This document shows, piece by piece, positions 1 through 64,000 of a DNA stretch of 64,000 nt (position 1 is the stretch's first letter; the number at the start of each line of letters is the position of its first letter). Source of the stretch: Maritalea porphyrae (GTDB lineage: Bacteria > Pseudomonadota > Alphaproteobacteria > Rhizobiales > Devosiaceae); assembly GCF_030159895.1 (NCBI RefSeq), contig NZ_BSNI01000001.1:274663-338662 (forward strand), in the 5' to 3' direction. The notes under the pieces were generated by a model that had not been told where the DNA came from, made no database searches, and saw nothing but the letters and a program-made list of their open reading frames with translations. The position numbers were made by a program, and so were the translations under genes.

Positions 1-319
1 CGGGCAGCAATTGGCGGGGGTGCCGGGGAAGCGGTCGCAAGACCGCGACGGCGGCTCAAAAAGATATTCCAATGACCGATCAACGGGTCATGATGTTGCT
101 GAGAGGATAAATGGGTGAGCACCTCGGGGCAGTTTGAAGCTAAGCAGCATTTGGCTGAGCGCGAGACATTGTTTGTCTCTACTTACTTTTTGCGCAACTA
201 CAGAGCCATTCATTGTCTCGCGCTGCCGCATTTGTTGAAGCTCTGCATGGAAACATGGCGGAGATGTTGGTTGTTGAAGAAAGGCAACCGGAAAGGATAA
301 CGCATCTATAACGTACTGC

Positions 320-428
320 TGTCATTCCCGCGAAGGCGGGAATCTAGGTCTGACTGTCGGTTGAAATGAAGCGCTTTGGTACTTTTGACATTCCTGCCTG
401 GATCCCCGCCTACGCGGGGATGACGGGA
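320..428. repeat. Paired palindromic repeat (BIME-like)
   Basis: Two related hairpins face each other: ATTCCCGC/GCGGGAAT at 324-343 and ATCCCCGC/GCGGGGAT at 402-421, each followed or preceded by a CTAGG/CCTGG-like arm and a GTCAT/ATGAC end. This is the layout of dispersed extragenic palindromes common in alphaproteobacterial genomes. Function is unknown; it may act as a transcript-end or mRNA-stability element. Confidence 0.7.
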
Positions 429-476
429 GAGGGTGTGGCCGGAGAAGCACCATAGGCGACAGCAGCGTGAAAGAAG

Positions 477-551
477 CCTCACCCTGAGCTTGTCGAAGGG
501 CGAGGCGGAAGATCAACAAGCCTTCGATCCTTCCACAAGCTCAGGATGAGG
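477..551. repeat. Dispersed inverted repeat (CTTCGACAAGCTCAGG type)
   Basis: Two opposed copies of one unit: CCTCACCCTGAGCTTGTCGA near 477 and, inverted, CACAAGCTCAGGATGAGG near 533. Units of this kind are frequent in intergenic DNA of many proteobacteria. The right copy has drifted (TCCACAAG for TCGACAAG). No gene function is implied. Confidence 0.65.
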
Positions 552-787
552 GCGTGTGGATGGTCGATTTCAGAATGCAAAGGAGGTCAACAATCGTGGG
601 AAGAAGTAACGGTTACGGAAAAAAGCCTCGATGCAGTCGAATCGGAAACTGACCAGATGATCAACAATATGGGTAAATCGGCAATTAGGTGCTGTCAGTT
701 GTGCGCAAAGCTTGGTAATCGTAGGGATGGCGGGCGCGACCGAGGTGGTTTCAGACGTCCGAGCAGCCAACGCCAAGGGCGCGAACC

Positions 788-1315
788 ATGGATCTAAAAT
801 CACTTATCCGTACCATTCCTGATTACCCAAAAGCTGGGGTTATGTTCCGCGATATCACGTCGCTGATTGAGCATCCTGAGGGCTTTAAAGAAAGCGTGCA
901 AAAGCTTGCTGACCCGTTTCGGGACCAAGGCATAACCCATGTGGCAGGTATCGAGGCGCGCGGCTTTATTTTTGGTGCTGGGTTGGCAATTGAGTTGGGC
1001 GTAGGATTTATCCCGATCCGCAAAGCGGGAAAACTTCCAGGTGAAACCATCGGCCAAAATTACGCGCTTGAATATGGCGTGGATACCATTGAGATGCATG
1101 CAGGCGCGGTGAAAGCCGGCGACCATGTTTTACTTGTCGATGACCTTGTGGCAACAGGGGGCACGGCCATTGCTGCGATCTCGCTGATCCGTCGAACTGG
1201 CGCAACATTGAACCATTCAGCGTTTGTGATCGATTTGCCGGATTTGGGCGGCGCTGAGAAGATCCGCGCGCAGGACGTTGAGACGCATTTCTTGGTTGAG
1301 TTTGAAGGCGATTGA
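788..1315 (+). CDS. apt: Adenine phosphoribosyltransferase
   Basis: Salvages adenine: adenine + PRPP gives AMP + PPi, in the cytoplasm. The 175-residue length is normal. The PRPP-binding loop VLLVDDLVATGGTA lies at about residues 114-127, and EARGF at 56-60 and the RKAGKLPG region at about 78-85 are family hallmarks. An AAGGGCG ribosome site precedes the ATG. It stands alone between a repeat-rich stretch and a PPOX gene. In many alphaproteobacteria apt follows the cytochrome bc1 genes; those are not seen here. Confidence 0.97.
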   Translation: MDLKSLIRTIPDYPKAGVMFRDITSLIEHPEGFKESVQKLADPFRDQGITHVAGIEARGFIFGAGLAIELGVGFIPIRKAGKLPGETIGQNYALEYGVDTIEMHAGAVKAGDHVLLVDDLVATGGTAIAAISLIRRTGATLNHSAFVIDLPDLGGAEKIRAQDVETHFLVEFEGD

Positions 1316-1486
1316 TTACTGTTAGTCGGCGCTCCCATTGTCGAAAATGAACCTCGGTACCCCTGAACACAACCTGGCAAATTGCAAATAACATTATTTA
1401 ATTTGACTCATGAATTAAATAATGTTTGTATTCCGCAGGAACGTGTTTGGCGGGTTGGCTGCGCATGGCAGCCCGCGAGGAAAGAA

Positions 1487-2140
1487 ATGGAAAAACGCTG
1501 GGATAATGACCAGACATTGATCGTCAACTCAGAGGGTGAGTTACGGAAACTGTTCGGAAAAACACACGATCTGGCGCAGAAAAAAGTGCAAACGGAGTTA
1601 GATCATTACGCGCAAGAGTTAATCGCACGATCACCATTTTTGTGCTTGGGTACTCAAAATATTAGTGGCAAGGCGGACGTTTCGCCACGAGGTGATGCCG
1701 CAGGTTTTGTCAAAATACTCGATAGCCGTACCATTGCGTTGCCCGATCGCCCCGGCAACAATCGGCTCGATAGTTTAAACAACATTATTTCCAACGCGGC
1801 AGTCGGCCTGATTTTCATTATTCCGGGATTTGACGACACTCTTAGGGTCAATGGGCGTGCGAAACTGGTGACTGACGCGGACCTGCTGGCCCAAATGTCA
1901 GTCAATGGCAAAGTGCCAAAAATTGCGGTTGTTGTTGAGATTGACACCGTGTTTTTGCACTGCGCAAAGGCATTCCGGAGATCAAAACTTTGGGATGAGA
2001 AACAGCATCAAGACAGACAGGACATGCCATCACTGGTGAAAATGATCCTCGATCAAACCGGCGACGCACCTCGCGGACATGACGAGCAGAAAAAGCTTGA
2101 TGATGAGCTGGAGCAAGACTACCGCAGTACCATGTATTGA
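1487..2140 (+). CDS. PPOX-class pyridoxamine 5'-phosphate oxidase-like flavoprotein
   Basis: A 217-residue split-barrel FMN- or F420-binding protein of the pyridoxamine-phosphate-oxidase superfamily, closest in pattern to the MSMEG_1061-type FMN-dependent PPOX proteins. The block 'SGKADVSPRGDAAGF' followed by 'ALPDRPGNNRLDS' is typical of that group. The open frame reaches back to 1382, but the ATG at 1487 has a good GAGGAAAG ribosome site, so I start there. The substrate cannot be told from sequence. It lies between apt and a LysE exporter with no obvious pathway link. Confidence 0.85.
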   Translation: MEKRWDNDQTLIVNSEGELRKLFGKTHDLAQKKVQTELDHYAQELIARSPFLCLGTQNISGKADVSPRGDAAGFVKILDSRTIALPDRPGNNRLDSLNNIISNAAVGLIFIIPGFDDTLRVNGRAKLVTDADLLAQMSVNGKVPKIAVVVEIDTVFLHCAKAFRRSKLWDEKQHQDRQDMPSLVKMILDQTGDAPRGHDEQKKLDDELEQDYRSTMY

Positions 2141-2219
2141 TTTCACAAATTGATGCTGTGCCAACTTCAAACCGTGAATACCATCGCGAGGAATAACTAC
2201 GGGAACGGACTATCTGCCA

Positions 2220-2852
2220 ATGGATATCATCATCGCGCATCTGCCTAACCTAGCGCTGGCCTATTTCGTTTTCTTCCTAGCTGTCGCGAGCCCGGGCCCC
2301 GCGACGCTTGCTATTGCGGGGGCCTCGATGTCATTGGGGCGGCCTCAGGGCATCGCAAAGGCAGCTGGCATCGTTTCCGGATCATTCTTGTGGGGCATGT
2401 TTGCCGTGTTTGGCATGGTGGCGTTTATATCATCGTTTGCCGGCGTGCTTTATTGGCTAAAAATCTTGGGCGGCATCTATCTGCTTTGGATGGCCTATAA
2501 GGCCGGAAAAAATGCTGCGGCCGTCGATGACCCGGAGCAGGGGGACATTGGTGGTAAATCGCTTTGGAAGCAATATGCGGGTGGCTTTGTGTTGCACACC
2601 ACCAACCCAAAAGCACTGTTTGCATGGGCGGCGGTGATCACGCTTGGTTTGCAGCCCGGTGCACCGTGGTGGATGAGCTTTGTGGTGTTCGGCGGCGCCT
2701 ATTGCTTATCGCTTCTGATCAACTTCTCATATGCCTTGTTTTTCTCAACGGATCGGATGATCAAGGCCTACTTCAAAGTTCGCCGTTGGGTGCAAGGCGT
2801 GTTTGCCGCCATATTTGGCGCAGCAGGGTTAAAGTTAATTATTCAGGGGTAG
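2220..2852 (+). CDS. LysE/RhtB family amino-acid exporter
   Basis: A 210-residue inner-membrane protein with about six hydrophobic segments. The N-terminal 'ASPGPATLAIAGASMSLG' block is the LysE-family signature (PGP motif near residue 24), and the NPKA motif near residue 130 is also characteristic. Members export amino acids or similar metabolites such as lysine, homoserine or threonine; the substrate here is not predictable. A hairpin lies right at the 3' end (2850-2875). Confidence 0.92.
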   Translation: MDIIIAHLPNLALAYFVFFLAVASPGPATLAIAGASMSLGRPQGIAKAAGIVSGSFLWGMFAVFGMVAFISSFAGVLYWLKILGGIYLLWMAYKAGKNAAAVDDPEQGDIGGKSLWKQYAGGFVLHTTNPKALFAWAAVITLGLQPGAPWWMSFVVFGGAYCLSLLINFSYALFFSTDRMIKAYFKVRRWVQGVFAAIFGAAGLKLIIQG

Positions 2853-2875
2853 GGCCCGGCGATTGCCGAGCCCTA
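2850..2875. terminator. Hairpin between convergent genes
   Basis: TAGGGC-c-CGGC, a GATT loop, then GCCG-a-GCCCTA gives a ten-base-pair stem with one mismatch at the stop codon of the LysE gene. No run of T follows on either strand, so it is at best a weak or 3'-protecting terminator. Confidence 0.45.
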
Positions 2876-2885
2876 AAAGCACGAG

Positions 2886-3050
2886 CTAGTTCTTCTTCAA
2901 GAATTCAGCCAGGCTTTGCTGCGTTGGCAGTTTGGGCTGCGCCTTCTTCGGCAGTTTGTTGGTAAATTGAGGCTGGCTTTGTTTTCCAAGGTTAGGTTGC
3001 TTAAAGCCTTTGTTTGCCTTTGGATTTACGTGTGTGAATGGGGCTTTCAT
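2886..3050 (-). CDS. Small basic protein, 54 residues
   Basis: An unrecognised 54-residue frame rich in Lys, Gln, Asn and Pro (starts MKAPFTHVNPKANKG, ends LAEFLKKN), strongly basic, with no membrane segment. A GGAAGGA ribosome site lies 6 to 12 bases before the ATG. It overlaps the 3' end of the next small frame (3001-3138) by 50 bases in a different register, suggesting translational coupling or a frameshifted single gene. The biased, low-complexity composition argues for a real, possibly nucleic-acid-binding, protein, but no family is recognised. Confidence 0.45.
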   Translation of the reverse strand: MKAPFTHVNPKANKGFKQPNLGKQSQPQFTNKLPKKAQPKLPTQQSLAEFLKKN

Positions 3051-3138
3051 AAGGAGTTCCTTCCATCAGGCGGCGCAATGCGATGTTGGCGCCATATTCG
3101 AAATTTGTGGGTTTGATGGGTGTCGGACTCTGATCCAT
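3001..3138 (-). CDS. Small hypothetical protein, 45 residues
   Basis: An unrecognised short frame, MDQSPTPIKPTNFEYG at the start, with a GGAGA ribosome site six bases before the ATG at 3136-3138. The frame is also open from an ATG at 3288 and one at 3150, but those lack good ribosome sites. Its last 16 codons overlap the start of the 54-residue frame downstream. Either the two are coupled genes or one ancestral gene has been split by a frameshift. Confidence 0.45.
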   Translation of the reverse strand: MDQSPTPIKPTNFEYGANIALRRLMEGTPYESPIHTRKSKGKQRL

Positions 3139-3366
3139 GATGCTCTCCATGAGGATTGAGCGCGCCAAAATAGGCGCATTGAAAGTATTAAAATGAAAGG
3201 AAATTAGACGCGGGGGACGAAACAAAGTCGTCGCATGATCGCTATCAAATCTATCTCGTCCCATATGCTCGCATGCGCACAGGTGCACGCATTTCGCAAA
3301 GCAAATAAGTCACGTCGATAGGTTCTAGCTGATCATTTTAGGCGTCACCTCTTGATTGGAACGCGG

Positions 3367-3392
3367 CAAAGGTCGCGCAAATGGCGCGACCT
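3367..3392 (-). terminator. Probable terminator after the MaoC pair
   Basis: On the minus strand AGGTCGCGC, a five-base loop, GCGCGACCT, then TTT. The stem is strong but the T-run is short. It sits about 35 bases after the stop of the downstream MaoC gene. Confidence 0.6.
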
Positions 3393-3426
3393 GTCAATAA
3401 GGGTAAGAAGCGAAATGCGCCGCGTG

Positions 3427-3978
3427 CTATTTGCGCAACAGCTTGCGGAACACCGGCATGGCAGCCATTGCGAGCAGTACGCGTTCTTTCAGCTTCGGCT
3501 TGTAGTCGCGGAGTTTGGAAAAACTGGCGATCTCTGAGCGGTACACAAGTTCGTCGTCTTGGTTGTAGGCGCTGATGATACTGGTCAATAGTCCCCAGCC
3601 GGGCAATGAATTTGACTTGCGCTTGTTCTTGACGGTGAGATCAAAGCGGATGGTGTCGCCTGGGCGTACTGGGGCTTTGAACTCCATCTTGTTTACACCC
3701 GGGGAGGGGCCGGAAACGCCAGGCTCTTCGCCCTTTGCGCGCTGCTCAGCATCATGGGCATACATGAAGTCGACCATAATTTTGTGGCCTACAGAAACAG
3801 TGTGCCAACCAGAGGCAATTAGCCCGCCGAAGTGACTGTGTTTTGCGGCTTCCGGGTCAATGTGGAAATATTGTGGGTCATAGCGCTTGGCGAAGCGGAT
3901 AATCTCCTCTTCGGTAAAGGTGTAATCCCCCAAGGGCCAAACTGTAACATCGTCGATATCTTCAAACCAAAGGGTCAT
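3427..3978 (-). CDS. MaoC family dehydratase (second of pair)
   Basis: 183 residues with a hot-dog fold of the MaoC / (R)-specific enoyl-CoA hydratase family. 'YDPQYFHIDPEAAKHSHFGG' near residues 34-53 carries the Asp and His expected of the hydratase-2 motif, followed by GLIASGWHT. It overlaps the upstream MaoC gene by ATGA (3975-3978), so the two are co-translated and may form a heterodimer. The acyl-CoA substrate is unknown. The C-terminal part is longer than that of the partner. Confidence 0.88.
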   Translation of the reverse strand: MTLWFEDIDDVTVWPLGDYTFTEEEIIRFAKRYDPQYFHIDPEAAKHSHFGGLIASGWHTVSVGHKIMVDFMYAHDAEQRAKGEEPGVSGPSPGVNKMEFKAPVRPGDTIRFDLTVKNKRKSNSLPGWGLLTSIISAYNQDDELVYRSEIASFSKLRDYKPKLKERVLLAMAAMPVFRKLLRK

Positions 3979-4469
3979 GCGGCATCTCCCTTAATCGGGG
4001 CTGATGGGTCGCGGACCTCGACCAGATTGGTGAGGCTAAGGGTCATAACCTGTTGGTCTTTTTGGTTTCGCATATCGAAGTCGAGCACCACAATGCCCAT
4101 TTCAGGATTGGATTGGGAGCGGCGCAAGGAGGAGACTGTGATGGTGCCAGTGAGCGTATCGTTCTTCATCAACGGCCGTTTCCACTTGAGGTTATCGAAC
4201 CCCAATCCGCCCATGCCCGCCACTTTGGATAGGAATTCGTCTACCAGCATGCGCAGGCTAAACCCTGCTGTTTGCCATCCACTTGATGCAAGGCCACCAA
4301 GCAAAGACTTTTTGGCAACTTCTTCATCCAAATGGAAAGGAAGTGGGTCAAATTCTTTGGCAAATGAGATGATGTCATCCTTGGAGAGTTTACGTTCTCC
4401 CAACTGAATGACTTCGCCGACTCGCAAGTCTTCAAAATGTCGGCGGTCTTTGGTGATCGGATTGCTCAT
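3975..4469 (-). CDS. MaoC family dehydratase (first of pair)
   Basis: 164 residues, MaoC-like hot-dog domain. The motif region 'FAKEFDPLPFHLDEEVAKKS' followed by GGLASSGWQT matches that of its partner and contains the Asp/His pair of the hydratase-2 site. First gene of a two-gene operon, overlapping the second by four bases. Such tandem MaoC pairs are common in alphaproteobacteria and are thought to act on (R)-3-hydroxyacyl or branched enoyl-CoA thioesters; the exact reaction is inference. Confidence 0.87.
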   Translation of the reverse strand: MSNPITKDRRHFEDLRVGEVIQLGERKLSKDDIISFAKEFDPLPFHLDEEVAKKSLLGGLASSGWQTAGFSLRMLVDEFLSKVAGMGGLGFDNLKWKRPLMKNDTLTGTITVSSLRRSQSNPEMGIVVLDFDMRNQKDQQVMTLSLTNLVEVRDPSAPIKGDAA

Positions 4470-4686
4470 GAAACGTGATGCCTCGTCACAGAATTCTTAA
4501 ATGCCGTTATCGTACACAAATTGACGTTAACGGCAACCCGAAAATTTCTGCGCAAGAAGGTTGTTTCCTTTGGAAAAGTTAGGGAATCAAATGTTTGGGT
4601 GACACGTCCCAGCAATTTATGATCATTAGCGGTTTATTGACGAGCAACCGGTAGCACATGAAAAACACTTTACTACTGAGATTAAT

Positions 4687-5109
4687 ATGATTTCGTTTGT
4701 TTTTCGAGTTGTTGTGTCGGTCACGATATCTTGCACGCCAATTCTGATAATATATTTGGGTTCGAATTCGCGTGACGCCATGATTATATGGTTCTTGCCG
4801 TTTATTGCGGTGATACCTGCAACCGCTGGGGCACTTTTTCTTTTCGCTCCGATTGAAGCGCTGCTAGATGCAAATGCTCTTGGCGGGTGGAAGAATTTAG
4901 CGGTTCCGGTCGCCGGAGCGATCATTCCAGTTATTGTTTTCGCCATAATTGGCGGAGCATTCATGTTTGAACAAGTTTTAAGTGGATCTAAAGGGCACAT
5001 CCAAGGGATGTTGTTTTGGTGTTCTCTTGGTCTTGCGTGGGGCGTCGTTTGGCGGCTCAGCGACTTGGCATGGTGGGGTACGAAACGGATTTTTAAAGGC
5101 AAAGAGTGA
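4687..5109 (+). CDS. Hypothetical four-helix membrane protein
   Basis: 140 residues with about four hydrophobic segments (roughly 3-25, 33-53, 70-95, 105-122) and a basic tail ending KRIFKGKE. No family is recognised. An opposing minus-strand frame overlaps it, but the plus frame has the coherent membrane pattern. The ribosome site is weak (GAG about six bases before the ATG). The A+T-rich upstream stretch 4470-4686 probably holds its promoter and that of the MaoC pair. Confidence 0.55.
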   Translation: MISFVFRVVVSVTISCTPILIIYLGSNSRDAMIIWFLPFIAVIPATAGALFLFAPIEALLDANALGGWKNLAVPVAGAIIPVIVFAIIGGAFMFEQVLSGSKGHIQGMLFWCSLGLAWGVVWRLSDLAWWGTKRIFKGKE

Positions 5110-5153
5110 TTTACACGCTTTGCCTTCGTTTATTGTATGTCTACTCGCAGAAA

Positions 5154-6251
5154 CTATGTGTTGAACTTGAACAGCATAATGTCGCCGTCCTTCACCACAT
5201 ATTCTTTTCCTTCGTCGCGTGCCTTGCCGGCTTCTTTGGCGGCGGCTTCGCCACCTAGCTCAACAAAGTCATCATAGGCGATGGTTTGGGCGCGGATGAA
5301 GCCGCGTTCGAAGTCGGTGTGGATGACACCAGCGGCTTGCGGGGCTTTGGTGCCAACGGGGACCGTCCACGCGCGGGCTTCTTTTGGTCCGACCGTGAAG
5401 TAGGTCTGCAAGTTCAAGAGCTTGTAGCCTTCACGGATGATACGGTTCAGACCTGGCTCTTCAAGTCCTAGCGTTTCAAGAAATTCTTTTTGTTCATCGT
5501 CTTCGAGCTGGCTCAACTCGCTTTCGATTTCTGCTGAGATGATAACCGAGCGCGCGTTTTGCTCTGCCGCATATTCTGCGACCCGCTTAGTCATTTCGTT
5601 GCCGTCAGCAGCGGAATCCTCATCCACATTGCAGATATAGAGTGCTGGTTTTGATGTGAGAAGGTTCAGTTCTTTGAACGCTTTTTTCTCGTCATCAGCG
5701 ATTTCAACATTGCGGGCAGGTTTGCCGTCCTGCAACACCGCTAACGCACGTTGCACCAATTCAAGGGTGATTTTGGCCTCTTTGTCTTGGCCACGTAGGC
5801 GCTTTTCCAAGCCGCCAATACGCTTCTCAAGGCTTTCCATGTCAGCCAACATCAATTCAGTTTCGACCACTTCGGCATCGGCGATTGGATCGATTTTGTT
5901 GGAGACGTGCACAATGTCATCATTTTCAAAGCAACGAAGCACATAAGCGATGGCATCGACTTCTCGGATGTTGGCCAGAAACTGGTTGCCCAAACCTTCG
6001 CCCTGGGCCGCACCCTTAACGAGACCGGCGATATCCACAAAACTCAAGCGTGTCGGGATGATTTCTGCTGATTTGCCGATGGCAGCAATTTTGTCCAAAC
6101 GTTCGTCTGGCACACTCACTTCGCCCACATTCGGTTCAATGGTACAGAACGGAAAGTTTGCCGCTTGTGCAGCTGCTGTGCGTGTTAGTGCGTTAAAAAG
6201 TGTCGATTTACCAACGTTGGGTAGGCCAACGATACCGCATTTAAATCCCAC
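5154..6251 (-). CDS. ychF: Redox-regulated ATPase YchF/Obg-like
   Basis: 365 residues, the usual length. A P-loop ATPase of the TRAFAC Obg family that binds ribosomes and is linked to oxidative-stress responses. Visible: G1 GLPNVGKST at about residues 8-16, G3 [14 protein letters not shown] at about 73-86, a G4 NVDE (instead of NKxD, which explains ATP rather than GTP preference), a helical domain in the middle, and a C-terminal TGS domain. It follows pth by three bases, an arrangement conserved in many proteobacteria, so the two are probably co-transcribed. Confidence 0.97.
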
Positions 6252-6254
6252 GGA

Positions 6255-6980
6255 TTATTCTCCTTTGCCAAACAGCTTATTTAGCATGTCAGCCATTGGC
6301 CCCTTGTCGGGCATTTTTTTGTTTGATTGCCGCGCTTGATGGATGTGGCTTTGCGCCTTGGGCGCAGTTTTGTTTGCCGCTTGCTTTTTCGCGCTATGAT
6401 TGTCTGACTTGTCGCCTTGGGTCGCCAAGGCGATTTTGTTCATAAAATTTGCACCGTTTCCCGCCGCTAAAAGACCCGCATTGTCTGCAATCGCATCGAG
6501 CAAGTCGTCTAGCCATTGTTGATCGGCTTTGGCGAAGTCGCCTAGCACGTGACTATGCACACGGTCTTTGTGACCCGGGTGGCCGATGCCAATACGCACG
6601 CGGTGAAAGTCCTTGCCTAAGTGCGCTTCCATTGAGCGGATGCCGTTGTGGCCGCCATTGCCACCACCAGTTTTCACCCGCAATTTGCCGGGTGCAAGAT
6701 CCAGTTCGTCATAGAGAACGGTGATGTCGGCAGGGGACAATTTGAAGAACTTTGCAGCTGCTGCAACGCTGGTGCCAGAATCATTCATGAAGGTTTGCGG
6801 TTTGAGCAAGATGACGCGCTCGCCATCTATCGCGCCTTCGGACATTTCTGCATTGAATTTGGATCGATAGGGAGACAGGTTATGGCGGTTCGCAATTGCG
6901 TCCACCGCCATAAACCCAACATTGTGTCGGTGAGCTTGATATTTTTTACCTGGATTGCCCAGGCCAACAAGAAGGTGCAT
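6255..6980 (-). CDS. pth: Peptidyl-tRNA hydrolase
   Basis: Releases tRNA from peptidyl-tRNAs that drop off the ribosome. 241 residues. The core (about 1-190) shows GLGNPG at 6-11, the catalytic His in HRHNVGF at about 18-24, [16 protein letters not shown] and [12 protein letters not shown]. Residues from about 190 on form a Lys/Gln/Ala-rich extension, frequent in Rhizobiales and probably disordered. Likely co-transcribed with ychF. Confidence 0.97.
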
Positions 6981-7064
6981 CGTTTACCGTGCCGCCGTCG
7001 CAAGATGAACCTGCTTCCCCGGCACCTCCGAATTGTTTCACGCCGCCAATATCGCTCTATACCG

Positions 7065-7091
7065 AAATGGCGCGGCCTGTATGGTCGCGCC
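7065..7091 (-). terminator. Possible rplY terminator
   Basis: GGCGCGaCC and GGcCGCGCC pair around a short loop just after the rplY stop on the minus strand, followed by ATTTC. The T-run is poor, so some transcription may continue into pth-ychF. Confidence 0.5.
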
Positions 7092-7108
7092 CAAAGTGCA
7101 CAAAGATG

Positions 7109-7756
7109 TTACTCTTCGCTGCCTTGTTTTGTTGTTTCAACTTCAACAGAAACTTCTTCAGCTTCACCGTCGTCCGCATTGTCTTCAGACTTAAGAGCTG
7201 ATGGAGCTGCAATGGTTGCAATGGTGAAGTCACGATCAGTAATCGTTGGTGTAACACCATCAGGCAACTTAACAGTTGAGATGTGGATTGAATCGCCAGT
7301 TTCAACACCTGAAAGGTCAACTTCCAAGAACTCTGGAAGGTTGGCTTCAGTTGCGTTCACTTCAACAGTGTGACGAACAACGTTCAACACGCCACCGCGC
7401 TTCAAACCAGGTGAGGCTTCTTCGTTCACAAAGTGAACAGGAACTTCAACAGTCAAAACAGATGTTTTTGAAACGCGCAAGAAATCAACGTGCACAAGGA
7501 AGTCACGTACAGGCTCAAGCTGATAATCACGAGGGATTACGCGGTGCTCTTCGCCATCAACTTCAACGTTGATCACTTGTGAAAGGAAGCCACCTTGTTG
7601 GATGCGTTTCATCGCATCTTTGTAGGTCACTGTGATAGATAGTGGGGATTTGTTGTCGCCATAAATGACGGCAGGAACTAGACCTTCACGACGCAGTGCT
7701 CGAGCAGCCCCCTTGCCAACCCGATCCCGCACCGAAGCCTTAAGCTCAGCGCTCAT
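7109..7756 (-). CDS. rplY: 50S ribosomal protein L25 (CTC/TL5 form)
   Basis: 215 residues: an N-terminal L25 domain that binds 5S rRNA (about 1-95, with '[16 protein letters not shown]') and a C-terminal CTC/TL5 beta domain, ending in an acidic Glu/Asp-rich tail. This long form is the general-stress CTC type. Order prs-rplY-pth-ychF is conserved in Rhizobiales. A separate leader of about 240 bases (7757-7994) contains the prs terminator and presumably the rplY promoter. Confidence 0.96.
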
Positions 7757-7935
7757 GGATATTCTCCAAGTTGTTGATGCGAAAAGGCGCCTATCGCCTT
7801 ATCGCGCGCTAACGTCCTCCAGGGGTGCACGCAGCGCTTCAAGCCCCGGTGTATATAGCTTTATATTGGATATGACAATGGGGAAAATGGAGGGCAATTT
7901 GTATTGTTATTTGGCTGTCAACGCCAGTGATCTAA

Positions 7936-7967
7936 AACAAAAACGGCCACACAGAATGCGACCGTTT
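7936..7967 (-). terminator. prs terminator
   Basis: On the minus strand AACGGTC, an eleven-base loop, GGCCGTT, then TTTGTTTT. It lies about 30 bases past the prs stop and is a good Rho-independent terminator, separating prs from rplY. Confidence 0.75.
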
Positions 7968-7994
7968 GAAATTTGTAGATGCTGATGACGCGGT

Positions 7995-8927
7995 TTAGTC
8001 GAACAGAGACGAAACTGATTGCTCAGCGGCTGTGCGTGCAATCGCTTCACCGATAAGTGGCGCAATTGAGAAGCGACGGATATTCGCTGTCGCTTTTTCT
8101 TCGTCAGTTTCAAAAATGCTGTCTGAAACCACAAGTTCTTTCAGCTTGGAGTTGCCGATGCGCTCGCAAGCTGAGCCAGACAAAACGCCATGCGTGATGT
8201 AGGCTGAAACTTCTTTTGCGCCTTGATCGAGCAGAGCCTCTGCCGCGTTGCACAAGGTGCCGCCACTATCCACGATATCATCGATGAGGATGCAAGACTG
8301 GCCTTCAACATCACCAATGATGTTCATCACTTCAGAAACGCCCGCTTTTGGACGACGTTTATCAACGATGGCCAAGTTCGCACCAATACGGCGAGCCACA
8401 TTGCGGGCACGCAATACGCCGCCAACGTCAGGTGAAACAATCATGACATTCTTTGGGTCGTAGTGGGCGTTGATATCGCGCACCATTACCGGGGCAGATG
8501 GCAAGTTGTCTGTTGGTAGATCGAAAAAGCCCTGAATTTGCTGTGCATGCAAATCCAGGGTCAAAATGCGGTTGGCGCCGGCTTCGGTGATCAGATTGGC
8601 CACCAATTTGGCGGAGATTGGTGATCGTGAAGCTGATTTTCTGTCCTGTCGGGCGTAACCGAAATATGGAATGACAGCTGTAATGCGTCGGGCTGATGCG
8701 CGACGCAGCGCGTCGATGATGATCAGCAGTTCCATTAGGTTATCATTGGCAGGGTAAGAAGTTGATTGGAGAACAAACACGTCCTCGCCACGAACGTTTT
8801 CTTTGATCTCAACAAAGATCTCTTTGTCCGCGAATTTTGTAACCGAAGAATCTGTAAGTGGGTTGTTCAGGTATTTGGATACAGCTTTGGCCAATTGTGG
8901 GTTGGAGTTACCAGTCACCAGTTTCAT
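7995..8927 (-). CDS. prs: Ribose-phosphate pyrophosphokinase
   Basis: Makes PRPP from ribose 5-phosphate and ATP for nucleotide, His and Trp synthesis. 310 residues, the class I length. Seen: [14 protein letters not shown] near residue 125, [12 protein letters not shown] near 165, and the PRPP loop [17 protein letters not shown] near 217. The product also feeds the salvage enzyme apt encoded in this window. Confidence 0.97.
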
Positions 8928-9066
8928 GTTGAAGCGCGCCCTTTGAAAGCAGAAAGATGTGGGTAGTCTAGCGATACGTCCCGTCTGTCATGAGCTTGTT
9001 ATACTGGGGTTGCAGTTGGTTCAACCGATTCAAAAGTCCAATTCGCAGATTCTAGTGCTGAATCCA

Positions 9067-9837
9067 TCACAAAAGTGAAATCACCGACAATTGACGACCG
9101 GTTTTCTCGGCCAAATGTGTGGCCTTGCGGTGAGAAAAGAACTTATCGCTGTTTTGATATGTGCAAAGTTCAAGATCACTTATGTCAGCAATATTGGCCG
9201 ATTCGAGCTGATCCATGATGCAATGGGGCAAGTCAAAGTGCGGTGCTTTTGCATTGCTGGGCAGTTTGAAATATGGCGCGGTGTGCGCATGTTGTGCGCG
9301 CACATCAGCCTTGAATTTTTCACCAACTTCGTAGCTTTCGACCCTGATCGAAGGGCCAAGTATTGCGATGATGTGTTGGCGTTCAGCGCCCAGCTGGACC
9401 ATTGCCTCAATTGTGTTGCCCACAATGCCGCCAACTGCACCTTTCCAGCCCGCATGGCAGCCGCCTATGATTTGATTTTTCGGGTCGGCAAATAGCACGG
9501 GCCCGCAATCTGCAGTTTGGATGCCTAGCGCTAAGCCTTTGGTGGCGGTGACCATGCCATCCGCCTCAATGCGGTCATTGCGCGGCGACGCGGCGGTGAC
9601 AGATATGACCATTGTCGAGTGCGTTTGTTTGACAAGGCACAGATTTGCTGGGCTGACGCCGATTTGGGTGGCGATGTCGTCAAGGTTTTGATTAACCGCC
9701 TTTGGGTCATCACCCACCGCAAAGGAGATGTTGAGGCTGTCAAAGGGTGAGTTTGAATGACCGCCGGTGCGTCCGAAAAAGCCATGTGCAATGGCTTGTT
9801 GTTTGAGTTTCTCTGTGGTCACTGCTTCTGGCATCAT
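9067..9837 (-). CDS. pgeF: Peptidoglycan editing factor / YfiH laccase-domain protein
   Basis: 256 residues of the multicopper-oxidase-like YfiH (DUF152) family. Metal-site residues are visible in KQTHSTMV, QTADCGPVLFAD and GGCHAGWKGAVGG. In E. coli the enzyme removes mis-inserted Ser from peptidoglycan precursors; purine nucleoside phosphorylase activity is also reported for the family. It overlaps midA by ATGA (9834-9837) and ends the lgt-midA-pgeF operon. Confidence 0.93.
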   Translation of the reverse strand: MMPEAVTTEKLKQQAIAHGFFGRTGGHSNSPFDSLNISFAVGDDPKAVNQNLDDIATQIGVSPANLCLVKQTHSTMVISVTAASPRNDRIEADGMVTATKGLALGIQTADCGPVLFADPKNQIIGGCHAGWKGAVGGIVGNTIEAMVQLGAERQHIIAILGPSIRVESYEVGEKFKADVRAQHAHTAPYFKLPSNAKAPHFDLPHCIMDQLESANIADISDLELCTYQNSDKFFSHRKATHLAEKTGRQLSVISLL

Positions 9838-10922
9838 TTTGCCTCAAAAGGGTAGGGGGGCGTTGGCGCGTTGTGCATGCACCATGCTTTGAACAATGTG
9901 CCCATTTGGCCATCTTCAACAAGGCGCGCGAGGTCGGCGACGATTTTGGGAGCAGCTTCGGGCGAAGCGGAGGCAAAATTGTGTGCGCGCGGTTCGATGC
10001 CCATCGCTTTTAAGAATTGAGCTTGCGTCATAAGACTGCAAACATTCATGCCTGCTTTCTCGGCGACATCGGTGAGCGCGCCAAAATCCACATGGGCGGT
10101 TAAGTCCGCTTCACCGGGCTCATCAAGTGGATCTACAGGTTTGTGGGCCTTTAGTGCCTGCAAGGTTTCGCCGGTTTGGCTCTCTGGGTAGCCATAATCA
10201 ATCGCCAGCAATGCCCCGCCGCGTTTGCCGATTAGGTCTGCAATATCTTTGGTGACCTGTTGCGCGATGAAGTTGGTCTCCCAGATGGCGTTTTCCTCAG
10301 GGTTTAGGTCTTGCGGGAAGGCTTCCTGCGGGAGCGGGGTAGGCGATAAGCCCCACTGGCGGTCATTGCCTTTTAGGCCGACCAACCGTTCATGCCATTT
10401 GCCTTCGCTAAACTGGAATTGTTTGATTGGTAGCGCATCGAAAAACTCGTTGGCGATGATCAGTAGCGGGCCGCTTTCGACAGCAAGCTGGTCAATTTCG
10501 GAACGCCAGACCACATTTTGTCCGGCCAGGTTGGCGCGTTGCTTTTCAATCAGCACCGGATTGGTTTCGATCAAATTGATGCTGGCGGCATCCAAAATGC
10601 CGGGAACCTGTTGCAGCACCCGAATGCAATCGGCCATCAATGTGCCACGACCGGGCCCGAGCTCCACAAGGCTGAACTGGGAGGGACTGCCCAGCTGTTG
10701 CCAAGTTTGCGCAATCCATATTCCAATCATTTCGCCAAACATTTGGCTGATTTCTGGCGCGGTGATGAAGTCGCCCGCTTGGCCGAGCGGATCAGCCTTT
10801 TTGTAATAGCCTAGCGTTGGGTGGGTTAGCGCAATACTCATATAAGTCGATAAGGACATTGGTCCCTGCGCCATCAATTGCACATTGATGAGTTCGCTCA
10901 ATGAAAGATCGTGGTCACTCAT
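9834..10922 (-). CDS. Class I SAM-dependent methyltransferase, MidA/NDUFAF7 family
   Basis: 362 residues matching the SAM-MT MidA family (PF02636). The SAM site 'LVELGPGRGTLMADC' is near residue 85, and 'ALLAIDYGYPES' further on is typical. The mitochondrial homologue NDUFAF7 dimethylates an arginine of a complex I subunit; a like role in bacteria is inference. It overlaps both lgt and pgeF by four bases each, so all three are translationally coupled. Confidence 0.9.
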   Translation of the reverse strand: MSDHDLSLSELINVQLMAQGPMSLSTYMSIALTHPTLGYYKKADPLGQAGDFITAPEISQMFGEMIGIWIAQTWQQLGSPSQFSLVELGPGRGTLMADCIRVLQQVPGILDAASINLIETNPVLIEKQRANLAGQNVVWRSEIDQLAVESGPLLIIANEFFDALPIKQFQFSEGKWHERLVGLKGNDRQWGLSPTPLPQEAFPQDLNPEENAIWETNFIAQQVTKDIADLIGKRGGALLAIDYGYPESQTGETLQALKAHKPVDPLDEPGEADLTAHVDFGALTDVAEKAGMNVCSLMTQAQFLKAMGIEPRAHNFASASPEAAPKIVADLARLVEDGQMGTLFKAWCMHNAPTPPYPFEAK

Positions 10923-11803
10923 ATTGCGCGCGCCGTTGGGTGTTTGCGAAGTGCGTTCCAGATCAACAGGACGCCCGCAAGCGCAATTGGCGCGGACAAG
11001 ATCATGCCCATGGTCAAATTGTAGGGAAGGACGCCGATATGCGCATCTGGCTCGCGCACGGTTTCCACTAAGATGCGGCTAAGCCCATAGCCGGCGCCAA
11101 AAATGCCTGCAGCAAGTCCAGGTTTGCGCAAGCCTGCAAGATTGTGGCTGACGACGCGCAAGATAACGAAGAGCAATAAGCCTTCCAGTAGGCCCTCATA
11201 TAGTTGGCTCGGGTGCCGTGGTTCCGGGCCGCCTGTTGGGAATATCACCCCCCACGGCATATCGGTGACGCGGCCATAAAGCTCGCCATTGATGAAGTTG
11301 GCGATACGACCGAACAACAATCCAAACGGTGTGGTGAGGGCCAATAGATCAATTGCGGAGAGGAAATTCGACTTGATATGCCGGGCGTAGAACCACATGG
11401 CGGCCACAAGGCCAAACAGGCCGCCGTGGAAGGACATGCCTCCTTGCCAAATTTGCGGGATATCCATTGGGTTTTGCAGATAATAGCTGCCTGCATAAAT
11501 GGCGCTAAACCCGTCTTTAGCGTTTAGCCCGGCGCTTAGGAGTATGTCGTAGAACAGCACATAGCCCAGTCGACCGCCAATTATTACGCCGATAACAGCC
11601 CAAAACACAAAGTCGATAAGTTGATTTGGGGTGAGGGGTGGCTGAACCTTGCCCCACAACGGTTTTTGCAACACAAGATGACGACCATAACCCCATGCAA
11701 ACAAGATGCCTGCAAGGTAAGCAAGGGCGTACCAGCGGATTACGATGGGCCCAAGCGACAGGGCGATGGGATCGATGTTGGGAAAGGGCAAAGCTTGTCT
11801 CAC
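10919..11803 (-). CDS. lgt: Prolipoprotein diacylglyceryl transferase
   Basis: Inner-membrane enzyme that moves diacylglyceryl from phosphatidylglycerol to the lipobox Cys of prolipoproteins. 294 residues, about seven membrane segments. HGGLFG (about 148) and the signature GRIANFINGELYGR (about 182-195) are intact, as is RHPSQLYEG. First gene of lgt-midA-pgeF. Divergent from ubiK, with a 120-base shared promoter region. Its lipid substrate is the product line that starts with pgsA in this window. Confidence 0.97.
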   Translation of the reverse strand: MRQALPFPNIDPIALSLGPIVIRWYALAYLAGILFAWGYGRHLVLQKPLWGKVQPPLTPNQLIDFVFWAVIGVIIGGRLGYVLFYDILLSAGLNAKDGFSAIYAGSYYLQNPMDIPQIWQGGMSFHGGLFGLVAAMWFYARHIKSNFLSAIDLLALTTPFGLLFGRIANFINGELYGRVTDMPWGVIFPTGGPEPRHPSQLYEGLLEGLLLFVILRVVSHNLAGLRKPGLAAGIFGAGYGLSRILVETVREPDAHIGVLPYNLTMGMILSAPIALAGVLLIWNALRKHPTARAI

Positions 11804-11925
11804 TTTGGATTGGGGTAATTTATCGCACCATGCATTTCACCATAGCACTGGTCAAGGAAGCAATTGATGCTTACATAACTGATTTGAATATGATCATTTT
11901 CTCCGACCTTTAAAGGGGCATTGCC

Positions 11926-12177
11926 ATGGCTGACGGAAACAAAATCTTTGACGATTTGGGCAAATTGATGAACGACGCTGCTGGTGTTGCTGACGGCGTG
12001 CGGCGCGAAGCGGAAACTGCTGTAAAGGCGCAGATGGAGCGTTTGGTCAATGATATGGACTTGGCCAAGCGTGAAGAGTTCGACGCGTTACGTGAGCTCG
12101 TGCAAATCCAAGGCGAAGAAATTGCTGAATTGCGCAAAGAGCTGGATGCGCTACGCTCAAAGAAAAAATCAAGCTAG
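11926..12177 (+). CDS. ubiK: UbiK-type accessory factor (BMFP domain)
   Basis: 83 residues of the BMFP/YqiC family: an amphipathic N-terminal half followed by a C-terminal coiled coil (about 45-80, heptads with ELRELVQIQGEEIAELRKEL). In E. coli UbiK aids ubiquinone synthesis by binding UbiJ and lipids. In alphaproteobacteria it commonly lies divergent from lgt, as here. The ATG is preceded by AAAGGGG. Confidence 0.88.
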   Translation: MADGNKIFDDLGKLMNDAAGVADGVRREAETAVKAQMERLVNDMDLAKREEFDALRELVQIQGEEIAELRKELDALRSKKKSS

Positions 12178-12499
12178 GGTCCAGACCCTAAACTGTTTCA
12201 TTTCAATACATCAAAGGGTTGTGAATAACCCTTGATATTAACAAGCTGTTAACCATCGCGGCCTGATCATCCACAAGAGATTTGGTGGGAATCGTTCTTT
12301 TACAATTCCCACAACGGATGGTCGGGTTAAAGTTCGTTAACGCAGAATAGATTCGCAACGAACGCTGACCCAATCCAAAGGTCAGCGTACCGGCTTTTCA
12401 AATCTTGAAGTTGCGTATCACATATGGGATTTGCTGGATTTCTCCCTCTCGCATATTCCCGTTTCTGCTAAGAACACGAGCTTTGAAAAGGCGCAAATT
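12178..12499 (+). other. Intergenic stretch with four inverted repeats
   Basis: Between ubiK and ybjN lie four perfect stems in 175 bases: AAGGGTT/AACCCTT at 12214-12233, TTAACA-agc-TGTTAA at 12238-12252, GTGGGAAT/ATTCCCAC at 12285-12312 and CGCTGACC/GGTCAGCG at 12363-12387. The first could end the ubiK transcript. The last, about 110 bases before the ybjN start, could be part of a structured leader. No known riboswitch is recognised. Confidence 0.5.
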
Positions 12500-13000
12500 A
12501 TGTCGCTGATCGAGATGGAAATTGAACGGGCAATGCACCCGGTGGATATCATCGAGCACATTGCAGGCATTAATGATTGGTCGTTTGAGCGGGCCGATGC
12601 GGATGAGATTTCAATCTCTATTCGTGGCGGCTGGAGCGATTATCATGTCTCCTTCTCTTGGATGGAAGATCTAGAATCGCTGCACATCGCGTGCGCGTTT
12701 GATCTAAAGATACCAGAAGCGCGCCGTGTCGAGGTCAAACAACTGATCTCTAAGGTCAACGAACAGCTTTGGATTGGCCATTTCGACATTTGGAACAAAG
12801 AGAACATGGTTCTGTTCCGTAATTCGCACTTGCTCAGCGGTGGTGCGGAAGTGACGCCGCAGCAATGCGAAGCGCTTTTGCATTCTGCGGTCGAAAGCTG
12901 CGACCAATATTATCAAGCGTTCCAATTTGTTGTCTGGGCTGGAAAACCAGCCGACGAAGCTTTATCACATGTTATGTTTGAAACTGTTGGTGAAGCTTAG
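12500..13000 (+). CDS. YbjN domain-containing protein
   Basis: 166 residues from the ATG at 12500, preceded by AAAAGG with eight-base spacing; the open frame reaches back to 12431. YbjN proteins share a type III secretion chaperone-like fold and in E. coli affect motility and stress responses; no catalytic residues are expected. It sits 11 bases before proC and is likely co-transcribed with proC and the CsaA-like gene, a linkage seen in many Rhizobiales. Confidence 0.85.
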   Translation: MSLIEMEIERAMHPVDIIEHIAGINDWSFERADADEISISIRGGWSDYHVSFSWMEDLESLHIACAFDLKIPEARRVEVKQLISKVNEQLWIGHFDIWNKENMVLFRNSHLLSGGAEVTPQQCEALLHSAVESCDQYYQAFQFVVWAGKPADEALSHVMFETVGEA

Positions 13001-13011
13001 GACTTTAAAAA

Positions 13012-13830
13012 ATGCCATTATTTGATGTTGGGCCAGTTGTTCTTGTAGGCGCTGGGCAAATGGGTATGGCTATGGCCGTAGGCTGGTTGGAAGCTGGCCT
13101 GTCGCCTGATCAGTTGATTTTGGTTGATCCAAACCCAGCTCCGGCGGTGCGGCACAAAGCATCTGAGATTTCCATTACGACTTTGGCGCAGCCACCGGCA
13201 AAACCCGCGCAAGTTTTGGTTTTGGCGGTTAAGCCGCAAGTTGCGCCCGACGTTTTGCCTGCTGCCAAGGCATGCGTTGATGAAAACACACTAGTTGTTT
13301 CGGTTATGGCAGGCATATCAATTGCACAAATGAGCGAAGCGTTGGGCACCAAAAGGATTGTACGAACAATCCCGAATACCCCTGCCAAAATTGGACGCGG
13401 TGCCATTGGCGCTTTTGCAGGAACCGGTGTTGAGTATGAAGATCAGGTGGTTGTTGACAACTTGCTTGATGCATCTGGCCGCACTTTTTGGGTTGAAAAA
13501 GAAGATCATATCAACGCAGTCACAGGCGTTTCTGGTTCTGGCCCGGCCTATATTTTTAACATGGTCGAAGCATTGGCTGCCGCTGGTGAAGCGCAAGGCT
13601 TGCCAGCCGCTCTGGCGATGGACCTTGCGCGGCAAACCGTTGTTGGATCAGCCATGCTTTTGGAGGCGGAGCCAAATACGCCGCCAAGCACGTTGCGGGA
13701 AAATGTGACTTCTCCGAACGGAACAACTTTCGCTGCTCTGCAGATTTTGATGGGCGAAGAAGGCTTGACCGATTTGATGGTGAAAGCTGTAACCGCGGCC
13801 CGAAAGCGAAGCGAGGAGCTAGGCTCGTGA
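13012..13830 (+). CDS. proC: Pyrroline-5-carboxylate reductase
   Basis: Last step of proline synthesis: P5C + NAD(P)H gives proline. 272 residues. The Rossmann motif VGAGQMGMAM is at about 11-20, and the C-terminal dimerisation helix with NVTSPNGTTFAALQIL at about 228-243 carries the family signature (usually SPGGTT; here SPNGTT). Overlaps the next gene by four bases. Confidence 0.96.
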   Translation: MPLFDVGPVVLVGAGQMGMAMAVGWLEAGLSPDQLILVDPNPAPAVRHKASEISITTLAQPPAKPAQVLVLAVKPQVAPDVLPAAKACVDENTLVVSVMAGISIAQMSEALGTKRIVRTIPNTPAKIGRGAIGAFAGTGVEYEDQVVVDNLLDASGRTFWVEKEDHINAVTGVSGSGPAYIFNMVEALAAAGEAQGLPAALAMDLARQTVVGSAMLLEAEPNTPPSTLRENVTSPNGTTFAALQILMGEEGLTDLMVKAVTAARKRSEELGS

Positions 13831-14168
13831 GTGACGAGATTAGCTTTGATGACTTTTTGAAAGTGGACATTCGCACCGGGACAATTGTTGAAGTGCGGCC
13901 ATTCCCTGAGGCGCGCAAGCCTGCACATATTCTGCTGATCGATTTTGGCAGCGAAATCGGGGTCAAAAAGTCATCTGCGCAAATTACGACACATTACGAT
14001 GCAGATGCGCTTGTTGGTCGCCAAGTCATGGCTGTGGTCAATTTTCCGCCACGGCAAATCGGTCCGTTGCGTTCAGAAGTTTTAACGCTTGGTTTTGAGG
14101 ATGAAAACGGGGACATTGTGCTTGCTGCAACCGAGCGCGCCGTGCCGAATGGCAAACGCCTGATCTAG
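13827..14168 (+). CDS. csaA: tRNA-binding protein, CsaA/YgjH-like
   Basis: 113 residues forming one OB-fold tRNA-binding domain (EMAP-II/Arc1p type): DFLKVDIRTGTIV at the start, FPEARKPAH, and KSSAQITTHY, VVNFPPRQIG in the middle. CsaA proteins bind tRNA and have been described as export chaperones in Bacillus. The ATG overlaps the proC stop (ATGA), so it is the third gene of the ybjN-proC operon. Confidence 0.9.
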   Translation: MSDEISFDDFLKVDIRTGTIVEVRPFPEARKPAHILLIDFGSEIGVKKSSAQITTHYDADALVGRQVMAVVNFPPRQIGPLRSEVLTLGFEDENGDIVLAATERAVPNGKRLI

Positions 14169-14259
14169 AGAGCCCCACAAAAGCGAATAAATGTTACCTG
14201 AGAACTAAAGTATTAGTTTCGTTGGTCAATTCGGCATTGTTCCAAATTTGTGAACGACA

Positions 14260-16191
14260 TTGTTTGTATTATTTTTGTCTCTGGTTAACCATTCTTCCAG
14301 TCATTTTGCATATGTTTCGCGCGTGAGACGCGTTGGCGCGCGTTTGTTTTGGGACCATGGAGAAAGGTTCTTTGTTGCTGTGACTGTGCGTATTTCGAAT
14401 GTTGCGAGTATCTTCTCTCTGGGGTTTGTTGTCTATTTTGGCCTAGCAGTCGCAAGTGTATTTTTGGCTCGCGTTTCGCACGATGTCGCCGTTTTTTGGC
14501 CGGCCAACGCCGTGTTGGTCGCAATGGCGCTTTCTTTTGGACGTCGCGAGTTTCCAATATTGCTATTGTCCGCCTTTGCCGCGAATGTGTCGACGCAGTT
14601 TGTTTATGGCGACAATTGGCAACTGGCGGTGGGCTTTCCACTAGCCAATTCATTTGAGATCCTAGCGGTATATATCGGATTTCAATTTGCCGGTTTTCAA
14701 AACAACGGAACAACCACACCACAGCGCGGCTTGTTGCTGCTAGCCATTGTCGCGCTCGCGGCCATCCCCGCAGCCGCTATGGGGGCTGCAACAGTTACAA
14801 CTGTGTTCGGTGCGCCGTTCACTGACACGTTCACGCATTGGTGGGCCGGCGACATTGTGAGTTCAATGATCGTCTATTTGCCCGTTTTTGCATATCGCCG
14901 CAGCGCGGCGCTGCAGAAGCTGTCTGTTCTATTGTCCCGTCCAGTCATCATTGAATGTTGCCTTCTGGTTGCAAGTTTTGCATTTGGATTTTTAGTTCTG
15001 TTGGCCCTGCATTTGCCACCCGCAATCGTGTTGGTTTTCCCAACATTGTGGTTGGCATTAAAGGGGCGAGTGTTTGAAGTGGCTATGGCGAGTTCGGTGC
15101 TTTCACTCGGCACATCGGCAGCAGTTGTTATGGGCTTTTGGCCCAGTTTGGCCGCTGAACTGGTGTTGCGCGATGCTGTTTTCCAGCAGCAAACGTTGGC
15201 TTTGTTCTGTACGTTTCCGAGCTTTTTGATCGCGCTTGCTATTGCGAACTTTGAAACCAGTCAGGAAAACCTAGAAGCACGTAAAAAGGTGTTGGACACC
15301 ACGCTAACCAACATGAACCAAGGTGTATCTGTTTTTGACAAAAATCACAGATTGGTGCTGTGGAACGACAAATATCTGAAGTGTTTTGGCATGAATGAGA
15401 CGGATGTCGAAAAAGGCGTATCATTTACGTCTCTGCTGGAGTTGCAGCGTAATAACGGCGACTTTGATGGCGATCCGGTAGACTTGCAAAACACTATATT
15501 GGCACGCGTTTCTCGCGGCGAAGAGCATTTTGCGGAAACAGAATTGGGTTCTGGTCGGTTTATCAAGTCGGTTCATTCTCCAACGCCTGAGGGCGGGTGG
15601 ATTGGAACACATGAAGATGTGACCGAGTTTCGGATGCTTGAAAAGCGGCTTGCACATGAATCATTGCACGACGTGATGACTGGCGTTCCAAATCGACGAT
15701 ATTTTGAACGAGAGTTTACAGACAGATTGATCGTTTCGCAGTTGGAAAAAAAGCCAATTGCGCTTTACACAATCGATTTGGACAAATTCAAAATGATCAA
15801 CGACACTTACGGCCACGATGTGGGTGACGATGTGTTGTTGTGGGCTGCTACGACGATAAAAAGAATTGCGGGCGAGCACGATTTCGTTGCGCGGATGGGC
15901 GGTGACGAGTTCATTATGATTGGAAGTGAAAATACCCATGTTTCGCAGATCAATCGCACTGCACGTCGACTGTGTGACGAACTAGATCGCACCATGCAAT
16001 TCAAAGGCAATATGTGTATCTGTCGCGCAAGCATTGGTGTCGCTTATTCGGTAGATGGCCAGATTTCGCGACACGATTTGCTTACCCAGTCGGACATTGC
16101 GCTTTATGCGGCAAAGCAGGCAGGGCGCGGTACCTACAGGGTTTACGACTTTGCGACAGGGCAGCACCAGCCCATGCGTGACGCAAGCTAG
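14260..16191 (+). CDS. Membrane diguanylate cyclase, MASE1-PAS-GGDEF
   Basis: Up to 643 residues. N-terminal MASE1 sensor with about eight membrane segments (roughly 50-340), a PAS domain (about 350-465, with 'NMNQGVSVFDKNHRLVLWN'), then GGDEF (about 475-640). The active site GGDEF is intact at about residues 547-551, so it should make cyclic di-GMP. The inhibitory I-site, normally RxxD five residues upstream, reads GEHD and lacks its Arg, so product inhibition is probably weak. The frame opens at a TTG (14260); a GTG around 14380 after GGAGAAAGG is an alternative start. Confidence 0.93.
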   Translation: MFVLFLSLVNHSSSHFAYVSRVRRVGARLFWDHGERFFVAVTVRISNVASIFSLGFVVYFGLAVASVFLARVSHDVAVFWPANAVLVAMALSFGRREFPILLLSAFAANVSTQFVYGDNWQLAVGFPLANSFEILAVYIGFQFAGFQNNGTTTPQRGLLLLAIVALAAIPAAAMGAATVTTVFGAPFTDTFTHWWAGDIVSSMIVYLPVFAYRRSAALQKLSVLLSRPVIIECCLLVASFAFGFLVLLALHLPPAIVLVFPTLWLALKGRVFEVAMASSVLSLGTSAAVVMGFWPSLAAELVLRDAVFQQQTLALFCTFPSFLIALAIANFETSQENLEARKKVLDTTLTNMNQGVSVFDKNHRLVLWNDKYLKCFGMNETDVEKGVSFTSLLELQRNNGDFDGDPVDLQNTILARVSRGEEHFAETELGSGRFIKSVHSPTPEGGWIGTHEDVTEFRMLEKRLAHESLHDVMTGVPNRRYFEREFTDRLIVSQLEKKPIALYTIDLDKFKMINDTYGHDVGDDVLLWAATTIKRIAGEHDFVARMGGDEFIMIGSENTHVSQINRTARRLCDELDRTMQFKGNMCICRASIGVAYSVDGQISRHDLLTQSDIALYAAKQAGRGTYRVYDFATGQHQPMRDAS

Positions 16192-16736
16192 TCGTGTTCA
16201 ACCAAATTGAGATTTTCAAGCGTTGCTTGGTCTTCTGGGTCAATCATTGATGCAAGAAACTGAGTGACCAACGCACGCGTTTCCTTTGGCATGGGCTCAA
16301 GCGCGCGGGCAATCCGTTGGGCTTGAGAAGTTGAAAGCGTTTCAAAAAACTCAGCGCCTGTAATCGTTGGGAACAGCAAGCGCTGGCGCCGATCAACAGG
16401 GCCTGGGCGTTGTTCAATATAGCCGCTATCCACAAGTTGGCGCAGAACGCGTGCAAGGCTTTGTTTTGTGATTTTGAGGATGTCGAGCAAATCAGCGACC
16501 GTCATGCCCGGGCGTAAATTGACAAAATACAAAACACGGTGATGTGCGCGGCCAAAGCCTTGTTTGGACAGGAGAGCGTCGGCATCACGCACAAAATCAC
16601 GGTAGGCGAAGAACAATAAGCCCATCAAATCCAAGGGCATTTCCGCGCTGGATTCGGCAGGCTCGTTGACGACCGATAAATTTATGTCAGTCTTATTGAC
16701 ATTTATTTTTGTGGCTGGCATGCTGCCCTTCATCAT
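16188..16736 (-). CDS. MarR family transcriptional regulator (PetP-like)
   Basis: 182 residues from the ATG at 16736 with an AGGAAAAG ribosome site; the frame is open to 16778. A winged-helix core starts at 'MPLDLMGLLFFAYRDF' and includes the recognition region 'LDILKITKQSLARVLRQLV' and the wing 'RRQRLLFPT'. It resembles Rhodobacter PetP. Divergent from ilvE. A 12-7-12 inverted repeat at 16678-16708 lies inside its 5' coding part and could be its own operator. Ends overlapping the last codon of the diguanylate cyclase gene on the other strand. Confidence 0.9.
   Translation of the reverse strand: MMKGSMPATKINVNKTDINLSVVNEPAESSAEMPLDLMGLLFFAYRDFVRDADALLSKQGFGRAHHRVLYFVNLRPGMTVADLLDILKITKQSLARVLRQLVDSGYIEQRPGPVDRRQRLLFPTITGAEFFETLSTSQAQRIARALEPMPKETRALVTQFLASMIDPEDQATLENLNLVEHD
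16678..16708. promoter_or_regulatory. Candidate MarR operator
   Basis: AAATTTATGTCA and TGACATTTATTT face each other across seven bases, matching at ten of twelve positions. It lies 150-175 bases before ilvE on one side and within the first 20 codons of the MarR gene on the other. MarR proteins often bind such palindromes to repress themselves and the divergent gene; that use here is inference. Confidence 0.4.
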
Positions 16737-16852
16737 CGCTTTTCCTTTACTTATCACAAGCTTGAGTTGATTTGCCAAGGGCGTAGGTGTTTATTGGGGA
16801 AAAGCAGTTTATTTGGCGCGTTTGGGACGCGCTGATTTAAGGGAGAATAGAC

Positions 16853-17740
16853 ATGGCCGGCGTGCCTTTGGACCAACGAGACGGTTGGATTTGGTTTGAT
16901 GGTGAAATGATACCTTGGAAAGACACTAAGGTACATGTGCTCACCCACGCTCTGCATTATGCATCGAGCGTATTTGAAGGTCAGCGCGCCTATAATGGCG
17001 AGATTTACAAGTTGCATGAGCACTCCGAGCGCTTGCGCAAATCAGCGGAGCTGTTGGATTTTGAAGTGCCATATAGCGCGGATGAAATTGATCAGGCTTG
17101 TCGTGATGTTCTTGTTAAAAACAACTTGGTCGACGCTTATATGCGTCCAGTTGCGTTTCGCGGTTCAGCTGAACTCGGTCTTGGGGCGCACAACAACCCT
17201 GTTCACTTGGCCATTGCGGCTTGGGAATGGCCAAGCTTCTTGCTTGAGGACAAGCTTAAGGGTACGCGGTTGGCGTTGTCTGAGTGGCGTCGCCCTGCGC
17301 CAACATCTGCGCCGTTTGCGTCTAAAGCTGCTGGCCTTTACATGATTTGCACCTTGTCAAAGCACGCAGCGGAAGCACGTGGATTTGCTGACGCGATGAT
17401 GCTTGATTATCGTGGACAGATTGCGGAAGCCACTGGCGCGAACGTGTTCTTTGTTAAAGACGGCGAAATCCACACACCAACGCCAGACTGTTTCTTGGAC
17501 GGTATTACTCGCCGTACGGTGATTGGCCTTGCACGTGATGCTGGAATCAAAGTGACTGAGCGCGTGATTATGCCTGAGGAAATGTCAGAATTTGACGAGT
17601 GTTTCCTCACTGGTTCTGCGGCTGAGGTCGTACCGGTTGCTGAAATTGAGGGCGTTGTGTTCCCTGGGCGTGAGATTTGCAGCGCAATGATGGAAGCATA
17701 TCAAGCCGAAGTGCAGCCAAAGAAAGCTGCTGCTGAGTAA
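16853..17740 (+). CDS. ilvE: Branched-chain amino-acid aminotransferase
   Basis: PLP fold-type IV transaminase that makes Leu, Ile and Val from their 2-oxo acids. 295 residues. 'HALHYASSVFEGQRAYNG' near residue 30 and the PLP-Lys region 'APFASKAAGLYM' near 150 are present, followed by 'EATGANVFFVKDGEIHTP'. Start fixed by GGGAGAA seven bases upstream of the ATG. Ends with a strong terminator. Divergent from a MarR regulator that may control it. Confidence 0.94.
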   Translation: MAGVPLDQRDGWIWFDGEMIPWKDTKVHVLTHALHYASSVFEGQRAYNGEIYKLHEHSERLRKSAELLDFEVPYSADEIDQACRDVLVKNNLVDAYMRPVAFRGSAELGLGAHNNPVHLAIAAWEWPSFLLEDKLKGTRLALSEWRRPAPTSAPFASKAAGLYMICTLSKHAAEARGFADAMMLDYRGQIAEATGANVFFVKDGEIHTPTPDCFLDGITRRTVIGLARDAGIKVTERVIMPEEMSEFDECFLTGSAAEVVPVAEIEGVVFPGREICSAMMEAYQAEVQPKKAAAE

Positions 17741-17765
17741 GGCACGCCACGTTTGAGAATTCTGA

Positions 17766-17798
17766 AACGCCGTCTAGCTTTGTTTAGGCGGCGTTTTT
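17766..17798 (+). terminator. ilvE terminator
   Basis: AACGCCGTCTA, an eight-base loop, TAGGCGGCGTT, then TTTTTG... on the plus strand. The stem contains the last codons of the convergent moaE gene. Confidence 0.85.
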
Positions 17799-18244
17799 GT
17801 TTGCCATTTTTCGCGCGCTTGATCATCGCTCTTGCGATGTTGCACCCATTTTGCCCCGTCAGATGTCACTTCTTGTTTCCAAAAAGGTGCGTCGGTTTTG
17901 AGCCAGTCCATCACATAGTTTGCACCGTCAAATGCTGCTTGGCGATGCGGCGATGCGGCCATCACCTGAACAATAACTTCGCCCACTTTCATTTCGCCAA
18001 ATCGGTGAATCACGGCTATGTCGACCAGTTCAAATTTTTCCATCGCTTCATTGGCAAAGCGCTCAATTTGTTTTTTGGCCATGGTCGGGTGGTGCTCAAG
18101 GATCAGGGCATCAATTGGATTGTCGGGCGTTGAGCGTACTAGTCCGGTGAATGTAACCGTGGCGCCCGCTGCACCATCCGTTAAGAAAAACGCGTTGCTC
18201 TCAGCGCCGGGATCAAACGGTTCTTGTTGGATACGGACCCACAT
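17774..18244 (-). CDS. moaE: Molybdopterin synthase catalytic subunit
   Basis: Moves two sulfurs from thiocarboxylated MoaD to cyclic pyranopterin phosphate to make molybdopterin. 156 residues. Typical blocks: 'TFTGLVR', 'ALILEHHPTMAKKQIE', 'IAVIHRFGEMKVGEVIVQV', 'ASPHRQAAFDGANYVMDWLK' and the catalytic 'KTDAPFWKQE'. The stop codon falls inside the ilvE terminator hairpin of the other strand. Last gene of a six-gene operon. MsrP in this window is a likely consumer of the cofactor. Confidence 0.96.
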   Translation of the reverse strand: MWVRIQQEPFDPGAESNAFFLTDGAAGATVTFTGLVRSTPDNPIDALILEHHPTMAKKQIERFANEAMEKFELVDIAVIHRFGEMKVGEVIVQVMAASPHRQAAFDGANYVMDWLKTDAPFWKQEVTSDGAKWVQHRKSDDQAREKWQTKTPPKQS

Positions 18245-18245
18245 A

Positions 18246-18497
18246 TTAGCCGCCAGTCATTGGCGGGAAGAATGCGATTTCACGCGCGCCTTCAATTTTG
18301 GCGTCAGATTCAACCAACTCATCATCAATTGAAGCGCGAATAATCTCACGGTCTTGAAAAGCGAGCGCAAAGCTCTCGTCCGAGGCCGATTTCCAATCAA
18401 TGAGCTGATCAATTGTCGCAACATCAGTAGGTGGCGAAACATCTTCGCTGCCCTTGTTCATGCGCTCGCGCAACCATGCGAAATAGAGAATTTTCAT
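18246..18497 (-). CDS. moaD: Molybdopterin synthase sulfur carrier subunit
   Basis: 83-residue ubiquitin-fold protein ending FFPPMTGG; the terminal Gly-Gly is adenylated and thiocarboxylated. The ATG at 18497 overlaps the pgsA stop (ATGA), which decides the start over the longer frame reaching 18578. One base separates it from moaE. Confidence 0.94.
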   Translation of the reverse strand: MKILYFAWLRERMNKGSEDVSPPTDVATIDQLIDWKSASDESFALAFQDREIIRASIDDELVESDAKIEGAREIAFFPPMTGG

Positions 18498-19042
18498 GCT
18501 TCTTCTTTTGTTAGATGTGGCCATGCGCCAACGAAATACTCGTAGCCTGTATATAGCGTCAAACCGGTGGCAAGCCAAAGGGTTGCTGTCGCGGCCAAGT
18601 TTAGCCCGGGTACAATCGGCACAGCCATCACAAGACCAAGTGCAATCAATTGCGATGTGGTTTTATATTTGGCAATGCCGGACACGGGGATGACGATGTT
18701 GAGCGGCCCTAAGAACTCGCGCAGACCTGATACAGCAATTTCGCGCATCATGATAAACACTGCAGCAAAGGTGAGGGATGCGGAAAAACTGCCCTCATAG
18801 GCGAAGGTGATCAACAGAGCGCCGACAATTAGCTTATCAGCAATAGGGTCGAGCATCCGGCCAAGCGGAGAAACAACATTCATTTTGCGCGCAAGATAGC
18901 CATCAAGAAAATCGGTTAGGGCGGCAAGCACATACAGGACAAATGCAATCCATTGGGCGGTGATGTTATTCATCATAACCAGGGTGACGATGACCGGTAT
19001 AACCGCGATGCGCGACATGGTGAGTATGTTTGGCAAATTCAC
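18494..19042 (-). CDS. pgsA: CDP-diacylglycerol-glycerol-3-phosphate 3-phosphatidyltransferase
   Basis: Makes phosphatidylglycerol phosphate in the inner membrane. 182 residues from a GTG at 19042 that follows GGGGGAAG; an upstream TTG at 19075 has no ribosome site. The CDP-alcohol motif DG-x2-AR-x8-G-x3-D-x3-D is seen as 'DFLDGYLARKMNVVSPLGRMLDPIADK'-like sequence, split here as DGYLARK...GRMLDPIADK near residues 48-72. Several membrane helices. Sits between uvrC and moaD, as in other Rhizobiales. Confidence 0.95.
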   Translation of the reverse strand: MNLPNILTMSRIAVIPVIVTLVMMNNITAQWIAFVLYVLAALTDFLDGYLARKMNVVSPLGRMLDPIADKLIVGALLITFAYEGSFSASLTFAAVFIMMREIAVSGLREFLGPLNIVIPVSGIAKYKTTSQLIALGLVMAVPIVPGLNLAATATLWLATGLTLYTGYEYFVGAWPHLTKEEA

Positions 19043-19094
19043 TTGGCTTCCCCCAATATTTTCGTTCCCAAGCAATCTGATGCGGGCATCAAGG

Positions 19095-20981
19095 TCAAGA
19101 GCGATTGAAGTGATCGTAGATGTTTTGCGCCATTTGTTTTGAAATGCCGGGAATCGATTGCAGATCTTTCAGCGTTGCGCCGCTCACTGCCTTGGCTGAG
19201 CCGAAATGGGTCAGCAATGCTTTCTTGCGGGTTGGGCCAATGCCTTCGATTTCGTCGAGTGGATTTTTCACGATCTGTTTGGAGCGCTTTGCGCGATGGG
19301 TGCCAATGGCAAATCGGTGTGCCTCGTCCCGCAAGCGCTGCACATAGTAGAGCACAGGATCGCGTGCCGGCAGCATAAAGGGCTCGCGGCCTTCAAGAAT
19401 AAAGGTTTCGCGCCCTGCATTGCGTTCTTCGCCTTTGGCGATGCCGATTAGCGTGACTTTTTGTGGCAGATCGAATTGCTTTAATGTTTCGCGCACCGCG
19501 CTCATTTGGCCCTTGCCGCCATCGATCAGCAGCACGTCCGGCCAATCGGGCATGGCATCTTTGTCCGCGTCCGCGCTTTCATCCGCAGGTTGATATTCAT
19601 TGACCAACCGGGTGAAGCGGCGCGTGAGAACTTCACGCATCATGCCAAAATCATCGCCGGGGGTGATGTCAGTGGATTTGATGTTGAAGGTTCGGTAGTG
19701 CTTTTTCGACAAGCCGTCGCGGCCCGCTACAACCATTGCGCCAACCGCGTTCGTGCCTTGGATGTGCGAGTTGTCGTAGGTTTCAATGCGGCGCGGTGGT
19801 GCGTCTAAATCAAAGGTTTTCGCCATGCCTTCGAGCAATTGGATTTGCGATGCGCTCTCTGACAATTGTCGGCCAAGTGCTTGGCGGGCATTGTTGAGCG
19901 CATGTTCTACGAGTGAACGTTTTTCGCCCCTTTGCGGCACCAAGACTTCAACCTTGCGGTCGGCACGAATGGCGAGTGCTTCCGCCAACAGTTTTGGCTC
20001 GTCGGCGGGGTGTGACAGCAATACGAGTTTTGGTGGCGTGCGCGATTCATAGAACTGCGCGATGAAGGCGGTGAGTACTTCCTTTTCATCAAAGCTTTTG
20101 TCGGCACGTGGGTAGTACGCGCGGTTGCCCCAGTTTTGGTGGGCGCGGAAAAAGAACACCTGGATGCAGAATTTGCCCGCTTCTTGGTGAATGGCAAATA
20201 TGTCCGCGTCCGACACGGTTTGTGCGCTCATATCGCCTTGGCCTTGGATTAGGGACAGAGCGGCAATTCGGTCGCGCAACAGTGCAGCGCGTTCAAAGTC
20301 TAGTTCTTCAGACGCTGTTTGCATTTCCTTTGATAGATCAGCCTGCACCGACTTGGATTTGCCCGACAAGAACTTAACCGCATCGTCCGCCAGACCCTGA
20401 TAGTCCTTGATCGAAATCTCGCCGGTGCAAGGCGCAGCGCAGCGTTTGATTTGATGTTGTAAGCAGGGGCGGGTGCGTCCCTCATAATAGCTATCCGTGC
20501 AATTGCGCAGCAGAAACGCTTTTTGCAAAGCGGCAATTGTGCGATTTACCGCTGTGGCCGAGGCAAAGGGGCCGAAATAATGACCCTTTTTGCGCCGGAC
20601 GCCACGGTGCTTTGTCAGCTCTGGCGCATCATGTTCTGTTGCGAGCAAAATGTAGGGGAAACTTTTGTCGTCGCGCAGCAGAACATTGTATCGCGGCTTG
20701 AGCCGCTTGATCATGTTCGCCTCGAGCAACAAGGCTTCAGATTCGGTGTTTGTGGTGACAAACTCCATGGTGCGCGTGGAGGAAATCATCCGCCCGATCC
20801 GCACCGAATTGCCCTCATAGCGTGTGTAGTTTGTTACCCGCGCTTTGAGGTTTCGCGCTTTGCCCACATAGATCACATTGCCCTGTTCATCGAACATGCG
20901 ATAAACGCCCGGACCAGATGGCAGGGTCTTAACAAACTTTTTGATTATGTCCGGGCCGGGGGAGGTGTTTGCGTCGCTCAT
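19095..20981 (-). CDS. uvrC: Excinuclease ABC subunit C
   Basis: Makes both incisions in nucleotide excision repair. 628 residues: GIY-YIG nuclease at about 20-100 ([20 protein letters not shown]), a Cys cluster, a UVR domain at about 205-240 that contacts UvrB, the RNase H-like nuclease with [16 protein letters not shown] near 400, and C-terminal helix-hairpin-helix repeats ('[13 protein letters not shown]', '[13 protein letters not shown]'). It overlaps the SDR gene by four bases. uvrB is elsewhere in the window, under a LexA box; none is seen here. Confidence 0.97.
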
Positions 20982-21736
20982 TTAGGGGCGATGTTTTCAC
21001 CTTTGTGCGTCCACTTCAAGTGCTCGCCGCCATCAAGTGCCACCATTTGCCCGGTCATTGATGATGCATTGAGAATGAAACGGACAGCATTGCAAATCTC
21101 GTCGAGTTGCGGACCGAGCTTGAGCGGCAGCGCCTCGATCTCTTTTTCAAAATCTTCTTGGTTTTGGTGGATGTTTTTAATGGTCGGACCGGGGCCAATT
21201 GCATTGACGCGAATATGTGGCGCTAGAGATTGCGCCATGGTTTGCGTGGCGGTCCATAAAGCAGATTTGGATAAGGTGTAAGAAAAGAAAGTCGGCTTGA
21301 GTGCCCACACGCGCTGATCAATCATATTGATCACATTGCCGGTTTTATCCTTTGGCAATTGCTGTGCGAATGCACTGGCCAAAAATACGGGCGTTTCAGC
21401 GTGGATGGAAAAATGCTTTTGCCAAAGCTCTGCTGACAAAGCGTCAATGCTGTCAGGCTGGAAAATCGAGGCATTGTTGATCAACACATCGAGCGGGCCA
21501 AACAAGTCAGTCGCATTTGAAATCAAACTATTGCGCGCATCGCTGTTCAAAAGGTCTGCGCCAATAACCCTTGCGCTGCCGCCGTTCTTGATGATTTCGG
21601 AGGCAAGGTTTTGCGCTTTTTCGCCAGATGAATTGAAGTGGATGATGGTTTGATAACCATCTGCAGCCAAAGCCTTGGCCATTGCTGCGCCGATGCGATC
21701 TGCCGCGCCAGTGATGAGTGCAACGCCTTTTGCCAT
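20978..21736 (-). CDS. SDR family oxidoreductase, pteridine-reductase-like
   Basis: 252-residue short-chain dehydrogenase. The nucleotide site TGAADRIG near residue 9 resembles the TGxxRRIG of FolM/PTR1-type pteridine reductases, LLINNASIF is near 85 and the catalytic SYTLSKSAL (Tyr-x3-Lys) is near 150. A dihydropteridine substrate is inference. ATGA overlap with uvrC; eight bases after the antiporter gene. Confidence 0.85.
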
Positions 21737-21744
21737 TGCCTTGC

Positions 21745-22719
21745 CTAAATGCTCCCTTCAACCACGCTGTGTCCGACTGTAAACACGAAGTACAGATAGA
21801 TCACATAAAACGCGGCCATGATCAGCCCTTCGAATTTACCAATACTGCGATGCATAAACACAATTGGCAACAAGCCAACTGAGATGAGCAGCATGACCCA
21901 ATAGTCGAACTGCAGGAAGTTTGAATCCACGTGCAGCGGGATAATCATTGATGTCACACCAATGATCGAGAGAATGTTGAAGATGTTGGAGCCGACCGCG
22001 TTGCCGATAGCAACAGCGGACTGTCTGCGCAGAGCAGCGGCCATTCCGGCTGCGAATTCTGGGAGTGATGTGCCAAGGGCAACGATGGAAAGGCCAACAG
22101 CGCTTTCTGCGACACCCATGATCTTGGCGATGTCGAGCGCGCTATCGGTGGTTAGTTTGCCGCCAAGTGGAAGCCCCACAATGCCGATAAGCAAATAGAT
22201 GGTGATCTTGCGGGTATCGTCTGGTGCATCGTCAATCTCTTCAACGATCTCTTCAATCGCTTGGCCTTTCTTGCGCATGCGATTGGCTTCGACGCCGTTA
22301 TAAACCAAATAGCCTGCAAGCAATATGATCAGGATAAGCCCATCAGTGAAGCTGATGGTTTGGTCAAGGCTGAGGAAGATCAGCAATATGCTGACAAACA
22401 CCATAAAGGCCGTTGAACGCCGAAGGCCAGTTTGCTTGCAATCAATCGAGAAGAATAGGGCAGGCACACCCAACACAAACAAGATGTTGGTGATGTTTGA
22501 TCCGACCACATTGCCGATTGAAAGACCGGGTGCACCTTCTGCGGCCGCTGACAGCGAAACCACCAATTCTGGTGCGGATGTGCCGAAGGCAACAACGGTT
22601 AGTCCAATGACCAAAGGGGGGATGCCCATGCGGTTGGAAAGACCAACAGCGCCACGAACCAACAAATCACCTGTTACAACCAACGTGGCGAGGCCCAAAA
22701 TGAGCAGCAAATATGGCAT
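21745..22719 (-). CDS. Calcium/sodium antiporter (CaCA family, YrbG-like)
   Basis: 324 residues, about ten membrane helices, with two inverted alpha repeats: 'TVVAFGTSAPELVVSL...GNVVGSNITNILF' near residue 42 and 'SIVALGTSLPEFAAGM...GNAVGSNIFNIL' near 208. The acidic residues that bind the cation are intact. A charged cytoplasmic loop of about 30 residues lies between the halves. First gene of the operon leading to moaE. Confidence 0.95.
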   Translation of the reverse strand: MPYLLLILGLATLVVTGDLLVRGAVGLSNRMGIPPLVIGLTVVAFGTSAPELVVSLSAAAEGAPGLSIGNVVGSNITNILFVLGVPALFFSIDCKQTGLRRSTAFMVFVSILLIFLSLDQTISFTDGLILIILLAGYLVYNGVEANRMRKKGQAIEEIVEEIDDAPDDTRKITIYLLIGIVGLPLGGKLTTDSALDIAKIMGVAESAVGLSIVALGTSLPEFAAGMAAALRRQSAVAIGNAVGSNIFNILSIIGVTSMIIPLHVDSNFLQFDYWVMLLISVGLLPIVFMHRSIGKFEGLIMAAFYVIYLYFVFTVGHSVVEGSI

Positions 22720-22890
22720 TGGAACCTTTTTCTATAAAACGCGTGCGCTAGGTAGTGGCAAAGATCGACACAAAACACAAGAGTGTCTGATATGGGGTTT
22801 CGGTTTAATATGTAAAGAGATCACAACTAATGTGATGTGCTGGTCAGGTGAAAAATTTCCTCTTATGCTTTCGATAGATAGGGACAATAT

Positions 22891-23502
22891 ATGCTGACCA
22901 ACACGCACATACTTGTTGCGGCTACGGCTTTGACGCGGCAACGGTTCACGACCAAACAGAATTTGGCGATTATTGCGGGCGGGGTGGTTCCAGACTTATC
23001 CGTATTTATTATGGCCGCTGTTGGTCGCATGCCGGGCTCAACCATTACCAATTTGTGGCGCAAGCCAGACGGTATGTATTGGCAAGAACCTTGGCAGTTC
23101 TTTTCCGCTCTTTCGAACTCCATTCCCTTGTATGTTGCCCTATTGCTTTTGTTTATGTTTTTGGTGCGGCGCGCGCAAAAACACAGGGCATTGTGGTTGG
23201 GGAGTGCGTTGTTTTTTGCGGCATGTTTGTTGCATGTTTTGTTTGATTTTCCAGTACATGCAGACGATGCGCATGTGCATTTTTGGCCACTTACAGATGC
23301 ACGTTTTCACTCGCCAGTTTCCTATTGGCAATCGCAATATTGGGGCAATTGGGTCAGCGCATTTGAAGTGATCGGTGGGCTGATAATGGCCACCATTTTA
23401 TGGCGTCGATTTGGCCATTGGTGGCCGCGAATTGGCACCACTTTGTTGGCGTTGCCCTATATTGCCGCCATCGCATTTTTGCTGCGTGGTTTTGTGAGCT
23501 AG
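22891..23502 (+). CDS. Membrane protein, DUF457-like putative metal-dependent hydrolase
   Basis: 203 residues with about four to five membrane segments. An Asp in 'GGVVPDLSVF' near residue 35 and the His/Asp-rich block 'HVLFDFPVHADDAHVHFWPL' near 118-137 look like metal ligands and resemble YdjM/DUF457 inner-membrane hydrolases. Rhizobial homologues are sometimes misannotated as cobalamin proteins. Substrate unknown. Starts with an ATG in an A+T-rich leader; convergent with a DMT transporter whose stop it overlaps. Confidence 0.65.
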   Translation: MLTNTHILVAATALTRQRFTTKQNLAIIAGGVVPDLSVFIMAAVGRMPGSTITNLWRKPDGMYWQEPWQFFSALSNSIPLYVALLLLFMFLVRRAQKHRALWLGSALFFAACLLHVLFDFPVHADDAHVHFWPLTDARFHSPVSYWQSQYWGNWVSAFEVIGGLIMATILWRRFGHWWPRIGTTLLALPYIAAIAFLLRGFVS

Positions 23503-24353
23503 CGTGCGCGTTTGAATATTGTTGCGATTGCGACACCGGCTAATATCAGCACACTGGCAACAACAAACCGAAGGCTTAATTGTTCGCCCAAAAACAAAAT
23601 GCCGCCAGCTGTTGCAATGGCTGGAACAGTGAGTTGCACAACGCCTGCGCTGGTGCGGGCCAGTTTGGGCAGCACGGCATACCAAATTGCATAGCCGATG
23701 CCCGAAGCAAGTGCGCCCGATAAAGTGGCGAATAAAATGCCTTTCGGATCAATCGGCCACATATCGGCGACGAGAACCAAGCCAATAGCTGCCCCAATAA
23801 TCAGCGGTGCTGAGCGGACAAAGTTGCCCATAGTGTCTTGCAGTGGATTTTTTGAGCCGCGCCCGAGAAGAGAATAAACACCCCAACTAATGCCGGAAAG
23901 GATCATGAGCGCGGTGCCTAATGGGTCAGGTGCGACTAGGCCGGGTGAAACCAAGTAGATGAATGCGCCAAAAGCCAGCAAAATGCCAAAAACCTCAATT
24001 GGGCCAGGGCGTTCGCCTTTATATATTGCCCACACAATCATGGTGATTTGAACGGATGCGAACAATATCAGGGCACCCAAGCCGGCGCCCAAGCTGAGAT
24101 AGGCAAACGAGAAGAAAATTGCGTAGCCGAATAGCGCGAAAGATCCGTGAAATGAACCGCTGCCTTTTGGGTAGGCTAGAGACTTTTGGTGAAAGGCGAC
24201 AATGGCAAGCAGCATCAGCGCACCCGTGAGCAACCGAATGCAGGTGAACATTACCGGATCGATATCTGTTTCCACCAACGCAATGCGCGTGAATACAGAA
24301 TTGGCGGCAAAGGCGATCATCGCCAAAGCGGTGAGGGCTAAGGTCTTTATCAA
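23499..24353 (-). CDS. DMT family transporter (EamA) 1
   Basis: 284 residues with ten predicted membrane helices arranged as two EamA repeats. Family members export amino acids or other small metabolites; the substrate is not predictable. The stop overlaps that of the convergent membrane-protein gene (23499-23502). A DUF1176 gene precedes it on the same strand by 18 bases, possibly co-transcribed. First of five DMT genes in the window. Confidence 0.9.
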   Translation of the reverse strand: MIKTLALTALAMIAFAANSVFTRIALVETDIDPVMFTCIRLLTGALMLLAIVAFHQKSLAYPKGSGSFHGSFALFGYAIFFSFAYLSLGAGLGALILFASVQITMIVWAIYKGERPGPIEVFGILLAFGAFIYLVSPGLVAPDPLGTALMILSGISWGVYSLLGRGSKNPLQDTMGNFVRSAPLIIGAAIGLVLVADMWPIDPKGILFATLSGALASGIGYAIWYAVLPKLARTSAGVVQLTVPAIATAGGILFLGEQLSLRFVVASVLILAGVAIATIFKRAR

Positions 24354-24371
24354 TTTGTTGCTCGGTTCAGC

Positions 24372-25409
24372 TTAGGGATAAATTTGAGGGAACTCTAAAT
24401 CCATGTCGTCGGCATATCCACCGCACTCAGACTTAGCGTAGAATTTGAGCATCTTGAACCCATATTCTTGCCATTGCCATTCACCTGATGTGCCGCAATC
24501 CCCTAGGCCACGACCTTTGTAGAAGCTTGTGAGCGTGCGGGTCGCCGGATCGAAATGTGGATTGACCAGTAAATCGGTTCCAGTCCAACCAACGCTATCC
24601 CAGTAGTCGGCAAACAGTAGTTTGGAGATGCTATCGTACTCAGTTGACTGGGTGTAAAAGGCATATAGGAAATTGTAGGCACCGGCGGTGCAGGGGATCA
24701 TATAGAGCAGGGTTGTGTTATTGACCTGATGTATTTGCCAGTCGCTGCCGTGCACGAGTTCAGAAAGGGCTTCGCAGTTTTCGTTCGCTGCATGCTTTTC
24801 CAAAATTTCGGCGGGCAATTCTGTCGGGATGGGCAGCTTTGGTTCCGCTAGGTCCAGCCCGATGGGTAAGTCGCCGGCGATGCGCGGATCGCCTACGCGT
24901 CCTTGTTGATCATCTATCCACAAAAGGGATGCGGTTAGACCAGAGAGGGAGAAGTCGATGTCGATGCGTTGGCCCGACATATCGTCAAAACTGGATGTCA
25001 TTTTGTTGCCAGCCAGCATGGCGGTCAGCATTTTCGTGGCATCTTCGCCGATCAAGAAAATATCGTTGATGGCACCATAGGCTAGAGCGCCGCTACCTTT
25101 TGTGAACCAGAAGCTGTCTTCACCGATCCAATAATAAAAGGTAGTGCTGTTATTTGGCGCGACCGTAATTGGGGTGAACGAGATTTCCCATTTGGCGCCA
25201 TCTTTGTGTCGCCCAATGCGCAGCCAATGGTCGGCTACAGCGCCGTTACCTGGATTTGGGTTAATATAGGTAATTGCAGAACAATAGCCGGTTGTGGGGC
25301 GACATGCGGCGAGCCAATCTTTGAAATATTCACGTTTTTCGCCAAAATTTTCTGCGTTTGCAGGTGCTGCGGTCAAAAAAGCTAACAAAAGCCACATGAT
25401 AAAGCGCAT
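24372..25409 (-). CDS. Secreted DUF1176 protein
   Basis: 345 residues with a signal peptide (about 1-19, cleavage near ANA-EN). The N-terminal half resembles invasion-locus-B-like domains ('YFKDWLAACRPTTGYCSA', two Cys); the C-terminal half fits DUF1176 ('TTLLYMIPCTAGAYNFLYAFY', 'GLGDCGTSGEWQW'). Six or so Cys suggest periplasmic disulfides. Function unknown; probably envelope-associated. Confidence 0.8.
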   Translation of the reverse strand: MRFIMWLLLAFLTAAPANAENFGEKREYFKDWLAACRPTTGYCSAITYINPNPGNGAVADHWLRIGRHKDGAKWEISFTPITVAPNNSTTFYYWIGEDSFWFTKGSGALAYGAINDIFLIGEDATKMLTAMLAGNKMTSSFDDMSGQRIDIDFSLSGLTASLLWIDDQQGRVGDPRIAGDLPIGLDLAEPKLPIPTELPAEILEKHAANENCEALSELVHGSDWQIHQVNNTTLLYMIPCTAGAYNFLYAFYTQSTEYDSISKLLFADYWDSVGWTGTDLLVNPHFDPATRTLTSFYKGRGLGDCGTSGEWQWQEYGFKMLKFYAKSECGGYADDMDLEFPQIYP

Positions 25410-25586
25410 GGTAAATCTCTCCCTGTTGCGAACAGATTAGCGCAGTTCGAGCAGTATTACACCTATTCTGTTGAATGAATATATTGTCAGACAATTTTCT
25501 TGATTGCCTTTAGTTTTGTGCGCGGGCGGGCTAAGCTTTGCGCGACGGATTGAGGGATCCGTCCAACAAAAATTAGGAGGGGAAAC

Positions 25587-25874
25587 ATGGAAGCAATTCT
25601 TCCACTACTCATTCAGGTCGTTGCTGGCGGTATTGGCGGTAACGGCGTGGCACAAGCTTTGAAAAATGCAAATCTTGGCACGATGGGCAATACAATTGCC
25701 GGTGCTGTGGGCGGTCTTGGCGGCGCTGCGCTAACCGGTGCTGTGCCTGGTCTTGATGCTCTTGCCGGAATGGGTCTTGCTGGTGACGGCATTGCCGGAC
25801 TTGTCGGCGGGGGTGTGCTGACGGCAGTTGCTGGTGTTGTTAAAAACATGATGTCCAACAACGCGGACGAATAG
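25587..25874 (+). CDS. Glycine-rich hydrophobic small protein
   Basis: 95 residues, about a quarter Gly, with GGIGG, GGLGG, GLVGGG patches typical of membrane-inserting glycine-zipper proteins. Similar short proteins are conserved in Rhizobiales, sometimes wrongly labelled DNA methyltransferase. A strong AGGAGGGG ribosome site and a clean terminator show it is a well-expressed single-gene unit. Function unknown; a small membrane or secreted self-assembling protein is a guess. Confidence 0.75.
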   Translation: MEAILPLLIQVVAGGIGGNGVAQALKNANLGTMGNTIAGAVGGLGGAALTGAVPGLDALAGMGLAGDGIAGLVGGGVLTAVAGVVKNMMSNNADE

Positions 25875-25896
25875 ATTAGCGAATACGAAAAGTTTG

Positions 25897-25926
25897 CCCC
25901 GGCGCGACCATCGTGCCGGGGTTTTT
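25897..25926 (+). terminator. Terminator of the glycine-rich gene
   Basis: CCCCGGC, an eleven-base loop, GCCGGGG, then TTTTT. Confidence 0.85.
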
Positions 25927-25929
25927 GTA

Positions 25930-26274
25930 TCAGATCACCCTTTTGACATAGGTGTCGCGCTCGATCTCTTTAATATCAACGCTGATGCTGCCCACATCCG
26001 TTAGTCGCGCTGATGTTGCGCGCAATATTGCGTTTGTCACTTCTTGTTTTTGCGCCAATGTGCGCCCTGTCAGAAGACGCACAGTGAGGTGCGCGAATGT
26101 TGCATTTTCGACTTCTTGGTACCAATGAGTTGCTGGCAACATGCGCACTTTGATGTCTTCAGGTGTTTCAAACGCGCTGGTGCTCATTGCGGCGGCGACC
26201 AGTTCTTTGCACAAGGCGTCAAAGTCATATTGGTCTGCAAGCGGGGCGGCATATTCAACAATAATATGGGGCAT
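25930..26274 (-). CDS. 5-carboxymethyl-2-hydroxymuconate isomerase family protein
   Basis: 114 residues of the CHMI/HpaF tautomerase-like family: MPHIIVEYAA at the start (Pro2 is the expected catalytic base), VRMLPATHWYQ in the middle, VTNAILRATSARLTD near 80. In homoprotocatechuate catabolism CHMI isomerises CHM, but no other genes of that pathway are near, so this may have another keto-enol substrate. Confidence 0.8.
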   Translation of the reverse strand: MPHIIVEYAAPLADQYDFDALCKELVAAAMSTSAFETPEDIKVRMLPATHWYQEVENATFAHLTVRLLTGRTLAQKQEVTNAILRATSARLTDVGSISVDIKEIERDTYVKRVI

Positions 26275-26405
26275 AAATGTAGCCTTTTATGATGTGGCAG
26301 GTGGCATTGAATTCTTATAGGCAAGTTGGTTTTTGAATGCTACGGTTGAGGCCAATCGTTTTTGCCTTTTGGGTTCTCCACTGGGCTTTTCCTTCAGGTT
26401 CCATC

Positions 26406-27329
26406 ATGTCCATTACGCCGCCCAACTCTGGGAATAATATCTCAAAGGGTATCGCCCTTACGCTAATCTCCATCATGATTTTTGCCGTTCAAGATGTGGC
26501 GGTGAAGATGTTGGTGACTGATTATCCACCAACTCAGGTGGTGATGATCCGGTTTTGGGGCGTTGCGGTTTTTACTCTTGTTTGGGTGATGCGCGAAGGG
26601 CCAATTCGCAATGCTTTCCGTACTAAGAAGCCTTTTTTGCAGATATCCCGCGGCGTTTTGCTGGTGCTCGACATTTGGTGCTTTAGCGCTGCACTGCAAT
26701 TTATGCCACTCAGTGATTTGCAGGCGATTTTCATGCTGTTCCCTATCGTTACGACGCTATTTGCGGTGCCATTGTTGGGTGAAAAAGTGGGTATTTTCCG
26801 CTGGTCGGCGATTGGCGTTGGTTTTTTGGGCGCAATGATCATCATTCGCCCGGGCTTTCAAGAAGTGAATATTGGGGTTTGGTTCCAGTTAGGGGCGGTT
26901 ACGACATTTGCCCTTTACACTGTGCTGACTAGGCTTGTTTCGCGTCACGACAGCACCACGACATCTGTCGTCTACATGGCGGCGGTCGGCGTTGTTCTTT
27001 CAACGGCTGTGGGCATATTCAATATGGTGCCGATGACTCTCAATGGCTGGCTTTTGATGGCGCTGGTAATTGTCACCGCCAACGTTGCACATACGCTTTT
27101 CACCATGGCTTATCGAGAAGCACCAGCCAGCGCCCTGCAGCCGTTTAACTTCCTGATTTTGCCCGCTGCGATTATTATGACGGTGATCTTCTTTGGTCAC
27201 TGGATTGATATGATTAGTCTTTTTGGAGCCACGCTTACCGTGGGTGCTGGGTTGTTTGTGTGGTGGCGCGAACGCCAAAAGGAACGCGAAGCAAAACGCA
27301 GCGCGCTGAAACAAGTACCTATTCGATAA
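26406..27329 (+). CDS. DMT family transporter (EamA) 2
   Basis: 307 residues from the ATG at 26406; an in-frame ATG at 26337 would add 23 hydrophobic residues that do not fit the family start. Ten membrane helices in two EamA halves; the C-terminal tail is strongly basic (RERQKEREAKRS). 'NNISKGIALTLISIMIFAVQD' at the start, split by the usual short cytoplasmic lead, is typical of S-adenosylmethionine-uptake-like DMT proteins, though specificity is not proven. Confidence 0.9.
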   Translation: MSITPPNSGNNISKGIALTLISIMIFAVQDVAVKMLVTDYPPTQVVMIRFWGVAVFTLVWVMREGPIRNAFRTKKPFLQISRGVLLVLDIWCFSAALQFMPLSDLQAIFMLFPIVTTLFAVPLLGEKVGIFRWSAIGVGFLGAMIIIRPGFQEVNIGVWFQLGAVTTFALYTVLTRLVSRHDSTTTSVVYMAAVGVVLSTAVGIFNMVPMTLNGWLLMALVIVTANVAHTLFTMAYREAPASALQPFNFLILPAAIIMTVIFFGHWIDMISLFGATLTVGAGLFVWWRERQKEREAKRSALKQVPIR

Positions 27330-27342
27330 GGGAAAGAAGGAT

Positions 27343-27548
27343 CGGACAGGCGCGACATACGCGGAGAGATCAGATAGGGGATGATCGCGAGAACATGCCC
27401 ACACCTGTCCGAACACTTGTTGGCAATAAACCTTGGACGGGCTTTGCGAGGCATGAGATGATTGCACGCCCGCCAAGGTTATTGCACAGCACCCCATAGG
27501 TGGTGCTGATTGAAGGACCGCAGTCAGGAAATCGGTAGGTCAACTGCG
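27343..27548. other. Highly structured intergenic region, possible RNA
   Basis: The 398-base gap between a plus-strand DMT gene and a convergent secreted-protein gene holds four strong stems in 206 bases: CGGACAGG/CCTGTCCG (27343-27350 with 27404-27411), a 17-pair stem with one bulge and one mismatch (27423-27442 with 27468-27485), CAGCACC/GGTGCTG (27487-27508) and CGCAGT/ACTGCG (27519-27548). This is more than chance and suggests a noncoding RNA or a structured 3' region. I do not recognise 6S, RNase P, SRP or tmRNA in it, and the strand is unclear. Confidence 0.4.
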
Positions 27549-27727
27549 ATCAATCTCTTCAACTTGAGACTACTATGCGCAGAAGATACGATTCTGAGAA
27601 TTGATATAAATCAATTGTGATGTAGTTACATTTGCAACATTTGGTGGGCGCGAACGCATGAATTGGTGCTTTCGATGGCAGATTAAAGCACGCGTCCGCA
27701 CACTATGTTGTTGGATTGGGCGATCAA

Positions 27728-28261
27728 TCAGCTTTCAGGAAGTGCCTTAGGATCGAACTGGCACCATTGACCGGCCTGCGCCATGCTTTGTTCAAAACCG
27801 GCAACAGAAAACAGACCGAATAGAACTGTTTCGCCCTGCGCTTGCAGGTTCATTGAATAGCCAACAGAATTTGAAGCGCCGCTGATTTCGCCAATCATTT
27901 CCACCACGAACCCTGAGGTCATAGATGCACCGTATCCGCTTGACGTTTCAACTGGGAACATCTCGTCACCAAGCCAGGTTTCCTCGCCATCGACTTCAAG
28001 AACCACATAGTCGTCTTGCCCCCAAGGGGCGCCCGTTTCGCCCGGCCATGGTGCATATTCGTAGCTGAAGTTCGCATTAAACCCTTGTTGTTCAAAACTG
28101 AACACCAGAGCACCGCTGGTGTCGCGTGCTGACCGGACAGTGAACACATAACACGTCTGGCCGATTCTGCTTGCAGCCCAGTCGCCGCTGCCAAATTGTT
28201 GTGCCGCTGCGGGCGATGTTAGGGCAAGAGCCAAAAAAGGGACTGCAATTACTTTACGCAT
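27728..28261 (-). CDS. Secreted protein, possibly IalB-like
   Basis: 177 residues with a signal peptide (cleavage near AAA-QQ, residue 20). 'FGSGDWAASRIGQTCYVFTVRS' resembles the opening of invasion-associated-locus-B domains, but the rest is too divergent to be sure. Two Cys (one early, one near the C-terminus) could form a disulfide. Monocistronic. About 180 bases with no gene separate it from the VOC gene. Confidence 0.55.
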   Translation of the reverse strand: MRKVIAVPFLALALTSPAAAQQFGSGDWAASRIGQTCYVFTVRSARDTSGALVFSFEQQGFNANFSYEYAPWPGETGAPWGQDDYVVLEVDGEETWLGDEMFPVETSSGYGASMTSGFVVEMIGEISGASNSVGYSMNLQAQGETVLFGLFSVAGFEQSMAQAGQWCQFDPKALPES

Positions 28262-28440
28262 GAATTTTCCTCACTTTTTGGGCGTAATACACACGATTTT
28301 TTTGCCACTGAACAGTGTGAATTCTGTGTGGCGGAGCTTCTTTGGTAACAGGGTTTCGAAAGTATTTCGCTTGGTGCTTTGGAAATTGCGAGTTTGACGA
28401 CGCACGAGGAGTTCAAGTGCGCCGCCAAATGATTGGGGCT

Positions 28441-28821
28441 TTATTCCATTGAGTTCAGCCCAAAAACATTGCCTTCGGTATCTTGGCAAAGGGTGACCCA
28501 TCCAAATTCGCCGATGGAGAATTTGGGGCGGATGATTTGACCGCCTGCTTCTTCAACACGCGCCTGTTCGATGGCGCAGTCTTTTGACATGAAATAAATA
28601 GTTGTACCCCCAACGCCCGGTTTGGCATGGTCAGATTTCGTTAGTGCTCCCGCTGCGCCATAGGCGGACATGTCGGCGGTGAACGCCATCATTTGAGTTT
28701 CGCCAGTAGGGTCGCCCATTGGATCCAGTTTGGTGGCGAAGACGGTCTCGTAAAAAGCAGTCGCACGATCGAGGTTATTTACATAGATGTCGAACCAGCC
28801 TACAGCGTTCATTTTGGTCAT
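28441..28821 (-). CDS. VOC family (glyoxalase-like) protein
   Basis: 126 residues from the second ATG (28821). Two beta-alpha-beta-beta-beta modules: 'GWFDIYVNNLDRATAFYETVF' at the start and 'GGQIIRPKFSIGEFGWVTLCQDTEGNVFGL' at the end, with a terminal Glu/Asp metal-site candidate. Function within the superfamily is open (lyase, dioxygenase or binding protein). It follows an AraC regulator on the same strand by about 65 bases, which may control it. Confidence 0.85.
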   Translation of the reverse strand: MTKMNAVGWFDIYVNNLDRATAFYETVFATKLDPMGDPTGETQMMAFTADMSAYGAAGALTKSDHAKPGVGGTTIYFMSKDCAIEQARVEEAGGQIIRPKFSIGEFGWVTLCQDTEGNVFGLNSME

Positions 28822-28888
28822 AATTGTCTCCAACAATTGAATTTATGACCAAGAACTAGCAAGCGAAATGATGAGCGTATTGTAGATT

Positions 28889-29629
28889 TCAGACATCAAA
28901 CTTTTTGGCAAATTTTCCCGGCGTATAACCTGTTGCTTTGCGAAAAGAGTGGATGAAATGAGATTGGTCAGCGTAAGACCAAGTATCGGCGCCATTTAGT
29001 GATTGTTGTAGGCGCAAGATTTTCAAAAAGTCATGGGGCGTGAAGCCTGTCGATTTTTTTAGAATGCGTTGTAGTTGACGCGCAGAAATGTTGGTTGCCT
29101 CTGCCATATCAGCAACTGACGTGATCTCGTCCAGGTTCTGGAAGATTTTTTCGGTGGTCGGGTTGGGCGCAACAATGTTGTCTTCAACCAGAGTTTGGAC
29201 AAAGCTAATTAGAGTGGATTGTTGCTTTTCAAAGGGACAGCCGACCAGCTTCTGTGCCGTATCGTTAATTGGCAATGCACCTTTATAAGGTTGGTTGAGC
29301 AATCCATATCTCAGCGGTTCGCGATCTTCTTGCCAGACGCCCGGCATGAAGCGAATGTTTACAAAATGAAACTCTTTGCCAAGGTTGAACTCTTCAGATT
29401 CAGCGCGCAGTTTTGTCGCCCCAGCGATGGTGGGTGACAGTTGGTCAAAAACCAAATAGGCGCAGGCGTCGGGCAGGGCGTGAAACCTATAGTCCTCAGG
29501 CAAAGAACCATTGGTCTTTAGCGCCAAAAAGCGATGTACGATTCCGCGCAGATGTTCGGGCGGCTCCGCCTCAACAAACTGAACAGCTTGGACTGATTTG
29601 TCCTTGCTGTTGCCCTTCGGGTCATACAT
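28889..29629 (-). CDS. AraC family transcriptional regulator 1
   Basis: 246 residues. N-terminal sensor (about 1-130) starting 'VEAEPPEHLRGIVHRFLALKT', like the DUF6597 domain; C-terminal AraC double helix-turn-helix (about 150-246) with 'VADMAEATNISARQLQRILKKSTGFTPHDFLKILRLQQSL' as first HTH, given here in part, and 'SHFIHSFRKATGYTPGKFAK' as the second. Probably regulates the VOC gene just downstream. Confidence 0.88.
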   Translation of the reverse strand: MYDPKGNSKDKSVQAVQFVEAEPPEHLRGIVHRFLALKTNGSLPEDYRFHALPDACAYLVFDQLSPTIAGATKLRAESEEFNLGKEFHFVNIRFMPGVWQEDREPLRYGLLNQPYKGALPINDTAQKLVGCPFEKQQSTLISFVQTLVEDNIVAPNPTTEKIFQNLDEITSVADMAEATNISARQLQRILKKSTGFTPHDFLKILRLQQSLNGADTWSYADQSHFIHSFRKATGYTPGKFAKKFDV

Positions 29630-29691
29630 TTTTTGCCATCATGATCTGAGGAACTGAAGCTTTTGGGTGGCTGGTTTTAATGCGCACGCCG

Positions 29692-32145
29692 CTAATCAAT
29701 AATATCCAGTTCCATATCCTTGAGCCGTTTCACTTCGTCCCTTAGACGCGCCGCTTCCTCAAACTCGAGGTTGGTGGCAGCGTCACGCATTTTGGCCTCC
29801 AGGTCTTTGATGGTCGCGGCGAGGTTGTCGCCTACATGCACATCGCCTTTAGCGAACTTGCCGCCGGTTCCAACGGTGACGCGATCACCTTCGTAAACCG
29901 AATCCATGATGTTTTTGATATCGGATTTGATCGATTGCGGGGTGATGCCGTGCTCAAGGTTGTACTGCTCTTGTTTCTCGCGGCGTCGGTTTGTTTCGCC
30001 AATCGCGCGCTCCATCGAGCCTGTCACTTTGTCGGCATAGAGGATCACGCGACCCTCAGCATTCCGCGCGGCGCGGCCAATGGTTTGGATAAGAGAGGTT
30101 TCAGAGCGCAAAAAGCCCTCTTTGTCCGCATCCAAAATTGCGACCAATCCACATTCGGGGATGTCCAAACCTTCACGCAGCAAGTTGATGCCCACAAGCA
30201 CGTCAAATGCGCCAAGCCGCAAATCGCGGATGATTTCGATCCGCTCAATCGTGTCGGTATCCGAGTGCATGTAGCGCACTTTGATGCCCTGTTCGTGCAT
30301 GTACTCGGTTAGATCTTCGGCCATTTTTTTGGTCAAAGTGGTGACCAATGTGCGGTAGCCGGTTATGGCAACTTGCTTGATCTCGTCGATGACGTCGTCA
30401 ACTTGGTTTGTTGCCGGGCGAATTTCCACAGGTGGGTCAATCAAGCCAGTTGGGCGGATGATTTGCTCTGCAAATACGCCGCCGGTTTGGTCCATTTCCC
30501 ACTGCCCGGGGGTCGCTGACACATATACAGATTGAGGGCGCATCGCGTTCCACTCTTCAAATCGCAACGGACGGTTGTCCATGGCGGAAGGCAAGCGGAA
30601 ACCATATTCGGCAAGTGTTGCTTTGCGTCTAAAGTCGCCGCGATACATGGCACCAAGTTGGCCGATGGTGACGTGGCTTTCATCGACAAAAACCAAAGCA
30701 TCATCTGGCAGATATTCGAATAGTGTTGGGGGCGGTTCACCCGGCTGTCGGCCTGTGAGATAGCGCGAATAGTTTTCAATACCGGCACAAGAACCCGTCG
30801 CCTCCATCATTTCCAAATCGAACAAGGTGCGCTGTTCCAGGCGCTGCGCTTCTAAGAACCTGCCCATGCCGTTAAGTTCTTGCAGGCGACCTTGCAGCTC
30901 GTTTTTGATGTATTTCATCGCTTGGTTGAGTGTCGGGCGCGGGGTCACATAGTGTGAATTCGCATAGAGCCGAATGTATTTTAAGTTCGCCGCTTTGTGG
31001 CCGGTTAGTGGATCAAATTCAACGATAGATTCGATTTCATCGCCCCACAGGGAAACGCGCCAAGCTGCGCTGTCATAGTGAGCGGGGAATATTTCGATTG
31101 TGTCGCCACGCACGCGGAAGGTGCCACGCACAAAGCTTGCTTCGTTGCGTTTATATTGCAGTGCCACCAGTTGCGCGAGCAATTCGCGCTGATCGATCTT
31201 TTGACCTTCTTTCAGGTCCACGATCATTGAGGTGTAGCCTTCCACCGACCCGATACCATAAATGCACGAGACAGAAGCCACGATGATCACATCGTCGCGC
31301 TCGAGCACGGCGCGAGTTGCGGAGTGGCGCATGCGGTCAATTTGATCATTGATCGTAGATTCTTTTTCAATGAACGTATCGGTGCGCGGCACATAGGCTT
31401 CGGGCTGGTAATAGTCGTAAAACGATACGAAGTATTCTACCGCATTGTTAGGGAAGAAGCTTTTGAACTCGCCATAAAGCTGGGCCGCCAATGTCTTGTT
31501 TGGGGCCAGAATGAGTGCGGGGCGCTGCGTGTTGTTAATCAGCGAGGCAACGGTAAACGTTTTGCCTGAACCAGTTACGCCCAGCAGCACTTGGTCGGTT
31601 TCACCGTTTTCAATGCCTTCTTGCAATTCGGCAATGGCGGTTGGCTGATCGCCCTGGGGTTCAAAATCTGTCGCTAATTCAAATTTGATGCCGCCTTCAA
31701 GTTTTGGCGGGCGAGAAGGGCGGTGCGGTTTCCACGCTTCAACGCCCTCAACTTCTTCGCGGCCATATTGAATGAGGTTTTCAAGCGCTTTTACTGTTTC
31801 TGAAACGCCCGACTTCGCCTCGATTGGCTTGCCCGGCGCCATGAATCCGGCTTGTGGTGCTTCAGCGAAACCATCCAGGTTTTCGGGGCGCTCAACCGCG
31901 TTTGCTTTTGATTTCGGCGACTTCTTTGACATGCCGGTGACAGTGTCGGGGTTTGATGTTTTGGTGGTCCTGCGCTTGGCTTCGGCTGCTTCTGCGCGGT
32001 CTAACGCGCGCGCATTGCGCAAGCGTTGTTGGGGCAGCGGTTTAGACGCTTCAATGTCCTCAGCCTTTTCAATCTCGGTGATGAAATCATCTATCGAGAA
32101 GTCTGCTTTGCCGGGGCGTTCAGGTTGTTTTTTGTCGCCACTCAT
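29692..32145 (-). CDS. uvrB: Excinuclease ABC subunit B
   Basis: DNA-damage-verifying helicase of nucleotide excision repair. 817 residues, against about 670 in E. coli, because of an N-terminal, Lys/Ala/Glu-rich, likely disordered extension of about 150 residues. Walker A GVTGSGKT is at 189-196, the beta-hairpin region '[19 protein letters not shown]' follows, and the C-terminal UVR domain ('[20 protein letters not shown]') binds UvrC. A GTTC-N7-GTTC LexA box lies 67 bases upstream. The extension, common in Rhizobiales, has no known role. Confidence 0.97.
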
Positions 32146-32211
32146 GATGGGGAATCCTGCGCGTCTAAGTCTTTAAGGAGCATTGGCGATCAATATAGGC
32201 ACTATTGCTGT

Positions 32212-32226
32212 GAACGTAAAGAGAAC
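32212..32226 (-). promoter_or_regulatory. LexA (SOS) box before uvrB
   Basis: Minus strand GTTCTCTTTACGTTC is an exact match to the alphaproteobacterial SOS box GTTC-N7-GTTC. It is 67-81 bases before the uvrB ATG, a normal promoter position, implying repression by LexA and induction by DNA damage. Confidence 0.8.
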
Positions 32227-32244
32227 AAATGGATTGATTTGCCA

Positions 32245-32276
32245 CAAAAAAGCCCTGCCGCGCTGTGCGACAGGGC
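32245..32276 (-). terminator. Terminator after the DUF1761 gene
   Basis: Minus strand GCCCTG, a 13-base loop with further pairing, CAGGGC, then TTTTTTG. Separates the DUF1761 gene from uvrB, whose LexA box lies just beyond. Confidence 0.8.
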
Positions 32277-32304
32277 CCCGTCTCTCCGCTAATTCGCAAC
32301 GTGC

Positions 32305-32691
32305 TTAAAGCACCATTTGCACAGCGATCATAATCACCACGCTTGCGACCACGTATCCGCCTTCCGTGATTTTTGCGTACATGGATTTGCTCGCAAATGA
32401 ATTGCCCGCATATTGCAGCAGCACAAAAGCAACGGTGATCAGAATCATGGTCAAAAGACTGTTCGTCCGCGCGGTAATTGCAACGATCCAAGCTAGTCCA
32501 AATAATCCAAGGAATTGGGTTGCCATCGCTCCCATCGGCATCGACGACGCGCTTCCAAGTTCTGCGCCTATACCTTGCGCCCATTTTACGCCGAACATAC
32601 GTTCCGAATACCATAGCCATCCCAAGATGAACGCCAGCACTGTGCCGACAATAATTGCCAACCAGCTTACATTTGCAGTAATTTCTTCCAT
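32305..32691 (-). CDS. DUF1761 membrane protein
   Basis: 128 residues with four membrane helices. 'ILGWLWYSERMFGVKWAQGIG' near residue 22 is the DUF1761 hallmark (GxxWYS...G..W). The ATG at 32691 with GGGAAC upstream is preferred to the longer frame from 32778. Function unknown. Confidence 0.82.
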   Translation of the reverse strand: MEEITANVSWLAIIVGTVLAFILGWLWYSERMFGVKWAQGIGAELGSASSMPMGAMATQFLGLFGLAWIVAITARTNSLLTMILITVAFVLLQYAGNSFASKSMYAKITEGGYVVASVVIMIAVQMVL

Positions 32692-32793
32692 TTTGTTCCC
32701 CACTCGAAAAAGGGCGTTTCTCCTCAAACTCGCTGTCGCCCCAATACAGCCATGCAAAATCTTGCATGGGTGCGACATTTTGGCAAGTTTTTG

Positions 32794-33174
32794 TTAACCT
32801 TTGTCTTTGGGTTCTTTTTCGAATTGTTTTGTTGTTACAAAGGGCGGTAGCCATTCTTCGCGCCGTGCGCACCACAGCTCGTATGTTGGAACGAATTGGT
32901 TGGGCTGGTCGAATGCGCCCAAGTGAACCTCAGTTTCGTCGCCCGTTTTTGCAAAAACCGACGATCCGCAATTGGGGCAAAAATGTCGGCCCTTATAGTG
33001 ATTTGTTTCGCCTGTGATTTTGACATCGTCATGTTTGAAAATGGCAGCCGCATAGAACAGAGCGCCATGATGCTTTCGGCAATCTAAGCAATGGCAAATG
33101 CCCACACTATCTGGACTGCTGGTTGTCTCAAACCGCACATCACCGCAAAGGCAACCGCCTTGGACATTGCTCAT
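32794..33174 (-). CDS. GFA family (glutathione-dependent formaldehyde-activating-like) protein
   Basis: 126 residues with the CENP-V/GFA zinc fold: GGCLCGDV at the start, CHCLDCRKHHG near 30 and FCPNCGSSVF near 66 give the full set of Cys ligands, probably two zinc ions. Homologues act on glutathione or S-hydroxymethylglutathione-like compounds, but many have no proven reaction. Start at the second Met (MSNVQGG). Confidence 0.88.
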   Translation of the reverse strand: MSNVQGGCLCGDVRFETTSSPDSVGICHCLDCRKHHGALFYAAAIFKHDDVKITGETNHYKGRHFCPNCGSSVFAKTGDETEVHLGAFDQPNQFVPTYELWCARREEWLPPFVTTKQFEKEPKDKG

Positions 33175-33349
33175 GTTCGCCATCCTGTTTTGTTCGTTAG
33201 ATAAGCTGATTGAGAAAGATAATGCGGTTTGATTGCGTCGTTGTCCACAAGGGGTTGGAGTTGGTCAGGCGAGGATAAGTCATGAAGAGTTGTTTATTTT
33301 GTGGGGCAAATAAAATACCATTTAACTCACAGCAAATGGAGAGACTTCG

Positions 33350-34243
33350 ATGCGGATTTTGTTCACTGGCGGATCAGGTAAGGCGGGAAAACACGCGGTG
33401 GCCTATTTGTTAGATAGGGGGCACCGTGTGCTCAATGTCGATCGAGTGCCGCTTGATATGCCGGGGGTCGACAATCGGATTGCGGACATAACAGATGCGG
33501 GGCAAGTCTATGATGTCATGTTCTCTTATGCAGGGTTTGACGAGTTGGAACCCGGCACAGGTGTGCCGAAATTCGATGCAGTTGTGCATTTTGCAGCGGT
33601 ACCGCGCCTGCTTTTGACCTCTGATAATGAGTGCTACCGGGTCAATACAATCGGCACTTACAATGTGATTGATGCAGCTCTTAAAGCAGGTGTGCGCAAG
33701 GTCATTTTCGCTTCTTCCGAAACAACTTATGGCGTTTGCTTTGCCGATGGCGAACGCAAGCCTGAATACATTCCGGTGGACGAAGATCATCCGGTTGTCC
33801 CAGAAGATAGCTATGCGATGTCAAAAGTTGCGAATGAAGTCACCGCCCGAAGCTTTCAGCGGCGCAGTGGCGCCGACATTTATGGCTTGCGGATCAACAA
33901 TGTGATCGAGCCGCATGAATATGAAGAAAACTTCCCAGCCTATTTGGCAGACGCGTCCATCCGGCGACGCAACATTTTTGCTTATATTGATGCGCGCGAT
34001 TTGGGGCAAATGGTCGAACGCTGCTTGCAAACGGATGGCTTGGGTTTTGAGCTTTTTAATGTCTCAAACGACGATCATTCGGTTGCGCCCACCACGCAAG
34101 AATTGATTGATGAGTTTTATCAAGGCGTGCCGCAAAAAGCGCAAATGGGGACGCACGAGACCTTTTATTCGAATGCCAAAGCAAAGAAGCTATTGGGTTT
34201 CGCTCCGCAGCATAGTTGGCGCGATTATATAAGCGCAGAATAG
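33350..34243 (+). CDS. NAD-dependent epimerase/dehydratase
   Basis: 297-residue extended SDR. The dinucleotide motif TGGSGKAGKHA is at residues 5-15. The catalytic pair is in 'EDSYAMSKVANE' near 150 (Tyr-x3-Lys), with the Ser/Thr in 'FASSETTYG' near 123. Substrate is probably a nucleotide sugar or sugar acid; uronate dehydrogenase is a close alternative. No sugar genes are adjacent. GGAGAGACTTCG precedes the ATG. Confidence 0.88.
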   Translation: MRILFTGGSGKAGKHAVAYLLDRGHRVLNVDRVPLDMPGVDNRIADITDAGQVYDVMFSYAGFDELEPGTGVPKFDAVVHFAAVPRLLLTSDNECYRVNTIGTYNVIDAALKAGVRKVIFASSETTYGVCFADGERKPEYIPVDEDHPVVPEDSYAMSKVANEVTARSFQRRSGADIYGLRINNVIEPHEYEENFPAYLADASIRRRNIFAYIDARDLGQMVERCLQTDGLGFELFNVSNDDHSVAPTTQELIDEFYQGVPQKAQMGTHETFYSNAKAKKLLGFAPQHSWRDYISAE

Positions 34244-34258
34244 GCTTTGGGGCTTTTC

Positions 34259-34984
34259 CTAGTCGACCAAAAAGTAGGTGATGGTGGACACAACGCGCAC
34301 CTTTTTATCGATCTGCTTGTCCGGACGATCATTTGGAATGTCCACAGCGGGCAAGATTTGGAACACGCCTTGGTTGGCGGTTTGGATGTTGCCCACTTTT
34401 GATTGGGATTGCTCCGCAAACTGCTGCGCCGCTTCTCGGGCGCGGCCCGTGGCTTCGGTCAGCATTTCAGATTTCAAATCCGCAATCCCAGTAAAGACAA
34501 AGCTTGGGCCGCCAGACCAACTGTCTGATGAAAACACAACGCCTGCTTTTAGCAATTCGCCGATATCGCGCGAGGCGGCGGCGAGGGCGTCAACTTGGTC
34601 AGTTGTCACGAGCATATCTTCGTTCAAATTGAAGCGTACATCGGCTGGATAATTGCCACCGTTGTAGCCTGCATAGCGATCTTCAACGCGTAAGTTTTGC
34701 ACTTCGATTTCGGTGTTCTTGAACCCGCGCTCCGCCAAGAATTTGCGCACGGCGTTCTCCGAAATCTCAAGGTTGGAACGTGCAGCCTCCAATGTTGGTC
34801 CGGTGGCAATAAAGCGGATCGGCCAGAACCCCAAATCAGCTTTCACATTTTGCTCGGCCAAGCCTTTTACCGTGACGGTGCGGATTGGTTTGCGGCTGTT
34901 CTCAAGCGATTGGCCAAGCAACCAACCGCCAGCGGTCATGCCCAATGCAATAATGGCGGCAGAGATAATGGAGAGTGGGTTCAT
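34259..34984 (-). CDS. SIMPL domain (DUF541) envelope protein
   Basis: 241 residues from the ATG at 34984 (GAGGCG ribosome site); the frame reaches 35026. An N-terminal signal anchor (about 6-28) then the SIMPL/BP26 fold: 'VTVKGLAEQNVKADLGFWPI', 'VQNLRVEDRYAGYNGG', 'AREAAQQFAEQSQSKVGNI'. Homologues include E. coli YggE and Brucella BP26, channel-forming periplasmic proteins linked to oxidative stress. Confidence 0.88.
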   Translation of the reverse strand: MNPLSIISAAIIALGMTAGGWLLGQSLENSRKPIRTVTVKGLAEQNVKADLGFWPIRFIATGPTLEAARSNLEISENAVRKFLAERGFKNTEIEVQNLRVEDRYAGYNGGNYPADVRFNLNEDMLVTTDQVDALAAASRDIGELLKAGVVFSSDSWSGGPSFVFTGIADLKSEMLTEATGRAREAAQQFAEQSQSKVGNIQTANQGVFQILPAVDIPNDRPDKQIDKKVRVVSTITYFLVD

Positions 34985-35099
34985 GGCCAGCGCCTCAACA
35001 ATCTTGATCAAGTATGTGCGAAGCAAAGACCATTAAGGCGGCGGAAATAGGGCGATGTTCATTCACCTGTGGAAATTCGATCTGAGCAATTTGATAACT

Positions 35100-35114
35100 T
35101 GACTTTTATAATCA
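35100..35114 (+). promoter_or_regulatory. Candidate RirA-type iron-responsive operator
   Basis: TGA-CTTTTATAA-TCA matches TGA-N9-TCA, the iron-responsive operator of RirA in Rhizobiales, in an A+T-rich promoter stretch 65-79 bases before an iron-type ABC importer. The motif is short and could be chance; position and gene content support it. Confidence 0.5.
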
Positions 35115-35178
35115 TATTAACTTACATGCCGTTGGTCGCAAATCTGAAAACACATTCTAATTTGCAGAAAGAATAAAA

Positions 35179-36315
35179 ATGTCCATTAAATCACTAGTGC
35201 TTGGCGCGGTCGCTTCGGCGGCTTGTTTGTTTGTGTCTGCCGTTCCCTCGATCGCTGAAACAATAACGGTAACTGATATTGCGGGCCGTTCGGTTCAGGT
35301 TGAAAAAGACCCCAAGCGGATCGTTTTGGGTGAGGGGCGGATGATCTACTCACTTGCGCTTTTAGACAAGGAGAATCCGTTTGAACGCGTTGTTGGTTGG
35401 AAAGACGATCTGATCAAATATGACCCGGACGCGTTTCGTAAATATGCGCAGAAGTTTCCAAAAGCTTACGACATCCAAAATCTTGGCAGTCCGTATTCAG
35501 GCGAATATAGCCTTGAAACGGTAATTGGGCTTGATACGCAATTGCTCATTTTGAATTTGGGCAATCTGATGAAGGCGCAGGAAAGCGGCATCATTGCCAA
35601 GCTGGAAAAAGCCGGAATACCCGTGGTGTTTGTCGATTTCAGGCAAAGACCAACCCAGAATACAGTGCCAAGCCTGCAAATGTTGGGCCGGATTTTTGAC
35701 AAGCGAGATCGCGCTGATGAGTTTGTCGATTTCTATGTGAAAAACATGTCGTTGATCTACGCGCGCACCGAAACATTAAAAGACGAAGACAAGCCGGTTG
35801 TGTTTATTGAACGGGCGGCTGGATACAATCCAGACAAATGTTGCGGCACATTTGGTAGTGCAAATTTGGGGCGCTTGGTGGACCTGGCTGGTGGCATCAA
35901 CTGGGGCACACGCAAGTTCCCTGGGTTTGGCGGCAAGGTAAATCCAGAATCGATTTTTGTTGATGATCCAGACGTAATTATTGGCACAGGTGCCAATTGG
36001 TCAGAGGCAAAGCCAGATACCGCAGCGGTTCTATTTGGATATGAAGCCGGCGAGGCGGAAACCCAACAACGGCTGGCAAATTTGGCGGGCCGCAAAGGCT
36101 GGGGTGCATTGTCAGCGGTAAAGAATGGCCGCTTCCACTCAATCTATCATCAGTTCTACAATAGCCCTTATCACTTTGTTGCCATGCAGGCTTTTGCAAA
36201 GTGGATGCATCCAGATTTGTTCGCGGATTTGGACCCTCATGCGACGTTTGATGAGTTGCATGACCGGTTCTTGCCTATCGACAATTCAGGTTTGTTCTGG
36301 GCAACGCTCAAATAG
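35179..36315 (+). CDS. Iron/siderophore ABC transporter substrate-binding protein
   Basis: 378 residues. Signal peptide 1-27 (cleavage near SIA-ET), then a class III periplasmic binding fold (FecB/BtuF type): 'ITVTDIAGRSVQVEKDPKRIV' at the mature start, 'DPDVIIGTGANW' near 272. Mature protein presumably binds a ferric chelate, haem or cobalamin; exact ligand unknown. A CC pair at about 217-218 is unusual for the family. A hairpin separates it from the permease gene. Confidence 0.92.
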   Translation: MSIKSLVLGAVASAACLFVSAVPSIAETITVTDIAGRSVQVEKDPKRIVLGEGRMIYSLALLDKENPFERVVGWKDDLIKYDPDAFRKYAQKFPKAYDIQNLGSPYSGEYSLETVIGLDTQLLILNLGNLMKAQESGIIAKLEKAGIPVVFVDFRQRPTQNTVPSLQMLGRIFDKRDRADEFVDFYVKNMSLIYARTETLKDEDKPVVFIERAAGYNPDKCCGTFGSANLGRLVDLAGGINWGTRKFPGFGGKVNPESIFVDDPDVIIGTGANWSEAKPDTAAVLFGYEAGEAETQQRLANLAGRKGWGALSAVKNGRFHSIYHQFYNSPYHFVAMQAFAKWMHPDLFADLDPHATFDELHDRFLPIDNSGLFWATLK

Positions 36316-36323
36316 TTCCAATC

Positions 36324-36352
36324 GCCGTCCATCGTAAAGATGGGCGGCCTTT
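36324..36352 (+). terminator. Intercistronic hairpin/attenuator
   Basis: GCCGTCCATC, GTAAA loop, GATGGGCGGC, then CTTTTCTTT, in the 55-base gap between the binding-protein and permease genes. Probably a partial terminator or 3' stabiliser that makes the binding protein more abundant than the membrane parts. Confidence 0.7.
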
Positions 36353-36370
36353 TCTTTAAGGAATAGATCA

Positions 36371-37429
36371 ATGGATATAGCGCAGAATTCGGCGCCCATG
36401 GATGATTATGTGCGGGACGTTAGGAAGCGTTGGCTTGGCCTGTCTATCGTGGGGCTTTTGCTGCTTTTGAGCTTTATTATCGACGTGTCGAATGGGCCGG
36501 GGAATTTTCCATTATCAACAGTATTTGAAACACTGCTTGATAAAAATGCTCATGGCATCAAGCTAGAAGTGATTGTTTGGGATTTTCGTTTGCCCGTTGC
36601 GGTTACCGCCATTCTTGTTGGTGCAATTTTGGCGATTGCTGGGGCTCAAATGCAAACAATTTTGAATAACCCTTTGGCCGAACCATTTACCCTAGGCGTT
36701 TCATCAGCTGCCAGTTTTGGTGCCGCGCTCGCGATTGTTACAGGCTGGAGCCTGGTGCCCGGTGTCGGGCATTTGCTTGTCACCATGAATGCGTTTGTTT
36801 TTGCTTTAGCGACCTGTGGGTTGGTGCTTTTTGCGTCGCGCCTTAAAGGCATTGGTGCGGAAACGATGATCCTGTTCGGCATCGCGATCTTTTTCACGTT
36901 CAATGCGGCGCTGGCGATCATGCAATATATGGCCTCAGAAGATGAGTTGGCCCGCATTGTGTTTTGGATGATGGGGTCTTTGTCGCGCGCGAGCTGGGAA
37001 AAGATTGGATTGGGTGGCTTATTGCTTGTGGTGATTTTGCCCATCTGCTTTTGGCGCAGCTGGCAGCTCACCGCCTTGCGGATGGGTGAGGAAGCAGCGA
37101 TTAGCTTTGGTGTTGATGTGGAGCGCATTCGTATTGAAATGCTCATCATCATTTCGTTGCTCGCCGCGACGGCCGTGGCCTTTGTTGGCACGGTTGGATT
37201 TGTCGGTCTTGTGGGGCCACATATTGCACGGATGATTGTGGGAGAAGATCAACGCTATTTCTTTCCACTTTCAGCATTGGTTGGCGCGTTGGTGATGTCG
37301 CTAACCTCGGTGGTCTCAAAAATGATCACGCCTGGCGTGATTTACCCAATTGGCATCATCACCGCGCTAATCGGCGTGCCAATTTTCATCATTCTCATTC
37401 TCAACACACGTAAGGAGCGACTAAGATGA
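36371..37429 (+). CDS. Iron ABC transporter permease (FecCD family)
   Basis: 352 residues with about nine to ten membrane helices. 'RLPVAVTAILVGAILAIAGAQMQTILNNPLAEPFTLGVS' in the N-terminal third is the BtuC/FecCD signature, cited in part; 'GTVGFVGLVGPHIARMIVGEDQR' contains the loop that contacts the ATPase. Overlaps the ATPase gene by ATGA (37426-37429). Confidence 0.95.
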   Translation: MDIAQNSAPMDDYVRDVRKRWLGLSIVGLLLLLSFIIDVSNGPGNFPLSTVFETLLDKNAHGIKLEVIVWDFRLPVAVTAILVGAILAIAGAQMQTILNNPLAEPFTLGVSSAASFGAALAIVTGWSLVPGVGHLLVTMNAFVFALATCGLVLFASRLKGIGAETMILFGIAIFFTFNAALAIMQYMASEDELARIVFWMMGSLSRASWEKIGLGGLLLVVILPICFWRSWQLTALRMGEEAAISFGVDVERIRIEMLIIISLLAATAVAFVGTVGFVGLVGPHIARMIVGEDQRYFFPLSALVGALVMSLTSVVSKMITPGVIYPIGIITALIGVPIFIILILNTRKERLR

Positions 37430-38220
37430 GTTTGCTAATTGACGGATTACATGCCGGCTATTCCGGTACAAAAATCTTGACCGATGTGACGATTGAGAAT
37501 TTGCAATCAGGTGAACTTGTTGGGGTGATTGGTCCTAATGCGGCGGGAAAGTCCACCTTGTTCAAATCTATCGCTGGGGTCATAAAGCCCATGAGCGGAG
37601 ACATTTTGATCAATGGTAAGTCAACGTTCAATATGTCGCGCGCTCAGCGGGCGAAACATGTGGCCTATATGCCCCAAGCTTATGGCTGCAATGCGGTTTT
37701 AACGGTTTTTGAATCGGTGTTGCTCGCACTGAAGCAAAGTGGTGGTTGGCGCGTAAACCAAGCACAGTTGGATCGAGTGGCGAGCATTTTGCACACCCTC
37801 GGTTTGGAACATATTGCGGGGCGCAATATCGCGTTTCTAAGCGGCGGTCAGGCGCAAATGGTTGCGGTGGCGCAAACCTTGGTGCGCGAACCTGACATAA
37901 TTTTGTTTGATGAACCTACAAGCGCGCTCGACCTTCGCCATCAATTGCAAATTATGAGCCAGATCCGAAAAGCGATCACATCAAATGGGCTGGTGGGACT
38001 TGCAGCCCTGCATGATCTCAATTTGGCAGCTCAATTTTGCGACCGTTTGGTGCTGATCAAAGATGGTCAAATCAGAGCGGATGGCTCGCCAGAGTTGGTG
38101 CTTGGCAGCTCAGATATTGATGATGCATATGGCGTATCAACCGAGCTTGGCCGCACGGGTTCTGGGAGATTGTTTGTGGACGCAACATTGAACAAGGTGC
38201 AAGCAAAACGTGTTGCGTGA
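37426..38220 (+). CDS. Iron ABC transporter ATP-binding protein (FecE/FhuC family)
   Basis: 264 residues. Walker A GPNAAGKST at 36-44, signature LSGGQAQM near 140, Walker B IILFDEPTSALDLR near 163, H-loop 'LAALHDLNLA' near 194. The signature has LSGGQ intact. Third gene of the importer; no outer-membrane receptor is encoded in the window, so uptake across the outer membrane must rely on a receptor elsewhere. Confidence 0.95.
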   Translation: MSLLIDGLHAGYSGTKILTDVTIENLQSGELVGVIGPNAAGKSTLFKSIAGVIKPMSGDILINGKSTFNMSRAQRAKHVAYMPQAYGCNAVLTVFESVLLALKQSGGWRVNQAQLDRVASILHTLGLEHIAGRNIAFLSGGQAQMVAVAQTLVREPDIILFDEPTSALDLRHQLQIMSQIRKAITSNGLVGLAALHDLNLAAQFCDRLVLIKDGQIRADGSPELVLGSSDIDDAYGVSTELGRTGSGRLFVDATLNKVQAKRVA

Positions 38221-38252
38221 GTGTTGATCGGTCGATGCACCAAACGCATCCA

Positions 38253-38285
38253 ATAAAAATCTGCCCCAGCTTTTGGCCGGGGCAG
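38253..38285 (-). terminator. Terminator of the SH3/crystallin gene
   Basis: Minus strand CTGCCCCgGC, short loop, GCTGGGGCAG, then ATTTTTATT. The stem may also stop plus-strand transcription from the ABC operon, although no T-run follows on that side. Confidence 0.8.
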
Positions 38286-38323
38286 TTGGAGGACAGCATC
38301 AATGCTGTAAGGTCAGGATCGTC

Positions 38324-38992
38324 CTAGTAGCGGTATGACTTATAAGACGAAATTTCATTGTTTAGGCGCCAGCCGAGACGCGGAACGTCATGATCGATAG
38401 TGCGGCAGATGCCTTTGAAGTTCTTGTGCTTACACACTTTCACCGCTGCGTCGCCGATGATTTGGATTGATGAAATCCGATCATTCCATTTTGGCGGTAG
38501 CAAGTTGTTTGACTTACCTGCATTCACACATGCTTTTCTGCCGCGATAGTTCTTCTGGCTATAGAAACAGACTTTGGCTTTGCGTGGCTTGTGCGGATAT
38601 GTGTAGCCATCATCTGTTGAAAAACCGAAGGTGAAAGATGAGCCGCCTGAGCCAAACTGGAAGCCAAATGTAACTTTTGGATCTTCATATGTTGGCGTTG
38701 GTGTTGGTTTTGGCTTTGGTTTGTGGCCGATTTTTTTCAAATATTTGGCAGCAACCCAGCCGTCAGGGCCTTTGTGAGTAACATAGCACCACTTTTTGGA
38801 TGGGGTACATTTGTTCACATTTACTGTTTCGCCTTTATACAAGGCGTCAACAATGTTGTAGCCCGTGCCCGGGCCAGAGCGTACATTCAGTGCTGATTGA
38901 GCCTTAGCGGCAAATGCAAATGCTGAGGTGCCGGTGATGATGACGCCGATTGTGGCCAATGCGACGGTTTTGGTGATTTTGCGAAAGTCCAT
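38324..38992 (-). CDS. Secreted SH3b plus beta/gamma-crystallin-like protein
   Basis: 222 residues from the second in-frame Met (38992). Signal peptide about 1-28; SH3b domain about 30-90 ('ALNVRSGPGTGYNIVDALYKGETV'-like block, part cited); a Lys/Pro linker (KPKPKPTPTPTYED); then a beta/gamma-crystallin or I36-inhibitor-like domain ('VCFYSQKNYRGRKAC', 'VKVCKHKNFKGICRTI'). Greek-key repeats with FxxxNYRG are visible twice. Likely an envelope protein that binds cell wall through SH3b; Ca binding is possible. Monocistronic, with its own terminator. Confidence 0.8.
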   Translation of the reverse strand: MDFRKITKTVALATIGVIITGTSAFAFAAKAQSALNVRSGPGTGYNIVDALYKGETVNVNKCTPSKKWCYVTHKGPDGWVAAKYLKKIGHKPKPKPTPTPTYEDPKVTFGFQFGSGGSSFTFGFSTDDGYTYPHKPRKAKVCFYSQKNYRGRKACVNAGKSNNLLPPKWNDRISSIQIIGDAAVKVCKHKNFKGICRTIDHDVPRLGWRLNNEISSYKSYRY

Positions 38993-39159
38993 TTCAGATC
39001 TCCCAGTTTTGAGCTTCACGAATTCTGTGATGCCACTTAACCAAAACCTTGCTGAATGGTTACTGAATGGTAATGTTCAGTTTCAGTTCATGTTCATGAA
39101 CTGGGAGACTTATTCATTAAAAACAAATGTTTAGATGTATTTTGGCGGTGCGGAATGGC

Positions 39160-39540
39160 CTATTTTTGGACCGGTTTTGCCTTGCCCGTCTCATCAAGCG
39201 CCACATAAACAAAGCGGCCATCGGTCACTTTTTCCCGCTCATCCAAGCGGTTTCGGCGCGCCCAGGCTTCCATAAACACGGCAATTGATGTGTTGCCCAC
39301 GCGCTCAATCGTTGTGTAAACGCACAGCACGTCTCCCACTTTAACTGGGGCAATAAAGGTCATGGCTTCCACCGCGACGGTGACAACGCGAGATTTTGAA
39401 CGTTCTGCTGCTGCGATGCCGCCTGCAATATCCATTTGACTGAGCACCCAGCCGCCAAAAATATCGCCTGATGGGTTCGTATCACCAGGCATTGCGATAG
39501 TGCGGATAGTCAGTTCGCCTTTGGGTGCGTCTTCGCTCAT
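39160..39540 (-). CDS. Acyl-CoA thioesterase, YciA-like
   Basis: 126-residue hot-dog thioesterase. 'DTNPSGDIFGGWVLSQMDIAGG' near residue 19 carries the catalytic Asp and the GG helix start of the YciA/BACH group; 'VTVAVEAMTFIAPVKVGD' follows. Hydrolyses acyl-CoAs in the cytoplasm. Follows thymidine kinase by four bases, so probably co-transcribed. Confidence 0.92.
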   Translation of the reverse strand: MSEDAPKGELTIRTIAMPGDTNPSGDIFGGWVLSQMDIAGGIAAAERSKSRVVTVAVEAMTFIAPVKVGDVLCVYTTIERVGNTSIAVFMEAWARRNRLDEREKVTDGRFVYVALDETGKAKPVQK

Positions 39541-39544
39541 TTGC

Positions 39545-40207
39545 TTATCCTATTGCCGAAATAGTTGGGTGATCATCTTCATCATCATCGCCCAGATCGA
39601 GCGATGTTTGGCGTTCAATATTCACAACGCTGGTTGGATTCATGCGCTCTTCCCAATGGCGCCGGCAAAGGGAAACATAGACCTCTTTGCCAATGCTAAC
39701 CTGTTCGCCTTCGCGGATGACGTCGCCATTCTCGTCCAGGCGAACAACCATTGAGGCCTTGGATCCACACTCACAGATGGTGCGGATCTCGCGCAGAATA
39801 TCGGCAATGGCCAGCAGTTCAGCCGAGCCTTCAAACAGTTTGCCTTGAAAATCTGTTCGTAGGCCGAAGCACATTACCGGAATGCCCAAACGATCCGCGA
39901 CGCGCGCCAATTGCCAAACCTGAGCGCTTGTCAAAAACTGTGCTTCATCCACAAAAATACAATTGATGCGCTTTTCTTTGTTGGCAACTTCGACATCGGC
40001 CAACAGGTCCAGTTCGCGGTCATAGAGGTTGGCTTCAACGTCCAGTCCAATGCGCGACGTGATTTTGCCAACGCCATCTTCCACATAAAGGGATGATGTG
40101 TAGAGCCGCACATGCATGCCGCGTTCTTGGTAGTTGTGGGCGGCCTGCAAAAGAATTGTCGATTTGCCCGCATTCATCGCTGCATAGGAGAAATAAAGCT
40201 TTGCCAT
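39545..40207 (-). CDS. tdk: Thymidine kinase (type II)
   Basis: Salvage of thymidine to dTMP. 220 residues: P-loop AAMNAGKST at 9-17, VDEAQF near 92, lasso region near 175 and four zinc ligands (CECG near 145 and CRRH near 183). An acidic tail (DLGDDDEDDHP) is extra. About 130 bases upstream a strong minus-strand terminator closes a different transcript. Confidence 0.95.
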   Translation of the reverse strand: MAKLYFSYAAMNAGKSTILLQAAHNYQERGMHVRLYTSSLYVEDGVGKITSRIGLDVEANLYDRELDLLADVEVANKEKRINCIFVDEAQFLTSAQVWQLARVADRLGIPVMCFGLRTDFQGKLFEGSAELLAIADILREIRTICECGSKASMVVRLDENGDVIREGEQVSIGKEVYVSLCRRHWEERMNPTSVVNIERQTSLDLGDDDEDDHPTISAIG

Positions 40208-40335
40208 TGCCCGGGCCCTTTGTGGAATCGATTAGCTTGGCGTGCATTGTAGGCGTGAACTCGACGCAAATTGAAGCGGTGCGGCGTCGAATTGAACAAA
40301 TTCCCCCAGTTTCGTTCGATAATCGTGGCTTAAGG

Positions 40336-40460
40336 GCACAAAAAAATGGCCGCTGACGTAGCGGCCATCGCGTGTCTCGTTGGGGTGGGGGACACGTCAG
40401 TAGTGCGCAGCTATGCATGCTGCTTCGTCCAATTCGCGGGGCATGCGTTTTGAACAGTTA
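40336..40460 (-). ncRNA. Candidate small RNA with C-rich loop
   Basis: In the 405-base gap between tdk and the DUF2461 gene the minus strand has a perfect Rho-independent terminator (ATGGCCGCT, ACGTC loop, AGCGGCCAT, TTTTTT; 40340-40368) that no annotated gene uses. Directly before it is a hairpin with stem CGTGTC/GACACG (40371-40396) whose loop reads CCCCACCCCAACGA. A C-rich loop next to a terminator is the layout of Hfq- or anti-Shine-Dalgarno-type small RNAs. The 5' end is not clear; 40460 is a guess. Confidence 0.5.
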
Positions 40461-40613
40461 CAAACCTAATTTGGTTTTTTGACAGTTTGATGTCGGTGAG
40501 ATGAAATCTTTAGTTATGTGCATACTAGGTTTAGCTGTCGAACGCGTGAGTTGCCAATCGACATGCAAATAAGAAAGTGCAAACTGATTGCACTTGGGCG
40601 CAAGGAGAGCAAA

Positions 40614-41285
40614 ATGATCGGTGAAGAATTTCGCGCGTTTTTACGCGAACTCAATGAAAACAATGATCGCGCATGGTTCGAAGCCAACAAGCCGCGCTTT
40701 CAGAATGAAGTGGTTAGACCTTGCTTGGAGCTTATCGGGACTGTGGACGGTGCCGTTTCTCAGCTTAATCCGCCATTGCGGGCGGAGCCGAAGATAAATG
40801 GATCGCTCAGGCGCATTTATCGCGATACGCGTTTCTCCAAAGACAAAACGCCCTATCACACCCATGTACATCTGATATTTTGGACTGGCGGCCACCCGAA
40901 CAAGTCACCGGCGACGCACATCGTATTTAACGCAGATAGTTATGGATATGGCGCGGGACATTGGGCGCTCGATAAGGAGCAACTTGATCGCATGCGGCAG
41001 CAAATTGTGTCTGATGAGGGTAATGCCGTTTCAGGGGCTGTAGAGGCGGTTTGCCAGCACGGTGTCAAACTTGATCCGCCTGCTTTAGCGCGCGTGCCCC
41101 GTGGCTATGATAAAGATGCTGATTATGCTGATTGGTTGAGGCAAAAGGCGCTTGTCGTGAAAAGCGGTAATGCTCCTTACCCCAAGGCACTTGAAAACCT
41201 TGATGATGCTGCCAATCTGATAGTTGGCATTTGTGAAAAAATGTCGCCATTAAATAGGTATTTGGTGGATCACGTTTGGGTATAA
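40614..41285 (+). CDS. DUF2461 (TIGR02453) family protein
   Basis: 223 residues from the ATG at 40614 with AAGGAGAG upstream; the longer frame from 40518 is rejected. 'FRAFLRELNENNDRAWFEANKP' at the start and 'RIYRDTRFSKDKTPYHTHVH' near 63 are family hallmarks. Function is unknown; homologues are widespread and soluble. Confidence 0.9.
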   Translation: MIGEEFRAFLRELNENNDRAWFEANKPRFQNEVVRPCLELIGTVDGAVSQLNPPLRAEPKINGSLRRIYRDTRFSKDKTPYHTHVHLIFWTGGHPNKSPATHIVFNADSYGYGAGHWALDKEQLDRMRQQIVSDEGNAVSGAVEAVCQHGVKLDPPALARVPRGYDKDADYADWLRQKALVVKSGNAPYPKALENLDDAANLIVGICEKMSPLNRYLVDHVWV

Positions 41286-41377
41286 TAATGGGTTTGATTG
41301 CGCTCATGTTCACATTGACGCCACACTGTGTGGTTAGCAGATAGATGCGGGCGGCAATTGTTTTGTTTGGAGATAAA

Positions 41378-41779
41378 ATGAACAAGTTTGCCAAAATTGG
41401 TGGTGCAGTTGCACTAATGTTGTCAATGAGCGCACCGGCTATGGCCGAGATGTTGAACCCTGAGGGTATGTGGACCCCGGGCAACAAAGAATCGCGCTAT
41501 GAGATCAGCTATTGCGGCAAAAAAGGCACCGATTTGTGCGCCAAAGTCGCGTGGATTGATCCAAAATTCGTCAATAATGACAACAAGAAATTGTTGGGCA
41601 CCTATTTGTTCGAAGAAATTCCAATGCGCGGCCTGAATAAGTGGCGCGGCACTATTCACTTCCAAGGTCACAAGGTCAACGGCACCGTCAAACAATTGGG
41701 CGGCAACAAACTTTCAGTGAAAGCTTGTTTGTTGTTTTTGTGCGAAGAAGTGATGCTTGATCGCGTGGCCAGCAAATAG
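41378..41779 (+). CDS. Secreted DUF2147 protein
   Basis: 133 residues from the ATG at 41378 (TTGGAGA ribosome site). Signal peptide about 1-23 (SAPAMA-EM). 'EGMWTPGNKESRYEISYCGKKGTDLCAKV' is the DUF2147 opening, cited in part: a small beta-barrel with a W near the start. Function unknown; periplasmic or outer-membrane-associated. Confidence 0.85.
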   Translation: MNKFAKIGGAVALMLSMSAPAMAEMLNPEGMWTPGNKESRYEISYCGKKGTDLCAKVAWIDPKFVNNDNKKLLGTYLFEEIPMRGLNKWRGTIHFQGHKVNGTVKQLGGNKLSVKACLLFLCEEVMLDRVASK

Positions 41780-41780
41780 C

Positions 41781-42683
41781 TTAGCCCACCATTGATTTTC
41801 GGCGACGGGCCTTTTCAAAGAACACAGGGCCCGCTTCTGCCAACACAATGGCTGAAAAGATCAGCACAATCCCCAAATAGCCGTTTAGCGTTAGGCGTTC
41901 GCCCAGAATGAGGGCCGCGCCAATGGCGGCGAATAAGCTTTCCATTGAAAGAATAAGCGCCGCATTTGCTGTTGGCACATGTTGCTGGCTGATGGTGTGC
42001 AGGGTGAAGCCAATGGCCGTTGATAGAACGCCAGTATAGAGAATTTCAACCCATCCAACTTGCAGTGCTGAAACAGTTACGGATTCGGTGCCAAACGCGC
42101 CAGCTGCGCAAATGCTGCCGCCGATCAAAAAGATGCAGGCTGAAACGGTAATCGGGCGCTGGGTTTCTTTGGCAGTGGTGCCCAAAAAGAACACATATAG
42201 CGCCCAGAAGAACGAACTGCCTAAAACGTAGTAGTCGCCTTCAACAAAGTTTTCGATTTTGCCGCCGCTTAGAAGGAATAGGCCGGAAAACGCGAGAGCG
42301 GCAGCAACCCAAATTAGATTGTGCAGTTTTGCTTTTGCGAACAGAACCATGAACACAGGCACAAAGAACACGTAGAAACCGGTTAAGAATCCGGTGTTGG
42401 TGACCGATGCGGTCAGCAAACCAATTTGCTGCAACCACGATCCGAAAAAGAACGCGAATACCAAAACGCCAATATAGGTCCAGCCCTTTTTGCTGATTGG
42501 TTTATTGACCCGACGGCTTTCCCAAATCGCGAGCGGCAAGATCAATAGTCCACCAAGTAGATAGCGCGCGGCGAGGAACGTGAACGGCTCCATTGCCCCC
42601 ATGGCCGATTTTTGGGCGATGAAGGCCGAGCCCCAAATAATGGTGGCAACGATCAATAGGGCAGTGGCGGTGGCGCGTGTCAT
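41781..42683 (-). CDS. DMT family transporter (EamA) 3
   Basis: 300 residues from ATG 42683, ten membrane helices, two EamA repeats ('ATIIWGSAFIAQKSAMGAM', 'TAIGFTLHTISQQHVPTANA' near 230). Exporter of unknown substrate. Convergent with the DUF2147 gene, with one base between stop codons. Confidence 0.9.
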   Translation of the reverse strand: MTRATATALLIVATIIWGSAFIAQKSAMGAMEPFTFLAARYLLGGLLILPLAIWESRRVNKPISKKGWTYIGVLVFAFFFGSWLQQIGLLTASVTNTGFLTGFYVFFVPVFMVLFAKAKLHNLIWVAAALAFSGLFLLSGGKIENFVEGDYYVLGSSFFWALYVFFLGTTAKETQRPITVSACIFLIGGSICAAGAFGTESVTVSALQVGWVEILYTGVLSTAIGFTLHTISQQHVPTANAALILSMESLFAAIGAALILGERLTLNGYLGIVLIFSAIVLAEAGPVFFEKARRRKSMVG

Positions 42684-42743
42684 AAGCGACAACTTTCACA
42701 TCAAATGGGCATTTCGCCCAAATGAGGCGATGCCAGATAAATA

Positions 42744-43967
42744 CTATAGGACCTTATCGAGGGCGTTGATCAACTGCTCGATTTCACTTTGGCTGGTGTA
42801 ATGCACAAATGACATGCGCAAAACGCCATGGTCAATACCAAGATCAAGGGCGTCGATTAGGCGGTAAGCATAGAAATGCCCGCCCGCTGCCATGATCTTG
42901 TGTTTTGCCAATTCTTCCGCCAATTCCTGGCCAGGCTTTTGGCAATGGATGGCAATGGTTGGTACACGATCTTCAGCCGTTGACGGGCCAATGATGCGGA
43001 CATCGTTGCGGCCACGAAGATATGCAAGCAATGGCTCGATAAGCGCGGTTTCTTGCTCGCGCATAATTAGGGAGGTGGCCCGATAAGGGTCGGACGCACC
43101 CTGCGTACCTGCAATTTTGGCCAACTCATCGAAATAGTCGACAATGCCGTTGCAAGCCGCGATTTGCGCATGGTCTGGCCCTGCAGGGACCAAACGCTTT
43201 CGCAAAATGTCTTTATTGAAGAAGTGTCCTTGGTTTGGCAATTTCCACGCTAGGTCTGGGTCAACCACCATCACCCCTTGGTGTGGGCCATATGTTTTGT
43301 AGGTTGAGAACAAATAGATATCGACACCTAAATCGGTGATGTCAGGCAAGGAGTGCGGCGCATATGCAACCCCGTCGACAACTGTGATCGCGCCCACGGA
43401 ATGCGCGATTTCGCAGATCTTCTTCACTGGATTGATGTGCCCGACAATGTTGGAGCAATGTGGAAAAGCCACCAGTTTCACTTTGTCATCTAGCAAGTTG
43501 GCCAACTCATCCAAGTCGAGTTCAGCCGTTTGGGTGTTGACCTGCCATTCGCGCACTTCCACGCCGATTTTTGCAAGCTTGCGGAACGCACCTGTATTTG
43601 CTTCGTGACACTGGTTGGTGACGATAATTGCATCACCTGCTGAGAGCATTTCCTCTAAAGCTTTGCCAAGTGTGTAGGTGTTGGCCGTGGTTGAAGGGCC
43701 AATGTGGATGGCGTCCACTGAACAATTTAGCGCTTTGGCCAAACGTTCATGCGCTAAATCCATCTCCTTGCCAGCTTCTTGAGAAGCAGGGTAGGCACCA
43801 TAGGGCTGCAGCTTATGGGAGGTGTAATAGTGATTATAGTGCTCGATGACTTGCTTTGCCATGTAGGCGCCGCCAGCATTTTCAAAGAATCCCCAGCCCT
43901 GAAGGTTGGCTTGTTTGAACGCAGGAAAGTTGGCGCGAACCGCCTCGGTATCTAGTGGCAATGTCAT
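42744..43967 (-). CDS. Class V aminotransferase / cysteine desulfurase-like protein
   Basis: 407 residues from the ATG at 43967; the frame runs back to 44126 but those codons lack family character. PLP fold type I: 'GWGFFENAGGAYMAKQV' near 27, the cofactor Asp in 'TVVDGVAYAPHS' near 205 and the Schiff-base Lys in 'STYKTYGPHQG' near 228. It belongs to the SufS/CsdA-like 'cysteine desulfurase-like' group but lacks an obvious active-site Cys loop, so desulfurase activity is doubtful. Isolated gene. Confidence 0.85.
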   Translation of the reverse strand: MTLPLDTEAVRANFPAFKQANLQGWGFFENAGGAYMAKQVIEHYNHYYTSHKLQPYGAYPASQEAGKEMDLAHERLAKALNCSVDAIHIGPSTTANTYTLGKALEEMLSAGDAIIVTNQCHEANTGAFRKLAKIGVEVREWQVNTQTAELDLDELANLLDDKVKLVAFPHCSNIVGHINPVKKICEIAHSVGAITVVDGVAYAPHSLPDITDLGVDIYLFSTYKTYGPHQGVMVVDPDLAWKLPNQGHFFNKDILRKRLVPAGPDHAQIAACNGIVDYFDELAKIAGTQGASDPYRATSLIMREQETALIEPLLAYLRGRNDVRIIGPSTAEDRVPTIAIHCQKPGQELAEELAKHKIMAAGGHFYAYRLIDALDLGIDHGVLRMSFVHYTSQSEIEQLINALDKVL

Positions 43968-44145
43968 GATCGAATGTTCCCAGAAATTGGTTGTACCAAC
44001 ATTGGTAGCGCGGGATTGTTTGATCGGCAAGTCAAAAAACACCAATTGGTTGGGAGGCCAATTGGTGCTTCTTTGGGGGAACAAACTTGAAAGGGAAAAG
44101 GTTTGGCAGCGAGGGCATGCCGCCAAACCTTGTGGCTAGTTGAAT

Positions 44146-44742
44146 CTAGCCATTTGAAGGGGCGGGCGTACCTTGGTTTTGTTGGCCGCGTGGACCTTTA
44201 CCTTGCTTGCCCTTGCCGTGTTCGCCACGTGGTCCTTTTTTGCCACCGGCTTTGTTTATTTGGCTCTTTTGTTCGTCGCTTAGCGTTTCGTAAAACGTCT
44301 CAAATGCTGGTAGCACGGTGTTCATGCTTTCAAGCTGCAACTCCATCATAGCCGTGCGATGAGCCAGTTTTTCAGCCGCGCCTTCAGGCTTGTCTTCTTT
44401 CAGCGGGGCGCAGCTTTCAGCGAACTCAGTTTGTGCTGTAAGTGCGGCAGTTTTCAAATCGTCAAATGCTGGGCGTTGCTCGTCAGTTAGATCGATGCGG
44501 ATCGCCATGATTTCGAGCATTTTGTCTAGGCGATCAGCGCCTTCCTCTGAGCAAATGGCACCAAGGAAACCGTGGCCGCCGCGAACAGCGCGGAATTGAC
44601 CTTTGCCTTTGCGCTCTTGCTTTTGTTCAGCTTTTGGCGACTGGTTTGAATTGTCTTGCGCAAAAGCTGCCGGGGCGAACGCGCTGATTGACATTGTACC
44701 AACTAGCGTTGCTGCAAGTGCGAGTGTTGAGAGCTTCTTCAT
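44146..44742 (-). CDS. Spy/CpxP (LTXXQ) family periplasmic protein
   Basis: 198 residues from ATG 44742 with GGAAGAAG upstream. Signal peptide about 1-28 (AFA-QD). Two LTXXQ-type motifs, IDLTDEQRPAF and ETLSDEQKSQ. A very basic, Gly/Lys/Gln-rich tail (about 165-198). Spy/CpxP proteins are periplasmic chaperones or metal/envelope-stress sensors. The basic tail is not usual and may bind nucleic acid or phosphate surfaces. Confidence 0.85.
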   Translation of the reverse strand: MKKLSTLALAATLVGTMSISAFAPAAFAQDNSNQSPKAEQKQERKGKGQFRAVRGGHGFLGAICSEEGADRLDKMLEIMAIRIDLTDEQRPAFDDLKTAALTAQTEFAESCAPLKEDKPEGAAEKLAHRTAMMELQLESMNTVLPAFETFYETLSDEQKSQINKAGGKKGPRGEHGKGKQGKGPRGQQNQGTPAPSNG

Positions 44743-44885
44743 TTTGTCTTCTTCCTTTGCCCGGTTCTGTTGTGGGCGCTTGATGTTTGGCGTCTGATCG
44801 AGATTGAAGATAGGGCACCCAGCATTGCGTGAAGTTTTCCGCGGAATGAAAAAACCGTAAGGTTGGAAAGGATTGAAAATCGACA

Positions 44886-44919
44886 CAAAAAAAAGACCGA
44901 TGCGGGTAAGGCATCGGTC
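44886..44919 (-). terminator. Terminator of the 82-residue membrane-protein gene
   Basis: Minus strand GACCGATGC, CTTACCC loop, GCATCGGTC, then eight T. Perfect nine-pair stem; lies about 90 bases past the stop at 45009 and before the Spy/CpxP gene. Confidence 0.88.
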
Positions 44920-45008
44920 AAGTTTAGTTTTTGGGGGGTGCTTTCCAATTTGTCGCTATGGACTTCGCTTAGAAAGCGGGGGGCGAATGGAGGTCGTATT
45001 GAATATTG

Positions 45009-45257
45009 TTAGCGCGAACGCTTTGAGTTTCGCACTGGTACCGCTTGGCGTTTGGTCTGCGCCATTTGGCGCCATACGCCAAAGATGATGGCAGAGCAAA
45101 GGCCGAGCGCTGGCAAAATTACGCCAAATGCCAATGTGTTGGATTGATGTGCGTTGGCTGCGAAGGCTGGGCTGACGACAAGCAGAAGAGCAAACAGAGC
45201 AGCGAGTGCCCCTGTGATTTTGGCTAAGCGTGCATTTTGCTTTTTGAACCGATTCAT
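45009..45257 (-). CDS. Small membrane protein, 82 residues
   Basis: Two hydrophobic stretches (about 13-34, the first ending in an AFA signal-like motif, and 42-62) and a basic tail (KRQAVPVRNSKRSR). AAGGA lies before the ATG and a strong terminator lies downstream, supporting a real gene. No family recognised. Confidence 0.65.
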   Translation of the reverse strand: MNRFKKQNARLAKITGALAALFALLLVVSPAFAANAHQSNTLAFGVILPALGLCSAIIFGVWRQMAQTKRQAVPVRNSKRSR

Positions 45258-45461
45258 TGCTTCATCCTTGCTTTTTCACGTCATTTTTGTTGTTGCCAAG
45301 ATGATACGTAGTTGCGGTCAGAGTTGGATCAAACTTAGGAGATTTGCGTTCAATTGTGCGGCAAGTTTGTGGCAAAGGATTAATGCCAATTGCGGCTTGC
45401 CAAATGGTGGCGAACTTGTTTTGATCGCTTCTGATAGGACCCAACCAAAGAAACTTTCAAC

Positions 45462-46661
45462 ATGACTATGATTTCGGATGCGCTGCAGCGCGTGAAACCT
45501 TCTGCCAGCATGAGCATCTCTGCCATCGCTTTGGAAAAGCGTGCGGCGGGTGTCGACATTATCCCCATGAGTGCAGGCGAACCTGACTTTGACACACCGG
45601 ATAATATCAAAGACGCCGCAAAGCGGGCGCTGGACGCAGGTAAGACGAAATATACGGCGGTTGATGGTATTCCTGAGCTTAAACAAGCGATTGCTGACAA
45701 GTTTAAGCGCGAGAATGATTTGGACGTTGCGCCATCAAGTTGTTTTGTGGCAACCGGCGGCAAACAGATCATTTTCAACGCGCTGGTGGCAACGTTGAAC
45801 CCGGGCGATGAAGCACTTATTCCCGCACCGTTTTGGGTTTCATACCCAGAAATGGTCAATCTCACTGGCGCAACGCCGGTGATCATGGAAACAAGTGCCG
45901 CCAGCGGCTTCAAGATCACGGCAGACGAATTGGCGGCGGCAATTACGCCCAACACCAAATGGTTGTTGATCAACTCGCCGGGCAATCCATCTGGCGCGGT
46001 TTTTTCTAAAGAAGAGCTGGAAGCACTGGCCGAGGTGTTGCGTGGCCATCCACAGGTTCACATCCTGATGGATGATATTTACGAACATCTGACTTATGGG
46101 CAGAGGTTTTTCACAATGGCGCAGATTGCACCTGATCTTGCGGATCGCACGCTGACCATGAATGGTGTGTCGAAAGCCTATTCGATGACCGGGTGGCGCA
46201 TTGGTTATTGCACAGGGCCGGATTGGTTGATCAAGGCGATGCGAAAGCTGCAAGGCCAGTCAACATCCAACCCTTGTTCGATTGCCCAATGGGCGGCGGT
46301 CGAAGCGCTAAATGGCGAACAGACATTTTTGGATGATTGGCGCGCTGCGTTTGTTGAACGCCGGGATTATCTGGTGTCACGACTAAATGAAATTGAGGGA
46401 CTAGACTGTTTGACGCCGGATGGTGCTTTCTATGTCTATCCATCTTGTGCGGACCTTATTGGCAAGGTCACAAAAGGCGGGCGCAAACTCAATAATGATG
46501 AGGATGTGGTGATGGCGCTTTTGGAAGAGCAGGATGTGGCCACCGTGCATGGCGGCGCATATGGTGTGTCGCCACATTTCCGCATTTCATATGCCGTGTC
46601 GCTGGAAGATATTGGACGGGCTTGTGATCGTTTGGAAGCGTTTGTCGCTGGCTTGAAATAA
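45462..46661 (+). CDS. Aspartate aminotransferase-family enzyme (class I/II, AspC Ib)
   Basis: 399 residues, PLP fold type I. 'MSISAIALEKRAAGVDIIPMSAGEPDFDTP' opening (in part), 'NSPGNPSGAVFSKEEL' near 175, the PLP-Lys in 'GVSKAYSMTGWRIGY' near 238 and 'FRISYA' near 375. This is the group of rhizobial AatA. A second Met two codons in is an equally good start. Followed after 17 bases by a D-cysteine desulfhydrase-like gene; probably one operon. Confidence 0.93.
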   Translation: MTMISDALQRVKPSASMSISAIALEKRAAGVDIIPMSAGEPDFDTPDNIKDAAKRALDAGKTKYTAVDGIPELKQAIADKFKRENDLDVAPSSCFVATGGKQIIFNALVATLNPGDEALIPAPFWVSYPEMVNLTGATPVIMETSAASGFKITADELAAAITPNTKWLLINSPGNPSGAVFSKEELEALAEVLRGHPQVHILMDDIYEHLTYGQRFFTMAQIAPDLADRTLTMNGVSKAYSMTGWRIGYCTGPDWLIKAMRKLQGQSTSNPCSIAQWAAVEALNGEQTFLDDWRAAFVERRDYLVSRLNEIEGLDCLTPDGAFYVYPSCADLIGKVTKGGRKLNNDEDVVMALLEEQDVATVHGGAYGVSPHFRISYAVSLEDIGRACDRLEAFVAGLK

Positions 46662-46678
46662 GAAAGAGGGGATGCGTT

Positions 46679-47692
46679 ATGACAAAGTTTGAAAGCTTGC
46701 TTGCGCCTTTTGCGTGCAAAAGTCTGGCGCATCTTCCAACGCCGCTGCATCATTTAGAGCGGATCAGCACCGCTCTTGGTGGGCCGAAAATCTTTATCAA
46801 ACGCGATGATTGCACCGGGCTTGCTGGTGGCGGCAACAAAACTCGCAAGCTGGAGTTTTTGATGGCCGACGCCATCGCCAAGGGCGCTGATTGTGTGATC
46901 ACCACGGGCGGGATGCAATCTAACCATTGTCGGCAAACTGCTGCTGCAGCAGCGCGGCTGGGGCTAGAATGTCGGCTTGCTTTGATCGACAAGGTGGACT
47001 GGCAGGAGCCAGCATATCGGTCCGCAGGCAATGTCACACTGGATCATGTTTTGGGTGCAAAGGTCTTCGTTTTTGATGCCAAGGCGGATCGCGATGTGGT
47101 TTGCGCGCAGATGGTTGACGATGCAAAGGCTGACGGCAAATCGCCATATTTCATTCCTTTGGGTGGTTCAAATGCCATCGGCGCATTGGGCTATGTGGCT
47201 GCGTTTGGCGAAATGCTCACGCAATTGGATGAGATGGATGTCTCGCCTTCAGCGCTATATCATTGCACCTCAAGCGGTGGTACCCATGCCGGACTAATCG
47301 CTGGCGCTGTTGCTTCAGGCCGGCCATTTCCGATTATCGGCGTGGAGAATGAGGGTGAGCCATTTCAAATTGGAAAAACTGTCGGGAAGATTGCTGAAGA
47401 AACGCTCGCTCTCCTTGGTTTGGCCCCCAAATTTGACCGGAATATGTTGAGCATCCGAACGGGTGTTGGCGGTCCGTCCTATGGCATTCCAAATGATGAT
47501 GGCAACGCGGCGATCAAATTGATGGCCGAGCAAGAGGGCATATTGCTCGATCCCGTCTATACCGGCAAAGCCTTTGCTGGGCTTGTTGCTGATATCAAAG
47601 CAAGGCGATACACAAACGACGAGAGCGTTGTGTTTTTGCACACAGGCGGCGCGCAGGCGCTGGGCGCTTATTCAAGTCTGTTTGTGAAATAG
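46679..47692 (+). CDS. D-cysteine desulfhydrase / cysteate sulfo-lyase-like PLP enzyme
   Basis: 337 residues of the ACC-deaminase/DcyD family (PLP fold type II). The Schiff-base Lys is in GGGNKTRKLEF at about 48-58; 'GGMQSNHCRQTAAAAARLGL' and 'HCTSSGGTHAGLIAG' are typical. It may be D-cysteine desulfhydrase (giving pyruvate, H2S, NH3) or L-cysteate sulfo-lyase CuyA; sequence reading alone cannot decide. Marine bacteria often have CuyA. GAAAGAGGGG before the ATG. Confidence 0.85.
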   Translation: MTKFESLLAPFACKSLAHLPTPLHHLERISTALGGPKIFIKRDDCTGLAGGGNKTRKLEFLMADAIAKGADCVITTGGMQSNHCRQTAAAAARLGLECRLALIDKVDWQEPAYRSAGNVTLDHVLGAKVFVFDAKADRDVVCAQMVDDAKADGKSPYFIPLGGSNAIGALGYVAAFGEMLTQLDEMDVSPSALYHCTSSGGTHAGLIAGAVASGRPFPIIGVENEGEPFQIGKTVGKIAEETLALLGLAPKFDRNMLSIRTGVGGPSYGIPNDDGNAAIKLMAEQEGILLDPVYTGKAFAGLVADIKARRYTNDESVVFLHTGGAQALGAYSSLFVK

Positions 47693-47709
47693 ACAAAGTC
47701 TTGATAGCC

Positions 47710-47730
47710 GCCCCGGACTTATTCCGGGGC
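47710..47730. terminator. Hairpin between convergent genes
   Basis: CCCCGGA, a five-base loop, TCCGGGG between the PLP-enzyme gene (plus) and the nucleoside hydrolase gene (minus). It also resembles a dispersed palindrome. No clear T-run. Confidence 0.5.
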
Positions 47731-47748
47731 CACCAAGTTTCAAATGCC

Positions 47749-48699
47749 TTATGCGCTGCGGGCGTCGCGGCGAGCATCTGCTTTTTTAAGCGTTGAGAGG
47801 AATGTGTCCTTCACGCCTTGGTCGTTGACCTCAAGGCAGATTTTTACCGGGCGACCATTTTTGGCGGGGTCAGCAATGGTGTTGCCCACCTCGTCGCCTT
47901 CCAAAATGGTGTTAAGCGGTGCTTCTTTCACTTCAAAGAATTCCGGGTCGGTGATGGCGATCACAGCTGCTGGATCGTGCAAGTAACAACCATCTACACC
48001 GACATTTTCCGTGTAGAATTTGATGTAATATTCTGACACTTGCTCCAAGAATTTGCCAATGTCTGGTGAATGTTTGGTAACGTCGCGGAAATCGTCCATG
48101 TTGCAGCTCACGGAGTGGGTCACATCAAGACCCACAAGGGTGACGTCCCAATCTGCGTCAAACACCACTTGCGCGGCGTGCGGGTCGTTCCAGATATTGG
48201 CTTCAGCAAAAGGCGTGACGTTGCCAGGTGCTTCCACCGCGCCGCCCATAATCACAACCTTTTTGGCGTTCTTAGCGATCTCCGGGTCATGCTCGAGCGC
48301 AAGCGCAAGGTTGGTCAAAGGACCCACTGCACAAATGGTGATTTCGCCGGGGTTGGCTTTGGTCACTTCACACAAAAATTCAGCGGCTGACCGTGTGTCT
48401 TTTTCGCGGCTTGGCACTTGTGGCGGATAGTCGCCAAAACCTTCAACACCATGCACAAAATCAGCATGTGGGTTTGGCGTGATGGTCATTGGCGTTGCTG
48501 CGCCTTCGGCTACCGGGATCTTCAATCCAGCTAGATCGGTGAGGTGGATGGCGTTGCGGGTGGCGGTTTTCACCGGCACGTTGCCGAACACGGTTGTAAG
48601 TCCAACAACGTCAAGTCGTTCATCGGCAAAGGCGTGGTGCAACGCCATTGCGTCGTCAATGCCTGGATCGGTGTCGATGATGATTTTGTGCACGGTCAT
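47749..48699 (-). CDS. Nucleoside hydrolase (inosine-uridine preferring type)
   Basis: 316 residues. Calcium-site motif DTDPGIDDAMAL at about 9-20, 'GPLTNLALALEHDPEIAKNAKK' in the middle and 'FAEANIWNDPHAAQVV' near 165 are hallmarks. Splits ribonucleosides to base and ribose. Its ATG overlaps the ribokinase stop, so ribose released here would be phosphorylated by the partner. Confidence 0.95.
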   Translation of the reverse strand: MTVHKIIIDTDPGIDDAMALHHAFADERLDVVGLTTVFGNVPVKTATRNAIHLTDLAGLKIPVAEGAATPMTITPNPHADFVHGVEGFGDYPPQVPSREKDTRSAAEFLCEVTKANPGEITICAVGPLTNLALALEHDPEIAKNAKKVVIMGGAVEAPGNVTPFAEANIWNDPHAAQVVFDADWDVTLVGLDVTHSVSCNMDDFRDVTKHSPDIGKFLEQVSEYYIKFYTENVGVDGCYLHDPAAVIAITDPEFFEVKEAPLNTILEGDEVGNTIADPAKNGRPVKICLEVNDQGVKDTFLSTLKKADARRDARSA

Positions 48700-49571
48700 T
48701 TATGTCTCTCCAAGAACTCGAAAACTTCAGAAATGTGCGGAATTGCGTCTGCTGCGCCCGGGCGTGTGACCTGAATGGCTGCAGCAGCGCTTGCGATTTT
48801 TAGGGCAGTTGCGGGATCGTCGCCTAAGTCTAAACGGGCAAGGAAATAGCCTGTGAACGTGTCGCCCGCGCCCGTCGTGTCAACGGGGTCGACTTTAAAG
48901 GCTTCAATGCCAAAGCTTTGATCGCCATCGGTAAAAGTTGCGCCTTTTGATCCTTTGGTGATCAGGATTTTATCAACCGGTAGGTCATTCACCGGCATAT
49001 TCATGGTGTCAGCCAATTGTGCGGCTTCAATCTCATTCACCGCAATCAGATCCACATGGGGAATCATTTTCGCCGCAATGGCTGCATCAAACGGCGCGGC
49101 AGCATAAGCTACTTTTAAGCCTTTTGATTTTGCCAATTGCGCGGCCTGCAAAATCATATTTGTTTCGTTTTGCAACAGCAGCCAGTCGCTGGGTTGGGCC
49201 AGTTCAAGTGCTGTGGTGATTTGCTCGCTGGTCAGGGTTTCGTTGGCCCCACCGTGAATGACGATTGTGTTTTCACCCTCATCATCCACATAGATAACGG
49301 CATGGCCCGAAGCGCCTTCGTCGGTGACCACATTGTCTGTGTTCAAGCCAGCATCGGCGAGTTTGGCTTTTGCCCATAACCCATCTTCGCCAACGCGGCC
49401 CACATGGGCGACTTGCCCACCGGCAAGCGCGAGTGCGATCGACTGGTTTGCACCTTTGCCACCAAGCCCGGCGGCATAGCTGAGATTGCGCAGCGTTTCG
49501 CCAGCTTGTGGGAAATGCGGCACGCGGTGCACATAATCAATATTGATCGACCCGATGTTGATGACAGCCAT
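48696..49571 (-). CDS. rbsK: Ribokinase
   Basis: 291 residues, PfkB family. 'GGKGANQSIALALAGG' near 34-49 and 'DPVDTTGAGDTFTGYFLARL' near 222-241 (catalytic Asp in GAGD) are present. Makes ribose 5-phosphate, which prs turns into PRPP. First gene of a two-gene salvage operon with the nucleoside hydrolase (ATGA overlap). Confidence 0.95.
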   Translation of the reverse strand: MAVINIGSINIDYVHRVPHFPQAGETLRNLSYAAGLGGKGANQSIALALAGGQVAHVGRVGEDGLWAKAKLADAGLNTDNVVTDEGASGHAVIYVDDEGENTIVIHGGANETLTSEQITTALELAQPSDWLLLQNETNMILQAAQLAKSKGLKVAYAAAPFDAAIAAKMIPHVDLIAVNEIEAAQLADTMNMPVNDLPVDKILITKGSKGATFTDGDQSFGIEAFKVDPVDTTGAGDTFTGYFLARLDLGDDPATALKIASAAAAIQVTRPGAADAIPHISEVFEFLERHK

Positions 49572-49757
49572 GATTGCCCCCGCGCTGGATAAAAAGTTTC
49601 GGCTTTCTACAGATATTTTATCAAATGGTCAAAAATTAAATTGAACAGTTACACATCTTGTTACGTACTCACGGTGATTTGACAATTGCTCAGTTGCCTG
49701 TGATCGAGAAGTTTTGTCTGCTGCAATTGAAGATAAGTGCGCAAGAAGAGAGAGCCG

Positions 49758-50726
49758 ATGCTGATTAAACATAAGAAAAGCTGGGAAATTGCGGAGCGCG
49801 AAGCGACGCCGGAAAGTGTCTACTTGAACCGCCGTCAAATAATGGCTGGTGCGGGTGCTGTTGGATTGGCCAGTGTTTTTGGATCAGCCCACAGTGCGCT
49901 TGCGGCCCCTGGTGATGATGGTGCACCCATGTCAGCGGTACGCAATGAAGCTTATCAGCTTGATCGTGACCTCACGCCTGAAGATGTAAATCTCACATAC
50001 AACAATTTTTATGAATTCGGTTCGCACAAATCGATCGCCGAAGATGCACAAGCGCTCGAAGCGCGGCCATGGGAAGTCACAATTGATGGCATGGTGGATA
50101 ATCCAACAAAAATCGACATTGATGATTTGATATCAAAAGTGGGCGTCGAAGAGCGGCTTTATCGACATCGCTGCGTTGAAGCATGGTCAATGACCGTGCC
50201 GTGGATTGGTTTTGCTTTTTCAAAACTTGTTGAAATGGCAGGTCCGCAATCAGGTGCGAAATATATCCGCATGGAGACCTTCAATGATCCCGGCGTTGCG
50301 CGCGGCATCAAAACTCAGCCTTGGTATCCGTGGCCTTATGTGGAAGGCTTGACCATTGAAGAAGCGCAAAATGATTTGGCCTTCTTGGTTGTCGGCGCTT
50401 ATGGCAAGCAGGTTGCTGACCAAATGGGCGCGCCACTTCGCTTGGCTGTGCCTTGGAAATATGGCTTTAAATCGATCAAATCTATTGTGAAGTTTACTTT
50501 TACCGATCAACGCCCCGTGAGCTTCTGGGAGCAATTGCAATCGCGTGAATATGCGTTTTGGGCCAATGTGAACCCTGAAGTCTCTCACCCACGTTGGAGC
50601 CAAGCCACGGAACGGGTTCTGCACACCGGCGAACGCGTGCCGACGCTTTTGTTCAACGGATATGAAGAGCAGGTGGCCGGACTTTATGCAGATAAGCAAG
50701 ATTTAGGTGATCTGCTTTACCGTTAG
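49758..50726 (+). CDS. msrP: Periplasmic methionine sulfoxide reductase, molybdopterin subunit
   Basis: 322 residues from ATG 49758 (AGAGAG upstream). Twin-arginine signal (NRRQIM, Arg25-Arg26) before a hydrophobic stretch ending SALA. Sulfite-oxidase fold; the molybdenum-binding Cys is in 'YRHRCVEAWSMTVPW' near 142. Repairs Met-sulfoxide in envelope proteins. The haem membrane partner MsrQ (YedZ), usually next door, is not here. It needs the cofactor made through moaD/moaE. Confidence 0.95.
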   Translation: MLIKHKKSWEIAEREATPESVYLNRRQIMAGAGAVGLASVFGSAHSALAAPGDDGAPMSAVRNEAYQLDRDLTPEDVNLTYNNFYEFGSHKSIAEDAQALEARPWEVTIDGMVDNPTKIDIDDLISKVGVEERLYRHRCVEAWSMTVPWIGFAFSKLVEMAGPQSGAKYIRMETFNDPGVARGIKTQPWYPWPYVEGLTIEEAQNDLAFLVVGAYGKQVADQMGAPLRLAVPWKYGFKSIKSIVKFTFTDQRPVSFWEQLQSREYAFWANVNPEVSHPRWSQATERVLHTGERVPTLLFNGYEEQVAGLYADKQDLGDLLYR

Positions 50727-50759
50727 GTTCGTAACTATACTAACCACCCTCCAATATCT

Positions 50760-50789
50760 CGCCGGTGGCTCCGCTGCCGGCGTTTTTTT
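50760..50789 (+). terminator. msrP terminator
   Basis: CGCCGG, an eleven-base loop, CCGGCG, then seven T, reaching the stop codon of the convergent AraC gene. Confidence 0.85.
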
Positions 50790-51618
50790 ATGTCAACTTC
50801 TGGCGATAGGCGGCGGGCGTCATTCCTGTTTCAGCTTTAAAGGCACGCGTGAAATGGCTTTGGCTTGAAAAGCCGCACGCTGCTGCAATTCTTGCAATGG
50901 CATGGTCTTGAAGCATGTCTTTGGCGCGGGCAATGCGGCGAGCCATAATCCATGTATGCGGTGATATTCCGCGGCTGGCGCGGAACATGCGATGAAAATG
51001 AAACTCAGACAGGTCAATCAAAGCAGCTAGTTCCTTGAGCCGGATTGTGCCTTCTATATGCGCTTCAATCCATTCGTCTATGCGTCGCAAGTGATGAGGC
51101 GCTAATCCACCATTTACCGACAGTTTGCTGGGTTTCAGCTTTGCGATCAGTTCGGCAAATGCGGTGTCGGCTTGCAATATATTGTCGTTTATCGCGGCTC
51201 GTGCCATTGCAGCAAGCGGTGCTGAAAGCAACGGCACGTCTTCCAATGTCAGCTCATGTACTTCAAGCAGACGGCTGTCGCAGTCGTGGGTTCGCGCAAA
51301 ATGCCCACGCAGCTGGTCGTCAGGCACATATAGGTGAACGAAGCGAAATGGGTCGTTAATCTCCCATTTTGATTGGTGCCCTTCAGGCAGCACGCAAACC
51401 GCGCCGGGCCAACCCACGCGCTCCTCAATGTCGATTCTGCGCGTGCCTTGGCCGCCAGCCAAGTAGCGGCTGAATGCATGCCCGATAGGCGCATCATAAT
51501 GTACGCGATCAAAAGCATTTTCCCAAATGGAGATGTGACGACCTGCGCCAAAATCCATATTGAGCAACTGTTTCGCTTTGTCTGATTTGTCCAAAAAGGC
51601 GTGAACTGTTTGTGGCAT
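50788..51618 (-). CDS. AraC family transcriptional regulator 2
   Basis: 276 residues. N-terminal cupin-like AraC ligand domain (about 10-160), C-terminal double HTH (about 175-276): 'RLKELAALIDLSEFHFHRMFR' and 'IARIAAACGFSSQSHFTRAFK' (each cited in part), ending 'TGMTPAAYRQKL'. Divergent from a DMT exporter 135 bases away, which it probably controls. Confidence 0.92.
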   Translation of the reverse strand: MPQTVHAFLDKSDKAKQLLNMDFGAGRHISIWENAFDRVHYDAPIGHAFSRYLAGGQGTRRIDIEERVGWPGAVCVLPEGHQSKWEINDPFRFVHLYVPDDQLRGHFARTHDCDSRLLEVHELTLEDVPLLSAPLAAMARAAINDNILQADTAFAELIAKLKPSKLSVNGGLAPHHLRRIDEWIEAHIEGTIRLKELAALIDLSEFHFHRMFRASRGISPHTWIMARRIARAKDMLQDHAIARIAAACGFSSQSHFTRAFKAETGMTPAAYRQKLT

Positions 51619-51752
51619 GGGCCCATCCTGTTGAGCCGCTTACATATCGTATTCAATCACCATTGGCCAAGCGCTGTTGATATTTAACAGCAAGATTGTG
51701 CAATCCCAATTTGCGGTCTGCATTTATTGAGGTCGGCAAAAAAGGAAGTGCC

Positions 51753-52613
51753 TTGACCAACTTTGTTCTGTTCGCTGCCACTGTTTTAATTTGGGGGACA
51801 ACTTGGATCGCCATTGCGTTCCAAATGGGTGATGTCGCACTTATCACGTCCGTCTTTTATCGCTTCGCGCTCGCTGGTGTGGTTTTTGTTGCCGCGTTGG
51901 TGGTGTTGGGGAAATTGAAACGCCCGGCAAAATGGCGCTTTGTTTTTGTACAAGCTATTTGCTTGTTCAGCTTCAATTTCATTGCGTTTTACAATGCGAC
52001 GGCGCTTATGCCGTCAGGCTTAGTTTCGGTGGTGTTCTCGCTCGCGACGATCTTTAATGCGATCAATGCGCGTTTGTTTTTTGGCGATCGCGTGGAGATC
52101 CGAACCGTGCTGGCCGGCGCTATCGGAGCGTTGGGTTTGATCCTTTTGTTTTGGCGAGACATTGCGGGCGAGCTAAATTGGGAGGTCGTAATGGGCATCG
52201 CTTGGGCGGCAGGAGGCACTTTGCTATTCTCGTTGGGGAATATGGCTTCTCGTCGAAATTCTGGGGAGGGTACAACTCCAATAACAGCAAATGCTTGGGG
52301 TATGTGCATTGGTGCGCTTATTTTGTTGATTGTGATCTGGCTCACCAAAACCCCACTCACTTTTTCAAGTGACGTGAAATATGTTGGCGCGCTCGTTTAT
52401 TTGGCAGTGATCGGTTCCGTCGTTGGGTTTACGACCTATTTGTTGCTGGTCGCCCGAATGGGGTCTGCCAAGGCCGGGTATGCTACTGTTTTGTTCCCAA
52501 TCGTCGCTCTTTTTGCTTCAACCCTATTTGAGGGTTACCAATGGCATGCAACAGCGATTGTTGGGATTGCGCTTACGATGCTGGGCAATATTGTGATGTT
52601 TGCGCGCCGCTAG
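51753..52613 (+). CDS. DMT family transporter (EamA) 4
   Basis: 286 residues with ten membrane helices. I start at the TTG at 51753, which has an AAAGGAAG ribosome site; the ATG at 51696 would add 19 polar residues atypical of the family. 'LIWGTTWIAIAFQMGDV' and, in the second half, 'YLLLVARMGSAKAGYATVLFPIVA' (part) fit EamA. Divergent from the AraC regulator. Confidence 0.88.
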   Translation: MTNFVLFAATVLIWGTTWIAIAFQMGDVALITSVFYRFALAGVVFVAALVVLGKLKRPAKWRFVFVQAICLFSFNFIAFYNATALMPSGLVSVVFSLATIFNAINARLFFGDRVEIRTVLAGAIGALGLILLFWRDIAGELNWEVVMGIAWAAGGTLLFSLGNMASRRNSGEGTTPITANAWGMCIGALILLIVIWLTKTPLTFSSDVKYVGALVYLAVIGSVVGFTTYLLLVARMGSAKAGYATVLFPIVALFASTLFEGYQWHATAIVGIALTMLGNIVMFARR

Positions 52614-52779
52614 GCAATCGAGGCAAGGCCACGTGCAGTTTTCTTCGCTATCTAGTCGCCAACTCGGTGTTTGTGTTAGCAGCAAGGTCATGTCGGCTGC
52701 ACATGTAGCGCTGATGGCAGTGGCGAATGTGCAAACTTATTGTCTCTCCGCCTTGGCGATGTCACCTCAACTTTATTCC

Positions 52780-52915
52780 GCTCGTCAAACTCGGGCTTGA
52801 CCCGAATATCCATCTAGCAATGCAACTTGGTGAAGCCGATGTGTTTTTGCTGCTGCATTGCAGATTGTTCACTCATAATGGACCCTCGTGTCGAGCACGA
52901 GGGTGACAAAGAGAT
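52780..52915. repeat. Dispersed palindromic repeat
   Basis: Two opposed elements: a CTCGGGCTTGACCCGAAT hairpin near 52789 and ACCCTCGTG, TCGAG loop, CACGAGGGT near 52883-52905, with outer ATCCATC and AATGGA arms. Same general type as the repeats at the left end of the window. Confidence 0.6.
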
Positions 52916-53022
52916 GAATTGGTGCGACGCACGCTCTCAGCACGGTTGCCAGAACAACTACTTTCAGTCCCAGTGCCTGCGCCGCAGGGATAGTTAAATC
53001 GTCTGTTTTCTTGCCTATGGAT

Positions 53023-53234
53023 GATGGAAGCAAAGGGCGCGCAAAAAAAGTTATCCCCGCCCTTTGGCCTTCCCTTATTATTGTTTCATCTTCGCTCCTG
53101 CGGCCAATGACGATTGGTGGAGCTGGTTTGTTGGTAAACTCAATTCGCGCTATTTGCGCAATGTGCGTGTGTTGGGCAGCAAACCTTTTGAAGAGATGAA
53201 GGTCGATGGGGGACGCCCGTCGATACGCATTTGA
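53023..53234 (+). pseudogene. Possible gene remnant, family unknown
   Basis: An open plus frame without a good start reads 'FAPAANDDWWSWFVGKLNSR' and then 'VRVLGSKPFEEMKVDGGRPS' before a stop at 53232. It looks protein-like rather than random, but I cannot name it. A second short frame, 53238-53369, follows in phase shift. Both may be decayed pieces of one gene. Confidence 0.3.
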
Positions 53235-53572
53235 TTTATGGTCCAGTCCGACACCGAAGGCAGCCATAAGCCACTTGATGGGTCTGATCCGTCATCGCTT
53301 TTTGAAGCGGCCATTACATGTCTAGCAATAGGCAAATTCAGATGTGATGGGGTGCAGGCAAGGAGATAGAAGGGTGAGCACTCCGGGAGCATGAATTTCA
53401 TTTGCGAAAAAACTTTGTTGCACGGGGCAGGTTGTGGCCTCAACACACAAAAAATAAGCATCGAGACCATAATCGCCTCGTGCCCGCATCCTAACAATCA
53501 TCAACTCGGACGCAAATTGTGTCGCGAGGCTTCTGTGTTGACGTTTGGCAAAACGCGAGATTTCAAGCGCGC

Positions 53573-53706
53573 AAAAAAAAGGTCCCGCCAGCTTGTGTGG
53601 CAGGACCTTTGAATAAGTGGGCAGACATCGAGGGAGGAGGGACGGTGTCTGCCGTAATACGAGTTAACTTCGAGGGAGGAGGATACGTCGTCAACTCGTT
53701 ATGTGA
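53573..53706 (-). ncRNA. Anti-Shine-Dalgarno small RNA, copy 1 (alpha-r14/cuckoo-like)
   Basis: Read on the minus strand from about 53706: hairpin 1 (53659-53699) with stem ACGAGTT-type arms and loop TATCCTCCTCCCTCGA; hairpin 2 (53620-53653) with stem GGCAGACA/TGTCTGCC and loop CCGTCCCTCCTCCCTCGA; then a Rho-independent terminator, GGTCC/GGACC (53581-53607) plus eight T. Both loops show CCTCCTCCC, complementary to the Shine-Dalgarno sequence. Three hairpins with two such motifs is the layout of alphaproteobacterial alpha-r14 RNAs (NfeR1 of Sinorhizobium). Likely blocks translation of several mRNAs. Confidence 0.8.
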
Positions 53707-53708
53707 TG

Positions 53709-53738
53709 TATATGGGGCACCCGAGGCGGTTTAACAAG
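53709..53738 (-). promoter_or_regulatory. RpoH-like promoter of small RNA copy 1
   Basis: Minus strand CTTGTTA, 14 bases, CCCCATATA, then the small-RNA 5' end a few bases on. CTTGAAA-N11-16-CCCCATNT is the sigma-32 consensus, so this is a near match. Copy 2 keeps CTTGT and CATATA at the same spacing but has GG for the CC before CATATA. Confidence 0.5.
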
Positions 53739-53852
53739 CGCAGCCTTTGCATATATGGTATGCGTTTTGTGCATGGCGTGTAGTTGGATGCCCAGTTTTG
53801 TGGCGGATAGGGCGCTAGATTTTGAAAAACTGCATAGCTCGTCTTTATTGGT

Positions 53853-54122
53853 ATGTCCTTCAAGTTGTCACGACGATTTTGCCACCTGCGCGGTTATCTT
53901 CCATACATTGTTGCTGCCGAAAAGATACGATCAGGTACGTTAGTTGAAGTGTTGGAAGACTGGCGATTTCCAGAGGTTGGTTTGTATCTTGCCCACAATG
54001 GTCGCCGGCATATGCCAAGACAGGCGCGGGCCCTAATTGAACATGCTGCAATGTTTGCAAGATCGATGCGTAATGCTGAAACAAATAAAGGCTCCGTCGA
54101 GGGGGACGGAGCCTTTGAATAA
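53853..54122 (+). pseudogene. LysR regulator C-terminal remnant
   Basis: The frame reads '...GYLPYIVAAEKIRSGTLVEV' and then 'LEDWRFPEVGLYLAHNGRRH', 'MPRQARALIEHAAMFA', which is the end of a LysR effector domain (usually P.y.va..l.sG.Lv.vL.dW...lY.vyp..rh.p...ra.id). Everything upstream of about codon 10 is not LysR-like, and the tail runs into the terminator of small RNA copy 2. So about 230 residues, including the HTH, are missing. It sits between copies 1 and 2. Confidence 0.7.
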
Positions 54123-54212
54123 GTGTGGCAGACATCGAGGGAGGAGGGACGGTGTCTGCCGTACTACGAGTTGACTTCGAGGGAGGAGGATACGTCATCA
54201 ACTCGTTATGTG
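54081..54212 (-). ncRNA. Anti-Shine-Dalgarno small RNA, copy 2
   Basis: Nearly identical to copy 1 through both hairpins: hairpin 1 54166-54206 (nine-pair stem ACGAGTTGA/TCAACTCGT, loop with CCTCCTCCC), hairpin 2 54127-54160 (GGCAGACA/TGTCTGCC, same loop). The terminator stem differs in sequence (GGCTCCGTC/GACGGAGCC, 54090-54113) and is followed by TTTATTTG, a weaker T-run. The differing terminator with conserved loops shows selection on the loops and structure. Confidence 0.8.
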
Positions 54213-54295
54213 ACTTATATGCCTTCTCAACTGCCGAACCACAAGCGGCGAAACCGCATACTAGCCATGCACAGAATGCATGGTGTGCGATGGGC

Positions 54296-54405
54296 AAAAA
54301 AAAGGCTCTACCCAAAAGGATAGAGCCAGAAAAAATTAGAGGAAAACTCTAACAAGGAGGGAACAACGAATGAGTTGAGGGAGGAGGAACAACTCGTCTC
54401 GTTTT
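54296..54405 (-). ncRNA. Anti-Shine-Dalgarno small RNA, copy 3 (diverged)
   Basis: Minus strand: hairpin 1 (54372-54395), stem GAGTTG/CAACTC with loop TTCCTCCTCCCT; an unpaired TTCCCTCCTTG; a small stem TTAGAG/CTCTAA (54336-54352); terminator GGCTCTATCC, TTTT loop, GGGTAGAGCC (54304-54327) and eight T. The first anti-Shine-Dalgarno loop is kept; the second motif is shortened and exposed outside a hairpin. Upstream TTGTCA-17-CATATA could be a housekeeping-type promoter, unlike copies 1 and 2. Confidence 0.75.
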
Positions 54406-54728
54406 TCTTGCGGCGTATATGATGGGTGTTTTACTTTTTGACAACCATGCTGAGCGCATGCCGGGTATGCGTTTGTCGCATGGCTGTTGCATTTTGCATG
54501 TATTCCAGTGCGTTAGCCAAAAAGGAACGCCAGAAAAAATATTTGATTATGTGCATATTGTTGGCCGTGATTTAGGCAGATGACGATGGAAATGTTGCGA
54601 ATTCGCAGTATTTGCGCCGGTGGTTCAGGAAATTTTAAGCGGATTAGGGCGCGAGGTGTTCTGCTTGCGACACAAGTCTAGACAATGTAAACATCTGGAT
54701 ATCTCAAAAGTCAGCTTGGATTTTAGAA

Positions 54729-55382
54729 TTGACGAAGAAGGCCGACAATTATCATCACGGGAATCTACGCCAAGCGATGTTGGATGCTGCGGCCGCGATA
54801 TTGGCGGAAGATGGACTTCAAGGTCTGACGTTGCGCGCTTGTGCGCGAAAGGCGGGGGTGTCACACGCTGCTCCGGCACACCATTTCAAAGGTTTGACCG
54901 GTTTGCGCACGGCAATTGCTGCGGAAAGCTTTCATATGATCGCGGCGTTGGCTGAAAAAGTGTTCGCGCAAAATGATGGCAATGCGGCAATTCTGTTGCG
55001 CGACTTTGCTGTGGCTTACTCAAGCTTTGCAAAAAACAAACCTGAGCGATTTCGATTGATGTTTCGCCGTGACCTGCTCGACATTGACGATCAAGGTTTG
55101 TGCGACGCAGAAGAGCGAGCCTACACAACATTTGTGAACATCGTTCATGCGGTGCGTGGCGAAGAAGCTGGCACTTTGGCAGAGTTTCGTGAAGGCAAAC
55201 TGCCCAAAGAGTTGTATTCAGACATCACGCTTTATTGGAGCGTGGTGCATGGGTTTGCGCATCTAAATATCGAGCGGCAATGGGATGGGTATGGCGAAAT
55301 AATGGGGGCAAAAGATTTCGAAACTGAGATATTGGCAGACATTACCCGCCGGATAGTGCCGACTAAGAAACCCAACGACTAG
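54729..55382 (+). CDS. TetR/AcrR family transcriptional regulator
   Basis: 217 residues from a TTG start. HTH at about 10-58: 'NYHHGNLRQAMLDAAAAIL' then 'GLTLRACARKAGVSHAAPAHHF' (part). C-terminal ligand domain of the WHG/TetR_C type ('FAVAYSSFAKNKPERFRLMF'). Convergent with the LysR gene, stops overlapping by four bases. Target unknown; no transporter is adjacent. Confidence 0.9.
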   Translation: MTKKADNYHHGNLRQAMLDAAAAILAEDGLQGLTLRACARKAGVSHAAPAHHFKGLTGLRTAIAAESFHMIAALAEKVFAQNDGNAAILLRDFAVAYSSFAKNKPERFRLMFRRDLLDIDDQGLCDAEERAYTTFVNIVHAVRGEEAGTLAEFREGKLPKELYSDITLYWSVVHGFAHLNIERQWDGYGEIMGAKDFETEILADITRRIVPTKKPND

Positions 55383-56275
55383 AATTCCCAGCCGCGGGCT
55401 TTGGACACCAAGAAGTCTCGAAAAACGCCGACGCGCTTTGAATTCTTCAACGCTGGTGGGTAGACGAAATAGGTTTCGAATTCCGGCATTTCAACCGTAT
55501 CGAGAATGCGCACAAGTGAGCTTTCATCTTCGGTGATGTAGTCGGGCAGCATCGCAATGCCAATGCCTTCGCGGCAGGCCTGCATCATGCCATAAATCGC
55601 GTTGACGCGAAGCGCAGGAATGCGCGGGTTGTTCTCTGGTCGGCCGATGGTCTCAAGATAATTCACATCGCCCAAATAGGCGGGGCTTGGATTGCCAAAG
55701 GTGATGATCTTGTGATTATCGATATCATCTACGCTTTTGGGAATGCCGTGCTGCTCCAAATAGGCGGACGAAGCATAAAAGTGGAAGTGCACCGTGAATA
55801 GTTTGCGTTGAATGAGTTCGGATTGGTTTGGCCGATGCAAGCGGATCGCTACATCAGCCTCGCGCATCGCAAGATCAAGTTCAGAATCGTTGAGTTTAAT
55901 TTCCAACTGAATTGTTGGATATCGCTCAAGAAACTCATCAATCCGCGACGTTAGCCAGGTCGAGCCAAATCCAACCGTGGTTGTTACAAGCAACGGACCC
56001 GTGGGCTGATCGCGAGTTTCGCTCATTTGAGCTTCAACGGATTGCAGCTCCCACGCCATTCTGTGAGCGGTTTTGAACAATTGTTCACCAACTTCGGTCA
56101 TCACCAGCCCGCGCGCGTGGCGAATAAAGAGCTTCAGACCAAGACCTTCTTCAAGCGAAGACACTTGTCGGGAAACCGCGGATTGGCTCATGCCTAACCG
56201 TTCGCCGGCATGGGTGAAGCTTCCCGCTTCCGCCACCACATGAAAAATCCGCAGTCGGTCCCAATCAATGCTCAT
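55379..56275 (-). CDS. LysR family transcriptional regulator
   Basis: 298 residues. N-terminal winged HTH: 'DWDRLRIFHVVAEAGSFTHA'-type start (residues 4-23) and 'LGMSQSAVSRQVSSLEEGLG'. Effector domain from about 90. The first base of its ATG region touches the last base of trxB (shared position 56275), so it is co-transcribed behind trxB, an arrangement common in Rhizobiales. The trxB link suggests a redox role, but this is inference. Confidence 0.93.
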   Translation of the reverse strand: MSIDWDRLRIFHVVAEAGSFTHAGERLGMSQSAVSRQVSSLEEGLGLKLFIRHARGLVMTEVGEQLFKTAHRMAWELQSVEAQMSETRDQPTGPLLVTTTVGFGSTWLTSRIDEFLERYPTIQLEIKLNDSELDLAMREADVAIRLHRPNQSELIQRKLFTVHFHFYASSAYLEQHGIPKSVDDIDNHKIITFGNPSPAYLGDVNYLETIGRPENNPRIPALRVNAIYGMMQACREGIGIAMLPDYITEDESSLVRILDTVEMPEFETYFVYPPALKNSKRVGVFRDFLVSKARGWEF

Positions 56276-57228
56276 TATTCAGCCGCTTCCGCTACATCAA
56301 GTTCGGCTAAGAACTTTTCAGCTTCAAGCGCTGCCATACATCCCATGCCAGCGGCGGTTACCGCCTGGCGGTACTTATCGTCCGTCACATCACCAGCAGC
56401 ATAAACGCCAGGGATGTTGGTGGCGGTGCTATCTGGTGCGGTGACCAGATAGTTGCCTTGTTTCATTTCAAGCTTGCCTTCAAACAAGGAAGTTGAAGGG
56501 GCATGGCCAATGGCGACAAAGATACCGTCGCAAGCCTTTTCAGTGATTTCGCCCGTGTTGCGATTTTTCAATTTCGCACCGGTTACGGATTTTGGAATGC
56601 CCGATGTGCCCAAAACCTCAACAAGTTCGGTGTCCCACATCACGTCGATCTTTTCATTGGCAAAGAGACGTTTTTGCAGGATTTTCTCTGAACGCAGCTC
56701 GTCGCGGCGATGCACCAAAGTCACTTTTGAGGCGAAGTTAGTTAAGAACAATGCTTCTTCAACCGCGGTATTGCCGCCGCCGATTACAAGCACTTCTTTG
56801 TCTTTGTAGAAGAAGCCATCGCAAGTTGCGCAAGCGGAAACGCCAAAGCCTTGGAACTCTTGCTCAGAAGGCAAGCCAAGCCATTTAGCTTGCGCACCGG
56901 TGGCGATGATCAGTGCATCACAGGTGTAAATGGTGCCGCTATCGCCTGTGAGCTCAAATGGACGTTTGTCCACGTCGACATTGACGATCATATCGGAAAC
57001 GATTTTTGTGCCAACATGCTCAGCTTGAGCTTTCATTTGCTCCATTAGCCACGGGCCCTGGATCTGTTCAGCAAATCCAGGGTAGTTTTCGACTTCTGTA
57101 GTGATCGTAAGTTGGCCACCAGGCTGAATGCCTTGGATAATGACCGGCTCCAGCATGGCGCGTGCAGCATAAATTGCTGCTGAATAACCTGCGGGACCAG
57201 AGCCGATGATCATGACGGGTGCGTGCAT
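56275..57228 (-). CDS. trxB: Thioredoxin-disulfide reductase
   Basis: 317 residues. FAD site GSGPAGYSAAIYAAR at 9-23, redox-active CATC at 133-136, NADPH site VIGGGNTAVEEA near 150, and the C-terminal FAD motif 'GVYAAGDVTDDKYRQAVTAAG'. Reduces thioredoxin with NADPH. Followed at once by lysR. The 3' overlap with lysR is tight, so lysR output tracks trxB. Confidence 0.97.
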   Translation of the reverse strand: MHAPVMIIGSGPAGYSAAIYAARAMLEPVIIQGIQPGGQLTITTEVENYPGFAEQIQGPWLMEQMKAQAEHVGTKIVSDMIVNVDVDKRPFELTGDSGTIYTCDALIIATGAQAKWLGLPSEQEFQGFGVSACATCDGFFYKDKEVLVIGGGNTAVEEALFLTNFASKVTLVHRRDELRSEKILQKRLFANEKIDVMWDTELVEVLGTSGIPKSVTGAKLKNRNTGEITEKACDGIFVAIGHAPSTSLFEGKLEMKQGNYLVTAPDSTATNIPGVYAAGDVTDDKYRQAVTAAGMGCMAALEAEKFLAELDVAEAAE

Positions 57229-57343
57229 TTTCGCAAACCTTTGAAAAGTGAATAGTTGAGTTGCACTTAGTTTAGGTATGCGACACGCTTGTTACAAGGC
57301 AGAACCGAATTGGCCCACATAAACGTGAACCAATTCACATCTG

Positions 57344-57817
57344 CTATATGTAGCTGACTTTCAAAACTTCGTAAGCCTTTGAGCCGCCAGGGGCTGCTAC
57401 TTCGATGCTGTCGCCTTCTTCCTTGCCAATTAGAGCGCGGGCAATGGGTGAAGAAAGTGAAATCTTACCTGCGCTGGCGTTCGCTTCAGGGTTGCCAACG
57501 ATTTGATATGTTTTTTCTTCTTCTGTGTCTTCATCTACCAATTCAACGGTTGCGCCGAATTTGATGGTGTTGCCGCCAAGCTTTGTCACATCAATGACGT
57601 CAGCCAGTGCAAGAATTGATTCTAGTTCTTGGATGCGGCCTTCGTTGAGGCTTTGTTGCTCTTTGGCGGCATGGTATTCCGCGTTTTCCGAAAGGTCGCC
57701 GTGCGCGCGCGCTTCCGAGATCGCGGCAATAATGTTTGGGCGCTCTACGGACGAGCGGTGATTGAGTTCTTCGCTCAGTGCCTTGTGGCCCGCAATTGTC
57801 ATTGGGATCTTGTCCAT
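57344..57817 (-). CDS. greA: Transcription elongation factor GreA
   Basis: 157 residues: N-terminal coiled-coil hairpin (about 1-75, '[23 protein letters not shown]' with the acidic tip DLSENAEY) and C-terminal FKBP-like domain ('IAVGEEG'-equivalent '[20 protein letters not shown]'). Rescues backtracked RNA polymerase. A terminator-like hairpin lies 40-75 bases upstream on the same strand. Confidence 0.96.
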
Positions 57818-57855
57818 TGTCCCACCCTTTCGTTCAAAACTCTTGCTGTGTGCAA

Positions 57856-57892
57856 TAAAAAACCGGCCCCGAATTTTTTGAATTAGAGGCCG
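57856..57892 (-). terminator. Terminator in the greA leader / after the cold-shock gene
   Basis: Minus strand CGGCC, inner A+T pairing, GGCCG, G, TTTTTT. It is about 140 bases past the cold-shock stop and 40 bases before the greA ATG. It could end the csp transcript, or act as a leader terminator like the one that makes GraL in E. coli. Confidence 0.7.
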
Positions 57893-58028
57893 ACAGCATG
57901 TATGAAATCAACATAGCCGCAAATTTGTCCAAACAGTGGAAAAACCGCGGCTACGAAATTTGTTGTGTTCGCGCTTGCGTTGCAAATCAACTGCGAGCAG
58001 CGAAAGAGAAGAAATAGCCTTTTATGGC

Positions 58029-58241
58029 TTAGTCTTCAAGTGTGAGTTCGCCAGCTGAGAATTTGCCAGAACGCTTGTCTTGCACCAATTCATAGCCAAC
58101 TTTTTGGTTTTCAGCCAAGGCTGAAAGGCCAGAACGTTCAACCGCTGAGATGTGGACAAACACGTCGTTGCCGCCATCTGTTGGTTGAATGAAGCCATAA
58201 CCCTTTTGGGTGTTAAACCATTTTACTGTACCTGAAGGCAT
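58029..58241 (-). CDS. Cold-shock domain protein (CspA family)
   Basis: 70-residue OB-fold RNA chaperone. RNP1 KGYGFI and RNP2 DVFVHIS are intact. The ATG at 58241 with GGAAATC upstream is preferred to the frame reaching 58367, which has no family character. The roughly 150-base A+T-rich leader before it is typical of csp mRNAs and may fold with temperature. Confidence 0.95.
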   Translation of the reverse strand: MPSGTVKWFNTQKGYGFIQPTDGGNDVFVHISAVERSGLSALAENQKVGYELVQDKRSGKFSAGELTLED

Positions 58242-58462
58242 GCGGATTTCCTTTCGTGAAATACTGCCGTTAGCCCCTTTGCTCGCCGCGAGCATATCGG
58301 GGAGTAAATCGATGTTGGTAGAAACGTAGCATTCACGGAGGTAGCTCCGGCCAGATCGTTCGGCCAATATTCGATGAGTGAAATATAGAATTAAATCGCT
58401 AAAATTTCAACAGGGGAAATTTATGTCTAAAGCAGTTATTTCTATTGCAGAATTGGAATGTA

Positions 58463-58891
58463 TCAATTCAATGAAGGTGGAAGAATAGAGTTTTCTTTTA
58501 TTATGTCGCCGAGCGTTTTAGTGCGTAAATGCTCAATAAATAGTGATTTTGCATCAGTAAAAAAGGAAGTTAGTGAGCAGTATCCAGCAAAAACGCAACG
58601 GCATTCATCTTTGCCAAGGCATTCCACGATCGCGAAATTCGGTTCAGTATGTTCAACAATTTCTGCAATTGTAACCGAATAGGCGTCTGGATTAATTGTA
58701 ACTCCGCCATTTTTACCGCGTACCGAAATCAGTATTTGAGCAGTGCTGAGCCGGTTCACAATCTTCATCAAATGGTTTTTTGAAATCCGGAGCTGATCGG
58801 CGATTTGGGCAATCGTGCGTTTTTGCGGGGAAATTGCGCCAAGATACATTAAAAGCCTTAGTGCATAGTCAGTTTGGCTCGTTAGGTGCAC
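58463..58891 (-). CDS. nsrR: NsrR-like Rrf2 family nitric-oxide sensor
   Basis: 142 residues. Winged HTH at about 1-60 ('MHLTSQTDYALRLLMYLG', 'ISKNHLMKIVNRLS'), then Cys91, Cys97, Cys99 and Cys105 in 'ECLGKDECRCVFAGYCSL'; three of these would bind an iron-sulfur cluster as in NsrR (Cys 91, 96 and 102 in E. coli). 'HTEPNFAIVECL' is typical of NsrR. Divergent from the truncated haemoglobin operon with an NsrR-type operator between them, so NO should release repression. Confidence 0.88.
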   Translation of the reverse strand: MHLTSQTDYALRLLMYLGAISPQKRTIAQIADQLRISKNHLMKIVNRLSTAQILISVRGKNGGVTINPDAYSVTIAEIVEHTEPNFAIVECLGKDECRCVFAGYCSLTSFFTDAKSLFIEHLRTKTLGDIIKENSILPPSLN

Positions 58892-58952
58892 TTATTGTCT
58901 CACTTATCGATTTTGTTGCGCAAACATATTGCATATTTTAGCAGATGTAATA

Positions 58953-58975
58953 AAGATGCATTAGATATACATCTT
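58953..58975 (+). promoter_or_regulatory. NsrR operator
   Basis: Half-sites AAGATGCATTA and ATATACATCTT on either side of a single G give an 11-1-11 inverted repeat, close to the E. coli NsrR consensus AAGATGCYTTT-N-AAARGCATCTT. It ends two bases before the first in-frame ATG of the haemoglobin gene and lies 62 bases from the nsrR start. Confidence 0.8.
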
Positions 58976-58991
58976 TATGGAGCGCTGTCCA

Positions 58992-59438
58992 ATGGAACAG
59001 AGTTTTGCAGAAATCCATCGAGAGAACTACCGACGTCAGGCCAATGGTTATGGCATAGACGAGGCCTTCGTCTCGCTGCTTGTGGAAAGTTTTTATGCCA
59101 AGGTGCGTGCAGACAAGGATCTTGGGCCAATATTTGAAGGCGTCATTGGTGATCGGTGGCCCGCTCACTTGGCACGAATGAAGACATTTTGGGGAGCTAT
59201 TGCGCTTAAAACAGGTGACTATCACGGTCGCCCGATGCCTGCGCATTTGAAGTTGAAACAAGTTGAGCCTTGGCACTTTGATCGTTGGCTGGAATTGTTT
59301 GCTCAAAACCTAGATGAAGTTTCACCAACTCCTGAGGCAAAGAACTTCTTCAACTCTAGAGCGAACAATATTGCGCGTAGCCTGATGACGGGCATGTTCT
59401 ACAACCCTGCAGACGACCTGAAGGACTTAAAACCATGA
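58992..59438 (+). CDS. Group III truncated haemoglobin
   Basis: 148 residues from the ATG at 58992, with GGAG eight bases before it; the ATG at 58977 touches the NsrR operator and has no ribosome site. 'FYAKVRADKDLGPIFEGVIG' and 'WPAHLARMKTFWGAIALKTG' are group III signatures, and the proximal His is in 'GRPMPAHLKLK'. Placed under NsrR, it probably detoxifies NO or senses it. First gene of a three-gene operon. Confidence 0.92.
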   Translation: MEQSFAEIHRENYRRQANGYGIDEAFVSLLVESFYAKVRADKDLGPIFEGVIGDRWPAHLARMKTFWGAIALKTGDYHGRPMPAHLKLKQVEPWHFDRWLELFAQNLDEVSPTPEAKNFFNSRANNIARSLMTGMFYNPADDLKDLKP

Positions 59439-59662
59439 TTGCGGTTCTTGTGTTCGTATTTGAGTTTCTAACAGTGGCAGTATTGGGTTTGTTTGCAGCG
59501 GTTGTTTTTTCGGAACGCGATCGTTTCGATGAGCCACCGACTGCGCTCAATCGTGATCCAATTGGCCGCCAGTTTGTATTGGCGGCAAAAACAGGTTTTT
59601 GGTTTTGGAAATTGGCGGTTTTGGGCGTTTCAGCCTACGCGATTTGGGAGGCTCTAACGTGA
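59435..59662 (+). CDS. Small membrane protein of the haemoglobin operon, 75 residues
   Basis: Two membrane helices (about 2-25 and 50-72) joined by a charged loop (SERDRFDEPPTALNRDPIG). Its ATG overlaps the haemoglobin stop (ATGA), so the two are translationally coupled. No family recognised; NnrT-like small proteins of the denitrification regulon are a possible relative. Likely a membrane partner in NO response. Confidence 0.7.
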   Translation: MIAVLVFVFEFLTVAVLGLFAAVVFSERDRFDEPPTALNRDPIGRQFVLAAKTGFWFWKLAVLGVSAYAIWEALT

Positions 59663-59775
59663 AAACTCGTAAATCAGCGTTTGAACGGGCATTGCCCATT
59701 TTGCCTTGGGTCTTGCTCTGGGGTTTTGCCCCAATGCCTTTTTATATTTGGGCGATTGTCGCACTTATCAAATAG
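59659..59775 (+). CDS. Very small membrane protein, 38 residues
   Basis: GTG start overlapping the previous stop (GTGA). One long hydrophobic helix (about 12-37, 'ILPWVLLWGFAPMPFYIWAI') after a basic N-terminus (MKTRKSAFER). The coupling to two upstream genes and the terminator right after support a real gene despite its size. Unknown family. Confidence 0.6.
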   Translation: MKTRKSAFERALPILPWVLLWGFAPMPFYIWAIVALIK

Positions 59776-59796
59776 GCTTTGTTTCGGCCTATAAAT

Positions 59797-59844
59797 GGGG
59801 TCTGCGCCAAAAATAGCCCATTTGGCGCAGACCCCGCAATTTTT
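59797..59844. terminator. Bidirectional terminator with 15-pair stem
   Basis: GGGGTCTGCGCCAAA, nine-base loop, TTTGGCGCAGACCCC, then GCAATTTTT on the plus strand. It separates the haemoglobin operon from convergent carB. The minus side has CATTTAT, a poor T-run, but the stem is strong enough to help both. Confidence 0.85.
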
Positions 59845-62800
59845 AAACTGCGAAATACTCTTGAACTGATTTCACGGTAAGCGTGTCAGTGGAGTACGAT
59901 ACAATGCCGTCAACAGCGGCAATCGCGCCAGCGATTGTTGTGTAGTACGGGATCTTGTTCAGCAATGCAGTACGACGCAAATCGCGGCTATCATTAAGCG
60001 CTTGTTGGCCAGCCGTTGTGTTGATAACCAATTGAACTTCGCCATTTTTCATCGCATCGACGATGTGAGGGCGGCCTTCCAACACTTTGTTGATCTTCTC
60101 AGCCTTTACGCCGTTTTCGTACAAGAAACGTCGTGTGCCGCTTGTGGCAATAACTTTGAAACCAACTTCTTCAAGCATTTTAATGCTCGCAAGAATTGCA
60201 GCTTTGTCATCGTCGCGAACTGAAACAAACACTGTGCCCGATTTTGGCACCTTGGTGCCGCCACCCAATTGGCTTTTGGCAAACGCAACGCCGAAGTTTG
60301 AATCTAGTCCAATGACTTCGCCAGTAGAACGCATTTCTGGGCCAAGGATCGTATCAACACCTGGGAAACGCGCAAACGGGAATACTGCTTCTTTCACCGC
60401 GATATGCTTGAGGGTCGGCTCTTGCAAATTAAAGCTTGCTAGCTTTTCACCTGCCATTATGCGTGCCGCAATTTTAGCGATTGGGCTGCCGATCACTTTG
60501 GCGACAAATGGCACCGTCCGGGAGGCACGTGGGTTCACCTCAAGCACGTAAAGAGTACCGTCTTTCAAGGCGAACTGGATATTCATCAAACCGCCCACGT
60601 TCAAGGCAAGTGCCAATTCGCGTGCTTGGCGTTTGATTTCGGTAATTGTTGCGGCGTCCAAATTGCGAGATGGGAGCGAACATGCGCTGTCGCCAGAGTG
60701 AACACCTGCTTCTTCAATGTGCTCCATGATGCCAGCGACAAATACATCTTCACCGTCGCAAAGCGTATCAACGTCGATCTCAATAGCTCCGCCCAAATAG
60801 CTATCAAAAAGCAATGGATTGGTTGCTAGAACTGAGTTGATCTGTCCGGTTTTGTCGTTCGGGTATTTCTGACGGATATGCGGTGGCACCAACTCAGTGA
60901 GTGTGCTTTGCACATAGTCTTCAAACTCGTTTGAGTTGTTGGCAATGGCCATAGCGCGGCCACCCAACACAAATGATGGACGAATGACAAGCGGATAAGA
61001 AATGTCCTCTGCCACCATGCGGGCCTGCTCAAGTGAATAAGCAATGCCATTACGGGGCTGGGTCAATTCAAGTTCGTGCAGTAGCTTTTGGAAGTGGTTG
61101 CGGTCTTCAGCCAAATCAATGGCTTCTGGCTGTGTGCCCAAAATTGGAATGCCGGCACGCTTGATTGAGTTAGCAAGTCCAAGTGGTGTTTGGCCACCGA
61201 ATTGAACAATAACACCGGCCAAAGTGCCTTTTGATTGCTCAAGATGCAGGATTTCGAGCACATCTTCTTTGGTTAAAGGCTCAAAGTACAAGCGATCTGA
61301 GGTGTCATAGTCGGTTGAAACCGTTTCAGGGTTACAGTTGACCATGATTGTTTCATAGCCTGCGTCGTTGAGCGCGAACGCAGCGTGACAGCAGCAATAG
61401 TCAAACTCGATGCCTTGGCCGATGCGGTTTGGACCGCCGCCAAGAATGACAACTTTCTTTTTGTCCGAAGGTTGCGCTTCGCTGACCAGTTCGCCCGCAA
61501 ATGGCGCTTCGTATGTTGAGTACATATAGGCCGTTGGTGAGGCAAACTCGGCCGCACAAGTGTCAATGCGTTTATACACCGGATGAACGTCCAACTCGTC
61601 ACGCAGCGCTTTGATGTCGCGTGGCTTTTTCTCGCTTAGATCAGCAAGGCGTGCATCGGAGAAGCCCATAGACTTGAGCTTGCGCAATTGTTGGGCGTTA
61701 TCTGGAAGGCCGTATTTTTTAACCTTTTCTTCCATCTCGACAATTCCGCGAATTTGTTCGAGTACCCAAGGGTCGAACTTGCAAACATTGTGGATGAACT
61801 CGTCATCAAAACCAAGACGCATGGCTTCGGCAATTTGAAGGATACGGTTTGGTGTTGGTTTGCCAAGGGCTGCGCGCACGGCGTTTTTGTCGTCACCTTG
61901 GCCGGTGCCGTCAATTCCGATCTCGTTGAAACCGGTTAGACCTGTTTCAAGCGAGCGCAGTGCTTTTTGCATGCTTTCTTGGAATGTGCGGCCGATTGCC
62001 ATGGCTTCGCCAACAGACTTCATAGCCGTGGTTAGACGGTCGTCAGCGCCTGGGAATTTCTCAAAAGCGAAACGTGGGATTTTGGTGACCACATAGTCGA
62101 TTGATGGTTCAAACGAAGCTGGCGTTGCGCCGCCCGTAATGTCGTTTTCCAGCTCATCCAAAGTGTAGCCGACCGCCAAACGCGCAGCCACTTTTGCAAT
62201 TGGAAAGCCAGTTGCTTTGGACGCAAGGGCAGATGAGCGCGATACACGCGGGTTCATTTCAATAACGATGAGGCGGCCATTTTCAGGGTTCACGGAGAAC
62301 TGAACGTTTGAACCGCCTGTTTCCACACCAATTTCGCGCAGTACCGCCAGAGAGGCGTCGCGCATAATTTGGTACTCTTTATCGGTCAGGGTAAGGGCCG
62401 GGGCCACAGTGATGCTGTCGCCGGTGTGCACGCCCATTGGATCGATATTTTCAATCGAACAGATGATGATGCAGTTGTCCTTCTTATCGCGGACAACTTC
62501 CATCTCATATTCTTTCCAGCCGATGATGCTTTCTTCTACCAACACTTCATTGGTTGGTGAGGCATCGATGCCGCTTTCGATGATGGAGATGTATTCTTCG
62601 CGGTTGTAAGCAACGCCACCGCCGGTGCCGCCCATGGTGAATGATGGGCGAATAATGGCGGGCAGACCAACAAATTCGAGCGCCTCAAGTGCCTCGGTCA
62701 AGTTGTGGGCGAGCATGGATTTCGGTGTTTCAAGACCAATCTTATCCATTGCAGCGCGGAACAATTCGCGGTCCTCAGCTTTATCGATTGCTTCCGCTGT

Positions 62801-63154
62801 CGCGCCGATCATCTCGACATTGTATTTGTCGAGGACGCCCATTTTGCGAAGCGAGAGGGCACAGTTCAGCGCCGTTTGACCACCCATTGTTGGGAGCAAG
62901 GCATCTGGACGTTCTTTCTCGATGATCTTGGCCACAACTTCTGGCGTAATTGGCTCCATATATGTCGCGTCTGCAAGATCAGGGTCCGTCATGATCGTTG
63001 CGGGGTTGGAGTTCACCAAGATGACGCGATAGCCTTCTGCTTTTAGCGCCTTACAGGCTTGTGTGCCTGAGTAGTCAAATTCACATGCTTGGCCAATAAT
63101 AATTGGGCCAGCGCCGATGATCAGGATGGAGGAAATATCTTCGCGTTTAGGCAT
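59843..63154 (-). CDS. carB: Carbamoyl-phosphate synthase large subunit
   Basis: 1103 residues from the ATG at 63154 ([14 protein letters not shown]); the frame runs to 63217 without family character. Two ATP-grasp halves (about 1-550 and 555-940): '[25 protein letters not shown]' in the first half and '[19 protein letters not shown]' in the second, cited in part, and a C-terminal MGS-like allosteric domain (about 950-1103). Makes carbamoyl phosphate for arginine and pyrimidines. carA is not in the window. Confidence 0.97.
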
Positions 63155-63308
63155 GTCGTCACTTCTCAGCAGGGCACAAACGAACGGCGGGGAGGCGCGG
63201 TTCGCGTGGCGATTCATCTCATATGTGGCTGAGAGCGCGTTTTAGGGCGAAAAGTGCAAAAGGGAAACCCCTCAAACCAATAAAAATGCGCTTTTCAAGA
63301 ATATGATC

Positions 63309-63998
63309 TCAGTTTGCGTTAATTGGCGGCTTTTTTGACCTGAAAATCATGTCCTTGGAGGCAACGATGGCGCCGAGCGTTATCAATAGGCAAGCGGCGC
63401 CAACGGCCCATGTGAACTGGGCAAAGCCAAAGAGGATCAGAATGAGTGTTGAAAGTAGCGGTGCCGAATAGGAGGCTGCACCCAAGATTTGGATGTCACC
63501 ATGTTTGACGCCGTGATCCCACACGTAGAATGCAAGTCCAAGCGGACCGAGGCCCAGACCGATTACGGCGACCCACTGCCATATGTTTTCGGGCCAAATG
63601 GTTGTTTCCCACAAAAGGTGACCGCCAAGTGACAATATTGCGGTGGCAGCACAAAAGCCGGTTACGGCATCTGTGGGCACGTGGGCAAATCGACGAGAGA
63701 GAACCGAATAGGAAGACCAAGCAAGGGCTGCCAGTACGGCCATGAAATAGCCGAAGGCAAATTCGGTTTTAAATGAAAACCCTTGACCGCCCGTGACGAT
63801 GAGTGCAGCGCCGCCAAGGCCAAGAACGCATCCAACAATATGCTGCCACTTTAGATGCTCGCCTGGCAAAAGGGATGAAAACAGCACGATAAGCAGCGGC
63901 CAAAGATAGCCGATCAGGCTGGCGTCGATTGTTGGGGCGTTGCGAAGGGCGGTGAAATAGAAAAGGTGATATCCAAATAATCCAGCGACACCTAGCAA
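63309..63998 (-). CDS. DMT family transporter (EamA) 5, cut by window edge
   Basis: 229 residues seen, starting 'GLFGYHLFYFTALRNAPTID', which is the middle of an EamA protein, so about 60 N-terminal residues probably lie beyond 64000. 'LIGYLWPLLIVLFSSLLPGE' follows, and the second EamA repeat is complete. Exporter of unknown substrate. Ends about 155 bases before carB. Confidence 0.88.
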   Translation of the reverse strand: MLGVAGLFGYHLFYFTALRNAPTIDASLIGYLWPLLIVLFSSLLPGEHLKWQHIVGCVLGLGGAALIVTGGQGFSFKTEFAFGYFMAVLAALAWSSYSVLSRRFAHVPTDAVTGFCAATAILSLGGHLLWETTIWPENIWQWVAVIGLGLGPLGLAFYVWDHGVKHGDIQILGAASYSAPLLSTLILILFGFAQFTWAVGAACLLITLGAIVASKDMIFRSKKPPINAN

Positions 63999-64000
63999 CC

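Follow-up and report, generated by a model that had tools for sequence, protein, structure and literature searches.

A probable LsrB/VtlR-activated cluster of anti-Shine-Dalgarno small RNA genes in Maritalea porphyrae, combining an AbcR-like unit with two ar14 (NfeR)-type units

Work on rhizobia has treated the small RNAs (sRNAs) AbcR (ar15) and NfeR (ar14) as two distinct families whose target classes overlap, and tandem anti-Shine-Dalgarno (anti-SD) RNAs, the location of AbcR at lsrB and the control of both RNA types by LsrB are all already known. The gene order reported for Agrobacterium is trxB-vtlR-abcR1-abcR2, where VtlR adjoins and activates abcR1 (PMC7486931), and LsrB is described as activating AbcR1 via the site GCAT-N3-TG-N3-T at -61 to -49 (PMC8844928). 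The AbcR RNAs of Brucella are reported to expose two motifs in single-stranded form, M1 (CUCCCA) in hairpin 1 and M2 (GUUCCC) in the interval from hairpin 1 to hairpin 2 (PMC5461406). NfeR1 is activated by LsrB as well, via TGCA-N6-GCAT, and according to the same report the anti-SD motifs of the Sinorhizobium meliloti RNA silence ntrB, with target candidates that are mostly ABC transport systems (PMC10746234). In the same species, Hfq is reported to bind AbcR1 and AbcR2 but not NfeR1 (PMC8844928).

The locus described here places units resembling both of these RNA types side by side. It lies in a window of 64,000 nucleotides of the Maritalea porphyrae contig NZ_BSNI01000001.1 (assembly GCF_030159895.1, positions 274,663 to 338,662), to which all coordinates below refer. 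We consider it likely that it represents an LsrB/VtlR-activated cluster of anti-SD sRNAs, i.e. a trxB-lsrB/vtlR-abcR locus extended by two genes of the ar14 (NfeR) type. On the minus strand, at about 53573-54415, there are three sRNA units, with copy 3 transcribed first, copy 2 second and copy 1 last. The motif CCTCCTCCC occurs at 7 sites in the 3.35 Mb genome, 5 of which fall inside the array and on the same strand (positions 53632, 53674, 54139, 54181 and 54379); the remaining 2 do not lie in loops of comparable hairpins. Folding energies (MFE) correspond to z-scores of -7.73 for copy 1, -7.97 for copy 2 and -6.20 for copy 3, with no equally good shuffle among 200 for any of them, and a scan of 1.1 kb for terminators returned 5 terminator-like sites, 3 of which end the units, where shuffles averaged 1.2 (sd 1.2). 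When the window was taken together with 20 loci of the host family, CCTCCTCCC was found in a hairpin loop in 117 of 118 copies in single-sequence folds, as opposed to 41 of 118 after shuffling of the flanks (one shuffle per copy). The three-unit array is real and far above chance, and folding, motif census and terminator scan agree in upholding the preliminary description of this stretch as three minus-strand units with CCTCCTCCC loops and Rho-independent terminators. The same description had called the stretch gene-free, which does not wholly apply: between copies 1 and 2 there is a plus-strand ORF (53853-54122) that matches PF03466 over profile positions 153-204 of 209 (E 2.6e-6; 27.4 bits, cut-off 28) and that we read as the C-terminal remnant of another LysR gene, outside the system. 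An ORF also lies inside the array in the genus loci L004, L005 and L008, where it is LysE/RhtB-like (named by eye). Because an Rfam search at gathering threshold returned no match in the window, the units were classified with the help of sub-threshold matches and of a model of our own, R1, built on the family of copy 3.

Copy 1 (53573-53705, minus strand) and copy 2 (54080-54210, minus strand) are ar14-like sRNAs, as judged by RF02344 and covariation, each composed of two anti-SD hairpins and a terminator. Motif census and folds place CCTCCTCCC in hairpin 1 at 53674-53682 of copy 1 and 54181-54189 of copy 2, and in hairpin 2 at 53632-53640 and 54139-54147, respectively. The hairpins of the two copies are near-identical base for base and their terminators are unlike, exactly as had been described; the terminator scan locates that of copy 1 at 53578-53610, with a loop that lacks the motif, and that of copy 2 at 54087-54116, where the loop motif is degenerate and the RF02344 match extends over it. 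Each copy therefore has three hairpins with the CCUCCUCCC loop motif in two of them, one short of the three motifs that define ar14. Full-length matches to RF02344 (ar14) reach 47.9 bits for copy 2 (E 7.1e-7) and 43.2 bits for copy 1 (E 7.6e-6), both below the gathering score of 58.8, and the LsrB-type box TGCA-N6-GCAT is present upstream of both. By strict definition they are not counted as family members; they are ar14-like units that have lost one motif. Within the same genus, the third motif is kept in the terminator loop by one unit each in L004, L005 and L008; it is absent, as in copies 1 and 2, from L031, a locus of the genome whose LysR protein is the most similar (98%). Matches to RF02344 at E <=0.1 occur in 119 of the 136 host-family genomes, mostly two or three in each, and its cut-off is passed in 5 of the 136, three of them from the host genus.

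The ar14 (NfeR1) design that had been proposed for the whole array can be retained for copies 1 and 2, at the sub-cut-off scores just given, but not for copy 3, for which an AbcR-like design fits better, and the CcsR design proposed as its alternative is not supported, RF02791 scoring 22.0 and 21.3 bits where its cut-off is 65.3. Neither is the array a special case of tandem amplification, as had been thought, given that at least two ar14 matches per genome are usual in the host family and that tandem ar14 genes are also found elsewhere in the order. Three loci of other families (L119, L120 and L122) contain nine CCTCCTCCC motifs in about 3 kb, with tandem ar14 matches and no LsrB-like gene in the locus. 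Could copies 1 and 2 be decaying remnants that have no function? The third motif is gone from both terminator loops and a gene remnant has come to lie between the two copies; nevertheless, both anti-SD hairpins, the boxes, the predicted promoter cores and the terminators are present in each, and compensatory changes are seen among the members of the genus, which makes decay very improbable. Specifically, in a set of 12 aligned units of the host genus, one of them a partial unit, 5 of 20 pairs have changed on both sides, against a shuffle mean of 2.5 (2 of 500 shuffles as high).

Copy 3 (54296-54415, minus strand; start at about 54410 deduced from the -10) is an AbcR-like sRNA with three stem-loops, delimited with R1 and homologue folds. 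Its loop 1 bears CCTCCTCCC at 54379-54387 (motif census, folds), within which CUCCCU is unpaired and agrees with AbcR M1, CUCCCA, in 5 of 6 bases. The M2 sequence of AbcR, GUUCCC, occurs in the interval between hairpins 1 and 2 (54359-54364; sequence and alignment), and the terminator scan places the terminator at 54304-54327; the anti-SD loop 1 and the terminator stem are both features with which this unit had been credited from the outset. At E <=1, copy 3 is missing from the RF02344 matches, and RF02345 (AbcR/ar15) finds no match there at E <=10. Elsewhere in the same genome RF02345 does give a match of 20.6 bits, which was dismissed as chance, since 12 of 14 control genomes also match.

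The AbcR-like features of copy 3 recur in its homologues, 17 of which were aligned (copy 3 included). The anti-SD motif is unpaired in the first loop in 17/17, exactly three terminal loops are seen in 16/17 folds, and the M2 position reads GUUCCC in 14 and AUUCCC in 3 of the 17. The stretch UUCCCUCC that follows hairpin 1 is invariant (17/17) and absent from copies 1 and 2. It is fully unpaired in 1 of the 17 folds and paired in some part in the other 16, UUC being paired at the foot of hairpin 1 in most folds, with the next bases open. In copy 3 itself, the M2 sequence is unpaired if the RNA starts at 54405, and its UUC pairs with a 5' GAA if the start lies at 54408-54415. Covariation among the 17 homologues amounts to 19 of 34 pairs changed on both sides, against a shuffle mean of 11.8 (0 of 500 as high), a count that leans towards the structure tested, as this was derived from the same sequences. 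Numbers of further pair types did not rise above shuffles either for the copy 3 family (86 of 500 as high) or for the ar14-like set (201 of 500). With RNAalifold, nothing beyond the terminator and four pairs of hairpin 1 was recovered, since hairpins of different clades are misplaced in the MAFFT alignment; the structure used in its place was one projected from the folds of single sequences.

Is copy 3, then, merely a shortened ar14 copy, so that all three units are tandem-amplified copies of one ar14 or cuckoo (NfeR or CcsR) gene? All units have the CCUCCUCCC loop and a terminator in common, RF02344 matches copies 1 and 2, R1 cross-matches all three units, and part of the M2 stretch in copy 3 is paired. 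Against this, RF02344 stays silent on copy 3 at E <=1, the presence of UUCCCUCC between hairpins 1 and 2 sets copy 3 and its homologues (17/17) apart from copies 1 and 2, and copy 3 occupies the place of AbcR beside the LysR gene, for which reasons we regard a purely ar14 or cuckoo origin of the array as unlikely. A still less probable identity for copy 3, and one to which we give hardly any credence, is that of an MmgR (ar8) RNA. The first loop of MmgR is reported to bear an anti-SD motif too (PMC7143759), and RF00519 scores 31.2 bits at copy 3; this, however, is under the cut-off of 41 and less than the 32.8 bits obtained at C1:573383, matches at this threshold are also found in 13 of 14 control genomes, and both the neighbourhood and the box of copy 3 are those of AbcR. 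The site C1:573383-573443 (L033), outside the window, is the best RF00519 match of the genome, likewise sub-cut-off, and may be an MmgR gene. For copy 3, an AbcR-type RNA is a better reading than a copy of ar14: it has the position of AbcR and much of its build, but by the Rfam test it is no member.

How far does R1 extend this reading to other genomes? Copy 3 scores 94.2 bits, but it belongs to the training set of the model. Among 30 AbcR loci (L069-L098), R1 finds a match at the place of the RF02345 match in 25 at E <=1 and in 15 at E <=0.01, and its extra matches within these loci are solely the second RF02345 copies of L069-L071. The ar14-like units of the window reach 31.8-33.5 bits, which is above most AbcR loci; R1 is unselective and does not separate AbcR and ar14 types. 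In six loci outside the training set (L059, L060, L062, L064, L065 and L066) an R1 unit lies at or before the first exact motif, and L069-L072, AbcR loci of the same order that were found with RF02345, have the same plan. L086 combines a sub-cut-off match to RF02345 (37.5 bits against 40) with a full CCTCCTCCC loop. Array order and unit number vary across the host family; in L056, L059 and L060 a single-loop unit, by eye without GUUCCC, comes after the ar14-like units, which in L059 and L060 are also preceded by an R1 match.

Each of the three units is preceded by one copy of a 25-base LysR-type box, TGCR-N6-GCATRNC-N4-ATGC, at identical spacing to the -10. A pattern scan located the boxes on the minus strand at 54456-54480 for copy 3 (TGCGACAAACGCATACCCGGCATGC), 54256-54280 for copy 2 (TGCATTCTGTGCATGGCTAGTATGC) and 53749-53773 for copy 1 (TGCACAAAACGCATACCATATATGC). 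The promoter cores, predicted by eye on the same strand and all with a 17-base spacer, span 54417-54445 for copy 3 (-35 at 54440-54445, -10 at 54417-54422), 54217-54245 for copy 2 (-35 at 54240-54245, -10 at 54217-54222) and 53710-53738 for copy 1 (-35 at 53733-53738, -10 at 53710-53715); a scan for Escherichia coli-type promoters reported none on the array strand and thus missed all three. Exact matches to the box in the whole genome are confined to these three copies, from which the pattern was written and which therefore match by construction, and there are nine others at one mismatch; the reversed pattern gave 1. Of 59 regions that precede motif clusters, drawn from the window and 20 host-family loci (two of the 59 being stray motifs far from arrays), 30 contain a 24-base form of the box exactly and 46 contain it with at most one mismatch; after shuffling of the same regions 0 of 59 contained it with at most two mismatches. 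In other families, at most two box mismatches are seen in 14 of 30 AbcR loci, at 71-72 bases before the Rfam match, and in 8 of 30 ar14 loci, at 66-104 bases; on the opposite strand, taken as a control, two mismatches were reached in two loci and a better match in none. Counted from the box start, the -35 falls at 35-40 and the -10 at 58-63 in the three units and in the AbcR locus L069, and the ar14 loci L118 and L134 have the same -10 offset as the window units (all by eye); a -10-like match at offset 59 occurs in 41 of 50 host-family units that have a good box. The published LsrB sites (PMC8844928, PMC10746234) fall inside this box, in which the TG step of the LsrB site is replaced in the three window copies by TA, AT and CG and present in many relatives.

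In copies 1 and 2 the promoter elements CTTG (-35) and CATAT (-10) resemble the RpoH1 form given for PabcR2, CTTGAA-N16-CCTATAT (PMC8844928), and the CcsR RNAs are reported to be RpoHI/HII-driven (PMC10253847), so that heat-shock sigma factors might be thought to drive the units, as they do CcsR1-4 and AbcR2, with the LysR box being incidental. We rank this reading of the promoters low and find it quite improbable, however, because the sequence of the box and its distance are conserved across the host family and many AbcR loci, and because the cores agree in 8-9 of 12 bases, and in their 17-base spacer, with the RpoD form CTTGAC-N17-CTATAT described in the same source as the RpoH1 form (PMC8844928). 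The preliminary description had inferred distinct promoters and, from these, dose control or split regulation. Each unit does possess its own predicted promoter and terminator, but one box at one spacing recurs in all three promoters, which argues for one input rather than for split regulation.

The candidate activator is encoded next to the array, by an LsrB/VtlR-like LysR gene (55379-56275, minus strand; Pfam LysR domains) that lies, as LsrB/VtlR genes do, beside trxB. The latter name is a reading, based on a Pfam pyridine nucleotide-disulphide oxidoreductase domain and synteny, of the upstream neighbour at 56275-57228 (minus strand). Copy 3 is accordingly situated downstream of trxB-vtlR/lsrB, with a TetR-family gene (54729-55382, plus strand) inserted between the LysR gene and the array; in tblastn searches of the genus loci L049-L052, a homologue of this tetR gene was found in L052 (68% identity) and none in L049-L051. 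The LysR protein is 54% identical to the LysR encoded beside AbcR in L069-L072 and has a match at E <=1e-90 in 126 of the 136 host-family genomes, G095 and G058 having none at E 1e-90. LysR and trxB-like genes accompany the array in 20 of 20 host-family loci, which were chosen from ar14 matches. Among the best-scoring matches listed, 93 of the 93 host-family genomes that have ar14 and the LysR gene on one contig carry ar14 0.2-4.3 kb downstream of that gene and in the same orientation. In four further genomes of the family they are on different contigs, and in G062 ar14 also adjoins the LysR gene. Conservation at the same locus in relatives, on which the preliminary description had staked its reading, is therefore seen, in 20/20 loci and 93/93 genomes. 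Outside the host family, by contrast, the neighbour of the LysR gene is ar15, which among the best-scoring matches listed was at most 6 kb distant in 35 of 36 genomes, and ar14 was found within 20 kb of that gene in 0 of 52 genomes among the same kind of matches, the two being on one contig in 15 of these 52 and not in 37. Likewise, an LsrB-like gene is present in 22 of 30 AbcR loci of other families and in 0 of 30 of their ar14 loci, two of which hold a LysR of 29-30% identity. Clustering of AbcR-like with ar14-like units appears to be a trait of the host family among the families sampled.

The signal to which the regulator responds may differ from that of LsrB. Cysteines C144 and C273 are reported to be conserved among three LsrB proteins (PMC11975290); at positions 142 and 271, taken as the equivalents of the A. 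tumefaciens residues via the aligned cysteines of the LysR proteins of L069-L072, the window LysR protein has valine, and its one cysteine is at 234. Both cysteines are also absent from 6 of 6 other host-family members aligned and from L078. Redox input through these residues is therefore not expected, and their loss suggests, from the protein sequence, a changed input signal.

Onto the observed anatomy, conserved structure, box, spacing and synteny, the following scheme may be laid by analogy with the rhizobial work. The LysR protein, whose gene is some 1-2.5 kb distant, would bind the one box before each unit and thereby activate three separate short transcripts, each ending at its own terminator, the products being an AbcR-like RNA from copy 3 and an ar14-like RNA from each of copies 2 and 1. 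As proposed for their rhizobial counterparts, the CCUCCUCCC loops would pair with the Shine-Dalgarno regions of target mRNAs, as might the GUUCCC of copy 3, and such pairing would be predicted to block translation and to promote mRNA decay. ABC-transporter genes, along with others of metabolism, are the probable targets. It is conceivable, as a tentative extension that we hold to be somewhat less than evenly probable, that AbcR (ar15) and NfeR (ar14) go back to a single anti-SD RNA gene that was driven by LsrB and located next to lsrB. The cluster of the host family would then be either the ancestral one or one that has expanded again, its single regulator firing graded RNAs with one to three loops, and ar14 would have been scattered over the genome in other families. 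A common origin fits the equal spacing of box and core in L069, L118 and L134, the cross-matches between the RNA models, and L086.

As far as the literature search shows, the occurrence of both RNA types at one locus throughout a family is new: the titles and abstract starts covered contained no report of AbcR and ar14 together at lsrB, the cuckoo-family (PMC4615179) and AbcR1-modules (PMC4152367) papers lying outside its scope. Here the AbcR-like and NfeR-like units are adjacent, carry the same box and lie beside the gene of the regulator that controls both elsewhere. What is the significance of this arrangement? It offers a compact natural test of one regulator acting with several anti-SD RNAs, and a lead on the shared origin of the AbcR and NfeR families. 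It also exposes gaps in the present Rfam models, which leave the AbcR-like member at this locus undetected and score the ar14-like members too low in most of the host family.

Comparison with the described systems brings out both sides of each resemblance. With MmgR (ar8, RF00519), copy 3 shares an anti-SD loop and a terminator; unlike MmgR, it scores below the cut-off and has another neighbourhood and promoter. The CcsR1-4 or cuckoo RNAs of Rhodobacter (RF02791) are, like the units of the array, tandem anti-SD hairpin RNAs; those, however, are described as being cut from one RpoH-driven transcript together with a DUF1127 gene (PMC10253847), whereas here a separate box and a separate terminator belong to every unit, and a Pfam scan of five nearby ORFs found no DUF1127. 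NfeR1/ar14 (RF02344) resembles copies 1 and 2 in its CCUCCUCCC-loop hairpins, LsrB-type box, own terminator and several copies per genome; copies 1 and 2 differ from it in keeping two of the three loop motifs, in scoring below the cut-off and in sitting at the lsrB-abcR locus. The AbcR1/AbcR2 locus (ar15, RF02345) of Agrobacterium, Sinorhizobium and Brucella has the same place beyond trxB and the LysR gene, a LysR box at the same distance and further sRNA genes in tandem, and its RNAs share with copy 3 the anti-SD loop 1, the GUUCCC after hairpin 1 and the three stem-loops. Copy 3 departs from these RNAs in its full CCUCCUCCC loop, in CUCCCU in place of CUCCCA, in a GUUCCC that is partly paired in folds and in being left unmatched by RF02345, and the locus as a whole departs from theirs in that the tandem neighbours are ar14-like genes rather than AbcR2.
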